61,776 nt of DNA. It comes from Terriglobales bacterium (lineage in GTDB: Bacteria; Acidobacteriota; Terriglobia; Terriglobales; Acidobacteriaceae). Made by a program: the position numbers and the translations under genes. Below are positions 1 through 61,776 of the stretch, piece by piece; the first letter of the stretch is position 1; each line of letters opens with the position of its first letter. The notes below the pieces were generated by a model. It made no database searches. It was not told the DNA's origin and saw only the letters and a list, made by a program, of their open reading frames with translations. The DNA is taken from contig DATMAB010000011.1 in NCBI GenBank assembly GCA_035573675.1, positions 1 to 61,776 on the forward strand, in the 5' to 3' direction.

Positions 1-348
1 ACCGGCCTGGTGCTTGCGCCGAACGCCACCGAGGAACAGTACCAGATGATGAAAGGCGTTCTGCTGGGCGTGGCTCATGAGGCGATGGGCGTGGCCGAGA
101 CCATCCGCAAGAACGATGCCGCCGCCGAGCAGCACTTCCGCAAGGCGACCGAGGTCAACCAGGCCAACCCCGACGCGCTCACCTGGCTGCGGCTGGCGCT
201 CGCTCTCGACCGTCAGAAGAAGTACGCCGAGGGCCTGAAGGCGGCCAGCCGCGCGGTGGAGATCGCCCAAGCGCAGGGCGGCGGCCAGGTGCACGAGATG
301 GCCAAGCAGGAACAAGCGCGGCTGACGCAATTGATCGGCACGAAGTAA
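1..348 (+). CDS. TPR-repeat protein, C-terminal part (cut by window edge)
   Basis: The reading frame is open from the first base of the window, so the true start lies upstream; an internal GTG at 10 is unlikely to be the start. The visible 115 residues are alpha-helical. They contain a tetratricopeptide-like pair, with the pattern AEQHFRKATEVNQANPDAL followed by LALALDRQKKYAEGLKAASR. TPR repeats are protein-protein interaction scaffolds, and the specific partner cannot be told from this fragment. It ends 25 bp before rnc on the same strand, so it may be the first visible gene of that transcription unit. Certain: it is coding and partial. Inferred: TPR identity, from pattern only. Confidence 0.7.
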   Translation, partial: TGLVLAPNATEEQYQMMKGVLLGVAHEAMGVAETIRKNDAAAEQHFRKATEVNQANPDALTWLRLALALDRQKKYAEGLKAASRAVEIAQAQGGGQVHEMAKQEQARLTQLIGTK

Positions 349-373
349 GGGCAACGGCCGACCCGGGTTGGCC

Positions 374-1156
374 ATGAAAGCAGGGGAAATCACGGCGCTG
401 GAGTCGGCGCTGGGGCATCGCTTCCGGCGCCGCGAACTGCTGGAGCAGGCGCTCACCCACGCCTCCTACGCGCACGAGGCGGAGTCGCGCGCTCCTTCCA
501 TGGGCGCGCCCGACAATGAGCAACTGGAATTCCTGGGCGATGCGGTTCTCGGTTTTCTGACCACCCAGGAGCTGTACCGGCGCTTTCCTGGCTTCCATGA
601 GGGAGAGCTCTCCAAGATGCGCGCTCACATGGTGAGCGCCCAGCAACTGGTCCACGTAGCCAACGACCTGGATTTGGGCCGCTACTTGCGGCTGGGGCGA
701 GGCGAGGAGAAGAGCGGCGGGCGCCACAAAGCCGCCCTCCTGGCCGACGCCCTGGAAGCGGTGCTGGCGGCGATGTACCTGGATGCCGGCCTGGCCAAGG
801 CCGAAGAGTTCGTGGTGCAGCGGGTCGTGTTGCCGGCCCTGGCGCGCCTGGAGCGCGAAACCGGGGCTGGCCTGCCGCCCACGGATCACAAGTCCGCTCT
901 GCAGGAGTTCCTGCAGGCCCAGGGTCGGCCGCACCCTCGCTACGTGCTGGTGGAGGAAACCGGACCCGACCATCGCAAAGTCTTCACGGTGGAGGTCCGC
1001 ATCCAATCCGGCGGGCGCGGCGCGGCAACCGCCTTCCAGGCGGAAGGACCGAGCAAGAAGACGGCGGAACAGCGCGCCGCCCGCCTGGCGCTGGAGCACC
1101 TGGCCGCAGCGGCACAAGCCAGCCCAACCCGGCGCGCGGGCACGAGTTCCCGATGA
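374..1156 (+). CDS. rnc: Ribonuclease III
   Basis: Endoribonuclease that cuts double-stranded RNA during rRNA processing and mRNA turnover in the cytoplasm. The 260-residue protein has the RNase III signature NEQLEFLGDAVL at residues 48-59, with the metal-binding Glu and Asp present, followed by a helical endonuclease domain. A C-terminal double-stranded RNA-binding domain covers about residues 168-238 (DHKSALQEFLQAQG onward). The length is slightly above the usual 220-250, mainly because of the C-terminal tail. ATG 374 is preferred over an in-frame TTG at 368, which would add two residues. The last bases overlap the ATG of the following signal peptidase gene (ATGA), indicating translational coupling. 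Confidence 0.96.
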   Translation: MKAGEITALESALGHRFRRRELLEQALTHASYAHEAESRAPSMGAPDNEQLEFLGDAVLGFLTTQELYRRFPGFHEGELSKMRAHMVSAQQLVHVANDLDLGRYLRLGRGEEKSGGRHKAALLADALEAVLAAMYLDAGLAKAEEFVVQRVVLPALARLERETGAGLPPTDHKSALQEFLQAQGRPHPRYVLVEETGPDHRKVFTVEVRIQSGGRGAATAFQAEGPSKKTAEQRAARLALEHLAAAAQASPTRRAGTSSR

Positions 1157-1908
1157 GCGAGCAACCGCACACTCACGAAGAATCCAGGGCCAGCGGATGG
1201 CCGGGTTCGGTGCAGTCGCTGGCCGAGACGGTGGTGATCGCCATCTTCATCATCACCTTCCTAGTGCAGGCCTTCCAGATCCCTTCCGAGTCCATGGAAA
1301 ACACGCTGCTGATCGGAGACTACCTGCTGGTGGACAAGGTGCATTTCGCCCAGGGCGGTCTGTGGGGAAACATCCTTCCGTACCGGCCGGTGAAGCGCGG
1401 CGACATCATCGTGTTCCGCTATCCGGTGCGGCCGACGGAGCACTTTGTCAAGCGGGTGGTCGCCGTGCCCGGCGACGAGGTGCGGCTGCACAACAAGCGG
1501 CTGCTGGTGAACGGCCAGCCGGTGCCCGAGGACTACGTGCTGCACAAGCTGCGCGGGCGCGACAGCTTCCGCGACAACTTCCCGGCCACGGACTTCTTCA
1601 CCTCCAGCATCGATGCCGGCTGGTTCCAGGAGATGCGCGGGCGGATCCGCAACGGCGGCATCGTGGTGCCTCCGGGCAAGTACTTCGTGCTGGGCGACAA
1701 TCGGGACGAGAGCCTGGACAGCCGCTACTGGGGATTCGTGCCGCGGGAGAACATCGTGGGCCGCCCCCTTCTCATCTACTGGTCGGTGAACGACAACGGC
1801 CAGGAACTGGCCGCGGTGCCCGATGGTACACTGTCTCGTCTTGCGTACGGGCTCGCTCACCTCTTCCAGAACACCCGCTGGGAACGGACCTTCCGCATCG
1901 TTCGTTAG
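1153..1908 (+). CDS. lepB: Signal peptidase I (first of two tandem copies)
   Basis: Membrane-anchored serine/lysine protease that removes signal peptides from exported proteins on the outer face of the inner membrane. The 251-residue protein has one N-terminal membrane segment at about residues 27-42. It carries the nucleophile box PSESMENTLL (Ser47), the general base Lys100 in HFVKRVVAVPGD, and the conserved GDNRDESLDSRYWGFVP box near residue 175. Its start overlaps the rnc stop. A second, clearly paralogous lepB follows 42 bp downstream. The two differ in the N-terminal extension and in the region between the Lys box and the GDNR box, so they may have different substrates; that last point is inference. 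Confidence 0.95.
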   Translation: MSEQPHTHEESRASGWPGSVQSLAETVVIAIFIITFLVQAFQIPSESMENTLLIGDYLLVDKVHFAQGGLWGNILPYRPVKRGDIIVFRYPVRPTEHFVKRVVAVPGDEVRLHNKRLLVNGQPVPEDYVLHKLRGRDSFRDNFPATDFFTSSIDAGWFQEMRGRIRNGGIVVPPGKYFVLGDNRDESLDSRYWGFVPRENIVGRPLLIYWSVNDNGQELAAVPDGTLSRLAYGLAHLFQNTRWERTFRIVR

Positions 1909-1950
1909 GGGCGGCGAGCACTCCTGCAGCGGGCGGAGAATACAGGCACA

Positions 1951-2703
1951 TTGAGCAAGAAGCAGAAGGAAGAAAAGCGGGGCGAAACCCCCATGGAGTT
2001 CGCCGGTTCGATGGCGGTCGTGCTGGTCACCGGCCTGTTCATCATCACCTTTATTTTCCAGGCCTTCGAGATACCTTCCAGCTCCATGGAGGAAACTTTG
2101 CTCATCGGCGACCACGTGTTTGTGGACCGGCTGGCGTACGCGCCGCCCACCCGGTGGGTGGGACCGTTGTTGCCCTACCGGGAGCTGCGGCGCCGTGACA
2201 TCGTGGTGTTCCTGTCGCCGGCTGAATCCGGGCTCTACGTGGTGAAGCGCGTGATCGGCCTGCCGGGCGACCGCATCCGCCTGCAGAACGGCGTGGTCTA
2301 CTTGAACGGTGTCCGGCAGGATGAGCCGTACGTCGTCCGCCACGGCGATTATCGTCCTTACCGGGACGACTTTCCGTCGGTCTCCATGCCCAGCGGCGCC
2401 ACCACGCCGGAGTGGTACCTGGAGATGCCTTCGCACATCGACGGCGGCGAACTGGTGGTGCCCGAGGACCACTATTTCATGATGGGCGACAACCGGGACG
2501 CCAGCTACGACAGCCGCTTCTGGGGCTTTGTGCCGCGCGAGCACGTCATCGGCCGGCCCATGATCATCTATTGGTCCTTTGAGACGCCGCCCGGCCAGTA
2601 CCTGAAGACGGCTCCCGGCGAGCGTCTGCGCTACCTGTTCCACGTCGTCATCCATTTCTTCGACCAGACGCGCTGGCGGCGGACTTTCCACGTGGTGCGC
2701 TGA
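1951..2703 (+). CDS. lepB: Signal peptidase I (second tandem copy)
   Basis: Type I signal peptidase paralogue of the preceding gene. It shows one membrane segment at about residues 22-40, the catalytic box PSSSMEETLL (Ser45), Lys99 in VVKRVIGLPGD, and the box MGDNRDASYDSRFWGFVP. Both catalytic residues are intact, so it should be active. The chosen start is TTG at 1951, which gives a lysine-rich N terminus (MSKKQKEEKR). An ATG at 1993 would remove 14 residues and is the alternative; no strong ribosome-binding site separates the two. The stop TGA overlaps the start of the AsmA-like gene by one base, so the three genes are probably co-translated. Confidence 0.93.
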   Translation: MSKKQKEEKRGETPMEFAGSMAVVLVTGLFIITFIFQAFEIPSSSMEETLLIGDHVFVDRLAYAPPTRWVGPLLPYRELRRRDIVVFLSPAESGLYVVKRVIGLPGDRIRLQNGVVYLNGVRQDEPYVVRHGDYRPYRDDFPSVSMPSGATTPEWYLEMPSHIDGGELVVPEDHYFMMGDNRDASYDSRFWGFVPREHVIGRPMIIYWSFETPPGQYLKTAPGERLRYLFHVVIHFFDQTRWRRTFHVVR

Positions 2704-5231
2704 TGCCCGGCCAAAGCAAGCGACGGCGGCTGGCGCTCGGCCTGGCCGCGACAGCCCTGGCCGCATTGCTGCTGCCCCCCTACGTCAACGCCAACCGCTT
2801 CAAGGGACGGCTGGTGGCGGCGATGGAAGCGGCGCTGGGCCGCTCCGTCCGGGTGGATGAGATCCGCCTGCACCTGCTGCCGCGCCCGGGCTTCGACCTG
2901 CGCAATCTGGTGATCGGCGACGACCCGGCGTTCAGCGCGGAGCCCATGCTGCGCGCTGATGAGGTCACGGCCGCGCTGCGCCTGACCTCGCTCTGGCGCG
3001 GGCGCCTGGAAATCGCCCAGCTCAGCCTGGATTCGCCCAGCCTCAACCTGGTGCGTTCGCCCGAGGGCCGCTGGAACCTGGAAGCGCTGATGGCGCGCGC
3101 CGCCGAAACCCCTTCGGCGCCCACGGCGCTGCCTAGGCCCGAGAGCCGGCCGCGCTTCCCCTACATCGAGGCGGAGAACGGCCGCATCAACTTCAAGCTC
3201 GGACAGGAAAAAAAAGCGCTGGCCCTGGCCGACGCCGACTTCGCCCTGTGGCTGGAATCCGAAAAGGAGTGGGGCATGCGCTTGGAGGCGCGCCCGGTGC
3301 GCACCGATATGAACCTGGGCGACACCGGCGAGCTTCGCATTGCGGGCACGTTAGGACGCGCCGCTGCGCCGGGTGAGCGTCCGCTGCGTCTTTCCGTCCG
3401 GCTGGAAAAAGCGCAACTGGGCCAGCTCTCGGCACTCATCTGGGGGCGGGACCGCGGCTGGCGCGGCGCCCTCGACGCGCGCGCCTCTTTCGCCGGAACG
3501 CCCAACCATCTGCGCCTGGGCGCGGAAGCCGAACTGCGCGACTTCCGCCGCTATGACATCGTAGCCGGCGAGGGGCTGCGCGGGCGTGTGCGCTGTTCGG
3601 CCGCATACCGCGGCGCTTCCGATACGCTCAGCGACGTGGACTGCCTGGCCCCGGTGGGAGAGGGCGACATCGCCGTGCGCGGCATGGTGGGCGGGCTCTT
3701 CGGTGAGCGCCGCTACGACCTGAGTCTCGCCGCCCGCGGAGTGCCCGCCGCTTCCCTGGCGCAGGTCCTGCGCCGCGCCAAACGCGACTTGCCGGGTGAT
3801 TTCGCGGCCGCCGGCGAACTGAACGCCGCTTTCACCCTGCGCTCTTCGGAGGAATCCGGCCTGCCGTCGTGGGCCGGCGGGGGCTCCATAGCCGGACTGC
3901 GGGTGCGCTCCGCGCTGCTCGACCCCGAACTCTCCGTTCCGGATGTGCGTTTCCTGGTGGAGAACCCGGCGCCGCCGAAACCCACCCTCCGCACGCGGGC
4001 TGCGCGCACCGACATTGTTTCCGAACCGCGGCTCAGCCTGCAGCCGCTGCTCATGAATCTCGGCGGGGGAGCGCCGGTCGAGGTGGCAGGATTCTTCTCC
4101 GCGTCCGGATACCGGGTGAGTGTGCGGGGCATGGCCGACATTACGCGGCTCACACGCGTGGCCCGTGCCTTCGGGGTGGAGGCCCCCCTGCTCGATGCCA
4201 GCGGATCGGCGCGCGTGGACCTGGCAGCCGCCGGGCCGTGGGCGGAGTTCGCACCTGCCACGGTGACGGGAACGGCGCAGGTGCGCCGCGTCACCCTGCG
4301 GCTGAGCGGGATCGCTGAACCCGTGGAAGTGTCTGCGGCCGACCTGCGGCTCTCGCCTGAGACGGTGGAACTGCGGCATCTCGCGCTTTCCGTCCCAGCG
4401 GCGCGTCTGAGCCTGACCGGCGAAGCCAGCCGCAGCCGCAACTGTGAACCCGGCTGCCCGGTGCGCTTCACGCTCCACGCTCCCGACATCGCTTTCGACG
4501 AATTGAACCGCCTGTTGAACCCGCAGGTCCATCAGAGGCGCTGGTTCCAGTTCGGCGGACAGCGGGAAGAACCGAGCGTCTTTTCCGATCTGAGTGCCCA
4601 GGGCCGCATCACGGCGGGCCGCGTGCTGATCAAGTCGGTGGCTGCGCAACGCGTGAGCGTGACCGCTCGCCTGGCCGGGGGCCGGCTCGAGCTCGAGGAA
4701 CTGCGTGGCGAACTGCTGGGCGGGCGCCACGAGGGCGTCTGGCACGCCGACTTCACCGGACCCCAGCCGCTCTACTCGGCGGCGGGCCGACTCACCGGAA
4801 TCGCACTCGAGCAGGTAGGCCGCCTGATGCACGACCCCTGGGCGACCGGGCACGTCTCGGCCCGTTACGAGCTGACCACGGCCGGCAGCGCCGCGCCCGC
4901 GCTGGTGCAATCCGCGTCCGGAGAAGTGGAGTTCGACTGGCGTGACGGCGCGATGGCGCGGCTGCTTCTGCCCGCCTCCCCGGCTCCCATGCGGCTGCGG
5001 CGATTCACAGGAAAGCTGGCATTACGCGACGGCATTCTCACGTTCCCCGAAGCCCAGCTCGAAACCGCCGGCGGTACCTACACGGTGACCGGCACGGCGT
5101 CATTGGCGCGCCAGCTCGACCTGCGGCTCGTCCGGGACGAGGCCCACGGCTTCGCGGTCACCGGCACGCTGGCCGCGCCGCGCGTGGCTCCGCTGCCCGT
5201 GCCCGCCACCCGGGCTGCTGTGCTGCCCTAG
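2703..5231 (+). CDS. AsmA-family envelope protein
   Basis: Large (842-residue) protein with an N-terminal signal-anchor (LALGLAATALAALLLPPYVN) followed by an AsmA-type domain. That domain has the pattern NRFKGRLVAAMEAALGRSV, then HLLPRPGFDLRNLVIGD and alternating hydrophobic beta-strands. AsmA-like proteins are inner-membrane-anchored, mostly periplasmic beta-rich proteins, implicated in outer-membrane lipid transport and assembly in diderm bacteria. The rest of the chain is beta-strand-rich with low cysteine content, ending in a second AsmA-like block (about residues 700-830). Its position directly downstream of two signal peptidases, overlapping lepB by one base, fits an envelope-biogenesis operon. 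The precise lipid or protein substrate is unknown. Confidence 0.8.
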   Translation: MPGQSKRRRLALGLAATALAALLLPPYVNANRFKGRLVAAMEAALGRSVRVDEIRLHLLPRPGFDLRNLVIGDDPAFSAEPMLRADEVTAALRLTSLWRGRLEIAQLSLDSPSLNLVRSPEGRWNLEALMARAAETPSAPTALPRPESRPRFPYIEAENGRINFKLGQEKKALALADADFALWLESEKEWGMRLEARPVRTDMNLGDTGELRIAGTLGRAAAPGERPLRLSVRLEKAQLGQLSALIWGRDRGWRGALDARASFAGTPNHLRLGAEAELRDFRRYDIVAGEGLRGRVRCSAAYRGASDTLSDVDCLAPVGEGDIAVRGMVGGLFGERRYDLSLAARGVPAASLAQVLRRAKRDLPGDFAAAGELNAAFTLRSSEESGLPSWAGGGSIAGLRVRSALLDPELSVPDVRFLVENPAPPKPTLRTRAARTDIVSEPRLSLQPLLMNLGGGAPVEVAGFFSASGYRVSVRGMADITRLTRVARAFGVEAPLLDASGSARVDLAAAGPWAEFAPATVTGTAQVRRVTLRLSGIAEPVEVSAADLRLSPETVELRHLALSVPAARLSLTGEASRSRNCEPGCPVRFTLHAPDIAFDELNRLLNPQVHQRRWFQFGGQREEPSVFSDLSAQGRITAGRVLIKSVAAQRVSVTARLAGGRLELEELRGELLGGRHEGVWHADFTGPQPLYSAAGRLTGIALEQVGRLMHDPWATGHVSARYELTTAGSAAPALVQSASGEVEFDWRDGAMARLLLPASPAPMRLRRFTGKLALRDGILTFPEAQLETAGGTYTVTGTASLARQLDLRLVRDEAHGFAVTGTLAAPRVAPLPVPATRAAVLP

Positions 5232-5261
5232 CGGGTTTGGACTTCGGCCCCGCCTCCAGTA

Positions 5262-5288
5262 GCCTGCTTATCGCCTGTCGCCTGTGCC
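5262..5288. repeat. Degenerate short-unit intergenic repeat
   Basis: Quasi-tandem phrase built on cgcctgt/cgctta units, in the 128-bp gap between the AsmA-like gene and the acyltransferase. It belongs to the class of low-complexity intergenic phrases found in many gaps of this window. Confidence 0.45.
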
Positions 5289-5359
5289 TTCCCAGCTAAG
5301 GCAACCCAATCCGGCGCCCTCCCGCACTTTGTTATTCTTGAGGTTTTGGGAGAAACGCC

Positions 5360-6172
5360 ATGCCTCGCTTCGAGTACCGCGACCTCCATCCCACGCCGGA
5401 TGCCGAGAAGCTCTTCCTCGAGTGGATCGAGCGGCTGGACGCCGAGTTCATCAACCGGGACCACCAGCATCGCAGCCAGGTTGTCCGCGACGCGCTGCAC
5501 CAGCTTTACCTGGGCCGGCCCTACGAGCCGCCGGACCCCGGAGCGCCGCTGGCCCAGCAGGCCCTGGTGCATTCGTTCGATCCGCGCAACGCCACGCTGG
5601 AGCCGGAGTACTACGGCGACGTGGACGCGGCCAGGTACGCCGAGCGCAAGCCGCTCATCTGGTTCTGGATGATGTTCGACCGCTCCCCCGTGGGCCTGAA
5701 CCACTGGCTGGGCTTCCGCGTGCGCGCCATGCTGGCGCGCCACGTCTTCAAGCACTGCGGCAAGAACGTGAAGATCTTCCACGGCGTCGAGGTCTCGTTC
5801 GGCTATAACCTCACCGTGGAGGACAACTGCACCATCCACAAGTACGTGCTGCTCGACGACCGCGGCGAGATCGTCATTCATCAGGGATGCTCCATCTCCG
5901 ACTACGCCAACGTGTATTCGCACGCCCATGACCTGAATGACGGCATGATCGTCACCAACCACCGCACCGAGATCGGACCGCGCGCCCGCATCACCTACCA
6001 CGCCACCGTCCTGAGCGGCGTGCGCGTGGGCGAGCACGGCATCGTGGGCTCGCTCGGGGTCGCCGCCAAGGATGTCGATCCGTACCACGTCACCGCCGGC
6101 ATCCCCGCCAAGACCATCAAGGTGAAGTCCATCGCCCCTGAGGAGGTGCGCAAAGCGGCGGGCAAGACGTGA
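5360..6172 (+). CDS. Left-handed beta-helix (hexapeptide) acyltransferase
   Basis: The 270-residue protein has a C-terminal half (about residues 130-250) of hexapeptide-repeat strands such as ITVEDNC-like and VIHQGCSISDYANVYSHAHD. It ends in AGIPAKTIKVKS, the typical closing turn of LbH acyltransferases (maltose/galactoside O-acetyltransferase-like). The conserved His in YSHAHDL is a candidate catalytic base. The N-terminal 130 residues are not a standard hexapeptide domain and include a hydrophobic stretch (PLIWFWMMFDRSPVG), suggesting membrane proximity. Such enzymes acylate sugars, lipid precursors or small molecules; the substrate cannot be told here. The ATG is preceded by GGAGA at 5349-5353. 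Confidence 0.75.
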   Translation: MPRFEYRDLHPTPDAEKLFLEWIERLDAEFINRDHQHRSQVVRDALHQLYLGRPYEPPDPGAPLAQQALVHSFDPRNATLEPEYYGDVDAARYAERKPLIWFWMMFDRSPVGLNHWLGFRVRAMLARHVFKHCGKNVKIFHGVEVSFGYNLTVEDNCTIHKYVLLDDRGEIVIHQGCSISDYANVYSHAHDLNDGMIVTNHRTEIGPRARITYHATVLSGVRVGEHGIVGSLGVAAKDVDPYHVTAGIPAKTIKVKSIAPEEVRKAAGKT

Positions 6173-6233
6173 GGATCGGTCCGTCGGGCCGTCCGCTCAT
6201 CCCCAGGCTGCGTGGTATCCTCACTTGGCCATC

Positions 6234-6923
6234 ATGAATCTTGAGCAAGTCGGCATCGTCTTCCAGATCATCGTGTTCCTGTTCGCCATCAGCTTTCATG
6301 AGTCGGCGCATGCCTTCACGGCCTGGAAGTGCGGTGATCCGACCGCCTACATGCTGGGACGCGTGACCCTCAACCCGTTGAAACATATCGACCCGGTGGG
6401 TACGGTGATTCTCCCCGGAATCGCCCTGCTGACCGGCCTGCCCGTCATCGGCTGGGCCAAGCCTACGCCCGTGAACCCGCTCAACTTCAAGAACGAGGTG
6501 CGGGATGACATCCTCACCTCGGTCGCCGGCCCCATCAGCAATGTCCTGGTGGCCGCCGGCGCGGTGACCATGATGGCCGGCATCGGGTTCCTTTCCGCCG
6601 ACGGCCGCAACCTGGTGCGCGGACTGGCCGGCGACTTCCCCATTTCAGTGGCGCAGACGTCGCTGTGGGTGCCGGTCGTCGTGCTGCTCTACCAGGCGAT
6701 GCTGATCAACCTGCTGCTGGCGGTGTTCAACCTCATCCCCATCCCGCCGCTGGATGGCAGCCACGTGCTCCGCCACCTCCTGCCCGATTCGCTGCGCCAG
6801 ATCTACGACGCCCTCGGCTGGGTCGGCCTGGTGCTGCTGTTCCTGGTCGGCGGAAGGATCGTGTTCACGCTGTTGCGACCCGTGCTGCGCTTCTTTGACG
6901 CGCTCCTGCTCCTGCTCGTATGA
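6234..6923 (+). CDS. Site-2-type intramembrane zinc metalloprotease (M50)
   Basis: Short M50 protease of about 229 residues with several membrane segments. The zinc motif HESAH lies near residue 22 in the first membrane helix (AISFHESAHAF). The second metal-binding motif is NLIPIPPLDGSHVL near residue 165. The family cleaves transmembrane helices in regulated intramembrane proteolysis. This compact form without a PDZ domain resembles the YwhC/Rv-type subfamily, whose substrates are largely unknown. ATG 6234 is preferred over an in-frame TTG at 6225. The stop overlaps the trpS start (ATGA), a pairing also seen in other bacterial genomes from general knowledge. Confidence 0.9.
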   Translation: MNLEQVGIVFQIIVFLFAISFHESAHAFTAWKCGDPTAYMLGRVTLNPLKHIDPVGTVILPGIALLTGLPVIGWAKPTPVNPLNFKNEVRDDILTSVAGPISNVLVAAGAVTMMAGIGFLSADGRNLVRGLAGDFPISVAQTSLWVPVVVLLYQAMLINLLLAVFNLIPIPPLDGSHVLRHLLPDSLRQIYDALGWVGLVLLFLVGGRIVFTLLRPVLRFFDALLLLLV

Positions 6924-7981
6924 CACCGGCCAACAAGAACCGCAAGCGTCCCCGCGTGCTCAGCGGCATGCGTCCCACCGGCAAGCTGCACCTGGGCAAC
7001 TTTGTGGGCGCGCTGGATAACTGGGTCCGCCTGCAGAAGGATTACGACTGCTTCTTTTTCGTGGCCGACTGGCATGCGCTCACGACCGACTACGCCGATA
7101 CCTCCCAGGTGAAGCGCAATTCGGTGGAGGTGCTGCTGGACTGGCTGGCCGCCGGCCTCGATCCCAAGCAGTGCACCATGTTCATCCAGTCGCACGTGCC
7201 GCAGCACGCCGAGCTGCACCTGCTGTTCTCCATGATTACCCCGCTGGGCTGGCTGGAGCGCGTCCCGACCTACAAGGAGCAGCGGGAGAACATCCGCGAC
7301 AAGGACCTCTCGACCTACGGCTTCCTCGGCTACCCGCTGCTGCAGTCCGCCGACATCCTCATCTACCAGGCCGACTACGTGCCCGTGGGCGAAGACCAGG
7401 CGCCGCACATCGAGCTCACGCGCGAGGTCGCGCGCCGCTTCAACGCTTTCTACGGCGGCAAGCGCGGCTGGTCGTTCCCCGAGCCCCAGACGCTGTTCAC
7501 GCCCTCACCCAAGCTGCCCGGCACCGACGGCCGCAAGATGTCGAAGTCCTACGACAACGTCATCCTGATGACTGAGCCGGAAGATTCGCTGCGCGCCAAG
7601 CTCAAGACCATGGTCACCGATCCGGCGCGGGTGCGCCGCAGCGATCCCGGCAATCCCGACGTCTGCCCGGTGGGCGATCTGCACAAGCTGTTCAGCTCGC
7701 AGGAGACCCTGGCCAAGGTCTACGAAGGCTGCCGCTCCGCGGGCATCGGCTGCATCGAGTGCAAGGCGTGGGCCGCGGACGCGCTCGTGCAGGTGCTGGC
7801 GCCCATGCAGGAGCGCCGCCGCAAATACGAAGAAAAGCCGCGCCTCGCCTGGGACATCCTGGAGGAAGGTTCCACCCGCGCCGCGCGCGCCGCCGAGGCC
7901 ACCATGCAGCAGGTGCGCGCCGCCATGGGCATGTCGCCGGAGTACGAACCTCCGGATTCCGGCAAGACAGCGGGCAAATAA
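6920..7981 (+). CDS. trpS: Tryptophanyl-tRNA synthetase
   Basis: Class I aminoacyl-tRNA synthetase that charges tRNA-Trp in the cytoplasm. The 353-residue protein shows the HIGH-equivalent PTGKLHLGN at residues 19-27 and KMSKS at residues 206-210. Between them is the Rossmann fold, including PLLQSADILIYQADYVPVGEDQ, the tryptophan-site region. Length is normal for the family. The start ATG overlaps the stop of the M50 protease gene, and scpA follows after 31 bp. This gives an operon of protease, trpS and scpA that is typical of several bacterial phyla. Nothing unusual is seen in the active site. Confidence 0.97.
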   Translation: MTPANKNRKRPRVLSGMRPTGKLHLGNFVGALDNWVRLQKDYDCFFFVADWHALTTDYADTSQVKRNSVEVLLDWLAAGLDPKQCTMFIQSHVPQHAELHLLFSMITPLGWLERVPTYKEQRENIRDKDLSTYGFLGYPLLQSADILIYQADYVPVGEDQAPHIELTREVARRFNAFYGGKRGWSFPEPQTLFTPSPKLPGTDGRKMSKSYDNVILMTEPEDSLRAKLKTMVTDPARVRRSDPGNPDVCPVGDLHKLFSSQETLAKVYEGCRSAGIGCIECKAWAADALVQVLAPMQERRRKYEEKPRLAWDILEEGSTRAARAAEATMQQVRAAMGMSPEYEPPDSGKTAGK

Positions 7982-8012
7982 TGCCGGCACGCCGGCCACG
8001 AATCACCCTACA

Positions 8013-8840
8013 ATGAACCGGATGCCCGAGCCGCCCGAATCCACGCCCCGCCCGCCCGCCGAAGCCAGCGATTTCCCGTTCGCGGTGACCATCGGGCAGG
8101 TGTACGACGGCCCGCTCGACCTGCTGCTCGACCTCATCCGCAAGCAGGACATCAACATCTATGACATCCCCATCGCGCAGATCACCGCGCAGTATCTCGC
8201 CTACGTCGAGCAGATGAAGCAGCTCGACGTGAACGTGGCTGCGGAGTTCATCTACATGGCGGCCATGCTCATCCACATCAAGTCGCGGATGCTGCTGCCG
8301 CGCGATCCCAACGCGCCCCCGGAGGAGCAGGAAGACCCGCGCGCCGAGCTGGTCTATCGCCTGCTCGAGCATGAAAAGTTCAAGACCGCGGCGCAGATGC
8401 TTCTGCAGAAGCAGCAGATCGAAAGCGCCACCTGGTCGAACCCGGCGCAGAAGGACTTCGAGGAAGCCGAGGGCACGGAGCCGGAACTGGCCGCCGACGT
8501 CGTGGACCTGGTGCGCACGTTTCAGACCATCCTCGAACGCGCCCGCAATCGCCCCGTGCTGGAAGTGGACGAGGACGCGGTCACGGTCTCGCAGATGATC
8601 GACTACCTGCGCCGCCGCCTGCTGCTCGAAGACCGCGCCCTGCGCCTTACCAGCCTGCTGCAGCCGCTGCGCTCGCGCAAGGCTCTGGTCTGCGCGTTCC
8701 TGGCGCTCTTGGAACTGGTCCGCCTGCAGGCCATCCTGCTGCGCCAGGACCGCACTTTCGGCGAGATCTACGTGAAGAAGCACGAGATGTTCGACACCGT
8801 GCTCAGCGACGGCGCCGCCGTGCGCGACGATTGGAGGTAA
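8013..8840 (+). CDS. scpA: Segregation and condensation protein A
   Basis: Kleisin subunit of the SMC-ScpAB condensin, which bridges the SMC heads for chromosome organisation. The 275-residue protein has the N-terminal kleisin motif VYDGPLDLLLDLIRKQDINI at about residues 30-49. The helical middle contains AAMLIHIKSRMLLP, and the C-terminal winged-helix part contains KALVCAFLALLELVRLQ, all characteristic of ScpA. It is followed by scpB on the same strand after a 161-bp gap. That gap is wider than usual for this pair and is filled with two dispersed repeats. No smc gene is in the window. Confidence 0.95.
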   Translation: MNRMPEPPESTPRPPAEASDFPFAVTIGQVYDGPLDLLLDLIRKQDINIYDIPIAQITAQYLAYVEQMKQLDVNVAAEFIYMAAMLIHIKSRMLLPRDPNAPPEEQEDPRAELVYRLLEHEKFKTAAQMLLQKQQIESATWSNPAQKDFEEAEGTEPELAADVVDLVRTFQTILERARNRPVLEVDEDAVTVSQMIDYLRRRLLLEDRALRLTSLLQPLRSRKALVCAFLALLELVRLQAILLRQDRTFGEIYVKKHEMFDTVLSDGAAVRDDWR

Positions 8841-8847
8841 AGAGCGT

Positions 8848-8880
8848 GCCGCGGATCAACGCGGAGGAACACGGATTTGG
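8848..8880. repeat. CCGCGGAT...ACGCGGA dispersed repeat
   Basis: Copy of a short repeat family with core gccgcggatcaacgcggagg then aacacggat. Other copies lie at 11753-11775, 16596-16624 (reverse), 32382-32402 and 32736-32766. All are intergenic. Confidence 0.55.
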
Positions 8881-8910
8881 AAAGCATGCATGGTAAGGAA
8901 AACCAAACTG

Positions 8911-8984
8911 CCGTCATCCTGAGCGCAGGAGGGCTCCCGCGCGCATTCACCAGCGCGGGAAACCGGAGCGAAGGACCTGGGTTT
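8911..8984. repeat. TCATCCTGAGCG-type dispersed repeat, long form
   Basis: Begins cgtcatcctgagcg and ends gcgaaggacctgggttt. By eye it is highly similar over its full length to 9696-9770, which lies 785 bp away on the other side of scpB. Shorter or reversed forms occur elsewhere in the window. Confidence 0.7.
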
Positions 8985-9001
8985 TCGGCAGGGAGAACCG
9001 A

Positions 9002-9667
9002 TTGAGCCTGAAATCCGAAATCGAAGCCATCATTTACGCCGCCGAAGAACCGGTGACCCTGGACCAGATGGTCGCCGTGCTCAAGGACCAGCCGACCGCC
9101 CGCGCCGCGCCGGACGCGGCCGCTCTCCGCGCCGAGATCCGCCGCGCGGTCGAGGAGTTGATGGCCGAGTACGCCGCCGCCGATCGCGGCATGGAGATCC
9201 GCCAGGTCGCGGGCGGCTACAAGATGTCCACCCGGCCTGAGCACCATGACGTGGTGCGCGCCTTCGTCAAGAACCTGAAGCCGCCGGTGCGCCTCTCGCT
9301 ACCGGCGCTCGAAACACTTTCCGTCATCGCCTACAAGCAACCCGTCACCGTACCCGAGATCAACGAGATCCGCGGCGTGGACTCTTCCGGCGTCATTGCC
9401 ACGCTGCTCGACCGCAAGCTCATCACCACCGCTGGGCGGAAGGCGGTGGTCGGCCGCCCTATCCTCTATCGCACCACCAAGGAGTTCCTGTTGCGCTTCG
9501 GCCTCCAGGACGTGAGCGAACTCCCCAGCCTCAAGGAGTTCGAAGAAGTCACCGGCCAGGCCGTGCAGGCGGATTTGTTCGCTACTCCCTCCGCCGTCGC
9601 CGACGCCACCGGCGTCCCCGATGCGGAGGAAGCGCCCGCCGAAAGCACCACCACGCCAGATTCATAA
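9002..9667 (+). CDS. scpB: Segregation and condensation protein B
   Basis: Winged-helix partner of ScpA in the SMC condensin. The 221-residue protein shows the ScpB pattern EAIIYAAEEPVTLDQM at the N terminus. The paired winged helices include PALETLSVIAYKQPVTVPEI (about residues 100-119) and RGVDSSGVIATLLDRKLI, and the tail is acidic and alanine-rich. The start is TTG at 9002; no in-frame ATG fits upstream, and residues MSLKSEIEAII align with typical ScpB starts. It is flanked on both sides by copies of the same intergenic repeat (8911-8984 and 9696-9770), which could promote recombination across this gene (inference). Confidence 0.95.
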   Translation: MSLKSEIEAIIYAAEEPVTLDQMVAVLKDQPTARAAPDAAALRAEIRRAVEELMAEYAAADRGMEIRQVAGGYKMSTRPEHHDVVRAFVKNLKPPVRLSLPALETLSVIAYKQPVTVPEINEIRGVDSSGVIATLLDRKLITTAGRKAVVGRPILYRTTKEFLLRFGLQDVSELPSLKEFEEVTGQAVQADLFATPSAVADATGVPDAEEAPAESTTTPDS

Positions 9668-9695
9668 AGAGCTCACATTACAAGGACAAGGAGGG

Positions 9696-9770
9696 CCGTC
9701 ATCCTGAGCGACGGAGGGATCCCGCGCGAACTCGCCAGCGCAGGAAACCCGAGCGAAGGATCTAGGTTTG
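9696..9770. repeat. TCATCCTGAGCG-type dispersed repeat, long form
   Basis: Second long copy: ccgtcatcctgagcg, then gcgcgaactcgccagcgcagg, then gcgaaggatctaggttt. It lies in direct orientation to the copy at 8911-8984 and ends shortly before the pseudouridine synthase gene. Confidence 0.7.
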
Positions 9771-9812
9771 CTTTCCTGCGTGACCTCATCCGGTGTGGTA
9801 AAACCAACCTCG

Positions 9813-10607
9813 ATGCCCGCTATCCGCCTGCAGAAAATCATCGCCGCCGCCGGCGTAGCTTCACGCCGCAAGGCTGAGGAACTGATCACGCAGGGCCGCG
9901 TGCAGGTGAACGGAAAGGTCGTGACCGAACTGGGCGCTAGGGCCGACCCGGAACGTGACCACATCCGTGTGAATGGCAAGCTGCTGCGTGCCGCCCAGCG
10001 CCACGTCTATCTGTTGCTGAACAAACCGCGGGGCTACGTCACTACGGCCAGCGACCCCGAGGGCCGTCCCACGGTGCTCGACCTGGTGCGCGGCGCCGGC
10101 GTGCGCGTCTTCCCCGTCGGCCGCCTCGACTACTCGAGCGAAGGCCTGCTGCTCCTCACCAACGACGGTGAACTCGCCAACCTCCTGACGCGGACGGCTT
10201 CCCACGTCCCCAAGACCTATCTGGTCAAGGTCAGCAAGAAGCCCGGCGAGGAAGCCCTCGCCCGCCTGCGCTCCGGTGTGCGCATAGGAGGCGCGCACGA
10301 CCCGGTGCGCTCCGGCCGCAGGCTGCCTGCGGTCACCACCGCGCCGGCGCGCATCAAGCTGCTGCATGACGCGCCCAATCCCTGGTTCGAGGTCACGCTC
10401 ATCGAAGGACGCAACCGGCAGATCCGCCGCATGTTCGAGGCCATCGGCCATCACGTGGAGAAGATCCGCCGCGTCAAATACGGCCCGCTCGAGCTGGATG
10501 TCCCCCCGGGAGCGGTGCGTCCGCTCACGCCCGCTGAGGTCGCCCGCCTGCGCGCCGCCGCCTCCGGCCGGTTCCAAGCGCCCCGCGCTCGTGATACAAA
10601 AGACTGA
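9813..10607 (+). CDS. rluB: RluB/RsuA-type pseudouridine synthase
   Basis: Converts a uridine of ribosomal RNA to pseudouridine. The 264-residue protein has an N-terminal S4 RNA-binding domain (AIRLQKIIAAAGVASRRKAEELI). The catalytic box VGRLDYSSEGLLLLTNDG has its nucleophilic Asp at about residue 106, and ITLIEGRNRQIRRMFEA-like residues lie near 200. Architecture fits the RsuA/RluB/RluE/RluF branch; RluB (23S) is the most common member outside proteobacteria, but the exact target base is inference. ATG 9813 is chosen over a TTG at 9768 because the S4 domain begins immediately after it. It is separated from hisC by 4 bp. Confidence 0.9.
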   Translation: MPAIRLQKIIAAAGVASRRKAEELITQGRVQVNGKVVTELGARADPERDHIRVNGKLLRAAQRHVYLLLNKPRGYVTTASDPEGRPTVLDLVRGAGVRVFPVGRLDYSSEGLLLLTNDGELANLLTRTASHVPKTYLVKVSKKPGEEALARLRSGVRIGGAHDPVRSGRRLPAVTTAPARIKLLHDAPNPWFEVTLIEGRNRQIRRMFEAIGHHVEKIRRVKYGPLELDVPPGAVRPLTPAEVARLRAAASGRFQAPRARDTKD

Positions 10608-10611
10608 GCCC

Positions 10612-11739
10612 ATGGCCTCCATCGAAGACTTTCTCCCCGAGCACATCCGCGCCCTGGCGCAATACATCCCCGGCAAGCCCATCCGGCAGGCGGAACGCGA
10701 AAGCGGCGTGGCCTGCATCAAGCTGTCGTCCAACGAAAACCCGCTGGGCCCTTCGCCGCGCGCCGTAGAAGCGATGCGCCGCGCGCTGGCGGAAGTGAAC
10801 TACTACCCGGATAACGACGCCTCCGAGCTTCGCTTCCGCCTGGCCCTGCGCCATGATGTGGCCGTCGAGCAGGTCATCGTTGCGGATGGCTCCACCGCCC
10901 TCATTGACCTGCTGGCGCGCGCCCTGCTCGCGCCCGGACGCAACGCCGTCACCAGCGAGCGCTCCTTCATCGTCTATCCCATTGCGGTGCGCGCCGCCGG
11001 CGGCACGCTGATCCAGGTGCCCATGCGCGACCATGCCTTCGACCTCGAGGCCATCGCCCGCGCCATCACCCGCGACACGCGCCTCATCTTCCTGGCCAAT
11101 CCCAACAATCCCACGGGCACGCTGTTCGATGCCGCCGCCACCGACGCTTTCCTGGCGCGCGTGCCTGACGACGTCCTGGTGATCCTCGACGAAGCCTACT
11201 GTGACTACGCCACGGATTACGCGCGCTCGCGCGGCATCGAATATTCGCACTCGCTGGACTACGTGCGTGGCGGACGCAACCTGATGGTGCTGCGCACCTT
11301 CTCCAAGGCCCACGGCCTGGCCGGCGCTCGTGTCGGTTACGGCTTTGGTCCGCCCCGCCTCATCGAATACCTCTCCCGCCTGCGCACTGCGTTTTCTGTT
11401 TCCGCGGTGGCCGAAGCCGGCGCGCTGGCCGCGCTGGACGATGAAGCCCACATCCGTCGCTCCCTGGAGATGAACGCCAGCGGCGCCGCCTGGCTCGGCC
11501 AGAAGTTCCGCGAGCTCGGCATCCGCTTCGTCCCCACCACCGCCAACTTCATCTACTTCGATCCCGGCGAAGACGCTGCCGCGCTCGCCCGCCGCCTGCA
11601 GGCGGAAGGCGTCATCGTGCGCCCGCTCACGGTTTGGGGCGCGCCCACCGCCTTGCGCGTCACCATCGGCACCCCGGAGATGAATGAAAAGTTCGTTTCC
11701 GCGCTCAAGAAGGTGATGGAGCGCGCGCCGGTTCGGTAG
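10612..11739 (+). CDS. hisC: Histidinol-phosphate aminotransferase
   Basis: PLP-dependent class I/II aminotransferase that converts imidazole acetol-phosphate and glutamate to histidinol phosphate. The 375-residue protein contains KLSSNENPLGPSPRA at the N terminus and NPNNPTGTLFD around residue 164. The PLP-binding lysine is in TFSKAHGLAGARVGYG (Lys232), and the C-terminal Arg is in TALRVTIGTPEMNEKF. No other his genes are nearby, so this is a stand-alone copy. Related enzymes of this fold can act on aromatic amino acids, an alternative that cannot be excluded from sequence alone. It ends a long + strand block and is followed by a 359-bp repeat-rich gap. Confidence 0.92.
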   Translation: MASIEDFLPEHIRALAQYIPGKPIRQAERESGVACIKLSSNENPLGPSPRAVEAMRRALAEVNYYPDNDASELRFRLALRHDVAVEQVIVADGSTALIDLLARALLAPGRNAVTSERSFIVYPIAVRAAGGTLIQVPMRDHAFDLEAIARAITRDTRLIFLANPNNPTGTLFDAAATDAFLARVPDDVLVILDEAYCDYATDYARSRGIEYSHSLDYVRGGRNLMVLRTFSKAHGLAGARVGYGFGPPRLIEYLSRLRTAFSVSAVAEAGALAALDDEAHIRRSLEMNASGAAWLGQKFRELGIRFVPTTANFIYFDPGEDAAALARRLQAEGVIVRPLTVWGAPTALRVTIGTPEMNEKFVSALKKVMERAPVR

Positions 11740-11752
11740 TTCTCACCGCCGG

Positions 11753-11775
11753 GATCGCAGAGAACGCGGAGGAAA
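11753..11775. repeat. CCGCGGAT-type dispersed repeat, degenerate copy
   Basis: Degenerate copy (gatcgcagagaacgcggagg) of the family with clear members at 8848 and 32736. Confidence 0.4.
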
Positions 11776-11780
11776 ATTAC

Positions 11781-11800
11781 AGCTTCTAGCTTCTAGAAGC
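11781..11800. repeat. Short-unit repeat agcttctagcttctagaagc
   Basis: Tandem cttctag units, the second of which also forms a small palindrome (cttctagaag). It is of the low-complexity intergenic class. Confidence 0.45.
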
Positions 11801-11831
11801 CGTCTGGCTCTGTTGCATCCTGCTTTGAAAG

Positions 11832-11851
11832 GGCGCGGCTTCAGCCGCGCC
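11832..11851. repeat. REP-like palindrome
   Basis: Perfect inverted repeat with arms ggcgcggct and agccgcgcc around a 2-nt centre. It would form a strong hairpin in DNA or RNA. It resembles the 'cggcttcagccg' palindromes that I recall from acidobacterial intergenic regions (memory, not verified). Confidence 0.6.
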
Positions 11852-11991
11852 ATGGGGCGGCCCCCAATGAATTGTCATCCCCAGGGCCCGCGCGGGAGCG
11901 ACGCGGACCGAGCGGGCCCAAGGGACCTTCCCTCTTGTTCCTGGCACTGAAATTGCGAGCTTCCCCGGCTCCAGTCGCGAAGCGACGGCAA

Positions 11992-12062
11992 CTCGATAGC
12001 CCAGCACGTAAGTGCCGGGTAAGAGGCAACCCAGCACCCGAGTGCCGTAGGCACGGCACAGG
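11992..12062. repeat. AGCCCAGCAC-type repeat block
   Basis: Contains two consecutive degenerate copies of agcccagcac-N-gtgcc. They are followed by gtgccgtaggcacggcac, itself a palindrome. A related, cleaner copy lies at 13253-13276. Confidence 0.55.
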
Positions 12063-12098
12063 CGAAGCATCCCTCCCCGGTCTCTGCGTTGAACGGGT

Positions 12099-13091
12099 TT
12101 ACCTCCCCTGCATATGCTGCTCGTATTCCGCCGGAAGCATCGGCAAACGCGCCGCTCCGATCAATCCGGCGTCGCTCCCCAACTCCGCCCGGCGGATCTC
12201 GGTCCGCCGCCGCGTTTTCCCGCCCTCCGGCGCCGTTGCCGCATACACGAATGAACGCTTCTTCACTTCCTCGAACATCGCGGGCGAGAAAGCTTCCCAT
12301 GCGCCCGCCACGCCGCCGCCGATCACGTACATGGGCAGGTTGAGCGCGTTCACCAGGTCCCCGATCAGCACGCCCAGCATGCGGCCTACGGTGTCGAAAA
12401 TCCCCTGTGCCTGCTTGTCTCCGTGCTGTGCCTGCTCGAACACCGCCCGGGCGGTCCGCTGCGCCTTCCCGGTTTTGCCGCGCGCCTCTCCGAGCACTTC
12501 CCGTGCCATGCGCTCCACGGCGCTGGCCGAGGCATACTGCTCGATGCAGCCGCGGTTGCCGCAACCGCAGGGGACACCGTCCGGCACCACCGTGATGTGG
12601 CCCAGTTCGCCGGCCATGCCCGTCATGCCGTGCCAGATGCGACCGCCCAGCACGATCCCGCCGCCTACGCCGGTGCCCAGCGTGATCATGCACATGTCGG
12701 GGAAGCCGCGGGCGGCGCCCATCCAGGCTTCACCCAGCGCGGCGCAGTTGGCGTCGTTCTCCAGCACCACGCGCGTCGTCAGGCGCCGTTCGATCTCGTC
12801 GCGCACCGGGTAGTCGTGCCAGCCCGGCAGATTCGGCGACTCGTACAACATGCCGGTCTCCAGATCGATGATGCCAGGCACCCCGATGCCGATCCCAACC
12901 AGCCTCTTCCCGCTGCCGACCTCCGCCGTCAGCCGGCTGATGGCGCCGCACATCTCGTCGAGCACCGAATCGCGACCGCGCGCCACCTCCGTGCCGGTCG
13001 CCATCTTCTCCAGCACACGGCCGTCTTCGGACACCGCGGCAATGCGCAGGTTCGTCCCGCCCAAATCCACGCCGATGGCGAAGGAAGACAT
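12099..13091 (-). CDS. ROK-family sugar kinase (glucokinase-like)
   Basis: ATP-dependent sugar kinase of the ROK family, probably a glucokinase that makes glucose-6-phosphate. The 330-residue protein starts with the phosphate-binding motif AIGVDLGGTNLRIAAV. It has the catalytic region VLENDANCAALGE at about residue 120, and the ROK zinc motif CGCGNRGCIEQYAS at about residue 177. No N-terminal winged-helix domain is present, so it is an enzyme and not a ROK repressor. The start is set at 13091, directly before the phosphate loop; longer versions would translate the low-complexity repeat upstream. It is transcribed away from mutM after a 323-bp repeat-rich gap. Confidence 0.9.
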   Translation of the reverse strand: MSSFAIGVDLGGTNLRIAAVSEDGRVLEKMATGTEVARGRDSVLDEMCGAISRLTAEVGSGKRLVGIGIGVPGIIDLETGMLYESPNLPGWHDYPVRDEIERRLTTRVVLENDANCAALGEAWMGAARGFPDMCMITLGTGVGGGIVLGGRIWHGMTGMAGELGHITVVPDGVPCGCGNRGCIEQYASASAVERMAREVLGEARGKTGKAQRTARAVFEQAQHGDKQAQGIFDTVGRMLGVLIGDLVNALNLPMYVIGGGVAGAWEAFSPAMFEEVKKRSFVYAATAPEGGKTRRRTEIRRAELGSDAGLIGAARLPMLPAEYEQHMQGR

Positions 13092-13123
13092 GTGACGAAG
13101 GAGACTACCACGATGACGGGAGA

Positions 13124-13162
13124 GAATTGTGGAATTGCGGAATTGCCGAATTGCCGAATTGA
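13124..13162. repeat. Tandem (ggaattgcc) low-complexity repeat
   Basis: Four to five imperfect 9-nt units (gaattgtg, gaattgcg, gaattgcc, gaattgcc, gaattgac). They sit just upstream of the ROK kinase start on the minus strand. Confidence 0.65.
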
Positions 13163-13230
13163 CCATCGCCTCAAGAGCGTGCGTGAGAAAACCTTCGGGC
13201 TTTCGAGGTGGCCCAAAGCTGTCATTTTCC

Positions 13231-13316
13231 AGCCCGCAAGGGCGGCATTCGTTAGCCCAGCACAGAAGTGCTGGGGAGAGAGTGGAAGATGAACGAGCCT
13301 CGTAGGGGCGGCATAC
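13231..13316. repeat. REP-like element with agcccagcac palindrome
   Basis: Composite: agcccgcaagggcggcat, then agcccagcacagaagtgctg (palindromic arms cccagcac and gtgctggg), then cgtaggggcggcata. Composite palindromic elements like this are typical of BIME/REP families mobilised by RAYT transposases. No RAYT gene is in the window. Confidence 0.6.
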
Positions 13317-13380
13317 CAGTTCTCCAACACCTCTTTAAGGCCTGAAAAGTAATTCCTCGATTGGCGGGAACGGTCTTATC

Positions 13381-13417
13381 GATTCGACAATGCGACAATT
13401 CGTAAATCCGACAATCA
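13381..13417. repeat. Low-complexity cgacaat repeat overlapping the mutM stop
   Basis: Units cgacaat/cgacaatt/cgtaaatc. A closely similar phrase (aattcgtaaattcgacaatc) occurs at 14519-14538 on the other side of mutM, so mutM is bracketed by related copies. The mutM stop codon lies at its right edge. Confidence 0.6.
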
Positions 13418-14299
13418 CCTCTGGCATTCCGGGCAATAATGCGCGCTTCTCCCCGCCAGCACCACCCGCTTGATCGGCGTCGTGCACACGAAGCACGGTT
13501 CGCCCTCACGCCCGTAGACGCGGTGCTCGAACTGGAACGAACCGGGATCGCCCTCCGAGTCCACGTAGTCGGAGATGGACGAGCCCCCGGCTGCAATGGC
13601 CTCGTTCAGCACCTGCTGCAGCGCCTCGTACAGCCGCCGCAGGTCGTCGCGCGTGAGCCGCGCCGCCCGCCTCCGCGGGCGCAGCCCGGCGCGGAACAGC
13701 GACTCGTCGGCGTAGATGTTGCCCACGCCCCGCAGCAGTTTCTGATTCAGGAGCGCGTTCTTGATGGGCGTGCGCCGCCCGCGGAACAGTCCGGCGAACA
13801 GCTCGAAGCCGATGTCCAGCGGCTCGACGCCCGTCCCGTCGAAGCGTTCCGCCACCGCCAGCCGCCCGAACCGCCGCGGATCTACGAAGCGCAACTCGCG
13901 CCCCGAGACCAGCCGCACGATGGCGTGCGTGTGCCGCTCCACTTCGGCCTCCGCCGGCACCACCAGCAGCTTGCCGGTCATCCCCAGATGCACGATGAAC
14001 TGCTTATGCGACGTTTCCCTTTGCCTTGGCTCTTGCTCTCGCCTTTGACGTTGCCCTTGCTTGCGACCGAGGGCTGACGACTGAGGGCTGGTTTCCTGCC
14101 GGCGTAGCTCGAAGACAATGTGCTTCCCCACCCGCCGCACGCCCGCGATGCGCGCGTCGCGCAACGTCTCCACAATCCGCCGGGCCGGTGATTTCAACGG
14201 TTCCGGCTTTTCGCCGAGCCACACCGATTCGATGGCGTCGCCGGTCACGCGCTGCGCCAGCCCGCGCGCAATGGTCTCGACTTCCGGAAGCTCAGGCAT
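13415..14299 (-). CDS. mutM: Formamidopyrimidine-DNA glycosylase
   Basis: Bifunctional base-excision repair enzyme that removes oxidised purines (8-oxoG, Fapy) and nicks the abasic site. The classic N terminus PELPEVETIARGL fixes the start, with Pro2 as nucleophile and Glu3 present. The C-terminal zinc finger CFVCTTPIKRVVLAGRSAHY, then CPECQR, is intact. At 294 residues it is longer than the usual 270-275. The excess is residues 69-97, a Gln/Arg/Ser-rich segment (SSALGRKQGQRQRREQE region) between the beta strand IVFELRR and QFIVHLGMTGK. Its DNA (14009-14095) is a degenerate short-unit repeat resembling the intergenic phrases nearby. The catalytic core appears unaffected, so the enzyme is probably functional. 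Confidence 0.94.
   Translation of the reverse strand: MPELPEVETIARGLAQRVTGDAIESVWLGEKPEPLKSPARRIVETLRDARIAGVRRVGKHIVFELRRQETSPQSSALGRKQGQRQRREQEPRQRETSHKQFIVHLGMTGKLLVVPAEAEVERHTHAIVRLVSGRELRFVDPRRFGRLAVAERFDGTGVEPLDIGFELFAGLFRGRRTPIKNALLNQKLLRGVGNIYADESLFRAGLRPRRRAARLTRDDLRRLYEALQQVLNEAIAAGGSSISDYVDSEGDPGSFQFEHRVYGREGEPCFVCTTPIKRVVLAGRSAHYCPECQR
14009..14095 (-). repeat. In-frame low-complexity insertion in mutM
   Basis: Codons 69-97 of mutM lie in ctttgcc/ggctctt/gctctcg/cctttga/cgttgcc-type quasi-tandem units (read on +). They are followed by gagggctgacgactgagggc, a direct repeat of gagggctg. The family norm is a short loop here, so this looks like an intergenic-type repeat accepted in frame. 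Confidence 0.6.
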
Positions 14300-14304
14300 G
14301 GAAG

Positions 14305-14351
14305 AACAGTGGTCAGTTGTCAGTGGCCAGTGGTCAGTTGCTGGTTGCCAG
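14305..14351. repeat. Low-complexity (cagtggtcagttgt) repeat
   Basis: Imperfect tandem units cagtggt/cagttgt/cagtggc/cagtggt/cagttgc, directly upstream of the mutM start codon on the minus strand. It covers the place where a ribosome-binding site would lie. Confidence 0.65.
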
Positions 14352-14420
14352 TACGCACAACTCGCCACTCGCCGCTCACGCGTCAGTCATCGATTCTCTC
14401 ATGTGCTCGCCCTACGTAGC

Positions 14421-14464
14421 GCCGGCGGCTCGCCGGCTGTCCGCGCGGGCACCTTGCCCGCGCG
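14421..14464. repeat. Pair of REP-like palindromes
   Basis: The first has arms gccggcg/cgccggc (14421-14437). The second has perfect 10-bp arms cgcgcgggca/tgcccgcgcg with a 3-nt loop (14442-14464). Two adjacent strong palindromes form a BIME-like unit. Confidence 0.6.
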
Positions 14465-14516
14465 AACGTAAGCCGCTGGGAATCGTCCCACCAGGCCCAC
14501 GTTCACTGGGCGCTTT

Positions 14517-14550
14517 CAATTCGTAAATTCGACAATCCGAAAATCCCTCG
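14517..14550. repeat. Low-complexity cgacaat repeat, second copy
   Basis: Reads caattcgtaaattcgacaat and continues ccgaaaatcc. It is nearly the same phrase as 13381-13417. Confidence 0.55.
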
Positions 14551-14686
14551 GATTCTCTTGGCCGCTCACAGGCCCATGGTTTATCATTCCTCGGCACACG
14601 ACGTTCCCGTCTTTCCCCTTGCATCCCAAGATTCCGCTCGACCTGACGGGCAAGATGTGTGCGGATTCCGACTGGCAACTCGCGTT

Positions 14687-16021
14687 ATGAGCAGAGGAAG
14701 AACCGCGGTCATCGTCGGCGCCCAGTGGGGCGATGAGGGTAAAGGCAAGATCGTCGACGTGCTCTCCGAGCGCTTCGACGTCGTGGCCCGTTACGCCGGA
14801 GGCCACAATGCTGGCCACACCGTCCTCATCCGCGGCAGGAAGTTCATCCTGCAACTGGTGCCCTGCGGCATACTGCGGCCCGGCTGCAAGGGCGTCATCG
14901 GCAACGGCGTGGTGCTCGATCCCATCGCGTTTCTGCGCGAAGTGGCCGCGCTGCGCGAGGCCGGCGTCCAGGTGGACGGCAACCTGTTCGTCTCCAGCCG
15001 CGCGCACGTCATCCTGCCCTACCACCGCATGATGGAGCTGGCTTCGGAGAACGCTCCCGGGCGCGTGAAGATCGGCACCACCTCGCGCGGCATCGGGCCG
15101 TCGTATGAGGACAAGGCGGGCCGTCGCGGCCTGCGCGTCGCCGACCTGCTCGACTCCGCCCTGCTCAAGACGCACATCGAGAACGCATGCCAGGAAAAGA
15201 ACATGATCGCGCATGCGCTCTTCAACTCCGAGCCGCTCGATCCCGACAAGATGTATGCCGAGTACGCCGCCGCCGCGCAGCAGATCGCGCCCTTCGTCGC
15301 CGATACCACCATGCTGCTGAACACCGCCATCCGCGACGGCAAGGCCGTGCTCTTCGAGGGCGCGCAAGGCACCATGCTCGATATCGACCACGGCACCTAT
15401 CCGTTCGTCACTTCGTCGAGCGCCACCTCGGGCGGCGCGGTCATCGGCACCGGGGTCGCGCCCACCGCCATCTCCACCGTCATCGGCGTGACCAAGGCCT
15501 ACTGCACGCGCGTGGGCGGCGGCCCCTTTCCTACCGAACTCGCGGGCGAGGCCGGCGACCGTCTGCGCAGCCGCGGCAACGAATACGGCGCCGTCACCGG
15601 CCGTCCCCGCCGCTGCGGCTGGATCGACCTGCCGCTGCTGCGCTACGCCGTCATGATCAACGGAATCGAATCGCTGGTCGTCACCAAGCTCGATGTGCTG
15701 GACGACCTGGCGGAGATCCCCGTGTGCGTCGGCTACAAGATCAATGGCAAGAAGACCGCGGAAGTGCCTTCCCAAGCCGCGGGCTTCGAAAAGATCGAGT
15801 GCGTGTACAAAACGCTTCCCGGATGGCAGAAGCCGACCTCGGGTGCGCGCAGTATGGAAAAGCTCCCGGCTCAGGCCCGCGCCTACCTGGAATTCCTGGA
15901 GAAAGAAAGCGGGGCGCGCCTCGGCATGGTCTCCACCGGCCCCGAGCGCGAGCAGACCATCTTCGCTGAAGGCTTCCTGGAAACGCCCGGCGGCGCGCCG
16001 AAGACCGCCCGGCGCGCATAG
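14687..16021 (+). CDS. purA: Adenylosuccinate synthetase
   Basis: GTP-dependent enzyme joining IMP and aspartate in the first step from IMP to AMP. The 444-residue protein has the N-terminal GTP loop VGAQWGDEGKGK (residues 10-21), with the catalytic Asp16 and the pattern GGHNAGHTV following. It also has the IMP-site pattern KIGTTSRGIGPSYEDKAGRRG and YCTRVGGGPFPTEL. Length is normal. ATG 14687 places the catalytic loop close to the N terminus as in the family; longer in-frame versions would add 43 unrelated residues. The next gene follows 6 bp downstream. Confidence 0.97.
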   Translation: MSRGRTAVIVGAQWGDEGKGKIVDVLSERFDVVARYAGGHNAGHTVLIRGRKFILQLVPCGILRPGCKGVIGNGVVLDPIAFLREVAALREAGVQVDGNLFVSSRAHVILPYHRMMELASENAPGRVKIGTTSRGIGPSYEDKAGRRGLRVADLLDSALLKTHIENACQEKNMIAHALFNSEPLDPDKMYAEYAAAAQQIAPFVADTTMLLNTAIRDGKAVLFEGAQGTMLDIDHGTYPFVTSSSATSGGAVIGTGVAPTAISTVIGVTKAYCTRVGGGPFPTELAGEAGDRLRSRGNEYGAVTGRPRRCGWIDLPLLRYAVMINGIESLVVTKLDVLDDLAEIPVCVGYKINGKKTAEVPSQAAGFEKIECVYKTLPGWQKPTSGARSMEKLPAQARAYLEFLEKESGARLGMVSTGPEREQTIFAEGFLETPGGAPKTARRA

Positions 16022-16027
16022 GAACCC

Positions 16028-16312
16028 ATGGTCATCCTGGTCGTCGCCTGGACCGCCAAACCCGGCAAAGAGGAAGAGGTCGCGCGGCTGTTCCGCGCCC
16101 TGCAGGAAGAGTCACGCAAGGAACCCGGCTGCCTGCTCTATGTCGCGCAGCGCCACCGCGATGACCCCGCCCGCTTCCTGGTCTACGAACAATATAAGGA
16201 CGACGCCGCACTCGAGGCCCATCGCACCACCCGGCATTTTCTCGAGATTGCCCGCGGCGAACTGCCCAAGCTCGCCGACCGCACGGAAGCCAACCTCTAT
16301 TCGCCGCTCTAG
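16028..16312 (+). CDS. Antibiotic biosynthesis monooxygenase-fold protein (YgiN-like)
   Basis: A 94-residue alpha/beta-barrel dimer-type protein of the ABM family. It has the strand VILVVAWTAKPGKEEEVARL, the helix RALQEESRKEPGCLLYVAQ, and the family-typical closing pattern FLVYEQYKDDAALEAHRTT with HF following. Members act as cofactor-less monooxygenases on quinols or polyketides, or as heme-binding proteins; many are uncharacterised. The conserved central EQY and the His of AHRTTRHF are consistent with the quinol-monooxygenase-like branch. It lies 6 bp after purA, so it is probably co-transcribed with it, although a functional link to purine synthesis is not evident. Confidence 0.8.
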   Translation: MVILVVAWTAKPGKEEEVARLFRALQEESRKEPGCLLYVAQRHRDDPARFLVYEQYKDDAALEAHRTTRHFLEIARGELPKLADRTEANLYSPL

Positions 16313-16342
16313 ACGCTCCTTGGTGCGCCCTTCGTGCCTGAA

Positions 16343-16370
16343 GCCTGCCCTGAGTGAAGCCGAAGGGTGG
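16343..16370. repeat. CCCTGAGTGAAGCCGAAGGG-type repeat
   Basis: Short divergent relative of the TCATCCTGAGCGAAGCGAAGGA family, located in the 75-bp gap after the monooxygenase-fold gene. A sister copy is at 34797-34823. Confidence 0.5.
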
Positions 16371-16387
16371 CGAGCTTTGTTATGAAT

Positions 16388-16576
16388 CTACTTGCGGTCC
16401 GCGATCAGCACGCCACCACGCGCAAAATCTTCCTTCTCCACTTCGACGATCGCCACCGACACCGCCTCGCGCGCCGCGCCCGCCTCTTCCACCAGCGCAT
16501 CGGTCACGCGCGCCACTAACTTGCGCTTTTGCTCGAGCGTGCGGCCCTTCAGGAAAGTGATCTCAACGTGCGGCAT
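16388..16576 (-). CDS. 4-oxalocrotonate tautomerase-like protein
   Basis: A 62-residue protein of the tautomerase superfamily, which forms hexamers or similar assemblies. The start MPHVEITFLKGRTLEQKRKL exposes Pro1 after methionine removal, the catalytic base of the family. The remainder fits one beta-alpha-beta unit (RVTDALVEEAGAAREAVSV, then IVEVEKEDFARGGVL). Family members isomerise 2-hydroxymuconate or other enol substrates or act promiscuously; here the substrate is unknown because no aromatic-degradation genes lie nearby. It is on the same strand as ndk, 56 bp downstream of the ndk stop, with a CCGCGGAT-type repeat in the gap. Confidence 0.85.
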   Translation of the reverse strand: MPHVEITFLKGRTLEQKRKLVARVTDALVEEAGAAREAVSVAIVEVEKEDFARGGVLIADRK

Positions 16577-16595
16577 GGTGACTTACCTCTCGAAT

Positions 16596-16624
16596 GATCC
16601 GCGTCCGTCCGCGTTGATCCGCGG
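16596..16624. repeat. CCGCGGAT-type dispersed repeat, reverse orientation
   Basis: Reads gatccgcgtccgtccgcgtt and then gatccgcgg on +; its complement is ccgcggatcaacgcggacgg, the family core. It lies between ndk and the tautomerase gene. Confidence 0.55.
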
Positions 16625-16632
16625 CGAAAGAA

Positions 16633-17058
16633 CTATCGCGCCAGCTCGTATCCCGCGAAGAAGTAGCTCAGCTCGAAGCGGGCCGTGTCCTCGGCGTCGG
16701 AGCCGTGGATGGCGTTGTGCTCGATGTTCGCCGCCCATTTCTTGCGGATGGTGCCTTCCTTGGCGTGGGCCGGGTTGGTAGCGCCCATGATCTCGCGCAG
16801 GTCGGCGATGGCGTTCTCCTTCTCCAGCGCCAGCACCACGATGGGCCCGCTGGACATGAACCGGGTCAGCGAATCGTAGAAGGGCTTGCCCGCGTGCACC
16901 GCGTAGAAGCCCTCGGCCTGCTCCTTGGTGATTTCAATCATCTTCATGCCGATGATGCGGAAGCCCCGGGCCTCGAGCGTGCCCAGAATGTCGCCCACCG
17001 CGTTTTTCCCTACGGCGTCGGGCTTGATGATGGAAAGCGTGCGTTCCAGCGTCTTCAT
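16633..17058 (-). CDS. ndk: Nucleoside diphosphate kinase
   Basis: Transfers gamma-phosphate between nucleoside triphosphates and diphosphates through a phospho-histidine. The 141-residue protein has the N-terminal [13 protein letters not shown] and the metal/nucleotide region [20 protein letters not shown]. The active-site motif [12 protein letters not shown] has its catalytic His at about residue 117. The start at 17058 is supported by AAGGAG at 17070-17075 (minus strand). Upstream is an AT-rich stretch with a possible promoter (17100-17127) that overlaps an unusual ParB-site-like palindrome. Downstream it is followed by the tautomerase gene on the same strand. Confidence 0.97.
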
Positions 17059-17099
17059 GCGGTCGCTAACTCCTTGAAGTCACGAGGCTAAATCTAAAA

Positions 17100-17127
17100 G
17101 ATATAGAAAATGTTCTACGTGGAACAA
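17100..17127 (-). promoter_or_regulatory. Possible ndk promoter
   Basis: On the minus strand, TTGTTC (17122-17127) and TATATC (17100-17105) are spaced 16 bp apart, 42 bp upstream of the ndk ATG. The match to the sigma-70 consensus is moderate. The -35 region lies inside the palindrome at 17111-17126, so a protein bound there could block it. Confidence 0.35.
17111..17126. promoter_or_regulatory. parS-like / operator palindrome TGTTCTACGTGGAACA
   Basis: A 16-bp near-palindrome (one mismatch between the arms) in the 76-bp sucD-ndk gap. It differs at three positions from the widely conserved ParB site TGTTTCACGTGAAACA and at one from the perfect palindrome TGTTCCACGTGGAACA. It is either a chromosome-partition site or a transcriptional operator; sequence alone cannot decide. 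Confidence 0.4.
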
Positions 17128-17134
17128 TGTGCAA

Positions 17135-18019
<885 letters not shown>

Positions 18020-18020
18020 G

Positions 18021-18055
18021 CGCTCTCTGCTATCCGCTTTCCGCTCTCCGAAAAA
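18021..18055. repeat. Low-complexity (ccgctctc/ccgctttc) repeat
   Basis: Units gctctctgctatccgctttc and cgctctccg fill nearly the whole sucC-sucD gap and the expected ribosome-binding region of sucD. Confidence 0.5.
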
Positions 18056-18063
18056 TCCATACC

Positions 18064-19236
18064 CTACGCTCGTGCGGCCGCAACGACTTTCTCCGCGGCA
18101 TCTTTCATGGTTTCGGCGACGATGAAGTTCAGGCCGGACTGCTGCAGGATCTTGCGGCCTTCTTCGACGTTGGTGCCTTCGAGGCGCAGCACTACCGGCA
18201 GCGCAATCCTGGTTTTCTTGGCGGCTTCGACGACGCCGGTGGCCAGGGTATCCACGCGCAGGATGCCGCCGAAAATATTGATGAGCACGGCGCGCACGTT
18301 CTTGTCGCTCAGCAGGATCTCGAAGGCGTGGGTGACCTGCTCGGCGTTGGCGCCGCCGCCCACGTCGAGGAAATTGGCGGGAGCGCCGCCGGCGTACTTG
18401 ATGATGTCCATGGTGGCCATGGCGAGGCCTGCGCCGTTCACCATGCAGCCGACGTTGCCGTCGAGCTTGATGTAGTTCAGGCCGTACTTCGAGGCTTCGA
18501 CTTCGAGCGGGTCTTCCTCGTCGGTGTCGCGCAGTTCCTTCAGGTCCTTGTGGCGGAACAGGGCGTTGTCGTCGAAGTTGAACTTGGCGTCGAGCGCGAG
18601 GAGGCGGCCGTCTTTCGTGACCACGAACGGATTGATCTCCGCCAGCGAAGCGTCGGTGGCCTCGAAGGCGCGCCACAAGCCGGTGAGGAAGCGCACGGCG
18701 TCATGGAGCTGCTCCGGCTTGAGCCCGAGGCCGAAAGCGAGTCGCCGCGCCTGGAACGGCTGCAATCCCATGCCGGTGTCGATGTGCTCTTTGAGAATCG
18801 CCGCGGGATTCTCCGCCGCCACCTGCTCGATCTCCATGCCGCCGGAAGCGGAAGCCATGAACACGGGCCGCGCCGCCGCGCGGTCAATCACAATGCCAAG
18901 ATAGAGTTCGCGTTCGATGGGCAAGGTCTCTTCGATGAGCAGACGCTTGACGATGCGGCCCTCGGGCCCGGTCTGATGCGTGATGAGCCGCATGCCGAGG
19001 ATGCGGCCCGCGACCTCCGCGGCTTCTTCCGGAGAACGGGCCACCTTGACGCCGCCGCCCTTGCCGCGGCCGCCGGCGTGGATCTGCGCCTTGACCACGA
19101 CCGCCTCGGCGCCGGTTGCCATCAGGTTCTTGGCGGCGACGAAGGCTTCATCCTGGGTGACGGCGACCTCGCCGCGTGGCACGGCCACGCCGTGCTTCGC
19201 GAGGATCGCCTTGCCCTGGTACTCGTGGATTTTCAT
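18064..19236 (-). CDS. sucC: Succinyl-CoA synthetase beta subunit
   Basis: Beta subunit with the ATP-grasp nucleotide-binding domain. The 390-residue protein begins [20 protein letters not shown]. It has [20 protein letters not shown] at about residue 46 (nucleotide binding) and [20 protein letters not shown] at about residue 198 (metal binding). The C-terminal CoA-ligase domain has [15 protein letters not shown]. Length is normal. It is the first gene of the leftward sucC-sucD unit, which may read on into ndk. A promoter candidate lies at 19296-19324 on the minus strand. Confidence 0.97.
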
Positions 19237-19295
19237 GGATGCGATCGGTGGAACGCGCGCACAGACGGCACGCGGCGGCCTGCGCGAAAACAGTG

Positions 19296-19324
19296 ATTGT
19301 AAAGGGACGCGCGGGAATGGGCAA
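19296..19324 (-). promoter_or_regulatory. Candidate sucCD promoter
   Basis: On the minus strand, TTGCCC (19319-19324), a 17-bp spacer, then TACAAT (19296-19301), about 60 bp upstream of the sucC ATG. This is a good -10 with a partial -35. Confidence 0.5.
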
Positions 19325-19465
19325 ACGCGTCACCTACCCGGCGGCGACAACGGGAGCCGCAAGGGCGCCTCTCGAGGACGTGTACCCACGTACGCGCCCA
19401 GAAGCGGGGCGCGAACGTGGGGGCACCGTCCACCAATCCTTGTGGCACATGTAACACTGGACAAC

Positions 19466-19490
19466 CATATACATCGTATTACATAGTATC
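19466..19490. promoter_or_regulatory. AT-rich imperfect palindrome upstream of padR
   Basis: The stretch catatacatcgtattacata followed by gtatc has ATAC...GTAT outer arms and sits 3 bp before the PadR start codon. PadR-type repressors often bind AT-rich dyads in their own promoters, so autoregulation is plausible (inference). Confidence 0.35.
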
Positions 19491-19493
19491 TCC

Positions 19494-19943
19494 ATGGCGG
19501 CTGCCGAGCGTGCCCGGACCGATGCAACCGGGAAGTGGGAGGTGCAACTGCGCAAGGGGTGCCTGGAACTGGCCATCCTGGCCAGTCTGTGGGGCGGCAA
19601 GCTTTACGGTTTGGAGATTCTAAGGCGTCTGGAAAACGGTTCGGGCCTGGTGGTGGCCGAAGGCACCGTGTATCCCCTGCTCAGCCGGCTTAAGGCGGAA
19701 GGACTGCTCGATTCCGAATGGGTGGAGGCCGAAGCGGGACACCCGCGGAAGTATTACCGGCTTACCCCCTTGGGCAGAAAGCGGGCTGCGGAAATGGCGC
19801 GTGTGTGGTCGGAATTCGCAAGCAGCGTGGAGGATCTGGTGGCGCCGCTGCAGAAAAGAAAAGAGAACGTGGTATCGGGAGTCGCGCTGGCTGAGTCAAG
19901 ACGTCTTAGTTTCCACCCGGTGGCGTCGTTCCTCCGAAGTTGA
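19494..19943 (+). CDS. PadR-family transcriptional regulator
   Basis: A 149-residue winged-helix regulator. The PadR domain spans about residues 17-100. It has CLELAILASLWGGKLYGLEI, then the recognition/wing region GTVYPLLSRLKAEGLLDSEW, then RKYYRLTPLGRKRAAEM, the hallmark sequence order of PadR N-terminal domains. A short C-terminal helix would mediate dimerisation. PadR regulators are usually repressors controlling adjacent transporters or stress genes, but no obvious target lies on the same strand. The 3' end overlaps the convergent M48 peptidase gene by 38 bp. An AT-rich dyad at the start suggests autoregulation. Confidence 0.9.
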   Translation: MAAAERARTDATGKWEVQLRKGCLELAILASLWGGKLYGLEILRRLENGSGLVVAEGTVYPLLSRLKAEGLLDSEWVEAEAGHPRKYYRLTPLGRKRAAEMARVWSEFASSVEDLVAPLQKRKENVVSGVALAESRRLSFHPVASFLRS

Positions 19944-20778
19944 CGTTGGCCGTGAAGCGCTCTTCGAGCGTCTGGCCGGTGTCGCCGAATTCGGGCAGGA
20001 TCCTCTCCAGGCGCGCGATGCGTTCAGCGAAGGGCGGATGGGTGGAGCCACCCCAGAGACCGAGGCGCTGCTGGTTGGCCGGGTTCTGCTGTGCGGCGGC
20101 CAGCACCACCAGGAAATCCCGCAGACCGCTTGGACGGTAGCCGGCCAAGGCGGCGAGCTGCGTACCCTTGCGGTCGGCTTCGTCTTCCTTGTCCTGCGAG
20201 TAGCGCGTGGTGACCACTTCGGTGAACATCTCCTGCGCGAGCTGGCGCAGCTCGGAAGGACCGGGGATGAACGCGGTACCTTCCTGCGTGAGCCACTGCG
20301 TAGTCTTCTTGGCGCGAATCTGCTTTTCGAGATGGCGGCCGTCGACGTGCGCGACTTCGTGGGCGAGGACTCCGGCGAGCTCGGCTTCGCTTTTCATGTT
20401 GGCCAGGGCGCCGCGGGTGATGAAGACGAAGCCGCCGGGCAGGGCGAAGGCGCTGAGGATGTCGCGATCGAGGACGGCAAAGTGGTAGGTCATGCGGCGG
20501 GGCGCGTTACGCGCCACGGTGTTGCCCACCAGGTTGACGTACTTCACCATTTCCTCGTTCTCGTAGAGCCCGAAGACGTTGATGACTTTGGCGGCGGTGG
20601 CTTCGCCGAAGGCGATCTCCTGTTCCATGGTCCAGGGTTGATTGATGTCCTGCGCCTTCCTGGCCCTCTCCGTGGCCTTAGTGACGCCGCTCGGAATGCG
20701 CGGAAATTGCGCGAGCGCGGGCAGGCAGGCGTTCAGCAGGAGCAGTACGCAGAATGCGCGGTTGAGCCGGCGCGTCAT
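19906..20778 (-). CDS. Secreted M48-family zinc metalloprotease
   Basis: A 290-residue exported protease with an N-terminal signal peptide (MTRRLNRAFCVLLLLNACLP, cleavage probably after ALA at about residue 23). The zinc motif HEVAH is in ELAGVLAHEVAHVDGRHLEK at about residue 140, and a third-ligand region EADRKGTQLAALAG follows near residue 215, as in the BepA/LoiP branch of M48. Such enzymes degrade or assist folding of envelope proteins in the periplasm. The start overlaps the stop of the upstream secreted protein gene (20775-21275), so the two are translationally coupled and may act together. Confidence 0.88.
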   Translation of the reverse strand: MTRRLNRAFCVLLLLNACLPALAQFPRIPSGVTKATERARKAQDINQPWTMEQEIAFGEATAAKVINVFGLYENEEMVKYVNLVGNTVARNAPRRMTYHFAVLDRDILSAFALPGGFVFITRGALANMKSEAELAGVLAHEVAHVDGRHLEKQIRAKKTTQWLTQEGTAFIPGPSELRQLAQEMFTEVVTTRYSQDKEDEADRKGTQLAALAGYRPSGLRDFLVVLAAAQQNPANQQRLGLWGGSTHPPFAERIARLERILPEFGDTGQTLEERFTANVNFGGTTPPGGN

Positions 20779-21275
20779 GGCCTCTTCTCCTCTTGTGTGG
20801 CGGCGTCCTGCCGCGATGCGATGACCTCCTCGCCGCGCGGGCGGTTCCGACCCTGCTTGCCGGGCGGAGGCTTGAGCTGGCCTTCTTCGCGGAAGTAGTC
20901 GAGCTCACCGGTATCGACCGAGTAAGTGGAGAGCTGCTTGGCCTTGCGGACGTCTTCCCCGCTGGGAGCGGCCGCCATCATCTCTTTGTTCACCTGCCCG
21001 TTGGGATCGATGCCGTTGAAGCCCAGGGTGGCCTGGTCCTTGGTCTGGCTGGAGGACTTGAGGCCGAGCTTTCCCTTGAAGAGCGGCTCTTCTTCCTTGC
21101 TCTCGGTGCCCTCTTTTCCCTTGCCTTCCTCCGGCTTGCCCTTTTCCTGCTGGCCGGGCTTCTGCGACTGGCCTTTGGCTTGTCCCTTGCCTTGGGGCAT
21201 GGGCAGAGCGGCGGCATACGCCAGCAGACAAAGGACGGCGAGGGTTGCAATCAGGTATGTGGAGCGGTTGGACAT
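20775..21275 (-). CDS. Secreted low-complexity hypothetical protein
   Basis: A 166-residue protein with a signal peptide (STYLIATLAVLCLLAYAAAL). A Gly/Gln/Lys/Glu-rich, probably disordered segment follows at about residues 28-70 (pattern KGQAKGQSQKPGQQEKGKPE). A more ordinary C-terminal part carries the phrase ATLGFNGIDPNGQVNKEMMA. No known domain was recognised. It is coupled by a 4-bp overlap to the M48 protease, so it may be a substrate, partner or inhibitor of that protease (inference from context only). The upstream adenylate cyclase gene ends 42 bp before it on the same strand. Confidence 0.7.
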   Translation of the reverse strand: MSNRSTYLIATLAVLCLLAYAAALPMPQGKGQAKGQSQKPGQQEKGKPEEGKGKEGTESKEEEPLFKGKLGLKSSSQTKDQATLGFNGIDPNGQVNKEMMAAAPSGEDVRKAKQLSTYSVDTGELDYFREEGQLKPPPGKQGRNRPRGEEVIASRQDAATQEEKRP

Positions 21276-21317
21276 GGTTCGCGTTTGTCCTCTGAAGCTT
21301 TCCGCTGGCCCACCTTC

Positions 21318-23306
21318 CTAGTCGGCGGCGGCGGCCTCCGGGGCGAGACCCTGCAGCTCGTAAATCTGCGTCTCGACGGTCTTGCCCTTGACCTTCACGC
21401 CGCCCAGGGGCCGCACGCGCGCCAGGTCGCCCAGGCGCTCGCGCGTGAACTCGGAGATGATAATCGAAGTCCCGAAATCCTTGTTCTGTCCTTCGAGGCG
21501 CGCGGCCAGGTTCACCGGGTCGCCGATGACGGTGAATTCTACCTTGCGGCCGCTGCCAACGTTACCAAAAACCACCTCGCCCGTGTTCAGGCCGATGCCG
21601 ATGGCGATGGAGTTGCGCCCCTGGGCAGCCCAGTTGCGGTTGAGTTCTTCCAAGCGCTCCAGCATCTCGAGAGACGCGCGGGACGCCAGCAGCGCATGGT
21701 TCTTGCCGGGCGTGAACGCGCCCCAGTAGGCCATGATGCCGTCGCCGATGAACTTATCCACCACGCCGTCGTGCTTGAAGATGATCTCGGTCATGGCCTC
21801 CAGGTATTCGTTCAGCAGGGTGATGAGCTCGGTGGGATCGGACTTTTCGGTCAGCGTGGTGAAGTTGCGCACGTCGGAGAACAGGATGGTGAGCTCGCGC
21901 TTCTGGCCGCCGAGTTGCACCGTCTCGAGGTTCTCGAGCACGTAGTCGACGAGCTGGGGGGAGATGTAGCGGTCGAGCGTGCCGCGAGTGCGGCGCAGTT
22001 CGCGCCCCACGGTGGCGTAGCGGATGGTCGAGGCGGAAATGTAGGAAAGCGCGAGAGCCGCGACGGGCGCGATGAGCGGAAGCCACAGGTGCCCGCGGCT
22101 GAAAGCCAGCCAGGCGGCCAGGGTCCACAGGGCGAGGACGCCGACCGCCGCTGCCGCACCCCAAAGACCCGACGCAATGCGGATGGAGAGCATGGTGCCA
22201 ACGGCGACCAGCAGGGCCACAGCGAGGGGCAGCAACCATCGCGGGGACAAACGGATTCCGTCGCCGCGCAGCAGGTTATCGATGGCCGTAGCGTGCACGA
22301 AGAATCCGGGGTCCTGCTCGGCGAAGGGCGTCGGACGCACGTCATAGGAACCGGCGGCGCTGGCCCCGACGATCACAATCTTGTTGTTGAAGAAGTCGGA
22401 CGAAAACCTCTCTACCTCCGGAGGACACTGGTCCGGGTAGATGGAGCAGACGATCTGCCAGATGGGAATGCGCCGATAGGCGGCGCGCGCCGGGCCTTTG
22501 CCGTCGGGATCGGCGGCGGGCCCATGCCAGAGGAGCAGCAAGTTGCCCTGCCCGTCCAGCGGAACTTGGGGCAGGGTCGCGCCGCCAGCGGCCAGCTCCG
22601 CCGTGCGGAGAGCAAAAGAAGGATACGTGCGCTCGCCGAAGCGAAAGGCGGGCGGCGTACGTCGGAGGGTGGCGTCGGCGTCCGGCACGGAGTTGATGCA
22701 GCCCAGACCTGCGGCAGCAGCGCCGATCTCTTCCAGCGGCACGTTGGCGGTGTATTGGGCGCGATCCAGCAAGTAGCCTTCGCCTGCTGGACGCGCTTCG
22801 CGCTCCAGCACTTTGAGCTTGCGGGCTTCGGCTTCCTGGTCCGAGCGATCCACGGAAGCCCGGCTGAAGTTGAATGACGTCACGACGTTGGCCGCGGCTT
22901 CGATGGCTGCGGCGAGTTGCGCGTCAATCTCGGGCTGATTCTCGGTCGCCCCGGCGAAGATGATGTCGAAGGCGACGACGCGAGGCTTGCCCTTGGAGAC
23001 GTAGCGAAGGGTGGTGGTCCAGACGCGGCGGGTCCAGGGCCAGCGGCCGAGCTGCTCGGTGAGGGCGTCGAAGCTGGCGTTATCCACGTCGATGATGACG
23101 ATGGAGGGATCGGCGCGCGCGGGATCGGCGGCGGAACGAACACGCAGGTCGTAGGTGATGGCTTCCAGGCGGTCGAATGCTCCGGCGTAGGCGAGCGTCA
23201 GGATCAGCGCGGCAACCGCGGCGGCCGCGAGCCAGGCGTCGCGAACAAAGCGAGCGCGGGTTTTCGAGGGGCTGCCGGAAGCCGCCATGGCGGAAGGAAT
23301 CGACAA
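21318..23306 (-). CDS. CHASE2-domain adenylate cyclase
   Basis: A 662-residue membrane sensor enzyme. It has an N-terminal membrane helix (residues 25-46) and an extracytoplasmic CHASE2 domain of about residues 50-360 (pattern [20 protein letters not shown] and [10 protein letters not shown]). Three closely spaced membrane helices follow at about residues 365-440, and a class III cyclase domain at about 465-640. The cyclase has metal ligands in [11 protein letters not shown] and IGDGIMAYW. The Lys of VVDKFIGDG and Asp of [14 protein letters not shown] are the usual adenine-selecting pair, so cAMP is the likely product. CHASE2 ligands are unknown. An internal ATG at 23288 is an alternative start. 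Confidence 0.92.
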
Positions 23307-23359
23307 GAGGGTACACGAAATTTGAAGGCGTGGCAGCGGTTGCGTTAACGTGGCCGCCC

Positions 23360-24457
23360 ATGATCGTCGAGGCCCTGGAGCGGATCGGCCGGCGCGAGTC
23401 TGTCTCGAGAGGCGAAGCGCGCGCGCTGATGGCGGAAGTGCTGGCGGGCACGGCCACGCACGATCAGATCAGGGCGCTGCTGGTAGGGCTGAACGAGAAG
23501 GGCGAGACAGTCGAGGAACTCGTGGGCTTCGCCGAGGCCATGCGCGCGGCGGCCACGCCGCTGGAGGTGGCGACGCGAGCCCGCCGGCGGATCGCCGAGC
23601 CTATCGGCGCCGATTGGGGCGATACCATCGCGGGGGCGCTGGCCTCCAGGCTCCCTGACCGCATGCCGCTGGTGGATACATGCGGCACGGGCGGCGATGC
23701 CACCGGCACGTTCAACATCTCCACCGCCGCGGCACTGGTGGCGGCGGGCGCCGGGGTGCGGGTGGCCAAGCACGGCAACCGCAGCATCAGTTCGCGATGC
23801 GGCTCGGCGGACGTGATGGAAGCGCTGGGCGTGAAGCTGGAGCTGCCGCCGGAGCGTCTGGCAGCCTGCCTGGAGGAGGTGGGCATCGCGTTCCTCTATG
23901 CACCCGCATTACACACGGCCATGAAGCACGTACAGCCGGTGCGGCGCGAACTACGCATGCGTACCGTCTTCAACCTGCTGGGGCCGCTGACCAACCCGGC
24001 GGGCGCCGAAGTGCAGGTGGTCGGCGTCTATTCCGATGCGCTGGTGGAAAAACTGGCTGAGGCGCTGGCCATGCTCGGTTTGCGCCGCGGGCTGGTGGTA
24101 CACGGGAGCGACGGCCTGGACGAAATCACCATCACCGGGCCGACGCAGGTGGCCGAAGTTGCGCGCGGCCAGGTGCAGAGGTACGAAGTCACGCCGGAGG
24201 AGTTCGGGCTGCAGCGGGCTTCGCTTGCCGAGATCAGCGGTGGGGATGCGGCGGACAACGCGCGCATCATCCGCGAGGTTCTAAGCGGAGAGAAATCGCC
24301 GCGGCGAGACGTGGTGCTGCTGAACGCGGCGGCGACGCTGATGGTCGCGGAGCGCGCTGCTACGATTCGTGAGGGACTGCCACTGGCGGCGGAGGCGGTC
24401 GATTCGGGAAGAGCGAGGCGGAAGCTCGAGGAGTTGGTGAGGTTCACAAACACCTAG
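23360..24457 (+). CDS. trpD: Anthranilate phosphoribosyltransferase
   Basis: Second step of tryptophan biosynthesis, joining anthranilate to PRPP. The 365-residue protein has the glycine-rich PRPP loop [20 protein letters not shown] at about residue 105. It also has [20 protein letters not shown], and the C-terminal [20 protein letters not shown] with the metal-binding [12 protein letters not shown]. The start ATG 23360 gives the expected [19 protein letters not shown] beginning; upstream in-frame sequence runs back into the divergent cyclase gene. It has no trp neighbours. The gap to the cyclase start is 53 bp, so the two genes have a shared divergent promoter region. Confidence 0.95.
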
Positions 24458-24475
24458 ACTCGAAAGGAGAAAGCT

Positions 24476-25192
24476 ATGTGCACGCGACGGGCTCTGGGGA
24501 TCCTGGTTACGTGTTTGCTTAGTGGGCAGCTTTGGGGACAGAACATCGAGGTGAATCGGACCAACAAGACGATTGCAGTAACGGTAGATGAAACGTTAAC
24601 GGTTGACGCCGAGGCAGCACGTCTGAAGTTTGCGGTTCTCAACTATGCAGCGACGAGCGATGAGGCGTACAACGAGAACGTAAGGATTTCTGCCAGAGTT
24701 CTGGGTGCCCTTCAGAGTGCCGCTGTGCCTGTGGCAGATATCGAAACCAGCTCTATCAAGCTTGCACTCGTTCCAGAAGACGAGCGTCCCGCAGGCGCGC
24801 GTACGGCAGTCCGTTACCAAGCACGCCAAGGGTGGACTGTGAAAGTGCTTGCGCCGGAGGCACAGGCCGTGCTCGAGGGAGCCGTTCAGGCGGGAGCTAA
24901 CGAAATCGATGAAATCGAGTGGGGCGTGACGGATCCCGCTGGCCTGGAGGCCGAAGCAAATGGCAAGGCACTCGCCAAGGCTAGAGGGCTCGCGGAGAAG
25001 ATGGCTCGAGAGCTCGGAGCGAAACTAGGTGAACTGGTGTACGCAAGCAACACTGAGGAGGATCGATTCGTCCAACAGTTCTGGCTTCGGAGGGATAGGG
25101 CCTACGCTTTCGCTTCAAAGGTTGCGCTCAGACTTTTCCCCGAGAAGGTGAGCAGGAAGGCAACTGTTCGGGCTGTGTTCGCAATTGAGTGA
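24476..25192 (+). CDS. SIMPL-domain (DUF541) secreted protein
   Basis: A 238-residue exported protein with a signal peptide (RALGILVTCLLSGQLWGQ) and one SIMPL/DUF541 domain. The domain pattern is IAVTVDETLTVDAEAARLKF, then the helix YNENVRISARVLGALQSAAV, the strand IETSSIKLALVPEDE, and ELGAKLGELVYASNTEEDRF near the end. SIMPL proteins are periplasmic or outer-membrane-associated and are linked to oxidative stress and signalling in a few cases, with no settled biochemical role. It has a strong ribosome-binding site (AAAGGAGAAAGCT before ATG). Base composition is visibly less GC-rich than its neighbours, hinting at separate ancestry. It ends 10 bp from a convergent gene. Confidence 0.85.
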   Translation: MCTRRALGILVTCLLSGQLWGQNIEVNRTNKTIAVTVDETLTVDAEAARLKFAVLNYAATSDEAYNENVRISARVLGALQSAAVPVADIETSSIKLALVPEDERPAGARTAVRYQARQGWTVKVLAPEAQAVLEGAVQAGANEIDEIEWGVTDPAGLEAEANGKALAKARGLAEKMARELGAKLGELVYASNTEEDRFVQQFWLRRDRAYAFASKVALRLFPEKVSRKATVRAVFAIE

Positions 25193-25202
25193 GAACCGTG
25201 CA

Positions 25203-26633
25203 CTAACTCACTTCCACCTTCTGCATCCACTCGGCGATTTCGACGCGCCACTTGAGCGCGGTCGTGATGGCGTCCCGCATGGCGGCGGAAGCGTCGGGCT
25301 CGCCGTGCACCAGGTAGGTGACGCCGGGCGGGCGCTTCAGGCTGGAGAGCCACTCGAGCATCTCCGGCGTGTCGGCGTGGTCGCTGAACTGCTCGAGCGC
25401 CGCCACCTGGGCGCGGATAGGGACTTCTTCCCCGAAGATGCGCACCGTCGCCGCGCCGCTCTTGATGGTGGCGCCGCGCGTGCCCGGCGCCTGGAAGCCG
25501 ACGAACAGCACCAGGTTCCGCGGGTCGGGTAGCCGCAGCGCCAGGTGATGAAGCACGCGGCCGCCCGTGACCATGCCGCTGGAGGAGACGACGATCACCG
25601 GATACCGCAGCTTGTTGATGCGCTTGGATTCTTCGGGCGTAGAAGCGAACGTGAAGCCCTCCCAGACGAGCGGCGAGCCGTAGCGGTCGATGAGCCGCCG
25701 CGTCGGCTCGGTGAATTCCTGCTGATGCTCGACGAAGATTTTCATGGCCTGGATGGCCATAGGGCTGTCGGCGAAGACGGGCAGGCGCGGGATTTCGCCC
25801 GACTCCATCATGTCCTTGAGCAGGAAAAGGAATTTCTGCGTGCGCTCGACGGCGAATGCGGGAACCACCACGCTGCCGCCGCGCCGGGCGACATCCTGGA
25901 CGAGGCGCGCCAGCTCCGGGCGCGGGTCGGTGGTGGGATGGCGGCGGTTGCCGTAGGTGGATTCGATGACCAGCACGTCGGCGCGCTCGATGTCGTCGGG
26001 GCCGGTAGAGATGACCTTGCCGGGTGCGATGTGCGTGTCGCGTACGCGGCCGACGTCGCCGCTGAACAGCAGCGTGCGCCGGCCGCCGGGCGTTTCCAGC
26101 TTTACCTCCACCATGGCCGAGCCCAGGATGTGCGCGGCGTGCAGGTAGCGGAAACTGACATCGGGTGAGAGCCGGCGCTCTTCGCCGAAGTCCACCTGCT
26201 TGAGATACGCCAGGCTGTCCAGCGCCTGCTGCTCGGTGTAGAGCGGCAGAGCAGGCGAGTGCTTCGAGGTCTTCTTCTTGTTCGCGTATTCGGCCTCCTC
26301 CTCCTGCAGATGGCCGGAGTCCGGCAGCAGCACGCCGCACAAGTCCACGGTGGGCGGCGTGGCGAAGATAGGTCCGCGAAAACCTTCCTGGATAAGGCGC
26401 GGCACCCATCCGGCGTGATCCATGTGGGCGTGGGTGAGAATGACGGCGTCGATGAGGCGCGCGGGGATGGGCGTGTCCTGCCAATTGCGCTCGCGCCACT
26501 GCTTGTGTCCTTGAAACAGGCCGCAGTCGATCAGCACCTGGAAGCCGCGCTTGCCGCCGCGGTCGGCGGTGTTGATAAGGTGCTTGGAACCGGTGACCGT
26601 GCCGGCTGCGCCGAGGAACTGGATGTAGGGCAT
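25203..26633 (-). CDS. Metallo-beta-lactamase/beta-CASP ribonuclease
   Basis: A 476-residue RNA-processing-type nuclease related to CPSF73/YSH1-like bacterial proteins. Motif 2 LTHAHMDHAGWVPRLI lies near residue 66, with AAHILGSAMVEVKLET (motif 3) and LLFSGDVGRVRD (motif 4). The beta-CASP domain has VLVIESTYGNRRHPTTDPRP and VVVPAFAVERTQKFLFLL. The C-terminal part has VVSSSGMVTGGRVLHHLALR and a final zinc-site His in YLVHGEPDASAAMRDAI. All catalytic metal ligands appear intact. In bacteria such proteins act as endo- or exoribonucleases. It is not RNase J because the C-terminal J-domain is absent. Confidence 0.9.
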   Translation of the reverse strand: MPYIQFLGAAGTVTGSKHLINTADRGGKRGFQVLIDCGLFQGHKQWRERNWQDTPIPARLIDAVILTHAHMDHAGWVPRLIQEGFRGPIFATPPTVDLCGVLLPDSGHLQEEEAEYANKKKTSKHSPALPLYTEQQALDSLAYLKQVDFGEERRLSPDVSFRYLHAAHILGSAMVEVKLETPGGRRTLLFSGDVGRVRDTHIAPGKVISTGPDDIERADVLVIESTYGNRRHPTTDPRPELARLVQDVARRGGSVVVPAFAVERTQKFLFLLKDMMESGEIPRLPVFADSPMAIQAMKIFVEHQQEFTEPTRRLIDRYGSPLVWEGFTFASTPEESKRINKLRYPVIVVSSSGMVTGGRVLHHLALRLPDPRNLVLFVGFQAPGTRGATIKSGAATVRIFGEEVPIRAQVAALEQFSDHADTPEMLEWLSSLKRPPGVTYLVHGEPDASAAMRDAITTALKWRVEIAEWMQKVEVS

Positions 26634-26638
26634 GGGCG

Positions 26639-26670
26639 AGTTCTCGGTCCTCAGTTCTCAGTTCTGGGAA
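26639..26670. repeat. Low-complexity (cagttctc) repeat
   Basis: Units gttctcggt/cctcagttctcagttctgg fill the 42-bp gap between the beta-CASP nuclease start and the stop of the peptidase-like gene. Confidence 0.5.
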
Positions 26671-26675
26671 AGCGG

Positions 26676-28418
26676 CTATGGTAGCGCAATGGCAGCCAGG
26701 TTGTTGGTGCGGTCGGATTCGGGGACGCTGGAGTCGTTCACCAGCACGTCGCGCGGCTTGGTGGGCACGGTGATGCGGATGCTGGCCTTGTCCCGCGCGG
26801 GGACGCGCAGGCGCTGGGTGGCCTCGCCGCCCTCGGCGCGCAGTGTGACCGAGACTTCCGCCGCCGCGCCGCCCAGGTTCTCCACCGTGACCGTCACGGA
26901 GTATCCGCCGCCGACGATGGGACGCGGGTAAGTCGAGACCACGCGGAAGTCGGGGAGGCCGCGGTCGCGATAGACCCAGTCGTCGAAGAACCACTCCAGA
27001 CTCCGTCCGCTTTCTTTTTCGAGCAACTGCTGGAAGTAAGCCGGCGTGCGGTCGTCCTCGGCGCGATAGGCATGCAGAGCGCGCTGCAGAGGGGCGTCGC
27101 CGAGCATCTCCCGCAGCATCCAGAACACGTACGCGGCTTTGGCGCGGTAGAAGATCTCGTCGCTGGTGGTGATGAGCGAGGGACGAGGAGCTTCAGGCGG
27201 AAGCCGGGCCAGGGCGTTCTCCATTTCCACCAGCAGGGGGAGCTGCCGTTCCAGGTATTCGAGCGCCGCGGAGCGTCGTGCTTGCTGCTCGCGGGCCAGC
27301 GCCTGGGCGAAGTGCGCAGCCCCTTCGCGGATCCACGGCCGGGGAGAATCCAGGGCGGCGTGCGCCAGCGGGTGCATCAGGGTGACTTCGAGGGACTCGC
27401 GGGAGAGCGGCTTGAGCGGCGTGAACAGCACTGAGCCGCTCTCCCACGGAACCACGTCGAGCGGAGTGGGCGGCTGCACGCGGGTGGAGGACTCGGCAGC
27501 AACCTCGGCCAGCTCAACCATCTCGAAGCGGCGGCGCGGCTGGCCGAACCACTCGAAGGCCAGCGGCTGCAAGGCCTGGGCGGCATCCACATACTGCTGC
27601 GCGAGAGTTTCGTGTCCGGGGAAGTGATAGACACGAATCACGGACTGCAGCAGCGCGCGGAAGTCGCCGGCGGCCAGGGTGGGCGGCGAAAGGCCCACGG
27701 GCTCGAACACGAAGTCGAAGCTGCGCGCCGCGGGATTTCCGCCGACGGCGCGGCCGTTGGTCACCACCTGCCAGGCATAGTAGGAAGGAACGTCGAGCGT
27801 CACCGTCAGGCGCAGGACGGACGCGGCGTGGCGCGCCTTCCAGGCGTCGAGCGAGTCGAAGAACTCCGTCGGGTCGCTCAGCGAAATGCTCTCGAGGGTC
27901 ACGGGATACCAGGCGACGTAGCCGACGCCCCGTAGGCAGGTAAAGGTAGCGCTGATGCGATCCCAGTCGTTGCGTTTGGCATCCGCTTCAGGCGCGCCCG
28001 CGCGTGTGAGCCGTGCGGCATCGAGCACCACCGTGCCTTCGTAGGCGACCTCCAGCGTGACGCTGTTCCCCGGCGCCACCTCCTGCGGCAGCGTGACCAG
28101 GACCTCCGAAAGCGACCCGGTGTGGTCGAGGTCGGAGACGTAGGGCTGCCCGACCATCGGCAGCGGCTTTCCTTCCGCCGTGACCGAGGTCCACCCGAGC
28201 GAAGAAGAGACCTGGAGCGCGACCACGCGCTGCGACGACGGGCTGTCGTTGCGCAGCGTCACGGTTCCGTTGGCGGAGAGCGCTTCCTGCGCCGGCGTGA
28301 TGCGGAGCTTCAAGTCCCAGGCGGTGATGGTGAAGGCGGCGCGGTCGAGGGCGGAAGATGGAGTCGCGAGAGAGCACAGCAAACAGAAGGCAAGTAAGGA
28401 CGGGCGCCTTTCGCGCAC
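26676..28418 (-). CDS. Secreted M1-like peptidase homologue lacking the catalytic Glu
   Basis: A 580-residue exported protein with a signal peptide (LLAFCLLCSLATPSSA). A beta-rich N-terminal half resembles the M1 aminopeptidase N-domain (ITAWDLKLRITPAQEALSA, then NGTVTLRNDS). A gluzincin-like helical part follows at about residues 300-470, and a C-terminal CARDB-like beta domain has VTVTVENLGGAAAEVSVTLR. Where M1/M61 enzymes have HExxH...E, this protein has MHPLAHAALDSPRPWIREGA. Both His residues and the downstream Glu are kept, but the catalytic Glu is Pro (codon CCG). It is therefore probably a catalytically dead or binding protein. Its operon position between rlmB and the nuclease gives no functional clue. 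Confidence 0.75.
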   Translation of the reverse strand: MRERRPSLLAFCLLCSLATPSSALDRAAFTITAWDLKLRITPAQEALSANGTVTLRNDSPSSQRVVALQVSSSLGWTSVTAEGKPLPMVGQPYVSDLDHTGSLSEVLVTLPQEVAPGNSVTLEVAYEGTVVLDAARLTRAGAPEADAKRNDWDRISATFTCLRGVGYVAWYPVTLESISLSDPTEFFDSLDAWKARHAASVLRLTVTLDVPSYYAWQVVTNGRAVGGNPAARSFDFVFEPVGLSPPTLAAGDFRALLQSVIRVYHFPGHETLAQQYVDAAQALQPLAFEWFGQPRRRFEMVELAEVAAESSTRVQPPTPLDVVPWESGSVLFTPLKPLSRESLEVTLMHPLAHAALDSPRPWIREGAAHFAQALAREQQARRSAALEYLERQLPLLVEMENALARLPPEAPRPSLITTSDEIFYRAKAAYVFWMLREMLGDAPLQRALHAYRAEDDRTPAYFQQLLEKESGRSLEWFFDDWVYRDRGLPDFRVVSTYPRPIVGGGYSVTVTVENLGGAAAEVSVTLRAEGGEATQRLRVPARDKASIRITVPTKPRDVLVNDSSVPESDRTNNLAAIALP

Positions 28419-28436
28419 CGGCGCGAATCGGCGCGC

Positions 28437-28484
28437 CCAGATCCTTCGCTCGGCGAAAAGCAGTAGCGCCTCGCTCAGGATGAC
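28437..28484. repeat. TCATCCTGAGCGA-type repeat, reversed, overlapping the rlmB stop
   Basis: On the minus strand it reads gtcatcctgagcgaggcgct, a short spacer, then gccgagcgaaggatctgg. The first bases form the last codons and stop (tca tcc tga) of rlmB. Confidence 0.65.
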
Positions 28485-29221
28485 ACCTCCGGTTGGTTGA
28501 GCCGGCGTTGGCGGACGAGTTCGTACATGACCACGGCAGCGGCGACGGAGACATTCAGCGAGGGCACCTTGCCCAGCATGGGAATGGAGACCAGGAAGTC
28601 ACAGCGGCGGCGGATCTGCTCGTGCATGCCCTTGCCTTCGGCGCCGAGCACCAGCGCGCAGTCCATGTTGTAGTCGAGCGATTCGTAGGACTGTGGGGCG
28701 CGCTCGTCGAGGCCGACGATCCACACATTGCGTGCCTTTAATTCCTCGAGCGCACGGCCCAGGTTGGTGACGCGCGCGATGGGCAGGTGCTCGCTGGCGC
28801 CGGCGGAAACCTTGGCCACCGTGGCGGTAACCCCCACGGCACGGCGCTCGGGAATGAGGACGCCGTCGGCGCCGGCGGCATCAGCCGTACGTAGGATGGC
28901 ACCCAGGTTGTGCGGGTCTTCGATGCCGTCGAGCACCAGGACGAAAGCGTGATGTCCGCGGCGATGGGCCAGGATGGCCTCCGGGGCGTCATAGCGCCGC
29001 GCCGCCGCCACCGCCACCACGCCCTGGTGCGCGCCGCCGTGCGTCATGCGGTCAAGCTGGTGGCGCGGCAGGAAGCGCACCGGGACCTGCAGCGCACGGC
29101 ATTCCGCAATCAGCTTCTCGACGCGAGCATCGTTGCGCCCGGAGACCGCGACGTACTCGAATGCGCGGCCGCGGGCCTTCAGGGCCTCAGTCACGGCATG
29201 GATGCCGAAGATGATCTCCAT
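28475..29221 (-). CDS. rlmB: 23S rRNA (guanosine-2'-O)-methyltransferase RlmB (SpoU family)
   Basis: SPOUT-class methyltransferase that methylates the ribose of a 23S rRNA guanosine (G2251 in E. coli numbering). The 248-residue protein has an N-terminal substrate-binding domain (IFGIHAVTEALKARGRAFEY). It has motif 1 LDGIEDPHNLGAILRTADAA at about residue 108, motif 2 LVLGAEGKGMHEQIRRRCD, and motif 3 VSIPMLGKVPSLNVSVAAAV, all intact. The start at 29221 excludes an upstream reading through low-complexity repeats. The final residues VSS and the stop codon are supplied by a dispersed repeat, so the C terminus has been remodelled. Related TrmH-type enzymes are an alternative. Confidence 0.92.
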   Translation of the reverse strand: MEIIFGIHAVTEALKARGRAFEYVAVSGRNDARVEKLIAECRALQVPVRFLPRHQLDRMTHGGAHQGVVAVAAARRYDAPEAILAHRRGHHAFVLVLDGIEDPHNLGAILRTADAAGADGVLIPERRAVGVTATVAKVSAGASEHLPIARVTNLGRALEELKARNVWIVGLDERAPQSYESLDYNMDCALVLGAEGKGMHEQIRRRCDFLVSIPMLGKVPSLNVSVAAAVVMYELVRQRRLNQPEVSS

Positions 29222-29249
29222 CAGGATGAGTGTAGAGGATGCCCTGGGC

Positions 29250-29345
29250 GATTGAGTAATTGGGAAATTTGGCGATTGGGAAATTGCGCACCACCGGCAA
29301 CGCGCCAAACAATTTGCACACTACCAAATCGCCCAATCACTCAAT
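29250..29345. repeat. Low-complexity (aattgggaaatttgg) repeat tract
   Basis: Two clusters. The first is gattgagtaattgggaaatt continuing tggcgattgggaaattg. The second is its approximate reverse complement, aatttgcacactaccaaatc continuing gcccaatcactcaattcaag. Together they make a long imperfect inverted repeat between rlmB and the PAP2 gene. Confidence 0.65.
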
Positions 29346-30230
29346 TCAAGATGAGCCGCCGCCACCCCTGCCGCCGCAGCAGCATCGCAATGACGCCTCC
29401 GCCAGCAATGCGATCAGGATGCCGCCCACGATATCGGAAACATAGTGGTAGCGGTCATACACAGCCCCGATGCAAAGCAGCACCACCAGCGGCGCAAGCG
29501 CCACGCCCAGGCGCGGAGCGTAGCGCCAGGCATAAATCAACGCGACTACGGCGGCGGCCACGTGCGAGCTGGGAAAGGCGTTGCCGTGCACGCCTCCGTG
29601 CTTCTGGATGAGGTTGACCAGGAAATGAAATGGGCCACCCTCGAGGGGTACGGTGTGCAGATGACGGAGCGTGTGCGCCGGGCCCTCGGTGGGGAAGCCG
29701 AGGAAGAACAGGTAGCACAGCATGTAGCTCACGACGCTGGCGGACATGGCGCGCCGGAAAGCCGGCATGTCGCGGCGATGGTAGAGCACGCCGCCGACGA
29801 TCATCAGCAGCAGGAAGTAGGAGAAATATCCCACCTCCAGGACCTCCGTCAGCCAGGGCGTGGCGAACTGCCCCAGCCAGACAGTGGGAGGAACGGGAAA
29901 AAGCCAGGCCTCCAGATCAAGCAGATATCGGTCCTGCCAGGAATCCACGAACAGGAAGGAGAGGCGGGCCACTTCTTCGAAGCACACAATGAACATCAGC
30001 AGCGGGTACCAGTGGTGCAGGAACCGCCACAGGCGTGAGCGGGACGCGCCCGCCACCAGCCCTGCGATGACCAGCACGCAGGCAACGTGGACCGCCAGAA
30101 ACGCGGGCCAGGCCGAAACGCGGTGGCGCAGCAGCAAAATAATCAGCCCCAGTCCGCTGTACCAGGCAAAGTAGAGGCGGTCGACGAAGTTCGTCCGCTG
30201 CCACCAGGAAGCTGAGAAATCGTTCGCCAT
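29346..30230 (-). CDS. PAP2-family membrane phosphatase
   Basis: A 294-residue integral membrane protein with about six hydrophobic segments and the acid-phosphatase signature in the C-terminal half. That signature is GNAFPSSHVAAAVVALIYAW (PSSH in place of the more common PSGH) followed by YDRYHYVSDIVGGILIALLA (HxxSDxxGG). An earlier KxxxxxxRP-like box is not obvious; GFPTEGPAHTLRHL occupies that place. Such proteins dephosphorylate lipid phosphates (undecaprenyl or phosphatidic acid) or act as inositol-phosphoceramide-synthase-like transferases, and the TEGP pattern is reminiscent of the latter branch. Substrate unknown. The C terminus ends in a Cys/Gly-rich tail. Confidence 0.82.
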   Translation of the reverse strand: MANDFSASWWQRTNFVDRLYFAWYSGLGLIILLLRHRVSAWPAFLAVHVACVLVIAGLVAGASRSRLWRFLHHWYPLLMFIVCFEEVARLSFLFVDSWQDRYLLDLEAWLFPVPPTVWLGQFATPWLTEVLEVGYFSYFLLLMIVGGVLYHRRDMPAFRRAMSASVVSYMLCYLFFLGFPTEGPAHTLRHLHTVPLEGGPFHFLVNLIQKHGGVHGNAFPSSHVAAAVVALIYAWRYAPRLGVALAPLVVLLCIGAVYDRYHYVSDIVGGILIALLAEASLRCCCGGRGGGGSS

Positions 30231-30315
30231 TGGGGAGAATCGGATTGTACCGGGGGTCGTCGCTCCGCCGGGCTGACCCCGGGCCGGTGCTAGACTGGAA
30301 GTTTCAGAGGGCGAT

Positions 30316-31497
30316 GTGGAATCCGTCTATCTCCTCTCGGCGGTGCGCACGGCGATCGGAAAGTTCGGCGGGTCGCTGGCAACCAAGTCCGCGGCTGACA
30401 TGGGCGCAGTCGCAGCCCGGGCGGCACTGGAGCGCGCTGGAGTCCAAGCCGATCAGGTGGACGAGACCATCTTCGGCAACGCCCGCCAGGCGGGCGGCGG
30501 TCCGAACGTGGCGCGGCAAATCTCCATCCGGGCCGGCCTGCCGCAGGAAGTTCCCGCCTTCACCGTGAACCAGGCCTGCGCCTCCGGCATGAAGTCGGTG
30601 GCGCTGGCGTTCGAAGAAATCAGGGCCGGAAACCTGGAATGCGTGCTCACGGGGGGCACGGAATCCATGTCACGCCTTCCCTACTATCTGGATGGCGCGC
30701 GCTGGGGCTACCGGCTGGGACATCAGGAACTGGTGGACGGCATGTACCGCGACGGTTTTTTCTGCCCCATGGCCAGGATGGTGATGGGCGAAACCGCCGA
30801 AGTGCTGGCCGAGCAGTACAAGATTCCGCGCGAAGAACAGGACCAGTACGCGCTGCGGTCGCAGCAGCGCGCGCAGGCGGCCATCGAGGCGGGGCGGTTC
30901 GCTTCGGAGATCGTTGGCGTCGAGCTCGAAGGCAAGAAAGGCCCGCAGACCTTTGCGCGCGACGAGCATCCCTTCCTGGGCGCGACGCTGGAGAAGATGG
31001 CCAAACTGCCGCCGGTGTTCTCGAAGACCGGCACCATCACCGCGGGGAACTCGTCCGGAATTACCGATGGAGCCGCCGCATTGGTGGTAGCGGGCGAATC
31101 GTTCGTGAAGCGGCACAACCTCAAGCCTCTGGCACGGGTGATGGCGGCAACCAGTGCCGGCGTCGATCCGCGCCTCATGGGCATCGGGCCGGTGCCGGCG
31201 CTGCGCAAGATGAAGGAAAAGTTCGGGCTGGATTACGCCGCGTTCGACCTCCTCGAGCTGAACGAAGCCTTTGCGGCGCAGGTACTGGCCTGCGACCGCG
31301 AACTGCACTTCGACCCGGAGAAACTGAACGTGAACGGCGGGGCCATCGCGCTGGGACATCCCATCGGGTGCACGGGCGCGCGCATCACGGTGACGCTGTT
31401 GCACGAGATGCTGCGCCGTAAAGCGAAGCGAGGCATGGCGACGCTCTGCGTCTCCGGCGGCATGGGCATGGCGCTGGCGCTGGAGAACGTGGTCTGA
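30316..31497 (+). CDS. Acetyl-CoA acetyltransferase (thiolase II)
   Basis: A 393-residue thiolase that condenses two acetyl-CoA to acetoacetyl-CoA, or runs in reverse. Catalytic residues are visible: the acyl-accepting Cys88 in [14 protein letters not shown], the activating His348 in [13 protein letters not shown], and the second Cys378 in [24 protein letters not shown] and [12 protein letters not shown] are also present. The start is GTG 30316 ([20 protein letters not shown] after initiation), matching the usual thiolase N terminus. No fatty-acid or PHB genes are adjacent, so the pathway is uncertain. It diverges from the PAP2 gene with an 85-bp gap. Confidence 0.95.
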
Positions 31498-31538
31498 AAC
31501 CGAACGGCTTCAAGCGGTAAACTCCCTCGGCGCCGCGT

Positions 31539-31568
31539 TTGACGCTGCCAAACCGGCGTTCTTATACT
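31539..31568 (+). promoter_or_regulatory. Promoter of the LytTR regulator gene
   Basis: TTGACG (31539-31544), an 18-bp spacer, then TATACT (31563-31568). Transcription would start near 31575. The short leader contains a small hairpin (ttgaga...tctcaa) and no recognisable ribosome-binding site. Confidence 0.65.
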
Positions 31569-31603
31569 CGTTGAGACGTTTTTCTCAAAGCATCCGATAG
31601 CCC

Positions 31604-32374
31604 ATGCCGCTTTCCGCACTCATCGTGGACGACGAACAGCTCGCGCGCGACGAGCTGGCCTACCTGCTGAAGTCGGTGGGTGACGTCGAAGTCGTGGCCC
31701 AGGGCAAGAACGGCCTGGAGGCGGTGAACCTGATCAAGGAGCACACGCCCGACCTGGTCTTCCTGGATGTGCAAATGCCCGGCCTGGACGGCTTCGGCGT
31801 GATCAAGAAGCTGCTGGACCGGCGGTTGCCGTTGCCGCAGATCGTCTTTGCCACCGCCTACGACCAGTATGCCGTCAAGGCTTTCGAAGTGAATGCGGTC
31901 GACTACCTGCTGAAGCCCTTCGACAAGAAGCGGGTGACGCAGTCCGTACAGAAGGCCAGGCGTTTGCGCGAGTCGGCGGGCGCCCCGGCTGAACGTCTGG
32001 ACGCCCTGGTGAAAATGCTCGAAGGCCAGAAGCCGCAGCCTAACCGCATCCTGATCAAAGCTGCAGGCCGCCTGTTCCTGGTGGATCAGAAGGACATCTG
32101 CTACGCCTCCATCGAAGATGGCGTGATCACGGTGGTGACCTCGGCCGCCGAAGGCCAGTCGAACTGTCGCACCCTGGAAGAACTGCTCTCTTCGCTCGAC
32201 GCCAACATGTTCTGGCGCGCGCACCGCTCCTACGTGGTGAACATCAACCGCATCCGGGAAGTGGTGCCCTGGTTCAAGAGCAGCTACCAGCTCCGTATGG
32301 ACGACAAGAAACAGTCGGAGATCCCGGTGAGCCGCGCTCAAACCAAGCGCCTGCGGGAACTGTTCCGGCTGTAG
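31604..32374 (+). CDS. LytTR-family response regulator
   Basis: A 256-residue two-component regulator. The N-terminal receiver domain (residues 1-120) has the acidic pocket IVDDE, the phospho-acceptor Asp in [13 protein letters not shown] at about residue 54, the Thr-equivalent region [13 protein letters not shown], and the Lys in YLLKPFDK. The C-terminal LytTR DNA-binding domain (about residues 150-254) has [14 protein letters not shown] and the typical [20 protein letters not shown]. No histidine kinase is adjacent, so it is an orphan here. LytTR regulators usually bind paired 9-10-bp repeats. It has its own promoter. Confidence 0.94.
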
Positions 32375-32381
32375 CGATTTC

Positions 32382-32402
32382 GCCGCGGATGGACGCGGAT
32401 TC
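32382..32402. repeat. CCGCGGAT-type dispersed repeat
   Basis: gccgcggatggacgcggatt, immediately after the LytTR regulator stop codon. Confidence 0.5.
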
Positions 32403-32465
32403 GCTTCCTTCATACCTCGATCCAGCGAGTGATTCTCTCCGCGATGGACGCCACGGTTTCGGGCT

Positions 32466-32471
32466 TATAAT
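32466..32471 (+). promoter_or_regulatory. Possible -10 box just before purS
   Basis: A perfect TATAAT ends 11 bp before the purS ATG. A matching -35 is weak (tggacg at 32445-32450, 15-bp spacing). If used, the transcript would be nearly leaderless. Confidence 0.35.
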
Positions 32472-32482
32472 CGGACAGACTC

Positions 32483-32728
32483 ATGAAGGCCTACGTGTAC
32501 GTTTCGCTGAAGAAGACGGTGCTCGACCCCCAGGGCAAGACCATCCATGGCGCGCTGAAGAAGATGGGATACAAGGGAGTGGGCGACGTCCGCCAGGGGA
32601 AGTTCTTTGAGATTGCCCTCGACGGCGGACTGACGAAAGACGCGGCGCAGGCCGAGGTGGAGCGCATGGCGCGCGAGGTGCTGACCAACCCAGTGATCGA
32701 GGAGTTCAGTTACAGGATTGAAGACTAA
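32483..32728 (+). CDS. purS: Phosphoribosylformylglycinamidine synthase subunit PurS
   Basis: Small subunit of the three-part FGAM synthase (PurS, PurQ, PurL) of purine biosynthesis, which bridges the amidotransferase and the synthetase. The 81-residue protein has the family pattern KAYVYVSLKKTVLDPQGKTI, then GYKGVGDVRQGKFFEIALDG and REVLTNPVIEEFSYRIED. Length is normal. purQ and purL are not next to it, which differs from the common purSQL cluster, so they must lie elsewhere. The ATG lies only 11 bp after a TATAAT box, suggesting a very short or absent leader. It is followed by repeats and glmS. Confidence 0.94.
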   Translation: MKAYVYVSLKKTVLDPQGKTIHGALKKMGYKGVGDVRQGKFFEIALDGGLTKDAAQAEVERMAREVLTNPVIEEFSYRIED

Positions 32729-32735
32729 GACTCTG

Positions 32736-32766
32736 GCCGCGGATTCACGCGGAGGAACGCGGATAA
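32736..32766. repeat. CCGCGGAT-type dispersed repeat, clear copy
   Basis: gccgcggattcacgcggagg followed by aacgcggataa, 8 bp after the purS stop. By eye it is nearly identical to the copy at 8848-8880. Confidence 0.6.
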
Positions 32767-32836
32767 ACTGGGTCGCTCGAGCGGCCCTTGCATCCAAGGC
32801 TCTTGGACTTCCCCGCGACGCTGGCGCTTTCCAGCG

Positions 32837-32870
32837 ACCAACGGGCAACAGGCAACCGGCAACTGGGAAC
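32837..32870. repeat. Low-complexity (ggcaac) repeat abutting glmS
   Basis: Units gaccaac/gggcaac/aggcaac/cggcaac/tgggaac end 6 bp before the glmS ATG, so the repeat occupies the ribosome-binding region. Confidence 0.6.
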
Positions 32871-32876
32871 TGACTT

Positions 32877-34748
32877 ATGTGCGGCATCGTCGGATACGTC
32901 GGCAAAAAGCGCGTCGTGCCCGTCATCCTCGAGGGGCTGAAGCGCCTGGAGTATCGCGGATATGACTCGGCGGGCATCGCCGTGGCCGGCAACGGACCGG
33001 GGCTCGAGGTGCGGCGCGCCGAAGGCAAGCTGCGGAACCTGGAAGAAGCCATCCGGCTGAAGCCGCTGGACGGCAGCTACGGCATCGGGCACACGCGCTG
33101 GGCCACGCATGGCCGCCCCACCGAAGAGAACGCCCATCCGCACCGCGATTGCTCGGGTCGCATCGTCGTGGTGCACAACGGCATCATCGAGAACTACCTC
33201 TCGCTCAAGAAGAAGCTCATCGAAGAGCAGCACAAGTTCGTCACCGAGACCGATACCGAGGTCATCGCCCACCTGGTGGAGAAACATCTGAAGCCGCACA
33301 ACGGCCACCGGCCGGCATTCGAGGAAGCGGTGCGCAGGGCGGTGAACGAACTGCAGGGCGTGTTCGCGCTGGCCGTGATCACCGCCGACGAGCCCAACAA
33401 GATCGTGGCCGCGCGCAACGGGCCGCCGGCCGTGATCGGGCTGGGCAAGGACGAGTACTTTGTGGCCTCGGACGTGCCCGCCATCCTCTACCACACGCGC
33501 GACGTGTTCTTCCTCGCCGACGGTGACCTGGCGGTGATCACGCCGGCGGGCGTGCAGTTGAGCGACTTCTCCGGGCGGCCCATTGTGCGCCAGGTGCAGC
33601 ACATCACCTGGGACCCCATCATGGCCGAGAAGGGCGGCTTCAAGCACTTCATGCTCAAGGAGATCTATGAGCAGCCACGGGCCGTGCGCGATACCACCCT
33701 GGGGCGCGTTTCGCTCGATACCGGCAAGGTGTTCCTAGAAGAGATGGAAATCACCCCGGCCGAGTTCCGAGCCGTCAAGAAGGTGCATATCGCGGCCTGC
33801 GGGACAAGCTGGCACGCCGCGCTGGCGGGCAAGTTCATGGTTGAGCGCCTGGCGCGCGTCCCGGTGGAAGTGGACTATGCCAGCGAGTACCGCTACCGCG
33901 ACCCGCTGACCGGCCCGGACACGGTCACCATCCTCATCACGCAGTCGGGCGAGACCGCGGACACCATCGCAGCGCAACGCGAAGCCAAAGCCAAGGGCTC
34001 AAAGACGCTGGCCATCTGCAACGTGGTGGGCTCCATGGTGACCCGGGAGGCGGCCGGCACCATCTACACCCACGCGGGGCCGGAGATCGGCGTGGCCTCC
34101 AGCAAGGCCTTCACCGCGCAACTGGCCGCCATGTTCCTGTTCGCCGTCTACCTGGCCGAGACCCGCGGCACGATCTCGACCGAGCAGGCGCGGGCGCTGT
34201 TGACCGAGCTCACGCGCATGCCGGGTAAGCTGGAAGCCATCCTGGCGCGCGACGAAGAGATCGAAGACCTGGCCAAGGAGTACATGCGCGCGCAGGACTT
34301 CCTGTTCCTGGGCCGCGGCGTACACTACCCGATCGCGCTGGAAGGAGCGCTCAAACTCAAGGAGATCTCCTATATCCACGCCGAGGGTTATCCGGCGGGC
34401 GAGATGAAGCACGGCCCGAACGCGCTCATCGACGAGAACCTGCCGGTGGTGATCATCGCCACCTGCGACCGCAACGATCCCGACTCCGTGCTGCGCTACG
34501 AAAAGACCATGTCCAACGTGAAGGAAGTGAAGGCGCGCTCGGGCACCGTGATCGCCATCGCCACCGAAGGCGACGAGGAAATCCGTGAAGCCGTGGATCA
34601 CGTCTTCTACGTGCCGCCGGCGCCGGAACTGCTTTCACCCATCCTGGAAGTCGTGCCGCTGCAGTTGCTGGCGTATCACATCGCCGTGCGGCGCGGATGC
34701 GATGTCGACCAGCCGCGCAATCTGGCCAAGTCCGTAACCGTCGAGTAG
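32877..34748 (+). CDS. glmS: Glutamine-fructose-6-phosphate aminotransferase
   Basis: Makes glucosamine-6-phosphate for peptidoglycan and LPS precursors. The 623-residue protein begins MCGIVGYVG with the Ntn nucleophile Cys2. It has the glutaminase-domain patterns [20 protein letters not shown] and [10 protein letters not shown]. Two SIS sugar-isomerase domains follow, with [33 protein letters not shown] and the closing [12 protein letters not shown]. Length and motifs are normal. No glmS ribozyme was recognised upstream; the leader instead holds a low-complexity repeat ending 6 bp before the ATG. Confidence 0.97.
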
Positions 34749-34796
34749 AAGATTTTTCGCGTCACTCAGGATTTCGGCGCGCGGCGCACAGCCCTT

Positions 34797-34823
34797 AGCC
34801 TCCCCTGAGCGAAGTCGAAGGGC
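34797..34823. repeat. CCCTGAGCGAAGTCGAAGGG-type repeat
   Basis: Short member of the TCATCCTGAGCGA family in the 88-bp gap between convergent glmS and the small membrane protein gene. It can form an imperfect hairpin (ccct...aggg). Confidence 0.5.
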
Positions 34824-34836
34824 CGCGCAAACGCCG

Positions 34837-35265
34837 CTAGCGGCGCGTGGCGTGTTTCATGATGCGCTGTCCCAGCATGACCATCACTCCCACCATGACG
34901 GCAAAGGAGCCGGCCAGCCCCAGGGCCAGATCGTCCAGCGTAGGAATGGTGCCGCGCAGCGATTCCCGGTAGGAAAAGAGCACGGTCGCCGTGCCGCTGA
35001 TTAAGCCGGCCAGGGCGAGCACGCCCCACAGAGAAAGTTCGCGCGAGCCGATGCCGCCCGCCATCGCGGCCAAAATGCGGCCCCCGATGAACGCGGCCAC
35101 TCCCGCGAGTATGATGAACGAGGCCGCCAAGCCCAGAGAAAGAGCGGAAGGATCGGCATAGGCCATGCCGTAGAGCAGAACCACGCGGACCAGGAAGGCC
35201 GCGCCTCCCACCACTGCTGCCGCGCCCGCCGCCTGCCAGATGCGCCCTTCTTTCGCCGTGTCCAT
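34837..35265 (-). CDS. Small four-helix membrane protein, unknown function
   Basis: A 142-residue protein with four predicted membrane helices: about residues 10-32 (AAGAAAVVGGAAFLVRVVLL), 41-65 (LSLGLAASFIILAGVAAFIG), 78-98 (LSLWGVLALAGLISGTATVL) and 112-132 (LALGLAGSFAVMVGVMVMLG). Helices 2 and 4 have similar sequence (LGLAASF / LGLAGSF), so the protein looks like an internal two-helix duplication. No recognisable family. It is divergent from dnaK with a 254-bp gap. Its reading frame has normal codon use and a plausible ATG, so I consider it real. Confidence 0.65.
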   Translation of the reverse strand: MDTAKEGRIWQAAGAAAVVGGAAFLVRVVLLYGMAYADPSALSLGLAASFIILAGVAAFIGGRILAAMAGGIGSRELSLWGVLALAGLISGTATVLFSYRESLRGTIPTLDDLALGLAGSFAVMVGVMVMLGQRIMKHATRR

Positions 35266-35414
35266 CGGGTCGCCTCCTTGGGAACGGCCGCAAAGTGTAG
35301 CGCGGAAGACGCCGGCCCGCTAGAGGATTCGCGACTAGTGAAGCATGGCTGTGCTCAAGCAGGTTCATGCTGTTCATAACTATAAAGCACTATTTATCAA
35401 TCGCTTACAAGAAC

Positions 35415-35443
35415 TTGACAATATCTCGCTCACATTCTATTAT
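35415..35443 (+). promoter_or_regulatory. dnaK promoter
   Basis: Consensus TTGACA (35415-35420), a 17-bp spacer, then TATTAT (35438-35443), giving a leader of about 70 nt. The -35 sits in cttgacaatatctcgctcac, which has a partial resemblance to half of an HspR HAIR site (CTTGAGT-N7-ACTCAAG). Since hspR is in the same gene cluster, repression here is plausible, but the match is weak. Confidence 0.75.
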
Positions 35444-35519
35444 GAATGCAAACTTGTTTGTGCGACGCAGGGCACGGTGAGCCAAGTGGCGCCGTTGAAC
35501 TGCACGGAGGCTTGAGAAC

Positions 35520-37457
35520 ATGGGCAAGATCATAGGAATCGACCTGGGGACTACCAACTCCGTGGTGGCCGTGATGGAGGGCAGCGAACCCAAGGTCATC
35601 GCCAACGAGGAAGGCGGGCGGACCACCCCATCGGTGGTGGCGTTCACCAAGACCGGTGAGCGGCTGGTCGGACAGGTGGCAAAGCGCCAGGCCATCACCA
35701 ATCCCGAGAACACGATCTACTCCATCAAGCGCTTCATGGGGCGGCGCTACGACGAAGTCACCGAAGAGATGAAGATGGTCCCCTTCAAGGTGGTGAAGGA
35801 GGGCGACCATGTGGCGGTGGAAGCGGCGGGCAAGAGATACACGCCGCCGGAGATTTCCGCGCTCATCCTGCAGAAGCTGCGCAAGGCGGCGGAAGATTAC
35901 CTGGGCGAGAAGGTCACCGAGGCAGTCATCACCGTGCCGGCCTACTTCAATGACGCCCAGCGGCAGGCGACCAAGGACGCCGGGCGCATCGCGGGCCTGG
36001 AGGTGAAGCGCATCGTCAACGAGCCTACGGCCGCCGCCATGGCCTATGGCCTGGACAAGAAGAAGGACGAGACCATCGCCGTCTACGACTTCGGCGGCGG
36101 CACCTTCGACATCTCCATCCTGGAAGTGGGCGAAGGCGTCATCGAGGTGAAAGCCACCAACGGCGACACGCACCTGGGGGGCGACAACATTGACCAGCGC
36201 ATCGTGGACTGGCTGGTGGAGGAGTTCAAGAAGGAAGAGGGTCTCGACCTGCGCGCCAAGGGCAATGAGATGGCGCTGCAACGGCTGCGCGATGCCGCCG
36301 AGAAAGCCAAGATCGAGCTCTCCACCACCATGGAGACAGAGATCAACCTGCCGTTCATCACGGCCGACGCCAGCGGCCCCAAGCACCTGGTGAAGAAGCT
36401 GACGCGGGCCAAGCTGGAGCAGATGGTGGAAGACATCATCCATCGCTCCGTGGGCCCGTGCCAACAGGCGCTGAAGGACGCCGGCATCGATGCCGGGAAA
36501 ATCGACGAAGTGGTGCTGGTGGGCGGGCAGACGCGTATGCCGCGCATTCAGCAGCTCGTTAGGGAGTTGTTCGGCCGCGAGCCGCACAAGGGTGTGAATC
36601 CGGACGAAGTCGTGGCGGTGGGCGCGGCGGTACAGGCCGGAGTGCTGGCGGGCGACGTGAAGGACCTGCTGCTGCTCGACGTCACACCGCTCACGCTGGC
36701 GATTGAGACGCACAACCCGCACCGGCCGTGGGAAGGGGGCGTGGCTACTCCGATGATCCCGCGCAACACCACCATCCCGACCAAGAAGACGGAGATCTTC
36801 TCCACCGCGGCCGACAACCAGAGTTCGGTGGAGATCCACGTGCTTCAGGGCGAGCGCCCGCTGGCCAAGGACAACCGCACGCTGGGCAAGTTCCACCTGA
36901 CGGGGATCCCGCCGGCTCCGCGCGGGGTGCCGCAGATCGAGGTGACCTTCGACATCGACGCCAACGGCATCCTGAACGTGACCGCCAAGGACATGGCCAC
37001 GGGCAAGGACCAGAAAATCACCATCACGTCCTCTTCCGGCCTGAGCAAGGAAGAAGTGGAGCGCATGGCCAAGGAGGCCGAGGCGCACGCCGCCGAGGAC
37101 CGCGCCAAACGCGAGGAGATCGAGGCGCGCAACCATCTGGACGCCATGGTCTACAACGTGGAGCGCATGCTGAAGGAGCACGGGGAGAAGATCTCCGGCT
37201 CCGAGAAGGAGAACGTGGAAGCGGCGCTGGCCGAGGCCAAGAAAGCCCTCGACGGCAGCGACCGGGCGGCGCTCGACGCCGCCAGCCAACGCCTGACGCA
37301 GGCTTCCCACAAGCTGGCGGAGCAGATGTACAAGGCGGCCCAGCCGCCGCCGGGCGCGCAGCCTGGCGCTCAACCCGGGGCCACCAATGGCGCCGCCGGC
37401 AAGAAAGACGGGGAAGTCATCGACGCCGAGTACGTGGACGTGGAGGAAAAGAAGTAA
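35520..37457 (+). CDS. dnaK: Molecular chaperone DnaK (Hsp70)
   Basis: ATP-dependent Hsp70 chaperone. The 645-residue protein has the N-terminal ATPase signature [17 protein letters not shown]. It also has [19 protein letters not shown] and [17 protein letters not shown], the interdomain linker region [19 protein letters not shown], a substrate-binding beta domain and a helical lid. It ends in the acidic tail [19 protein letters not shown] lies upstream of the ATG. It heads a dnaK-dnaJ-hspR cluster like that of actinobacteria but lacks grpE. A consensus promoter lies about 80 bp upstream. A 10-bp-stem hairpin after the gene (37541-37564) may partly terminate or process the transcript. Confidence 0.98.
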
Positions 37458-37490
37458 TCGCGCTTACCGGGGCGTCGGGGCCCCGGCGCG

Positions 37491-37520
37491 ATCATCCTGA
37501 GCGAAGCGAAGGATCTGGTG
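37491..37520. repeat. TCATCCTGAGCGAAGCGAAGGA-type repeat, short form
   Basis: gatcatcctgagcgaagcga followed by aggatctgg, the cleanest short member of the family, located in the dnaK-dnaJ gap. Confidence 0.65.
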
Positions 37521-37540
37521 CTCAGCCATCAGCCTTCAGC

Positions 37541-37564
37541 ACGGGGCGCCTGGAGGCGCCCCGT
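37541..37564 (+). terminator. Hairpin in the dnaK-dnaJ gap
   Basis: Perfect 10-bp stem acggggcgcc/ggcgccccgt with a TGGA loop, followed by atctta (no strong T tract). It is either an attenuating terminator reducing dnaJ relative to dnaK or an mRNA-stabilising structure. Confidence 0.5.
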
Positions 37565-37611
37565 ATCTTATCGGGCATTGGAATCTGAGCTAGAGGCTAG
37601 AACGGACCAAA

Positions 37612-38805
37612 ATGGCCACTGCCACCAAGGACTACTACGGGATTCTCGGCGTGAAGCGCACCGCTTCGGCCGAGGACATCCGCAAGGCCTTCCGCAAACT
37701 CGCCCGCAAATATCATCCCGACCTGAATCCCGGGAACAAGGCGGCGGAAGAGAAGTTCAAGCAGATCTCCGAAGCCAACGACGTCCTGAGCGACCCAAAG
37801 AAGCGCAAGATCTACGACCGGCTGGGCTTTTATTCCGACAACATTGACGCGGCGGCAGCCGAAGCAGCGGCACGAGGCGGTTACGGGCCGGGCGCGGGTT
37901 TCGGCGGGCAGGCCGGACCGAGCGTGCACTTCGACTTCGGCGGTTTCGACTTCTCCGACTTCACCGAACCCGGCCGGAAAGCCGGCGGCACCAGCTTTCG
38001 CGACATCTTTTCGGGAATTTTCGGCGGGCGCGGCTTCGGCGCGGAAGAAGCCGGACCGGAACCGGGGACCGACCTGGAATACCAGGTCAACGTGGGCTTC
38101 TGGCAGGCGATTCGCGGCGCGGTGATGCGGCTGAACATCGCCCGCACGGAAACCTGCGCCCGATGCAAAGGAAGCGGCGCGATCGACAGCGGCGCCCAGA
38201 CCTGTCCGGAATGCAACGGCTCCGGCCAGGTCACGCAGACCAGCGGGCGCATGAAATTCAAGCTGGCGTGCCAGCGCTGCGGCGGCTCGGGCAAGACCCG
38301 CAGCCAGTGCCCGGCCTGCGGCGGCGAGGGCGTGCTGCATCGTACCGAGCCGCTCGAAGTGCGCATCAAGCCGGGAACGCGCGAGGGGCAGCGCATCCGT
38401 CTGGCCGGCAAGGGCAACGCCGGGCTGCGCGGCGGCCCGCCCGGAGACCTTTACATCATCGTGCGCACGGGCGAGCACCCCGTGTTTCGCCGCGAGGGCG
38501 ACGACATCCATATCACCGTCCCGGTCACCGCCATGGAGGCCGCCCTGGGGGCGAAAATCGAAGTGCCCACCATCGACGGCCGCGCGCTGCTCAAGATTCC
38601 GCCCGGCACGCGCTCGGGACAGCGCCTGCGGCTGCGCGAAAAAGGCGTGCCCTCGGCCACGCGCGAAGGGGCGCGCGGCGACGAGATCGTCGAAGTGCAG
38701 ATCGTCGTCCCCATGCCGCGTGACGAGCGCTCGAAGGAGATCCTGCGCGAGTTGCAGAAGCTCAACCCGGAGGATCCGCGGGCGGAGCTGTGGAGCAAGG
38801 TGTAA
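37612..38805 (+). CDS. dnaJ: Chaperone DnaJ (Hsp40, class A)
   Basis: Co-chaperone stimulating DnaK ATPase. The 397-residue protein has an N-terminal J domain with HPD in [18 protein letters not shown] Gly/Phe-rich stretch has [11 protein letters not shown] and the [11 protein letters not shown] (DIF) motif. Four CxxCxGxG zinc repeats follow ([32 protein letters not shown]; about residues 182-245), then the beta-sandwich client-binding domains. All elements of a class A DnaJ are present. It follows dnaK after a 154-bp gap that contains a dispersed repeat and a hairpin but no grpE, and is followed by hspR after 4 bp. Confidence 0.95.
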
Positions 38806-38809
38806 CCCC

Positions 38810-39211
38810 ATGCCGAAGCGCAAGAAGCAAGGGGCCTACATGATCTCGGCCGTGGCCGAGATGTACGGCATCCATCCGCAGACGCTGCGGCTGTATGAGC
38901 GCGAGGGACTGCTGCGGCCGTCGCGCTCCGAAGGCAACACCCGCCTCTACACCGACCAGGATCTGGAGCGGCTGGAGTTCATCCTTTCGCTGGCGCGCGA
39001 ATTGGGGGTCAACATCGCCGGCATCGCTATCATTCTGGAAATGCGCGCGCGCATGGAAGAGATGCAGCGCCAGATGCAGGAGTTCGTGAACTTCGTGAAG
39101 AAAGAGATGCTCAGCCGGCCGATGGCCGACCCGGAGCGCGGAGCCATCGTGCCGATACGAAGGGTGGCGCCAGTCGGAGCGGTGGGGAAGGAGAAGAAGG
39201 GACGGCGGTAG
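38810..39211 (+). CDS. hspR: Heat-shock repressor HspR (MerR family)
   Basis: A 133-residue MerR-type repressor that typically binds HAIR inverted repeats upstream of dnaK and uses DnaK as co-repressor. The winged helix-turn-helix is at about residues 10-75: YMISAVAEMYGIHPQTLRLY, then EREGLLRPSRSEGNTRLYTD, the HspR-characteristic pattern. A coiled-coil dimerisation helix follows (MRARMEEMQRQMQEFVNFVK). No metal- or ligand-binding cysteines are present, unlike metal-sensing MerR proteins. The start ATG 38810 lies 4 bp after the dnaJ stop. The transcript ends at a strong bidirectional terminator at 39332-39362. Confidence 0.93.
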   Translation: MPKRKKQGAYMISAVAEMYGIHPQTLRLYEREGLLRPSRSEGNTRLYTDQDLERLEFILSLARELGVNIAGIAIILEMRARMEEMQRQMQEFVNFVKKEMLSRPMADPERGAIVPIRRVAPVGAVGKEKKGRR

Positions 39212-39212
39212 A

Positions 39213-39268
39213 GAGACTGGGCGAGTTGGTAATTGGGTAACTTGGAAATCTGGAATTTTGGTAATTGA
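39213..39268. repeat. Low-complexity (ttggtaattgggtaac) repeat tract
   Basis: Units gagttggtaattgggtaact, tggaaatctggaattttgg and taattgagg, directly after the hspR stop. Confidence 0.6.
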
Positions 39269-39331
39269 GGTCGCGACCCTGGGTCCAGCCGTGCAGAACC
39301 TGCGAGCCGCAAACAGCGAATCAGGAATGCA

Positions 39332-39362
39332 AAAACCGCCGCCCGGATCGGGCGGCGGTTTT
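39332..39362. terminator. Bidirectional Rho-independent terminator
   Basis: 14-bp perfect stem (aaaaccgccgcccg/cgggcggcggtttt) with a 3-nt loop, flanked by A and T runs on the two sides. It sits between convergent hspR (+) and the Spy-like gene (-), and is suited to stop transcription in both directions. Confidence 0.9.
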
Positions 39363-39373
39363 CGGCTTCCAGG

Positions 39374-39880
39374 TTACTGCTGCGGCGTCTGCCCTTCGCG
39401 TTCCGCCTTGCGCTGCTTCATGCGCTCGCGGAAGCGCTCGCCGGCCTGGCGATGCTCCTCCATCGCCTTCAGGAACTCGGCGCGCTGCTCCGGGGTGAAC
39501 ACCTGGTTCACCTGCAGGCCGGTCGAGACCATGCTCTGCAGCATTTGCGCGTGCTGCTGTTGCAGTGCGGCAAGCTGTTTCTGGATCTCCGCCTGGTTGG
39601 GATTGTCGGAGAAAATCGCCTTCATGAGCGCGTCGCGATCGGCGCGTCCGCCCTGGAATTGCTCTTTCATCTTGGCCCGCTGGGCTTCGAAGATGCTGCG
39701 CACCTGCTGCGACTGTTCCGGGGTAAGGTTCAGCCGCGCTTCCATGTGGGCGAACATGCGCTCGCTGAGGAAGCCGCCGCCTCCGTGCCGGCCATGCCGG
39801 GCCTTGGCATAGACGAACGTTCCGCCCGCCAGCGCTACCACCATCGCGATGGCCGCCAGTTTCATCCACTTGCTTTTCAT
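39374..39880 (-). CDS. Spy/CpxP-family periplasmic protein
   Basis: A 168-residue exported helical protein with a signal peptide (KLAAIAMVVALAGGTFVYA) and two LTPEQ-type motifs. The first is ARLNLTPEQSQQVRSIFEAQ at about residue 48 and the second is NQVFTPEQRAEFLKAMEEHR at about residue 122. This is the hallmark of the Spy/CpxP fold, periplasmic chaperone-like cradles that prevent aggregation or sense envelope stress. The remainder is Gln/Lys/Glu-rich amphipathic helix. Its tail-to-tail neighbour is the dnaK-dnaJ-hspR cluster. It starts divergently from the deacetylase-like gene, 148 bp away. Confidence 0.82.
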   Translation of the reverse strand: MKSKWMKLAAIAMVVALAGGTFVYAKARHGRHGGGGFLSERMFAHMEARLNLTPEQSQQVRSIFEAQRAKMKEQFQGGRADRDALMKAIFSDNPNQAEIQKQLAALQQQHAQMLQSMVSTGLQVNQVFTPEQRAEFLKAMEEHRQAGERFRERMKQRKAEREGQTPQQ

Positions 39881-40028
39881 TGCTGCCCGTCTCCTTGGTG
39901 GGCCGCGGCTCGAGGCCGGCGACCCTCATGCTTTTGAACACGGCCTGCTGCCGGAAGTTGCGGGCCACGAGATCCCGTCCAGCCGCTACAATCTGGAGGC
40001 CGCGCGGCCGGGTGGTCGCGTCACATCA

Positions 40029-41027
40029 ATGCTGCCTTTCAAGCTGGTCTACAGCGACGACTATTTCCTGCCCATCGGGGCGCACGTCTTCCCGGCCGAG
40101 AAGTACCGGCTGATCCACCGGCGGCTGCTGGGGACCGGCATCGCCCAGCCAGAGGACTTCGTGACGCCCCAGCCCGCCGCTGACGACGACATCCTGCTGG
40201 TGCACACGCCGGAATATGTACGGAAGCTCAAGACCGGCACGCTTTCGCCGCGCGAAGAGATGGTGATGGAGATCCCCTACTCGCGCGAACTGGCGGCAGC
40301 CTTCTGGCTGGCCGCGGGCGGCTCCATCCTGGCAGCGCGGCTGGCGCTGCGTGACGGCGTGGCTTTCAATATCGGCGGTGGATTCCACCATGCTTTCCCT
40401 GGACACGGCGAGGGCTTTTGCATGATCCACGACGTGGCCGTCGCCATCCGCCGCATGCAGAAAGAGGGCGCCATCGAGCGTGCCATGACGGTGGATTGCG
40501 ACGTCCACCACGGCAACGGCACCGCGGCCATCTTCGGGTCCGCGGCGCATCCTTCGGCGCCGTTGCCCTCCACGGGGCCGGCCACGCTGGGACGCGGCAC
40601 CACGGCGCACCACCCCGAGGCCGACGTGTTTACGATCTCCCTGCACCAGGAGCACAACTACCCGGCGTGGAAGCCGGCATCATCCATCGATGTCCACTTG
40701 CCCGACGGCACCACCGACGACCAGTACCTGGCCTGGCTCGACCACGCACTCAGTTCCGGTCTGCGGCAGTTCACGCCCGACCTGCTGTGTTACATCGCCG
40801 GGGCCGATCCCTATCGCGAGGACCAACTGGGCGGCCTGGCGCTTACCATCGAGGGGCTGAAGCAGCGCGATGAGCTGGTGTTTCGTGTGGCCGCCGCGAG
40901 AGGCATCCCGGTGATGGTCACCTTCGCCGGCGGATATGCCCGGCACGTCCAGGACACGGTGACCATCCACTGCAACACTGTGCTGGCGGCGCGCGAAGTC
41001 TTTGCCTCCGCGGCCAAAGCCGGGTAG
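40029..41027 (+). CDS. Histone deacetylase-like amidohydrolase
   Basis: A 332-residue zinc-dependent deacetylase of the class II/acetoin-utilisation type. Active-site elements are present: NIGGGFHHAFPGHGEGFCMI (tandem His), then DCDVHHGNGTAAIF (zinc-ligand Asp and His) and IAGADPYREDQLGGLALTI (second zinc-ligand Asp). Bacterial members deacetylate small acetyl-amines, polyamines or proteins. Start ATG 40029 gives MLPFKLVYSDDYFLPIGAHV, typical for the family. Unusual: between AAIF and VFTISLHQ there are about 30 residues (about 170-199, Pro/Ala/Thr/His-rich), where relatives usually have a short loop of about 5. A 58-residue gene follows. Confidence 0.9.
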   Translation: MLPFKLVYSDDYFLPIGAHVFPAEKYRLIHRRLLGTGIAQPEDFVTPQPAADDDILLVHTPEYVRKLKTGTLSPREEMVMEIPYSRELAAAFWLAAGGSILAARLALRDGVAFNIGGGFHHAFPGHGEGFCMIHDVAVAIRRMQKEGAIERAMTVDCDVHHGNGTAAIFGSAAHPSAPLPSTGPATLGRGTTAHHPEADVFTISLHQEHNYPAWKPASSIDVHLPDGTTDDQYLAWLDHALSSGLRQFTPDLLCYIAGADPYREDQLGGLALTIEGLKQRDELVFRVAAARGIPVMVTFAGGYARHVQDTVTIHCNTVLAAREVFASAAKAG

Positions 41028-41089
41028 AGTTATGTGCCCCCGCGTGGGCCGGCCGCCGGCCGCGAATCGAGAAAGCAGAGGAGGATGGG

Positions 41090-41266
41090 ATGCCAGGCAA
41101 GAAACCGCAGTACAGGGTCATCTCCCCGCGCGGAGACGAAGTCCATCTTGAGCAGGCGCTGGCGGAGGCCTGGGATGACGGCTACGAGCTGGCGTTCGTG
41201 GTGCCCAACAGCGGGCCCCGCGGCATTAACGTGTTCCTGATCCTGAAGCTGCGCGGCAAGCAATAG
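41090..41266 (+). CDS. Small DUF4177-like protein
   Basis: A 58-residue open frame (MPGKKPQYRVISPRGDEVHL... to ...NVFLILKLRGKQ) with a strong ribosome-binding site (AGAGGAGG ending 6 bp before the ATG at 41090). The pattern YRVI...LEQALAEAWDDGYELAFVV, then a strand and FLILKL, resembles the small DUF4177 alpha/beta fold (helix with a xGWELV-like motif followed by strands). Function unknown. It sits between the deacetylase-like gene and ffh on the same strand. It is easily missed because of its size, but the ribosome-binding site and codon pattern support it. Confidence 0.65.
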   Translation: MPGKKPQYRVISPRGDEVHLEQALAEAWDDGYELAFVVPNSGPRGINVFLILKLRGKQ

Positions 41267-41355
41267 CCGGGACGGCTCACCTCGACCCTTCGTGCGCCCG
41301 GATGGCGCTCCGATTCCGCCTGCTACAATAAAGCCCTCACGCCGCATTCTTTCGT

Positions 41356-42720
41356 ATGTTCGAGAACCTCACCGAGAAGCTCCAGCGCGCGTTCAAGAAC
41401 CTGCGCGGACAGGGCACGCTGACCGAAGAGAACGTCGGCGAAGCGTTGCGCGAGTTGCGCCTGGCGCTACTGGCCGCTGACGTCAACGTCAAAGTCGTCG
41501 GGCAATTCCTCGACCAGGTGCGCGCCAAGGCCCTGGGACAGGAGGTGCTCACCGCGCTCTCACCCGCGGACCAGGTGGTCAAGGTGGTGCGCGACGAGAT
41601 GGTCGAACTGCTGGGCCGCGAGACGGCGCGGCTCAAGCTGGCCTCGCAGCCGCCCACGGTCATCCTGATGGCCGGCCTGCAAGGCTCGGGCAAGACCACA
41701 ACCTCGGCCAAGCTGGCCGCCTGGCTCAAGAAGAGCGGGCACCGGCCGCTGCTGGTGAGCGTGGACGTCTATCGTCCGGCGGCGCGTGAGCAGTTAAAAA
41801 TCGTGGCTCAGGCGGTGGGCGCTCATCTCTACGAAGGCAAGGTCGCTCCCGGCGAGGAGAACACCGCGACCGTCGAGCGGCTGGCGCGCGAGGCTCGCCG
41901 CGAAGCCATGCTCTCCGGCTGCGACGTGCTCATCGTGGACACCGCCGGGCGCCTGCACATCGACGATCAGTTGATGGAAGAGATGCAGTCGCTGAAGCGG
42001 CTGCTCAACCCGCAGGAGATCCTGTTCGTGGCCGACGCCATGACCGGACAGGACGCCGTGCGCTCCGCCGACGAGTTCCATAAGAAGCTTTCCCTCACCG
42101 GTGTGGTGCTCACCAAGATGGATGGCGACGCCCGCGGCGGCGCGGCCATCTCCATCCGCAGCGTCACCGGCGCGCCCATCAAGTTCGTGGGCGTGGGGGA
42201 AAAGTACGACGCGCTTGAGGCGTTTCACCCCGACCGCATGGTGTCGCGCATCCTGGGCATGGGCGACATCCTCTCGCTCATCGAAAAAGCGGAGGAGAAA
42301 CTCGACAAGCAGAAGGCCCAGGACCTGGCCGTCAAGGCGCTGAGCGGCGACGGCTTCACGCTCGAGGACTTCCGCGAACAGCTCCGCCAGGTGAAGAAGA
42401 TGGGCTCGCTTGAAAGCCTGATGAACCTCATGCCCAAAATCGGCCCATTCGCTGCGCTGAAAGGCAATGCCGAAGTGGAAGAGCGGCAACTCGTGCGGGT
42501 CGAGGCCATCATCAACTCCATGACCGCGTACGAGCGCGCCCACCACGAAGTCATCAACGGCAGCCGCCGCAGGCGCATCGCCCGCGGCTCCGGAACCAGC
42601 GTGCAGGAAGTGAACCAGCTTTTGCGCCAGTACGCCCAGATGCGCAAGATGTTCAAGAGCATGGGCAAGTCCGGCTTCCTGCAGAAGCGCCTGGCCGGCG
42701 TGAAGCTGCCGGGTACGTAA
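41356..42720 (+). CDS. ffh: Signal recognition particle protein Ffh
   Basis: SRP54 GTPase that binds signal sequences and SRP RNA for co-translational membrane targeting. The 454-residue protein has an N domain (FENLTEKLQRAFKNLRGQGT). The G domain has GLQGSGKTTTSAKLA at about residue 107, VDTAGRLHIDDQLMEEMQSL at about residue 194 and LTKMDGDARGGAAIS. The methionine-rich M domain has the RNA-binding GSRRRRIARGSGTSVQEVNQ. Length is normal. It stands just upstream of the peroxiredoxin and rpsP genes, the common ffh-rpsP neighbourhood. No SRP RNA gene was recognised in the window. Confidence 0.98.
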   Translation: MFENLTEKLQRAFKNLRGQGTLTEENVGEALRELRLALLAADVNVKVVGQFLDQVRAKALGQEVLTALSPADQVVKVVRDEMVELLGRETARLKLASQPPTVILMAGLQGSGKTTTSAKLAAWLKKSGHRPLLVSVDVYRPAAREQLKIVAQAVGAHLYEGKVAPGEENTATVERLAREARREAMLSGCDVLIVDTAGRLHIDDQLMEEMQSLKRLLNPQEILFVADAMTGQDAVRSADEFHKKLSLTGVVLTKMDGDARGGAAISIRSVTGAPIKFVGVGEKYDALEAFHPDRMVSRILGMGDILSLIEKAEEKLDKQKAQDLAVKALSGDGFTLEDFREQLRQVKKMGSLESLMNLMPKIGPFAALKGNAEVEERQLVRVEAIINSMTAYERAHHEVINGSRRRRIARGSGTSVQEVNQLLRQYAQMRKMFKSMGKSGFLQKRLAGVKLPGT

Positions 42721-42832
42721 GAGACCGTTTCCCGTTTCTGGTTTCTCGTCTCTCACGTCGGTGGTAGGTTGCAGCCCTTCCCGGGTGTCGGGGCGGCTCT
42801 GTCGAGAAACGCGAAACTGGAAACGAGAAACG
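42721..42832. repeat. Inverted pair of low-complexity (gtttctc) tracts
   Basis: The left tract gtttcccgtttctggtttct continues cgtctctc (42726-42753). The right tract gagaaacgcgaaactggaaa continues cgagaaacg (42801-42830) and is its approximate reverse complement. The pair fills the ffh-peroxiredoxin gap and could fold into a long imperfect stem in RNA. Confidence 0.6.
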
Positions 42833-43525
42833 ATGTTCATGCGCTGGCGCGGCGCCAACCCGGAGTACGAAGCCGTTGAGGGCGGAAGCCTGCAGGAGAG
42901 GCTCGACGCCCTGAAGGCGCGCGTCCACTCCATGATTCCTGCCGCTACGGTCGCCGTGCACGAACGCGCGGTGGATGAGCTGCGACTGTCGGGCGTCGCC
43001 GCACGCATTCTGCCCATCGGCGCGACGGCTCCCGCTTTCGCGCTCCCGGACAAGGACGGAAAAATCGTTCGCTCGGAAGACCTGCTGACCCGCGGACGCC
43101 TGGTTCTCAAGTTCTTCCGCGGACGCTGGTGCCCGTACTGCATCGCCGAGCTGGAAACCTACAACCGGCTTCTGCCGGAAATCGAAGCCGCCGGAGCCGC
43201 ATTGGTGGCTATCTCGCCCCAAACCGTGCGTCAGACGTTTTTCCTGGCGGACCAGCACGAGTTGCGCTACCCGGTCCTGTCCGATGCCGGCAACGCCGTT
43301 GCCCGGAAGTTCGGCCTGGTGTACCGCCTGCCGGACGACCTCCGGGCCGTCTTCCAGCGCTCCTTCATCAACCTTCTGAACAGCAATGGCGACTCCAGTT
43401 GGGAGTTGCCCCTGCCGGCCGCCTATGTCCTGGACCGCGACGGCACGGTCCTCTATGCCGCGGCTGAGGCCGACTTCCGCCGCCGGCCCGATCCTGTGGC
43501 CGTCCTGGCTGCGCTGCGCGCGTGA
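42833..43525 (+). CDS. Peroxiredoxin / thioredoxin-fold redox protein (AhpC/TSA family)
   Basis: A 230-residue protein with an N-terminal helical extension of about 60 residues (LQERLDALKARVHSMIPAAT) followed by an AhpC/TSA thioredoxin fold. The active-site region VLKFFRGRWCPYCIAELETY carries Cys100 and Cys103 (CPYC). The GRWCPYC form is seen in a peroxiredoxin-like branch where the resolving Cys is adjacent. DGTVLYAAAEADF gives the closing strands. It probably reduces peroxides or acts as a thiol oxidoreductase. ATG 42833 follows the repeat tract; a Met two codons later is an alternative. It separates ffh from rpsP. Confidence 0.88.
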   Translation: MFMRWRGANPEYEAVEGGSLQERLDALKARVHSMIPAATVAVHERAVDELRLSGVAARILPIGATAPAFALPDKDGKIVRSEDLLTRGRLVLKFFRGRWCPYCIAELETYNRLLPEIEAAGAALVAISPQTVRQTFFLADQHELRYPVLSDAGNAVARKFGLVYRLPDDLRAVFQRSFINLLNSNGDSSWELPLPAAYVLDRDGTVLYAAAEADFRRRPDPVAVLAALRA

Positions 43526-43535
43526 GCACGCGCAG

Positions 43536-43564
43536 TTGCCAAAAGTCGGTCCCTACGCGATAAT
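43536..43564 (+). promoter_or_regulatory. Candidate rpsP operon promoter
   Basis: TTGCCA (43536-43541), a 17-bp spacer, then GATAAT (43559-43564), 50 bp before the rpsP start. The peroxiredoxin stop lies just upstream, so the ribosomal cluster probably has its own promoter. Confidence 0.6.
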
Positions 43565-43614
43565 TAAAGTTTGTTTCATCTGCTCGGCAATCGCTAGAAA
43601 GGAAAGAGTTTTCT

Positions 43615-43872
43615 GTGCTGATGATCCGTCTGGCGCGCACCGGTGCGCGTAAACAACCGTATTACCGGGTGGTGGTGATTGAAAAAGCGCGCCGCCGCGA
43701 TGGCCGCTTCCTGGAGATCGTGGGAACGTACAATCCCCGCACCAGCCCGGCCACCGTGGACCTGAAGCGCGAGCGGATCGCGCACTGGGTGTCCAAGGGC
43801 GCCCGGCTCTCGGACACCGTGAACAAGCTTTATTCCCAGCCCGCTGCGGCGGGCGCGGGCAACGCGGCCTGA
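43615..43872 (+). CDS. rpsP: 30S ribosomal protein S16
   Basis: Small-subunit ribosomal protein needed for 30S assembly. The 85-residue protein has the full S16 pattern MIRLARTGARKQPYYRVVVI, then RRDGRFLEIVGTYNPRT and RIAHWVSKGARLSDTVNKLY. GTG 43615 is preferred over the ATG at 43621 because S16 proteins normally start M(L/V)xIRL and AAAGGAAAG lies about 10 nt upstream. It is the first gene of the rpsP-khpA-rimM-trmD-rplS-rnhB cluster, in canonical order. Confidence 0.97.
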   Translation: MLMIRLARTGARKQPYYRVVVIEKARRRDGRFLEIVGTYNPRTSPATVDLKRERIAHWVSKGARLSDTVNKLYSQPAAAGAGNAA

Positions 43873-43975
43873 TTGTCCTGGTGAGGATCGCCTTTCCGAC
43901 GCGTGAGCGTCCCGGGGTGAGTTCACCGTCACAATGCAACCAGGGTTCGGCCCCACGGCTGTCAAGGAGTCGCCT

Positions 43976-44230
43976 ATGACGAGCGATCCTGGTGGGGACA
44001 TGCGAGTGTTGGTCGAACAGATCGCCAAGGCTCTGGTCGACGAACCCGAACAGGTCTCCGTCCGCGAAGTTGACGGCGAGCAGGTGATCGTATTGGAGCT
44101 CAAGGTCGCCCCCAACGACCTCGGTAAGGTGATCGGCAAGCAGGGGCGAACGGCGCGTTCCATGCGCACCATCCTGGGCGCCGCTGGTATGAAGCTGCAC
44201 AAGCGCTACACGCTGGAGATTCTGGAATAG
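43976..44230 (+). CDS. khpA: KH-domain RNA-binding protein KhpA
   Basis: An 84-residue single KH-domain protein, usually pairing with KhpB, that binds many RNAs and influences cell division and elongation. The KH signature is [20 protein letters not shown], with the GxxG loop GKQG, followed by [23 protein letters not shown] 43976 is supported by AAGGAG 7 nt upstream; an earlier ATG at 43934 has no such site. It lies between rpsP and rimM, its usual place. Confidence 0.94.
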
Positions 44231-44247
44231 GCCGCGCCTACGTCACC

Positions 44248-44787
44248 GTGGCCCGCGTGGTCCGCGCACAGGGCAGGAAGGGTGAAGTCGCCGCCGAGTT
44301 GTGGACCGACTTCCCGGAGCGGCTGGCCGGGCGCAAGAGCCTGCACGTGCTCGCACCCGATGGTTCGCAGCGCGAGCTGGAGATCGAAGCGGTCTGGCCG
44401 CACAAGGGCCGCCTGGTGCTGAAGTTCCGCGGCGTTGATTCCATCGGTGACGCGGAGCGGCTCAGAGGCTGCGAGCTGCAGGTGCCGCTCGAAGAGCGTA
44501 CTCCGCTGCCCGACGGCGCAGCCTACGTCAGCGACCTGATGGGCTGCAGCGTGTTCGACGTGGACCGGAACGTGCCCATCGGCACGATTGCCGAGATCCG
44601 GTTCGGAGCCGGCGATGCGCCGCTCCTGGTCGTGCGAGCTGCGGATAAGGAATTCCTGATCCCGTTTGCTGCCGAGTACGTGCGGACGATGGATCTCAAG
44701 TCGCGGCGTCTAGAGGTGGCGCTGCCCGAGGGGTTGCTGAACCTGGAGAGACCGCCCTCGCAGGAAGAGAGAGAAAGCGAGCAATAA
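44248..44787 (+). CDS. rimM: Ribosome maturation factor RimM
   Basis: Assists 30S head assembly by binding S19. The 179-residue protein has the N-terminal beta-barrel domain (VARVVRAQGRKGEVAAELWT, then ERLAGRKSLHVLAPDG) and a C-terminal PRC-barrel (YVSDLMGCSVFDVDRNVPIG, then DKEFLIPFAAEYVRTMDLKS). GTG 44248 is the only usable start I see. Upstream in-frame codons read YVT just before it, matching the usual first strand of the family, so a non-standard earlier start cannot be excluded. It lies 17 bp after khpA and 26 bp before trmD. Confidence 0.93.
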   Translation: MARVVRAQGRKGEVAAELWTDFPERLAGRKSLHVLAPDGSQRELEIEAVWPHKGRLVLKFRGVDSIGDAERLRGCELQVPLEERTPLPDGAAYVSDLMGCSVFDVDRNVPIGTIAEIRFGAGDAPLLVVRAADKEFLIPFAAEYVRTMDLKSRRLEVALPEGLLNLERPPSQEERESEQ

Positions 44788-44813
44788 GCGGTAAAAGTGC
44801 GGGAAGATGCATA

Positions 44814-45620
44814 ATGAAGTTCGATATCCTGACCATCTTTCCGGACTTTTTTCGCGGGCCGCTGGATTATGGCATCGTGCGCCGGGCTCGCGAGGCCGGA
44901 CGGGTGGAGATCGCGATCCACGACCTGCGGAACTTCACGCACGACCGGCACCGCACCGTGGATGACCGGCCCTTCGGCGGCGGCGAAGGCATGGTGCTCA
45001 AGCCGGAGCCGCTGTTCGAATGCGCCGAGTCGCTAGGCATTGCGCCGCGAGCCGAGCGTGTGGCCGGCCGCGTGAGAGAATCGGTGGTGCTGCTCTCGGC
45101 CCAGGGCCGCTTGTTCCATCAGGCCGTCGCCGCGAAGCTGGCCGGGCTGGAACGTGTGGTGCTTCTGTGCGGCCGGTACGAGGGCGTGGACGAGCGCGTG
45201 GCCGAGCACCTGGCGGATTACGAGCTTTCCGTCGGTGACTATGTGCTCAGCGGCGGCGAGCTGGCGGCCGCTGTGGTGATGGACGCGGTGACGCGCCTGC
45301 TCCCCGGCGCGCTGGGTAACGAAGCCTCGGCGCGCCAGGAGAGCTTTACTGCCGGCGAACGTGCGGCTTCCGCCGGTCCGAGTTCCACCTGTGGCTCAGG
45401 CGGGCTGCTGGACTACCCGCATTACACGCGGCCGGCGGAGTACCAGGGATGGGCGGTGCCGGAGATCCTGATCTCCGGACACCACGAAGAGATTCGCCGC
45501 TGGCGGCGTCGCAAGGCGCTGGAGAAAACCTGGCGCAACCGGCCGGAACTGCTGGAGTCGGCGGCGTTGAGCGACGAGGACCGCGATCTGCTGGCTGAGA
45601 TCCGGGCTGAAAAATCTTAG
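44814..45620 (+). CDS. trmD: tRNA (guanine-N1)-methyltransferase TrmD
   Basis: SPOUT enzyme that makes m1G37 next to the anticodon, preventing frameshifts. The 268-residue protein begins MKFDILTIFPDFFRGPLDYG. It has FGGGEGMVLKPEPL, the trefoil-knot SAM site LLCGRYEGVDERVAEHLADY and SVGDYVLSGGELAAAVVMDA, and the tRNA-binding C-terminal domain ISGHHEEIRRWRRRKALEKT. Unusual: after GALGNEASARQESF there are 19 residues (179-197; TAGERAASAGPSSTCGSGG), where relatives have about 3 before LLDYPHYTRP. This is the interdomain linker beside the catalytic site. The rest is intact, so activity is likely retained. Confidence 0.96.
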   Translation: MKFDILTIFPDFFRGPLDYGIVRRAREAGRVEIAIHDLRNFTHDRHRTVDDRPFGGGEGMVLKPEPLFECAESLGIAPRAERVAGRVRESVVLLSAQGRLFHQAVAAKLAGLERVVLLCGRYEGVDERVAEHLADYELSVGDYVLSGGELAAAVVMDAVTRLLPGALGNEASARQESFTAGERAASAGPSSTCGSGGLLDYPHYTRPAEYQGWAVPEILISGHHEEIRRWRRRKALEKTWRNRPELLESAALSDEDRDLLAEIRAEKS

Positions 45621-45662
45621 GATGCGGCCGTAACCGGCTGCCTCGAGAACGGAAGGAACGAC

Positions 45663-46010
45663 ATGTCGAACAATCCTGTGCTGGACCGCTTTGTAGCCAA
45701 GACGCAGCGCACCGACCTCCCGGCTTTTGTTCCCGGCGACACCGTGCGCGTGCAGGTGAGGATCAAGGAAGGCGACAAGGAGCGCCTGCAGGCCTTCGAG
45801 GGCATCGTGATCGCACGCAGCCGCGGACCGCAGGCCAGCTTCACCGTGCGCAAGGTCAGCTTCGGCCAGGGCGTGGAACGCATTTTCCCGCTCAACTCCA
45901 AGGTCATCGACCGCATTGACGTGGTGCGCTCGTCGAAGGTCCGCCGCGCCAAGCTCTTCTATCTGCGCGACCTCAAGGGCAAATCCGCCCGCCTGCGCGA
46001 AGTCGAGTAA
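45663..46010 (+). CDS. rplS: 50S ribosomal protein L19
   Basis: Large-subunit protein at the 30S-50S interface. The 115-residue protein has the L19 pattern [20 protein letters not shown], then [40 protein letters not shown] and [20 protein letters not shown]. It is preceded by GGAAGGAACGAC before ATG and lies 42 bp after trmD. A GC hairpin (46023-46041) follows the stop. Confidence 0.98.
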
Positions 46011-46022
46011 CGCCGGTCCGAG

Positions 46023-46041
46023 GGCGGGCTTCCTGCCCGCC
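46023..46041 (+). terminator. Hairpin after rplS
   Basis: 7-bp stem ggcgggc/gcccgcc with a 5-nt loop, 12 bp after the rplS stop. It has no immediate T run, so it is a weak terminator or RNA-end stabiliser. Confidence 0.4.
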
Positions 46042-46125
46042 TTCACTGTGGAAGCTCCCTCCTGAGGAAATCTTTCCCTTTTTTCTGCTTGCACGCCTTA
46101 ACGATCCGCGCCACACTCCTGCTCA

Positions 46126-46881
46126 ATGCGGCCCCGCACGACCTCCGTCGCCGAAGGAGAACTTTCTTCTGCCGCACGCAAGCTTCGCATGTTGAAGAAG
46201 CTGCGCTGCACGCTGCGTTTCGAGCGCCAGGCGTGGACTGCGGGCGCGCAACTCGTGGCGGGCGTGGATGAAGCTGGACGCGGCGCGCTGTTTGGTCCAG
46301 TGGTGGCGGCTGCGGTCATCCTCGACCCGCGCCGTCCTATCCGCGGCCTGCGCGATTCCAAACTGATTGCCGAAGACCGCCGCGAGGAACTGGCAGAAAG
46401 CATTCGGCGTCGCGCCCTTGGCTTTGCCGTGGCGGCTGTGGATGCCGCCCGCATCGACGAAATCAACATCTATCAGGCTTCGCGTCTCGCCATGCGCGAC
46501 GCCGTTCTGCAAGTCTCCCCTGCGCCGGATTTCCTGCTGGTGGATGCCATGCGGCTCGACTGCGACTGCCCGCAGACCTCCATCATCCACGGCGACGCCC
46601 GCTGCGCTTCCATCGCCGCGGCTTCCATCCTCGCCAAGGTGGAGCGCGACCGCATCCTGCGCGAACTCGACGCGCAGTTCCCAGCCTACGGCCTGGCCTC
46701 CAACAAGGGATACAGCACGCCACAGCATCTCGACAGTCTGCGACGCGTCGGGCCTTCTCCGCTGCATCGCCGTTCCTTCGCTCCCGTCTGGAATTGCGCC
46801 CAGGAGCCGCTGGCCTTCATGGTGGAGGACGACGACCTAGGAGCAGCGCTCGACGCTGCCCAGCTTTCGCCCGACTGCTGA
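46126..46881 (+). CDS. rnhB: Ribonuclease HII
   Basis: Removes ribonucleotides and RNA from RNA-DNA hybrids. The 251-residue protein has the metal-binding motif VAGVDEAGRGALFGPVVAAA at about residue 44, LRDSKLIAEDRREEL, the third acidic residue in LLVDAMRLD and KVERDRILRELDAQFPAYGL. It ends with the family pattern NKGYSTPQHLDSLRRVGPSP, then HRRSFAPV. ATG 46126 gives a 20-residue N-terminal extension before a second possible start at 46189. It follows rplS as in many bacteria. It is followed by an apparently inserted MarR/membrane/methyltransferase cassette. Confidence 0.95.
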   Translation: MRPRTTSVAEGELSSAARKLRMLKKLRCTLRFERQAWTAGAQLVAGVDEAGRGALFGPVVAAAVILDPRRPIRGLRDSKLIAEDRREELAESIRRRALGFAVAAVDAARIDEINIYQASRLAMRDAVLQVSPAPDFLLVDAMRLDCDCPQTSIIHGDARCASIAAASILAKVERDRILRELDAQFPAYGLASNKGYSTPQHLDSLRRVGPSPLHRRSFAPVWNCAQEPLAFMVEDDDLGAALDAAQLSPDC

Positions 46882-46959
46882 CCGTAAACAAGGCGCGACG
46901 CCCAGCGAACCTTCTGGTAGCCACGCCCGACGTGTTTTTCTACTGCATCTTTCTGCAAC

Positions 46960-46979
46960 GCATCATATGTATATGCATC
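46960..46979. promoter_or_regulatory. AT-rich dyad upstream of marR
   Basis: gcatcatatgtatatgcatc is an imperfect palindrome (gcat-ata / tat-atgc arms) 10 bp before the MarR start codon, at a position typical for MarR autoregulation. Function inferred. Confidence 0.4.
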
Positions 46980-46989
46980 TAATGTTCGT

Positions 46990-47439
46990 ATGAGCCGATC
47001 GACCTTACCCATGCTTCCGTGCATGTGCAGCAGCCTGCGCCGCGCGTCACGCGCATTCACGCAGCTTTATGACCGCGCGTTCCGTCCCCTGGGGTTACGG
47101 GCCACTCAGTTCACCGTGCTCCAGGTGCTCTCGCGGGTTGGCGAGGTGTCGCAGGGACGGTTGGGCCAGATGCTGGCCATGGACAGTACCACCCTTACTC
47201 GAACGCTGGAGTTGATGGCGCGGCGCGGATGGATCGCAGATCGCCGCGGCCAGGACCGGCGTCAGCGATGGCTGTACCTGACCGAAGCCGGCAAACGCCA
47301 GCTTCGTCGCGCTGAGCCGCCTTGGGAGAAGGTGCAGATGCGCCTGCGACGCCAGTTCGGGGAGCAACGGTGGCGGAGCCTGATGCAACTATCGCACGAA
47401 GCAGCGGACCGGATCACGGCTCGAGGAGACTGGATATGA
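46990..47439 (+). CDS. MarR-family transcriptional regulator
   Basis: A 149-residue winged-helix regulator. It has the dimerisation helix FTQLYDRAFRPLGLRATQFT, the recognition region GEVSQGRLGQMLAMDSTTLT, then TLELMARRGWIADRRGQDRR and the beta-wing ending RWLYLTEAGKRQLRRAEPPW, a clear MarR pattern. MarR proteins typically repress adjacent genes and release DNA on binding phenolic or other small ligands or on oxidation. The next gene (membrane protein) overlaps its stop by 4 bp and a methyltransferase follows, so these are its likely targets. An AT-rich dyad overlaps its promoter region. Confidence 0.92.
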   Translation: MSRSTLPMLPCMCSSLRRASRAFTQLYDRAFRPLGLRATQFTVLQVLSRVGEVSQGRLGQMLAMDSTTLTRTLELMARRGWIADRRGQDRRQRWLYLTEAGKRQLRRAEPPWEKVQMRLRRQFGEQRWRSLMQLSHEAADRITARGDWI

Positions 47440-48095
47440 AGAGCTACAGGAGAATCATGTTGGGGCTACTGGCGGGCTGGTTCGTCACCGTGCTGTCCGC
47501 TTCGGCTTTGCACCTGTTCAAGAACGATTCGAACCGCGTCGGACTTGTGGTTGGGCTGACCGCCCTCACGCCGGTCGTCGCTTTTCTCTTGTGGTTCGCG
47601 GCCTCGGAACGAATGCGGCACTTTGCGTTGTCTCTGAACCCGCGTGCTTTGACCCTGGCGCACTCCTGGCGGATCTTCGGGTTCGTATTCATCCTTCTGG
47701 AAGCTCGCGGGATTCTTCCGGCCGTGTTTGCCCTGCCGGCGGGCTACGGCGACATGTTCATCGGGGTCACAGCTCCCCTGGTGGCATGGAAGCTCGCCCA
47801 TCGTGATCATCGCAATTCATTCGTGCTTTGGCATGTACTTGGAATCGTAGATCTCGTGGTGGCAGTGAGCCTGGGTACAACCGCCAGTTTGCTCAGCCCG
47901 CTGGGACCTTCGACAGCGGTCATGACGGTGCTCCCTTTGAGCCTGATTCCGACATTCGTCGTGCCACTGCTCCTGATCTTTCACGTGATTTCCATTGCTC
48001 AGGCAAGCGCCTGGGAAAGCGCTCGCCATGACGAGCCGAATGCCGTAAAGCCGGACCTGCTGAGGGATGTGTTTCACCGCCAGTCCGGCGACTGA
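47436..48095 (+). CDS. Membrane protein in the MarR operon, unknown function
   Basis: A 219-residue protein with about six hydrophobic segments: IMLGLLAGWFVTVLSASAL, VVGLTALTPVVAFLLWF, IFGFVFILLEARGILPAVFA, GDMFIGVTAPLVAWKLA, VLWHVLGIVDLVVAVSLG and VLPLSLIPTFVVPLLLIFHV. No known family was recognised; the layout is not that of a transporter of a major class. Its ATG overlaps the MarR stop (ATGA) with TCGAGGAGACTG upstream, so the two are translationally coupled. It is probably a MarR-regulated function, perhaps in resistance or small-molecule sensing (inference). Confidence 0.75.
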   Translation: MKSYRRIMLGLLAGWFVTVLSASALHLFKNDSNRVGLVVGLTALTPVVAFLLWFAASERMRHFALSLNPRALTLAHSWRIFGFVFILLEARGILPAVFALPAGYGDMFIGVTAPLVAWKLAHRDHRNSFVLWHVLGIVDLVVAVSLGTTASLLSPLGPSTAVMTVLPLSLIPTFVVPLLLIFHVISIAQASAWESARHDEPNAVKPDLLRDVFHRQSGD

Positions 48096-48152
48096 TGAGA
48101 CAGCAAGAAGATTCATAACCAACCCGCCATGACGGCGTGACGGAGGAGAAAA

Positions 48153-48836
48153 ATGACACAATCGGTACTTATGGAAGAACGTAGGCGAACCTATCTTCCA
48201 GCTGCGGGACATGACTGGTTCCTGCCCTTTTACGATGTCATCACGATCCTGATCGGCGCCGATCAGGCTCGGAAGGCGCTGCTGGGTCAGGCCGATTTGA
48301 AGCCGGGCCAGCGCGTTCTCGACATCGGCTGCGGTACGGGAAGCCTGGCGGTTCTGCTGAAGCAACAGCATCCTCAGGTTGAGGTCATCGGACTCGACCC
48401 GGACCCGAAGGCGCTGGCTCGCGCCCGGCGCAAGGCGGATCGCTCGCTGGTCTCGGTCCAACTGGATCAGGGCTTTTCGGATTCACTGCCGTACGCCGCA
48501 GGCATTTTCGATCACGTATTCTCGTCGCTCATGTTCCATCACCTGGAGACGGAGCAGAAGCAGCGGACGCTGCGCGAGATCCGCCGCGTGCTCAGGCCCG
48601 GCGGCCAGCTTCACCTGCTCGACTTCAGCGCGCCGGAATGCAGCGGCGCCGGTGTCCTGCCCCGTATGTTTCACTCGCACGGGCGCCTGAAGGACAACTC
48701 GGAGGACCGCATCCTCGCGCTGATGTCCAGCGCCGGGCTTTCGGACGCAAAGGTAGTCGGGCGCCGGACTATTCTCTTCGGCTTGGGGAAAGTTGCTTAT
48801 TTCAAGGCGTCCGCGTTGGAAGCGGAAGGCCCGTAG
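48153..48836 (+). CDS. Class I SAM-dependent methyltransferase
   Basis: A 227-residue Rossmann-fold methyltransferase of the UbiE/Methyltransf_11 type. Motif I is VLDIGCGTGSLAVLLKQQHP at about residue 55, and the acidic SAM-ribose residue is in VEVIGLDPDPKALARARRKA. Further motifs are FDHVFSSLMFHHLETEQKQR and EIRRVLRPGGQLHLLDFSAP. Its substrate is unknown; the type often methylates quinones, lipids or small phenolics. GGAGG lies upstream (cggaggagaaaaATG). It follows the MarR-controlled membrane protein by 57 bp and precedes tmk, so it is the last gene of the likely accessory cassette. Confidence 0.88.
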   Translation: MTQSVLMEERRRTYLPAAGHDWFLPFYDVITILIGADQARKALLGQADLKPGQRVLDIGCGTGSLAVLLKQQHPQVEVIGLDPDPKALARARRKADRSLVSVQLDQGFSDSLPYAAGIFDHVFSSLMFHHLETEQKQRTLREIRRVLRPGGQLHLLDFSAPECSGAGVLPRMFHSHGRLKDNSEDRILALMSSAGLSDAKVVGRRTILFGLGKVAYFKASALEAEGP

Positions 48837-48886
48837 GCTCTTCCGGTGGTTCGGGCCTCCACGCGCCTGAATGCTATGATTCCGGC

Positions 48887-49576
48887 GTGGCCCGCAAACG
48901 CGCGCGCGGAAAATTCATCACCATTGAGGGGCTTGACGGCTGCGGCAAGAGCACGCAACTGGCCAAGCTCGCGCAAGCCCTGCGCGCCGAGGGATATGAC
49001 GTGGTGGAAACCCGCGAGCCGGGCGGCACGGCCATCGGAGAGCGCATCCGCGGCGTTCTGCTCGACTCCCGCACCGCCGGGCTTTCCGCCTGGGCGGAGA
49101 TGACGCTGATGTTCGCCGCCCGCACGCAGCACGTTGAGGAAGTGATCCGCCCTGCGCTCGAAGCCGGCCGCTTCGTCGTCTGCGACCGCTTTACCGACTC
49201 GACCGAGGCCTACCAGGGCGGCGGCCGCCGCCTGGGCAGCGAGCCGGTGCTCGCCCTGCATCGCATCCTTTGCGGCGATCTGCAACCTGACCTCACCATC
49301 CTGATGGACTCCGACGTGGCCGCCAGCGTGGAGCGCGCGCGCCGGCGCAACCGCCGGGTGGCGGATGCCGCCGCGGACGCCACCGCGCTCGACGAGAACC
49401 GCTTCGAGCAGGAGAGCCGCGCTTTCTTCCAGCGGGTTCGTGACGCGTATCTGGCCATCGCTCGGCGTGAGGCCGGCCGCGTGGTCCTGCTGGATGCGCG
49501 GCGTCCCGTCGAAACCGTGCATGCGGAGATCGTCCAGACCGTGCGCCAGCGCCTGCTGGCCGCCAAGTCGGCGTGA
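48887..49576 (+). CDS. tmk: Thymidylate kinase
   Basis: Phosphorylates dTMP to dTDP. The 229-residue protein has the P-loop FITIEGLDGCGKSTQLAKLA at about residues 9-28, the TMP-binding DR(Y/F) motif FVVCDRFTDSTEAYQGGGRR and the lid region VERARRRNRRVADAA. GTG 48887 is chosen as the nearest start; no in-frame ATG fits upstream. A TATGAT box 6 bp before it lacks a convincing -35. The lid region after the Arg-rich helix is somewhat longer than usual. The stop overlaps the holB start (GTGA), a common tmk-holB arrangement. Confidence 0.95.
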   Translation: MARKRARGKFITIEGLDGCGKSTQLAKLAQALRAEGYDVVETREPGGTAIGERIRGVLLDSRTAGLSAWAEMTLMFAARTQHVEEVIRPALEAGRFVVCDRFTDSTEAYQGGGRRLGSEPVLALHRILCGDLQPDLTILMDSDVAASVERARRRNRRVADAAADATALDENRFEQESRAFFQRVRDAYLAIARREAGRVVLLDARRPVETVHAEIVQTVRQRLLAAKSA

Positions 49577-50679
49577 GCCACATGGGCTTCCAGGACTTTT
49601 ACGGCAACGCGGAAACGGTACGCACGCTGCGCGAGATGCTCGCCCGCAATCGCTTCCCGCACAGCATCATCCTTCACGGTCCGGCGGGCTCGGGGAAATA
49701 CATGCTCGCCCAGATGCTGGCCAAGGCCATGAACTGCGAGCGCGCGCCGCAGGCCGGCGGCCTGCCTGATTTCTGCGGCCAGTGCTCCTCCTGCCGGCGC
49801 ATCGGCCAAGCCGACGATTTCGACGCCCGCTTCGCCGAAGCGGTGGAGGCGCGTGAGGGCTTGCGCGAAGCCGATAAGCGCGAGGCCCGCCTTCTCTTGC
49901 AGACCCACCCCGATGTCACCATCGTCCCACCCGACCCGCCGCAGATGATGATCAAGGTGGACCAGGTGCGCCGCGTCACCGAGACCGTGTACTTCCGTCC
50001 AGCCGCGGGCAAGGAGCGCGTGTACGTCTTCACGTCCTCCGCCTTCATGCGCGAGGCCGCCAACGCCCTGCTCAAAGTCCTGGAAGAGCCGCCCGAATTC
50101 GCCACGCTCATCCTGCTGGCGGAGAATCCCGGCGAGTTGTTGCCGACGCTTCGGTCGCGCTGTTTTTCCGTGCGGCTGGCGCCCCTGTCGGTGGCTGAGT
50201 TGGAGACGTTCCTCAGCCGGGCGCAGCCCCAGTGGACGGGCAAGCAGCGAGCCCTGGTGGCGCGGCTCTCGGAAGGCGCGGTGGGCCGCGCCCGCACCTT
50301 CAACCTGGCTGCCTACGTGGAAGCCCGCAACGACGCCCTGGCCCTTCTGGCTTGCGCCCTCGAGAGCCACGACCATAGCGCGCTCTTCAAGGTGACGGAC
50401 TCCTACCGTGGCGGCGCCGATGGGCGCGAGAAAACGGTCCAACTGGTTCGTACCCTCTATTCCCTGCTGGAGGACATGCTCTATCTCAAGTCGGGCACGC
50501 CGGATCTCGTACGCAACACCGATATCGCCGTGCGGCTGGAGCGCCTGGCGGCACCTGCGGATTTCCCCTGGCTCGAGGCAGCCGCCCAGGAGCTCGGCCA
50601 GGTGGAGGCCGGCATGCGGCGCAACCTGCTGCGCTCGCTTTCCCTCGACGCCTTCGCCACTGCCCTCGAGCGTGAGTAG
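49573..50679 (+). CDS. holB: DNA polymerase III subunit delta'
   Basis: Clamp-loader subunit (AAA+) that helps load the beta clamp. The 368-residue protein has FYGNAETVRTLREMLARNRF, the P-loop HGPAGSGKYMLAQMLAKAMN, and the zinc-binding cysteines FCGQCSSCRRI. It also has YVFTSSAFMREAANALLKVL, then EEPPEFATLILLAENPGELL, and PTLRSRC (SRC motif). In the P-loop the residue after Lys is Tyr instead of Ser/Thr, so nucleotide hydrolysis is doubtful, as in many delta' proteins. GTG 49573 overlaps tmk; ATG 49582 is an alternative three codons later. Confidence 0.92.
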   Translation: MSHMGFQDFYGNAETVRTLREMLARNRFPHSIILHGPAGSGKYMLAQMLAKAMNCERAPQAGGLPDFCGQCSSCRRIGQADDFDARFAEAVEAREGLREADKREARLLLQTHPDVTIVPPDPPQMMIKVDQVRRVTETVYFRPAAGKERVYVFTSSAFMREAANALLKVLEEPPEFATLILLAENPGELLPTLRSRCFSVRLAPLSVAELETFLSRAQPQWTGKQRALVARLSEGAVGRARTFNLAAYVEARNDALALLACALESHDHSALFKVTDSYRGGADGREKTVQLVRTLYSLLEDMLYLKSGTPDLVRNTDIAVRLERLAAPADFPWLEAAAQELGQVEAGMRRNLLRSLSLDAFATALERE

Positions 50680-50862
50680 GTCCCGCGTCGCGGCGATTGT
50701 CAGCCTCCGCCGCGCTGTGCTACGGTAGACGAAACTCCCGGAACCCGACCTTCCGCCTTCATTGCCGACTTGCAGCCCAGCGATAGCGGTGTCGTGTTCC
50801 AGGCCAGCCTCCGGCGACCGGTTCAGGCAGCCAATGCCGGTTCACCGGATTTGGAGCGTTCC

Positions 50863-51267
50863 ATGAGCAAGGACCCAGTGGATCACACCGCGGCCCGCAT
50901 CGCAGCCGAATCCGAGTTCGCCAATCGCAGGCTCATCCGCCCGCCGCTTGCCCGCCGGGACTTGCCCATCGTCCCGCGCCACGAGCGTCCCGCGGCGGCC
51001 GCGCGTTCCACTCCCGGGCCGCGCAAGGCGCCGCCCGAGCAGACCCACGCGGAGAATTTCTACTATCAGAAGCAGATGCAGACGCGCACGCCCATCGTCG
51101 TGGTGCTGCGTGACGGCGAGCGGCTGCAGGGCGTCATCGAGTGGTACGACAAGCGTTGCATCAAGCTGCATCGCGGCAATGGCCAGTCCAACCTGCTCAT
51201 CTACAAGCCCGCCATCAAGTACCTGTACAAGCAGTCGGAAGGCCCGGAGAACAACGAGCCCAGGTAG
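50863..51267 (+). CDS. Hfq-like Sm-fold RNA chaperone with N-terminal extension
   Basis: A 134-residue protein whose C-terminal part (about residues 65-130) matches Hfq. It has [20 protein letters not shown], then [20 protein letters not shown] (Sm1) and [18 protein letters not shown] (Sm2, equivalent to YKHAI). The first 60 residues are Arg/Pro/Ala-rich and unlike classical Hfq, which starts directly with the Sm fold. ATG 50863 is supported by GGAG about 10 nt upstream; a longer reading from 50770 has no such site. It would bind small RNAs and A-rich mRNA tracts. It ends 6 bp before convergent dcd, and no terminator is visible between them. Confidence 0.8.
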
Positions 51268-51273
51268 TGCGGC

Positions 51274-51828
51274 TCACAACCGGGGCAGCATGATGCCGCT
51301 TTGTGCCTGGTACTTACCTTTCTTGTCCTTGTAGCTCACTTCGCAGACTTCGTCGGACTGGAAGAAAAGGATCTGGCACAGTCCCTCGTTGGCGTAGATC
51401 TTGGCGGGCAGCGGCGTGGTATTGGAGATCTCCAGCGTCACGAAGCCTTCCCATTCCGGCTCGAACGGGGTGACGTTCACGATGATGCCGCAGCGCGCGT
51501 AAGTGCTCTTGCCCACGCACACGGTCAGGATATCGCGCGGTATCTTGAAATACTCCACCGAGCGCGCCAGCGCGAATGAGTTGGGCGGGATGATGGCGCA
51601 ATCGGCGCGCACCGTCACGAACGAGCGCTCGTCGAAATTCTTCGGATCGACCATCGTGCACATGACGTTGGTGAAGATCTTGAACTCGTCCGCCACGCGC
51701 AGATCGTAGCCGTAGGACGACAGGCCGTAAGACACCACCCCGTCGCGCACCTGCTTTTCGGCGAAGGGATTGATCATGTCCTGCTCCAGCGCCATCTTGC
51801 GGATCCAGCGGTCGCTCTTGATTGCCAT
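51274..51828 (-). CDS. dcd: dCTP deaminase
   Basis: Converts dCTP to dUTP (or dUMP in bifunctional types) for dTMP supply. The 184-residue protein begins [20 protein letters not shown] and carries [20 protein letters not shown], then [40 protein letters not shown] and a catalytic-Glu-containing [20 protein letters not shown]. The pattern fits the trimeric Dcd family at normal length. Start 51828 is preferred over a longer frame to 51879 that lacks a ribosome-binding site. It is divergent from the HU gene with 139 bp between. Confidence 0.96.
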
Positions 51829-51872
51829 TCGCTCTCCTGATCGCCCGGCCATCTTATGCGTGAAAACGGGCG

Positions 51873-51901
51873 TTGACAATGGCCGCTATCTCCTTTACTA
51901 T
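51873..51901 (+). promoter_or_regulatory. Promoter of the HU gene
   Basis: Consensus TTGACA (51873-51878), a 17-bp spacer, then TACTAT (51896-51901). Transcription would start near 51908, giving a leader of about 60 nt before GTG 51968. Confidence 0.8.
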
Positions 51902-51967
51902 CCGCGCCTTAGGACGACCGCTGTAGAAAACGATCAAGCGCACCTCTGGGGCGCCGGGGAGCCGCTC

Positions 51968-52237
51968 GTGATCAAACTCGACATCATCAACGAAGTCGTC
52001 GCCAAGACGGGCATCACCAAGACCAAGGCGGAACTGGCGGTGGAAACGGTCTTCGATGCCATGAAGAAGGCGCTGTCCAACAGCGAGCGCATCGAGCTGC
52101 GCGGCTTCGGGGTCTTCAGCGTCCGTCCGCGCAAGACCGGGATCGGGCGCAATCCGCGCACCGGCGCCGAAGTCAGCATCCCGCCGGGCAAGGCGGTGCG
52201 CTTCAAGCCCGGCAAGGAGCTGCAGTCCATCGATTGA
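51968..52237 (+). CDS. hup: HU/IHF-family DNA-binding protein
   Basis: An 89-residue histone-like DNA-bending protein. It has the helical dimerisation part LDIINEVVAKTGITKTKAEL, then the signature ERIELRGFGVFSVRPRKTGI, the beta-arm RNPRTGAEVSIPPGKAVRF and KPGKELQSID at the C terminus. This is complete for the HU/IHF family; assignment to HU or IHF is not decided. It starts at GTG 51968 (VIKLDIINEV). A consensus sigma-70 promoter stands about 70 bp upstream, indicating strong independent expression. It is followed by an M50 protease gene after 36 bp. Confidence 0.94.
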   Translation: MIKLDIINEVVAKTGITKTKAELAVETVFDAMKKALSNSERIELRGFGVFSVRPRKTGIGRNPRTGAEVSIPPGKAVRFKPGKELQSID

Positions 52238-52273
52238 GGCCCGGCGGCTGCCGTCCCTCCACGGACTGTTCGA

Positions 52274-53287
52274 ATGTCTGAGCCGCTTCCGCCTACGATC
52301 TCACTCCCGGAACTCTTTCCCCGTGAGGTCATTGTCATTCCGCCGCCACGGCCCCGCCGCCGCGTCTGGCTGCACATCCTGCTCTTCCTCGCCACCGTCT
52401 TCACCACGCTGGTCGTGGGAGCGCGCCTGGAGTTCAATTTCCTTCACAACCGGCCGGCCTACTATGAGGAAGAAGACTTCTTCCCGGTTGCCTGGGCGCT
52501 GAGCGAGCCGTCGCGGCTGTTGCTGGGAACGCCTTTCTCGGTCACGCTGCTGCTCATCCTGCTGGCGCACGAGATGGGCCACTTCGCCTTCTGCGTGCGT
52601 AACGGCGTCTACGCCACGCTTCCCTTTTTCATTCCCGCGCCTACGCTCATCGGGACCTTTGGGGCCTTCATCCGGATCCGCTCGCCCATCCGCTCGCGAA
52701 CTGCGCTCTTTGATATCGGCATCGCCGGACCCATCGCCGGCTTCCTGGTCGCGGTGCCGGCCCTGGCGCTGGGCATGATGCTCTCGCGCGACGCCCCGCT
52801 CGTGGTGAGCCGGTCCGAGCTGCAGTTCGGATATCCCGCCATCTTCGACCTGCTGTGGGCGGTGCTGCCTCTTGGCGATTTGCAGGGCGGATCTTCGATG
52901 CTGCGCGACATTTACTTCCACCCCATCGCCATCGCCGCCTGGGTGGGCATGTTCGCCACCGCGCTGAACCTGATTCCCGGCGGCCAACTCGATGGCGGCC
53001 ACATCGTCTACGCCCTGTCGCCGAGGCTTCACCGGAGCCTCTCCCGCCTGATGGCCGCAGCCCTGGTGCCGATGGCCTACTTCTGGTGGTCCGGGTGGCT
53101 GATGTGGGCCTTCATCCTGCTCATCACCGGCACGCGCCATCCCGCGGTGCCGCCGGTTCCCGAACTCTCCCCAGGACGCAAGCTGCTCGCCCGCTTTGGC
53201 CTGCTCATCCTGTTGCTGACGTTCATCCCCGCACCCTTCGCCGGGGGCTCCCTTCGCGAACTGCTGTTCGCTCCACCGGGCGGCTGA
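52274..53287 (+). CDS. M50-family membrane zinc protease
   Basis: A 337-residue polytopic site-2 protease-like protein. The first helix is VWLHILLFLATVFTTLVVGA. The zinc motif HEMGH is in LILLAHEMGHFAFCVRNGVY at about residue 100, followed by YATLPFFIPAPTLIGTFGAF (re-entrant region). The second metal motif LNLIPGGQLDGGHIVYAL lies at about residue 237. It has no PDZ domain. This arrangement resembles the EcsE/plant EGY-like branch of M50. Substrates are unknown. It is on the same strand as the HU gene and marks the end of the ordinary GC-rich region before the accessory stretch. Confidence 0.9.
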   Translation: MSEPLPPTISLPELFPREVIVIPPPRPRRRVWLHILLFLATVFTTLVVGARLEFNFLHNRPAYYEEEDFFPVAWALSEPSRLLLGTPFSVTLLLILLAHEMGHFAFCVRNGVYATLPFFIPAPTLIGTFGAFIRIRSPIRSRTALFDIGIAGPIAGFLVAVPALALGMMLSRDAPLVVSRSELQFGYPAIFDLLWAVLPLGDLQGGSSMLRDIYFHPIAIAAWVGMFATALNLIPGGQLDGGHIVYALSPRLHRSLSRLMAAALVPMAYFWWSGWLMWAFILLITGTRHPAVPPVPELSPGRKLLARFGLLILLLTFIPAPFAGGSLRELLFAPPGG

Positions 53288-53394
53288 ACAAGGCAATAGC
53301 GCCTTCCGAGGAAGGGACTGGCGTCGGAGTTTACCCCAAACGCGTTACCCCTCCCCCTATAGCCCTCTAATGGAATCATCAGGTTACGGGCCGA

Positions 53395-53500
53395 GATCCC
53401 GGCGGGTCTCGGGATCCAAAGGACTTAGGGGCAAAGTCTCTCGGATAAAGGACTTAGCTCGCTGCCCGGCGGGTTGCGAGTGAAATCCACCGGTTTCGGT
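53395..53500 (+). ncRNA. Candidate structured RNA (unidentified)
   Basis: A succession of potential stems and repeats. First is GATCCCG/CGGGATC (53395-53416). Next are two identical 11-nt direct repeats AAAGGACTTAG at 53418-53428 and 53447-53457. Then comes a strong hairpin ctcgctgccc/gggttgcgag with loop GGC (53458-53480), then GAAA-CC/GG-TTTC (53482-53497). I could not match it to a riboswitch class I know. Either orientation is possible; + is assumed because the HEFIH gene follows on +. Confidence 0.35.
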
Positions 53501-53607
53501 CGCGAGCCTTGTTTTTCAAAGAACCTGGGGAAATTCCGGGGCCGAGCGCCACCGGGTATTCTATCCGGCTAACCAGACATTTCGGAGAATATCAAATTAT
53601 TGCAAAA

Positions 53608-53636
53608 TTGTCAAACGATATCTTGCACAGTATCAT
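53608..53636 (+). promoter_or_regulatory. Promoter upstream of the HEFIH gene
   Basis: TTGTCA (53608-53613), a 17-bp spacer, then TATCAT (53631-53636), in AT-rich surroundings. The start of transcription near 53643 would give a leader of about 140 nt. Confidence 0.7.
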
Positions 53637-53780
53637 TCAGAAAAAGAGGCTGGAGTAAGACGTGATGGCGGCGGGCCGAGCCTGCGGCGGAAGACTGGGC
53701 CACCCGTGCAGGATGGAAGATCTGCCTGGACTGTCACCCCGGATTTACTGTGGGTAGTTTCACGGTGTGCGGAGGTCAGT

Positions 53781-54899
53781 TTGGCGACTACGAAGACCCG
53801 TAACCGAGCCATTTTATTCGTTCCGCTGTTCCTCGGCCTTTGTGCTCTAACGGCGGCCTCGAAACAACCGGGCCAGGCTGCCATCCCGATCGAGCAATTC
53901 CTGAAACAACGCGTTCACGCAGATGTTCATAAGAACATCTTCATCGTATTTGCGTTCCTCAATGCTGCTGGCTACGACTTCGAAAATACCGAGCACATGC
54001 ATCCGGTGAGGGTAGCTGTGCGCAAGGAGGTCGATGCCTCACTTCCCGCAGCGCTTCGGGAAAGAATGCGGACTTATTTTCGAGAGCGGCAAGTGTCTCC
54101 AGCGAATTGGACCTACGCCATCGCTGCCGTTGCGATGGGGCCGCCTCCGAGCTTCGAGTACGGTCCGGAATGGAACGAAGTCAAGAATCAGGAACCTTTC
54201 CGGCAAATCGACGACCTTCCGGTCATGTTGCGCGAATTCTATGGAGCTGTACCAGTGGAGCGGATCTGGGCCGAGCAGAGGCCCGAATATGAACGCACAG
54301 CCGACGAATATCGAGATGCTGTATATCGCGAAGCGCGGCGCGCAATGGACTATTGCCGGGTCCGAACGACGGCCGAACTCGCCGGCTCCGGCGAGACCAA
54401 AGAAGCGGTCATCATTCCTAATCTCCTCGACTCCTACGAGACAGCGACCTCCTTCATCTGGGGTGGCGCGTTCCACTCGGTCGAAGGTCCGCAATATAGC
54501 GTCGGCTACAACCCACATGAGTTCATTCACGCGATCACGAATCCCTCAAGCTATTCTTCTCAATACTCCCGCATGCAAGAAAAGGCTCGGCCGCTTTACG
54601 AGCTGTCCAAACAGACCAAAACTGGCAAGGATCTCAAGAGCCTGCAGTCATTCCTGGACGAGAACTTAGTGCGAGCCATTTCGCTGCGATACCTGAGGGG
54701 CGACGATAAGAGAAGGCTGGAGCTGCGAAACGCGATGATGCAGGAATATCGCGCCGGTTATACCATGGAGCGCTTCTTTTATGACGAACTGGAGCAATAC
54801 GAACGGAGCAAAAAGAGTCTGCGCGAGTTTTATCCGACGTTCTTCAAGCGCCTGAATGCACACAAGGAAGTCAACGAGTGGAAGAAACAGCAGCAATAA
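53781..54899 (+). CDS. Secreted metallopeptidase-like protein with HEFIH motif
   Basis: A 372-residue exported protein. After a hydrophobic signal (RAILFVPLFLGLCALTAA) the mature chain contains VGYNPHEFIHAITNPSSYSS, an HExxH zinc motif at residues 246-250. A possible third acidic ligand follows in the helix SFLDENLVRAISLRYL. The arrangement recalls DUF4932-type putative metalloproteases, but identity is uncertain. The C-terminal third is helical and Lys/Glu-rich. TTG 53781 is chosen because GGAGG lies 5 nt before it and the signal peptide then falls at the N terminus; a GTG at 53706 would add 25 residues. Codons are clearly less GC-rich than in neighbouring housekeeping genes, a sign of recent acquisition. 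Confidence 0.72.
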   Translation: MATTKTRNRAILFVPLFLGLCALTAASKQPGQAAIPIEQFLKQRVHADVHKNIFIVFAFLNAAGYDFENTEHMHPVRVAVRKEVDASLPAALRERMRTYFRERQVSPANWTYAIAAVAMGPPPSFEYGPEWNEVKNQEPFRQIDDLPVMLREFYGAVPVERIWAEQRPEYERTADEYRDAVYREARRAMDYCRVRTTAELAGSGETKEAVIIPNLLDSYETATSFIWGGAFHSVEGPQYSVGYNPHEFIHAITNPSSYSSQYSRMQEKARPLYELSKQTKTGKDLKSLQSFLDENLVRAISLRYLRGDDKRRLELRNAMMQEYRAGYTMERFFYDELEQYERSKKSLREFYPTFFKRLNAHKEVNEWKKQQQ

Positions 54900-54908
54900 A
54901 GTTGCCCG

Positions 54909-55171
54909 CGTGACCTGCCCCACCCTAAACCCGCACAAAGCTGAGCATGATTCGCACGTTCGGGGAGGCGTCGAGCAGGGGAAGACACAGAGTAGGCGCT
55001 GAACCTCGACGGATTCCAGCGCGCAGCCTACAGCAACTGCAACGCGTCCACATCCACAATGACGTTCGTGCGCGGAATCTTCTGCGAGTCGGCGTAGGCG
55101 ATGAGCGCGCGCAGGGTTTCATTCAGTCGCTTGCGGCTGGCGGACTTGAGCACGAAGTGGTGGCGATAGTC
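54909..55171. repeat. Direct repeat copy A (priA 3' end plus downstream)
   Basis: 263-bp copy of 56933-57194, in the same orientation and roughly 93% identical by eye. It covers the last 47 codons of priA and about 115 bp beyond its stop. It begins 9 bp after the HEFIH gene stop codon. Confidence 0.9.
55028..55171 (-). pseudogene. priA: priA 3'-end remnant
   Basis: Reads on the minus strand as DYRHHFVLKSASRKRLNETL, continuing RALIAYADSQKIPRTNVIVD and ending VDALQLL-stop. It differs from the end of the intact PriA by a single residue (YRHHF for YRYHF). Upstream of this the homology stops abruptly and unrelated sequence follows, so no helicase domain exists. It is a non-functional duplicate of the priA tail left when the neighbouring segment was duplicated or integrated. 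Confidence 0.88.
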
Positions 55172-55406
55172 ACCGGTCCAACTGTCCGCTGATGGCCAAC
55201 CGAGCTCATCTAATTCTTTTCTTTTCCTGGGGTTACCGTGTATCCACACCTGTTGTTCCGCTTGTGGAACAAAATCGGACTTTCTGCTCACGCCGGGCCT
55301 TTTTCGTGCTACCTTGCCGCCTGTAGAATGAAGCTCGTGCGGCTGCGCAGATGGCTATCGAGGCAGCCCCTAGGGGCGCGCAGTAATCCGCGAAGGAGCA
55401 AGTTCA
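55172..55406. other. Leader region of the first paralogue gene
   Basis: Unique AT-richer sequence between the priA remnant and the gene at 55407. It contains the palindrome at 55253-55272 and a polypyrimidine stretch (ctaattcttttcttttcctg). No clear -35/-10 pair is recognised. Confidence 0.5.
55253..55272. promoter_or_regulatory. Palindromic operator-like site 1 (TTGTTCC-N6-GGAACAA)
   Basis: Perfect 7-bp arms around a 6-bp centre, 134 bp upstream of the first paralogue gene. The same TGTTCC-N6-GGAACA core occurs at 56120-56137 upstream of the second paralogue. Confidence 0.6.
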
Positions 55407-56087
55407 GTGAGACCCTCCGTTCCTCTCTTCGTCCTTCTCGCAATCGGCTTGGGCGCCAATTGGCAATCGGAACCGCCCGACAAGACTTCGGATGTGTCTA
55501 GACCGCGCAGAGAACATGCGGCTCTCTTCAACCAATACCGAGCAGGAGAGAGACTGTCGCGTAGAGCACAGCGGGAGGGACGTTTTGAGGTCACTGCAGG
55601 TCAATTTCCAGGTACACCGGGAGCTCTAAGCAGCGCTCCGCCCCTGCCTGCCGACTATCGATTCCGGCAGGCCCTCCTTGAAGCCGATGCGATCCTGGCG
55701 GGCAAGGTGCTTACTAGGTCGTCCGCACTCACTGAGAATGAAGAATTCATTTATAGCGACTATTCAGTCTTGGTGCAGCTAGTCCTGAGGAATGACCCAA
55801 CTGCTCCAATAAAGTCTGGTTCCACAATCACCGTGACCCGCCCCGGTGGCGAATTGCAACTCAATGGGCATACAGTTCGTGCAATCGATGGGTTCTTCAA
55901 GCCGTTCATATTGGGCCAATCCTACATTCTCATCGTGCGCCGCATTCCCGTAACTGGAGCCTATCTGGCCACCCCAGAAGGGAGTTATCAACTCGTGGAT
56001 CAAAGGGCGATTAGCCTCTGTGCGGGTGCTCGGTCCACTGGCGTACTTCGTGTCGCGAACACCGAGGATTTGACTCCGCAAAGGTAG
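55407..56087 (+). CDS. Secreted protein, paralogue 1, unknown function
   Basis: A 226-residue exported protein with a signal peptide (RPSVPLFVLLAIGLGANWQ). An Arg-rich mature N terminus precedes a beta-rich domain from about residue 85: LLEADAILAGKVLTRSSALT, then IYSDYSVLVQLVLRNDPTAP, SGSTITVTRPGGELQLNG and FFKPFILGQSYILIVRRIP. This succession of strands is also found in the next gene, so they are paralogues. No known family recognised. GTG 55407 is preceded by AAGGAG about 9 nt upstream. Base composition is lower in GC than the surrounding core genes. Confidence 0.7.
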   Translation: MRPSVPLFVLLAIGLGANWQSEPPDKTSDVSRPRREHAALFNQYRAGERLSRRAQREGRFEVTAGQFPGTPGALSSAPPLPADYRFRQALLEADAILAGKVLTRSSALTENEEFIYSDYSVLVQLVLRNDPTAPIKSGSTITVTRPGGELQLNGHTVRAIDGFFKPFILGQSYILIVRRIPVTGAYLATPEGSYQLVDQRAISLCAGARSTGVLRVANTEDLTPQR

Positions 56088-56118
56088 TCATGAGCGCGAC
56101 ACGATGGGCCATGTGCTC

Positions 56119-56137
56119 TTGTTCCGATCACGGAACA
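56119..56137. promoter_or_regulatory. Palindromic operator-like site 2 (TTGTTCC-N6-GGAACA)
   Basis: Core TGTTCCGATCACGGAACA at 56120-56137 has perfect arms of 7 bp around a 4-bp centre. It lies 65 bp before the second paralogue gene and matches the outer arms and spacing of site 1. Confidence 0.6.
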
Positions 56138-56202
56138 CAAACGAGAAAGGTGAAAGCAAGGTCAGGAGTGAGAGTAGATTGGAGAGTCTGAGAAGGTGCG
56201 AG

Positions 56203-56937
56203 ATGAGACAAGTTGTAGTTGTAATGCTGGCGATCGTCGCGCTTGGCGCCACATCGGCAAGGCCACAAGGGAAGTCTGATACAGCAGCGCTTCGGTCACC
56301 CTCTTCCCAAGAGCCAACTGCCGAGTACAGTGGGATGCAGCCTGGGGATACCGTTCCCCGCGATTTACGCGAGAAGCGAAACGCTCAACATCAAGCGAGT
56401 GGACGGGCCCCGATTTCTGAACTCCCGGAAGGAGTTGAAGAGCTCCCGGTAATTAATCACTGGTGGCTTGAGGTTCCTGCGATCCCTGCAGCACAAAGCG
56501 CTCTGATTGTGATCGCATCCGTCGCTGATTCGCGCGCGTTTCTGTCCGCAGACCATACTTCGGTGTACTCGGAATTCACTCTCTCGGTAGAGAGAACAGT
56601 AAGGAATTGCGCACGCAGTGCCGAATTCTCGAGAGGAGACCGAATTACAGCCGAACGAGCAGGCGGAGCGGTGCGATTCCCCTCCGGACGCGTTCAAAGC
56701 TACAGAATCGCAAATCAAGGCTTTCCGAAAAACAACCGGAGATACGTTGTCTTCCTTAAGGCGAACGAAGAAGGCCAGGACTTTATCATCATCACCGCCT
56801 ATGAGCTAAGAAACGGTCGTGTGAAGCCGCTGGACGGCGAATCACAGCTGCAATTTTCAAAGTACTCCGGGACGCTGGAGGAGGATTTTCTCTCTGAAGT
56901 GGAGAGGGCTGCCGCGCTGCCCTGCGAAGCGTCGTGA
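56203..56937 (+). CDS. Secreted protein, paralogue 2, unknown function
   Basis: A 244-residue exported protein with a signal peptide (RQVVVVMLAIVALGATSARP). A polar linker leads to the same beta-rich domain as paralogue 1: SALIVIASVADSRAFLSADH, then TSVYSEFTLSVERTVRNCAR, GDRITAERAGGAVRFPSG and NNRRYVVFLKANEEGQDFII. ATG 56203 is supported by GAGAAGG 7 nt upstream and places the signal peptide first; an ATG at 56104 would add 33 residues and run through palindrome site 2. The stop codon lies inside the first bases of direct repeat copy B, so the duplication boundary coincides with the gene end. Confidence 0.7.
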   Translation: MRQVVVVMLAIVALGATSARPQGKSDTAALRSPSSQEPTAEYSGMQPGDTVPRDLREKRNAQHQASGRAPISELPEGVEELPVINHWWLEVPAIPAAQSALIVIASVADSRAFLSADHTSVYSEFTLSVERTVRNCARSAEFSRGDRITAERAGGAVRFPSGRVQSYRIANQGFPKNNRRYVVFLKANEEGQDFIIITAYELRNGRVKPLDGESQLQFSKYSGTLEEDFLSEVERAAALPCEAS

Positions 56938-57194
56938 CCTGCTCCCCTAAATCCGCACAAAGCTGAGCATGATTTGCACGTTCGGGAGGCTTCGAGCAGG
57001 GGAAGACACAGAAGTAGGCGCTGAACCTCGACGGATTCGAGCGCGCAGCCTCACAGCAGTTGCAGCGCGTCCACATCCACAATGACGTTGGTGCGCGGAA
57101 TCTTCTGCGAGTCGGCGTAGGCGATGAGCGCGCGCAGGGTCTCATTCAGTCGCTTGCGGCTGGCGGACTTGAGCACGAAGTGGTAGCGATAGTC
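56933..57194. repeat. Direct repeat copy B (priA 3' end plus downstream)
   Basis: The copy attached to intact priA. It matches copy A (54909-55171) from the sequence CGTGACCTG through codon 47 from the priA end. The two copies bracket the two paralogue genes (about 1.76 kb of unique sequence). Confidence 0.9.
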
Positions 57195-59498
57195 GCGCTT
57201 CAGACGGAGTATGGGCGCAGCCGCGGGGCCGAGCACGCGAAAGTCCGCCGGACGCGACTTCGCCGTGCTCTCGAACCAGCGACCCAGCAGGCCAGCCCAG
57301 CGCAGGGCGCGCTCCAGCTTGTCACTCCGGAGCAAGACGTTGGCGACGGCGGTGAACGGCGGGTAGCGCATCCAGCGGCGAAAGCGCAGTTCCTTTTCGA
57401 AGAAGCCTTCGTAGTCGTGCCGGGCGGCAAACTGGATGGCATAGTGCTCGGGGAAATAGGTCTGGAGGACGACGCGGCCGGGCGTGGAGCCGCGGCCGGC
57501 GCGCCCTGCGACCTGGGTGAGCAACTGAAAGGTGCGTTCGGCGGCGCGAAAGTCAGGAAAGCCGAGGGCGAAGTCCGCGCCCACGACGCCCACCAGCGTG
57601 ACCCCGTGGACGTCGTGCCCCTTGGCGATCATCTGCGTCCCCACCAGCAGGTCGAATTCGCCGGCATGGAAGGCGGCCAGAATGCGCTCGAAGTCGTGGC
57701 GTCCGCGAACGGTGTCGCGATCCAGGCGCCCGATGCGCGCCGTGGGAAACGCCGAGTGCAGGCGCTCTTCCAGCTTCTCTGAACCCGAGCCCAGGAAATA
57801 GACGTAGTCGCTGCCGCACTGCGGGCAGACACGGGGCACAGGCTGCTGATGCCCGCAGTAATGGCAGACCAGGCGGTTCATGCGCTTGTGGAAGGTGAGG
57901 GCGATGGCGCAATTGGCGCATTCGACCGTGCGTCCGCAGGCGCGGCAGAGCACGGCGGCGGAATAGCCCCGCCGGTTCAGCAGGATGATGGCCTGCTCGC
58001 CGCGCTCCAGTCGCTGGCGGACCTCGGCCAGCAGCGCGCGGGAAAACAGCTGGTCTTCGCCGGTCTCCTTGAACTCGGCGCGCATGTCCACGACTTCGAC
58101 CTCGGGCAGCGGGCGCTGCTCGACGCGCTGCCGCAACTCGAGGCGCGCGTACTTTCCCTGCTGCGCGTTGTAGAACGACTCCAGCGAAGGTGTGGCCGAA
58201 CCCATCACGACGGCGGCATCCAGGAACTTGGCGCGCATCACGGCCACGTCGCGAGCGTGATAGCGCGGGGTCTCCTCCTGCTTATAGGAAGAATCCTGCT
58301 CCTCATCGACCACGATCAGCCGCAGGTCCCGCACCGGCGCGAACACCGCTGAGCGCGTCCCGACGACGATGCGGGCCTCCCCCCGGCGGATGCGATGCCA
58401 CTGCTCGGCGCGCTCGCGCAAACTGAGAGCCGAATGGAGCAGCGCTACTTCATCGCCGAACACCTGCGCCAGATTGGCGGCCGCAGCCGGCGTGAGCCCG
58501 ATCTCCGGCACCAGCAAAATAGCGGAGCCGCCCGCCGCCAGCACCGACTGCATGGCGGCCAGATAGACCGCGGTCTTGCCCGAACCGGTGACGCCATACA
58601 GCAGCGTCACGGAGAACTTTCCGGCGCGCACGGCGGCCTCGATCTTCTCCAGCGCTTCCCGCTGTTCCCGGTTGAATTCCCAGCCGGCGCTGTGGGTGGC
58701 GGGCATGCGCGTGAGGCGAAAGCTTTCCGGCTCCTGCCGGATCTCGATGACGCCGCGCCGCACCAGCGTGCCCAGCGTCGTCCTGGGAATGGCAAGGTCG
58801 CGCAGCGCGTCCACCGGCAGCCGGCCGCCGGCCGCGGCCAGCGTCTCCACCAGCGTCTTCTGGTTGGCGTTGAGCTTCCCACTGACCTCGTGCAGCAGGG
58901 CCATGCGCTGCAGGCGCCGAGCATCGCGTGCCGCCGAAACATCCTGCCGCACCAGCCACTTCTTGCGCAGCATGCCCTCGAGCAGCGGGCGACCGGCGCC
59001 GGTGGCTGCGCGCAGTGAGGCTCCTCGCGCAGATTCGTGCCCCGCCAGGTAATCCAGCACGCGGTACTCGGTCATCTGCTCATCGGGAGTGCGCCGCGAG
59101 CGCGCGGACGAACCGCGCTCCGCGGATTCGTGCAGCGCGGCCAGGCCGGCCTCCGTGATGTTCCACACGATCTCGCGCTTCACCTCGGCCGCGAGCGGCA
59201 ACATGGTGCGAAACACCTCTCCCAGCGGCGCCAGGTAGTAGCCCGCGATCCAGTCGGCCAGCCGCAACAGGTCGGCGTCGAGAACCGGCTCTGCATCCAG
59301 CACGTCGATCACGGTCTTGGCCTCCACCGAGGGTGGCTTGTCGTGCAGTGCCGTGACCACGCCCGCCAGGCGCTGGCTGCGGAACGGCACCAGCACGCGC
59401 CCGCCGACCACCGGCGGCATCCGCCCGTCACCCGCCAGCCGATAGGTGAAGGTGATATCGAGGGGCACGGGCAGCGCGACATCGCAGAAGGAGGGCAT
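57051..59498 (-). CDS. priA: Primosomal protein N' (PriA helicase)
   Basis: Superfamily 2 DNA helicase that restarts stalled replication forks. The 815-residue protein has an N-terminal DNA-binding domain, with DITFTYRLAGDGRMPPVVGG and VLVPFRSQRLAGVVTALHDK. It has a Walker A motif in LLYGVTGSGKTAVYLAAM near residue 300 and a DEEQ box in LIVVDEEQDSSYKQEETPRY. The zinc-binding cluster is CRACGRTVECANCAIALTFH, then CHYCGHQQPVPRVCPQC (about residues 535-580). Helicase motifs V-VI are in LVGTQMIAKGHDVHGVTLVG and LTQVAGRAGRGSTPGRV. It is complete; its last 47 codons are duplicated at 55028-55171. Confidence 0.97.
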   Translation of the reverse strand: MPSFCDVALPVPLDITFTYRLAGDGRMPPVVGGRVLVPFRSQRLAGVVTALHDKPPSVEAKTVIDVLDAEPVLDADLLRLADWIAGYYLAPLGEVFRTMLPLAAEVKREIVWNITEAGLAALHESAERGSSARSRRTPDEQMTEYRVLDYLAGHESARGASLRAATGAGRPLLEGMLRKKWLVRQDVSAARDARRLQRMALLHEVSGKLNANQKTLVETLAAAGGRLPVDALRDLAIPRTTLGTLVRRGVIEIRQEPESFRLTRMPATHSAGWEFNREQREALEKIEAAVRAGKFSVTLLYGVTGSGKTAVYLAAMQSVLAAGGSAILLVPEIGLTPAAAANLAQVFGDEVALLHSALSLRERAEQWHRIRRGEARIVVGTRSAVFAPVRDLRLIVVDEEQDSSYKQEETPRYHARDVAVMRAKFLDAAVVMGSATPSLESFYNAQQGKYARLELRQRVEQRPLPEVEVVDMRAEFKETGEDQLFSRALLAEVRQRLERGEQAIILLNRRGYSAAVLCRACGRTVECANCAIALTFHKRMNRLVCHYCGHQQPVPRVCPQCGSDYVYFLGSGSEKLEERLHSAFPTARIGRLDRDTVRGRHDFERILAAFHAGEFDLLVGTQMIAKGHDVHGVTLVGVVGADFALGFPDFRAAERTFQLLTQVAGRAGRGSTPGRVVLQTYFPEHYAIQFAARHDYEGFFEKELRFRRWMRYPPFTAVANVLLRSDKLERALRWAGLLGRWFESTAKSRPADFRVLGPAAAPILRLKRDYRYHFVLKSASRKRLNETLRALIAYADSQKIPRTNVIVDVDALQLL

Positions 59499-59535
59499 CA
59501 GGGCTACCGACAGATTAACTCAGCAACGATGACAG

Positions 59536-59580
59536 AAGTGACTTGGTGATTTGGTGATTTGGAGATTTGGATTTGTTGCC
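59536..59580. repeat. Low-complexity (ttggtgatttgg) repeat
   Basis: Units gtgacttggtgatttggtga and tttggagatttggatttg lie between the divergence-free priA start and the glycosylase stop, both on the minus strand. Confidence 0.55.
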
Positions 59581-59596
59581 TTCGTGACCCGCGAGG

Positions 59597-59635
59597 TGTT
59601 TCGCTTATCGCTGATCGCTTATCGCTTTTGGCTCA
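59597..59635. repeat. Low-complexity (cgcttatcgctgat) repeat overlapping the glycosylase stop
   Basis: Units tcgcttatcgctgatcgctt and atcgcttttggc. The right end includes the last codons of the glycosylase gene. Confidence 0.5.
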
Positions 59636-60478
59636 AAGCTTCTCTTCCAAGCCAGTACGCCCTTTTGCCCGGAGTCCGAGATATTGCATCACCATTTGCA
59701 GGTCCTTCCAGGCTTCTTTCTTCTGGCGGGGGTCGCGCAGCAGAAAAGCCGGGTGATACGTCACGGCGAGCGGAATGCCACGGAAATCGTGCCAACTGCC
59801 GCGCAGCGCGGCCATGGACTGGTTGACCTCGAGCAGCGTGCGGGCGGCGACTGCGCCCAGGGCGACAATGACCCGCGGCGCGATGGCCTCAATCTGCCGC
59901 ATCAGAAACGGCGAGCAGGTATCGCACTCGTCACGCTCGGGCGTCCGGTTGCCCGGCGGGCGGCACTTCACGACGTTGGCGATGTACACGTCGCTGCGCT
60001 TGAGGCCCATGGCCTCGATCATCCTGTTCAGGAGCTGGCCGGCACGTCCTACGAACGGTTCGCCCTGCTCGTCCTCGTCGGCGCCCGGCCCTTCGCCGAT
60101 GAACATCAAGTCGGCGCGCGGATTGCCTACGCCGAAGACGATGTTCTTGCGTCCCTGGTGCAGCCGGCAGCGGGTGCAGTCGCCGATGTCTGCGCGGATC
60201 AGGCGCAGCGCCGCCGCCGGATCTTCCGCCCGGCGGATGGGCGCCAGCGCTCCGCCGCCCAAGTCGAGCAGCGCAAGCTGCGATGCATCCGGCATGGGCA
60301 CGGTTGCGGGGGATGGTTCGAGGCTGCGGGGAGCTTCCGCAGTGACGGGCCCTGCCGAATCGGCAGCCGCAACTACGGGTCGCCGATAAAGGTCGTAGAT
60401 GCCGAGGTCGCGATAGAACTCCAGGCGGGCGCGCAAAGCGCGGCGAAGTTCGGGATCTGCCAGCGGGCGGCCGGGCAT
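59633..60478 (-). CDS. Type 4-like uracil-DNA glycosylase (Fe-S)
   Basis: Removes uracil from DNA. The 281-residue protein has an N-terminal extension of about 100 residues ([20 protein letters not shown], then a Pro/Ala-rich linker). The catalytic domain has cysteines [20 protein letters not shown] and DECDTCSPF (Fe-S cluster), the motif [21 protein letters not shown] and [35 protein letters not shown] holds the conserved His-containing motif B. The pattern fits family 4 (thermophile-type) UDGs found in many bacteria. The start at 60478 is two bases from the coaBC stop, so both are probably co-transcribed. Confidence 0.92.
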
Positions 60479-60480
60479 GT

Positions 60481-61701
60481 TCAGCGGCCGGCTTCTGCCG
60501 GGGCGCGGCGGCGCTGCTTCAGCCGCACGACAGCGTCGAGCACGCGGTGTGCGACTTCCCACTTGGAAGTCTCGGGCACGTCGATCTGCTCGTCGGCGCT
60601 GAGGATGGTGACCGCGTTGCGTTCGGAATCAAAACCCACGCCCGGACGGGAGACGTCGTTGACCACAATGATATCGACAGGTTTCGATTGCAGCTTGCGG
60701 CGCGCGTTTTCCACTGTGTTTTCCGTTTCCGCCGCAAAGCCAATCAGAAGTTGCGTGGTGCGCGCCGCCCCGAGTTCCGCCAGGATGTCCGGGGTGGGAA
60801 CCAGATCGAGCGCCAGGTCACCGGTACGCTTGATCTTCTCCGCCGCCGCTTCCCGCGGCCGATAATCGCTGACCGCCGCGCACTTGATCACGATGCTGGA
60901 CTCGGCGAAGCGCGCCAGAACAGCAGTGCGCATCTCCTCTGCCGTTTCCACGCGGACCAACTCGGCAGCCGCAGGAGGTTCGAGCGCGACGGGTCCGCTC
61001 ACCAGGATGACGCGTGCTCCTCGCCGCAGTGCGGCCTCCGCCAGCGCATATCCCATGCGCCCGCTGGAGCGGTTGCTGAGGAAGCGCACGGGATCGATGG
61101 GCTCGCGCGTCGGACCTGCCGTGACCAGTACGGTTTCACCCGCCAGGTCCGGCACCGCGCCCAGCGCCTGGAGAACGGCGGCCACGATGGTTTCGTTCGC
61201 CGCCAGGCGGCCCGGACCGACCATGCCGCACGCCAGGTATCCGGAATCCGGCTCCACTACTCGCACACCGCGCCGGCGAAGCTTCTCCACGTTGGCGCGC
61301 GTCGCCGGATGCTCCCACATGTTGACGTTCATCGCCGGGGCCACCACCACCGGCGCGGTCGTGGCAAGGAACAGAGTGGTCAGGAAGTCGTCGGCCTGCC
61401 CGCTGGCGAACTTGGCGATGACGTCCGCCGTGGCCGGCGCCACCAGCAAGGCATCCGCCGACTGCGCCACCGCGATGTGCTCGACTGCGGAGTCGATGTT
61501 GGGCTCCGCGGCGCCCGCCCCGAACATGTCGGTGATGACCTTCTCGCCGGAGAGCGCGGCAAACGTGAGCGGCCGGACGAACTCCTGCGCCGCGCGCGTC
61601 ATCACCACTTGCACGCGCAGTCCCCGCTCCTGCAGCAGCCGCACGACCTCCGCCGCCTTGTAAGCGGCGATGCCGCCGGAGACACCCAGCACGACCTTCA
61701 T
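60481..61701 (-). CDS. coaBC: Bifunctional phosphopantothenoylcysteine decarboxylase/synthetase
   Basis: Catalyses two steps of coenzyme A synthesis. The N-terminal CoaC domain (residues 1-180) has GVSGGIAAYKAAEVVRLLQE (FMN binding), the His in SAVEHIAVAQSADALLVAPA, PAMNVNMWEHPATRANV, and the substrate-clamp Cys in GYLACGMVGPGRLA (about residue 155). The C-terminal CoaB domain has VLVTAGPTREPIDPVRFLSN and RSSGRMGYALAEAALRRGAR. The 406-residue length is normal. It begins the leftward coaBC-glycosylase-priA run. The residual gene upstream (at the window edge) is possibly rpoZ, its common neighbour. Confidence 0.96.
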   Translation of the reverse strand: MKVVLGVSGGIAAYKAAEVVRLLQERGLRVQVVMTRAAQEFVRPLTFAALSGEKVITDMFGAGAAEPNIDSAVEHIAVAQSADALLVAPATADVIAKFASGQADDFLTTLFLATTAPVVVAPAMNVNMWEHPATRANVEKLRRRGVRVVEPDSGYLACGMVGPGRLAANETIVAAVLQALGAVPDLAGETVLVTAGPTREPIDPVRFLSNRSSGRMGYALAEAALRRGARVILVSGPVALEPPAAAELVRVETAEEMRTAVLARFAESSIVIKCAAVSDYRPREAAAEKIKRTGDLALDLVPTPDILAELGAARTTQLLIGFAAETENTVENARRKLQSKPVDIIVVNDVSRPGVGFDSERNAVTILSADEQIDVPETSKWEVAHRVLDAVVRLKQRRRAPAEAGR

Positions 61702-61743
61702 GACTTGATTGTAGCGCAGGCGCGAAGAGGCCCGCGCCGCGGA

Positions 61744-61776
61744 CTAGCTGTGGCCGGCCGGCGGGTCGAGCAGTTC
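61744..61776 (-). CDS. C-terminal fragment of a gene cut by the window edge (possibly rpoZ)
   Basis: On the minus strand the last 33 bases read ELLDPPAGHS followed by a TAG stop at 61744-61746. The frame runs off the window edge. The rpoZ (RNA polymerase omega) gene commonly lies immediately upstream of coaBC, and its C terminus is short and variable, so rpoZ is a reasonable guess, but 10 residues cannot prove it. Confidence 0.3.
   Translation of the reverse strand, partial: ELLDPPAGHS

Follow-up and report, generated by a model that had tools for sequence, protein, structure and literature searches.

In the window analyzed here (the whole 61,776-nucleotide stretch of DNA from a Terriglobales bacterium), the slot between priA and a convergent M50 peptidase gene holds two different loads of cargo genes and, between them, a detached copy of the priA 3′ end, an arrangement which we read, with somewhat better than even confidence, as a hotspot to which a diverged allele was added, not exchanged, leaving two loads stacked. 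For hotspots free of mobile elements, the evidence for cargo exchange normally comes from swaps already completed; if our reading is true, the scar in this window shows cargo being added with an essential neighbor rebuilt, and also provides a sign of such additions that can be counted.

The repeated priA end and the extra stretch

A sequence-only reading of this DNA had pointed to a direct repeat comprising the final 47 priA codons with about 115 bp downstream of them, and both the coordinates and the orientation were borne out: positions 54,909–55,171 pair with 56,933–57,194 (BLAST, E ~1e-110), and the global alignment that had been proposed as a check (54,911–55,171 against 56,935–57,194) has 247 of 263 columns identical, with 11 mismatches and five gap columns, a likeness far above chance expectation. 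Each copy contains the final 47 priA codons, on the minus strand, followed by approximately 117 bp. A search of the genome with 54,900–57,200 returned no third copy, only short matches. The copy distant from priA (copy A) was rightly called a dead fragment, as it comprises priA residues 769–815 only (tblastn), is devoid of the remainder of the gene and is followed by unrelated DNA from 55,172 onwards, with no homology seen at this inner junction and no M50 fragment found near it. The features of the slot and its borders are as follows:

52,274–53,287, plus strand: M50 peptidase gene (PF02163), the core gene at the other edge of the slot, convergent with priA
53,296–57,047, no strand: entire extra stretch, missing in G001; G+C 55.6%
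53,706–54,899, plus strand: cargo ORF of 397 aa, the second load, with a weak DUF4932 match under its cut-off; absent from the G001 slot
54,911–54,963, plus strand: IS3-like tip of copy A (four-tip alignment; exact pattern match)
54,911–55,171, no strand: repeat copy A, consisting of the IS3-like tip, a spacer and the dead fragment with the last 47 codons of priA
55,171/55,172, no strand: inner junction, where priA codon 769 abuts unrelated sequence and the alignment stops
55,407–56,087, plus strand: cargo ORF of 226 aa without a Pfam match, distantly paralogous to ORF 56104
56,104–56,937, plus strand: cargo ORF of 277 aa, start possibly further in, no significant Pfam match
56,935–56,984, plus strand: IS3-like tip of copy B (88% over 51 bp at G000:C6:362–412; 90% over 41 bp at C1:1781–1821)
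56,935–57,194, no strand: repeat copy B, consisting of the IS3-like tip, the spacer and the final 47 codons of the intact priA gene
57,051–59,498, minus strand: priA, intact ORF of 815 aa with PriA 3′BD, PriA_C, Zn-ribbon and helicase domains; core gene bounding the slot, present in 40 of 41 genomes

An insertion at priA, as proposed in the sequence-only reading, is supported by the priA downstream region of G001, the sole other genome of the genus in the set, where priA and the M50 gene lie tail to tail approximately 20 bp apart, with one copy of the priA 3′ end and none of the segment in question. The extent of the insertion, however, had been put too low: the two genes within about 1.76 kb between the repeats are indeed there (ORFs 55,407–56,087 and 56,104–56,937), but the similarity between the window and G001 leaps from 57,048 to 53,295 (blastn), and because G001 is devoid of everything between priA and the M50 gene, the extra stretch is 53,296–57,047, i.e., 3.75 kb, which is about twice the bracketed segment and takes in ORF 53,706–54,899. 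It is also lower in G+C (55.6%, with 54.6–55.8% in the cargo) than priA (68.1%), the M50 gene (65.8%) and the window (64.9%).

The two ORFs between the repeats are accessory, since relatives of ORF 55407 and ORF 56104 are found in just 9 and 13 of the 200 family genomes, respectively (own genome counted in both cases), the best one for the latter being 43% identical (G070). Their supposed paralogy holds, distant as it is, with a direct BLASTP E-value of 0.001 across 58 aa and with both queries matching the same ORFs in four other genomes (G019, G045, G124 and G158), and their products may be secreted, going by hydrophobic N-termini judged by eye. Distant relatives of ORF 53706 occur in 184 of the 200 family genomes, with a second one inside its own genome, mostly at approximately 25% identity among the matches listed, where the sole closer one is in G205 (56% over 87 aa). 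None of the three slot ORFs of the window matched a transposase or integrase model in Pfam, and Rfam returned for 52,900–57,300 only one chance match, far under the gathering score. A structure prediction for ORF 56104 from a two-row alignment was set aside (mean pLDDT of 45.7).

The outer edges of the two copies are not arbitrary sequence: each consists of the tip of an IS3-like element, which forms their common outer boundary. Both genomic matches of this tip (C6 and C1) sit upstream of an OrfA-like frame, the one at C6 matching PF01527; the family, which we take to be IS3, is named from this domain and the tip. The stretch common to the four aligned tips starts with TGACC in every one, ORF 56104 has its stop codon in the first three bases of the copy B tip, and outside the tip lie ORF 53706 at copy A and ORF 56104 at copy B. 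An IS3 transposon would have orfA/orfB between inverted ends, whereas each copy has approximately 50 bp of one tip, and inspection of the copies by eye revealed neither a complete element nor a second end or target duplication. Elsewhere in the genome, at C1 1781–3383 (L121), the IS3-like tip and an OrfA-like start are followed a few hundred bases on by an IS110-type transposase on the opposite strand, as if one element sits in or beside the other.

The slot in relatives

Altogether, 69 loci were examined, consisting of a first set of 29 and a further 40 chosen by hand from the listed family matches, mainly on long contigs, which makes them a non-random sample. The M50 gene was in view at 37 of them, with the gap to priA (measured between protein-match ends, and hence with an error of up to tens of bases) being under 200 bp in 21, 200–1000 bp in six and over 1 kb in ten; many of the other 32 loci were contig ends or belonged to more distant relatives. 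In relatives, then, many slots are empty and the filled ones differ in their genes, even inside one genus. Among 25 ORFs scanned from the slots of 12 relatives (called mechanically, so that some are perhaps not genes), none matched a transposase or integrase in Pfam; the matches included phosphorylase, lactonase, amino-acid permease, F5/8 type C and response regulator domains, among others, and 6 of 21 of these ORFs had no Pfam match at E 1e-5. A 9.3 kb gap in G046 was rejected as cargo, as it holds housekeeping-like genes (an S1 protein and a DNA ligase) and is more of a rearrangement.

Genus g7 illustrates the variation best: the slot is nearly empty in G191 (191 bp); G158 has a single 337 aa ORF there and G138 a permease, G007 and G205 each have a large ORF (75% identical between them), and G098 carries both the G158 and the G138 kinds (60% and 92% identical) plus a third ORF. 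Judged from these sequences, this is what cassette exchange between fixed neighbors looks like. G098 shows no scar despite its double load, so that a scar is not an obligatory trace of stacking or of loss from a doubled slot. A priA scan of further genome contigs yielded 32 distant loci and no near relative, and these searches turned up no genome carrying the allele of the supposed donor.

Further candidate scars at priA

Two matches to the priA C-terminus were obtained in six family genomes (G000, to which the window belongs, G015, G074, G077, G111 and G202), and among the 191 family genomes having a priA C-terminal match, two cases, the window and G015, are sound, which makes the sign rare here. 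In G015, which belongs to another genus, the order is priA, a cargo block, fused M50/priA fragments, a response-regulator ORF, an M50 fragment, a TPR-protein ORF and M50. A 101 bp M50 3′ fragment is fused directly to a 176 bp priA 3′ fragment that terminates at the stop codon, and a further M50 3′ fragment of 205 bp lies between the response-regulator and TPR-protein ORFs. The blocks differ in content, the breakpoints are not those of the window, and no IS3-like tip was seen at the G015 scars.

The remaining candidates were rejected: in G111, the two short matches adjoin runs of N, possibly a scaffolding effect; in G202, the two near-full copies come from separate contigs, and the genome has 5% contamination; in G077, one gene is divided into two matches; and in G074, the second match is weak. 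G111 has two further peculiarities, namely a serine recombinase-like frame (by eye) beside a priA 3′ fragment, across an N run (G111:C145, L174, 1–660), and a priA devoid of residues 697–753 at a two-base N run and out of frame thereafter (G111:C7, L173, ~3216–3227), the loss probably being a scaffolding gap. In G040 (L040), a 137 bp internal piece of priA, without the 3′ end, is repeated downstream at 93% identity (3529–3661 and 4722–4858).

Divergence of the copies

Between the window copies, coding differences (without stop codons) number five synonymous and one nonsynonymous, and copy A agrees with G001 at all five synonymous sites, copy B doing so at the nonsynonymous one, which gives one derived change on dead copy A vs. 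five on the functional copy. Had copy A been dead since it was copied, most changes would be expected on A, yet five of the six fall on the functional branch (P 0.002–0.004 for at least five of six if the fragment had arisen by duplication and then decayed neutrally), a test that, like those below, assumes independent neutral changes and is small, with six coding differences in the window and one outgroup. The proportion of synonymous changes gives P 0.05–0.10 for the window alone. The G015 priA fragment has seven synonymous and two nonsynonymous differences and one indel, the M50 fragments there showing synonymous to nonsynonymous ratios of 4 to 1 and 5 to 4, with no signal in the longer one (5 to 4, P 0.29–0.46). 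Pooling gives 12 of 15 synonymous for priA (P 0.003–0.013) and 21 of 29 for all four fragments (P 0.0007–0.008).

The coding changes would thus fit better with two alleles that had diverged in separate strains before being joined. The spacer changes do not appear to favor such an origin, with copy A looking more derived than copy B by eye on the alignment; a crossover within the repeat, leaving each copy with parts of both alleles, could reconcile the two signals. The sequence-only reading took the divergence as a sign of an event that is not very recent; this conclusion is not warranted, as the distribution of the coding changes fits prior allelic divergence better; if our reading is true, the divergence between the copies need not date their joining.

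Proposed course of events and its rivals

The donor, the native copy, the single crossover, the illegitimate end and the entry route are what we infer from this anatomy, and the course of events might have been as follows. Lineages would hold different cargo in the priA–M50 slot, swapped via recombination in the conserved flanking genes. One allele would have consisted of priA, the spacer, the IS3-like tip, ORF 53706 and M50, and incoming DNA from a diverged relative would have brought a priA 3′ end, the spacer, the IS3-like tip and ORFs 56104 and 55407. A single crossover of the incoming DNA inside the shared repeat, with its other end joined without homology at priA codon 769, would have resulted in cargo being gained and not replaced, priA being rebuilt intact, and the old priA 3′ end being left behind as a scar. 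Counting against this course are the derived look of the copy A spacer, the differently placed breakpoints of G015, the rarity of sound cases, the scarless double load of G098 and the failure of the searches to turn up the donor allele. The Campbell-type integration suggested in the sequence-only reading, i.e., one crossover, is compatible with this, its other suggestion, a plain segmental duplication, being less good. A ComEC homologue is encoded in the genome, but also in 10 of 14 control genomes, and therefore shows little; it is a weak sign of DNA uptake.

An ordinary segmental duplication, in which the priA 3′ end and the spacer would have been copied within one genome, the cargo coming separately or alongside, and the distal copy would have decayed, seems to us unlikely, although it would leave the same anatomy and agrees with the more derived look of the copy A spacer (by eye): the skew of derived coding changes towards the functional copy is the opposite of what it predicts, and the two copies adjoin different cargo. 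More improbable still is an assembly chimera of two strain variants of the locus fused into one contig from a mixed sample, which would indeed predict a pair of alleles differing mainly at synonymous sites, the pattern observed; the genome, however, is in 28 contigs with an estimated contamination of 0.11%, there is no shared sequence at the 55,172 junction for an assembler to join on, and a similar arrangement occurs in a separate assembly, that of G015.

We give just as little credence to an IS3-driven origin, by which one-ended transposition would have moved 260 bp (from the tip to priA codon 769) or adjacent deletions would have brought in different cargo: the tip does form the outward end of both copies, but neither a complete element nor a second end or target duplication is recognizable there by eye, no such tip was seen in G015, and the skew of coding changes would be left unexplained. 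A site-specific element integrated at the priA 3′ end, bringing in a replacement gene end and displacing the original one to its far side, appears very improbable, even though a rebuilt end nearby and a displaced fragment further off resemble islands at gene ends. Such an island has an integrase and a constant att core, whereas there is no recombinase among the three ORFs of the window, the edges and breakpoints differ between the window and G015, and M50 ends are repeated in the latter as well.

Relation to known systems

Addition of a diverged allele, as we propose it, has its nearest known kinds in the minimal mobile elements (MMEs) of Neisseria and in hotspots without mobile elements. An MME, as described, is a region between two conserved genes holding different whole-gene cassettes in different strains, without mobility genes of its own, and is defined by incorporation solely through homologous recombination (PMC3898611). 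The slot is similarly placed between two conserved genes (M50 is next to priA or close by at 37 of 69 loci) and likewise holds different whole-gene cassettes, here between species, including those within genus g7; MMEs, however, concern strains of one species and are described as exchanged, whereas our comparison is across species of a family, and the loads here are stacked, with a fragment of the flanking gene left behind. Hotspots without recognizable mobile elements also carry variable genes between core genes, and the motor proposed for them is recombination within those flanking genes (PMC5635113); the model outlined there is a double exchange at both flanks, whereas here homologous joining seems to account for one side and illegitimate joining for the other.

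One homologous and one illegitimate end are the mark of homology-facilitated illegitimate recombination, in the account of which circularized DNA can also integrate by one crossover (PMC3240628). The window likewise has a homologous repeat on one side and an unrelated junction on the other, as a plain duplication would also leave, but the events in that account are laboratory ones with small DNAs, whereas ours is read from natural sequence. Transformation merodiploids of S. pneumoniae are tandem duplications arising after recombination with imported DNA, with incomplete IS copies at the borders, although in one clone a duplication of 3,276 bp lacked flanking repeats (PMC3784515); those described are mostly ~100–900 kb with the same genes doubled, whereas here there are two different loads.

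Should hotspots between convergent core genes grow stepwise by additive one-sided recombination, with core-gene end fragments recording each step, a generalization that we put forward tentatively and would not expect to hold on balance, the window with its two loads and G015 with its three blocks would represent two stages of this growth, and stacking could be counted by a search for scars.

A palindrome near the cargo genes

The palindrome TGTTCC-N6-GGAACA occurs at 55,254–55,271 and 56,120–56,137, near the start of both ORF 55407 and ORF 56104, and is a candidate operator. It is found nine times in the genome vs. none for a reversed-pattern control, six times each in G001 and G008, and at least once in 19 of 41 genomes, the genes near the remaining sites being mixed.
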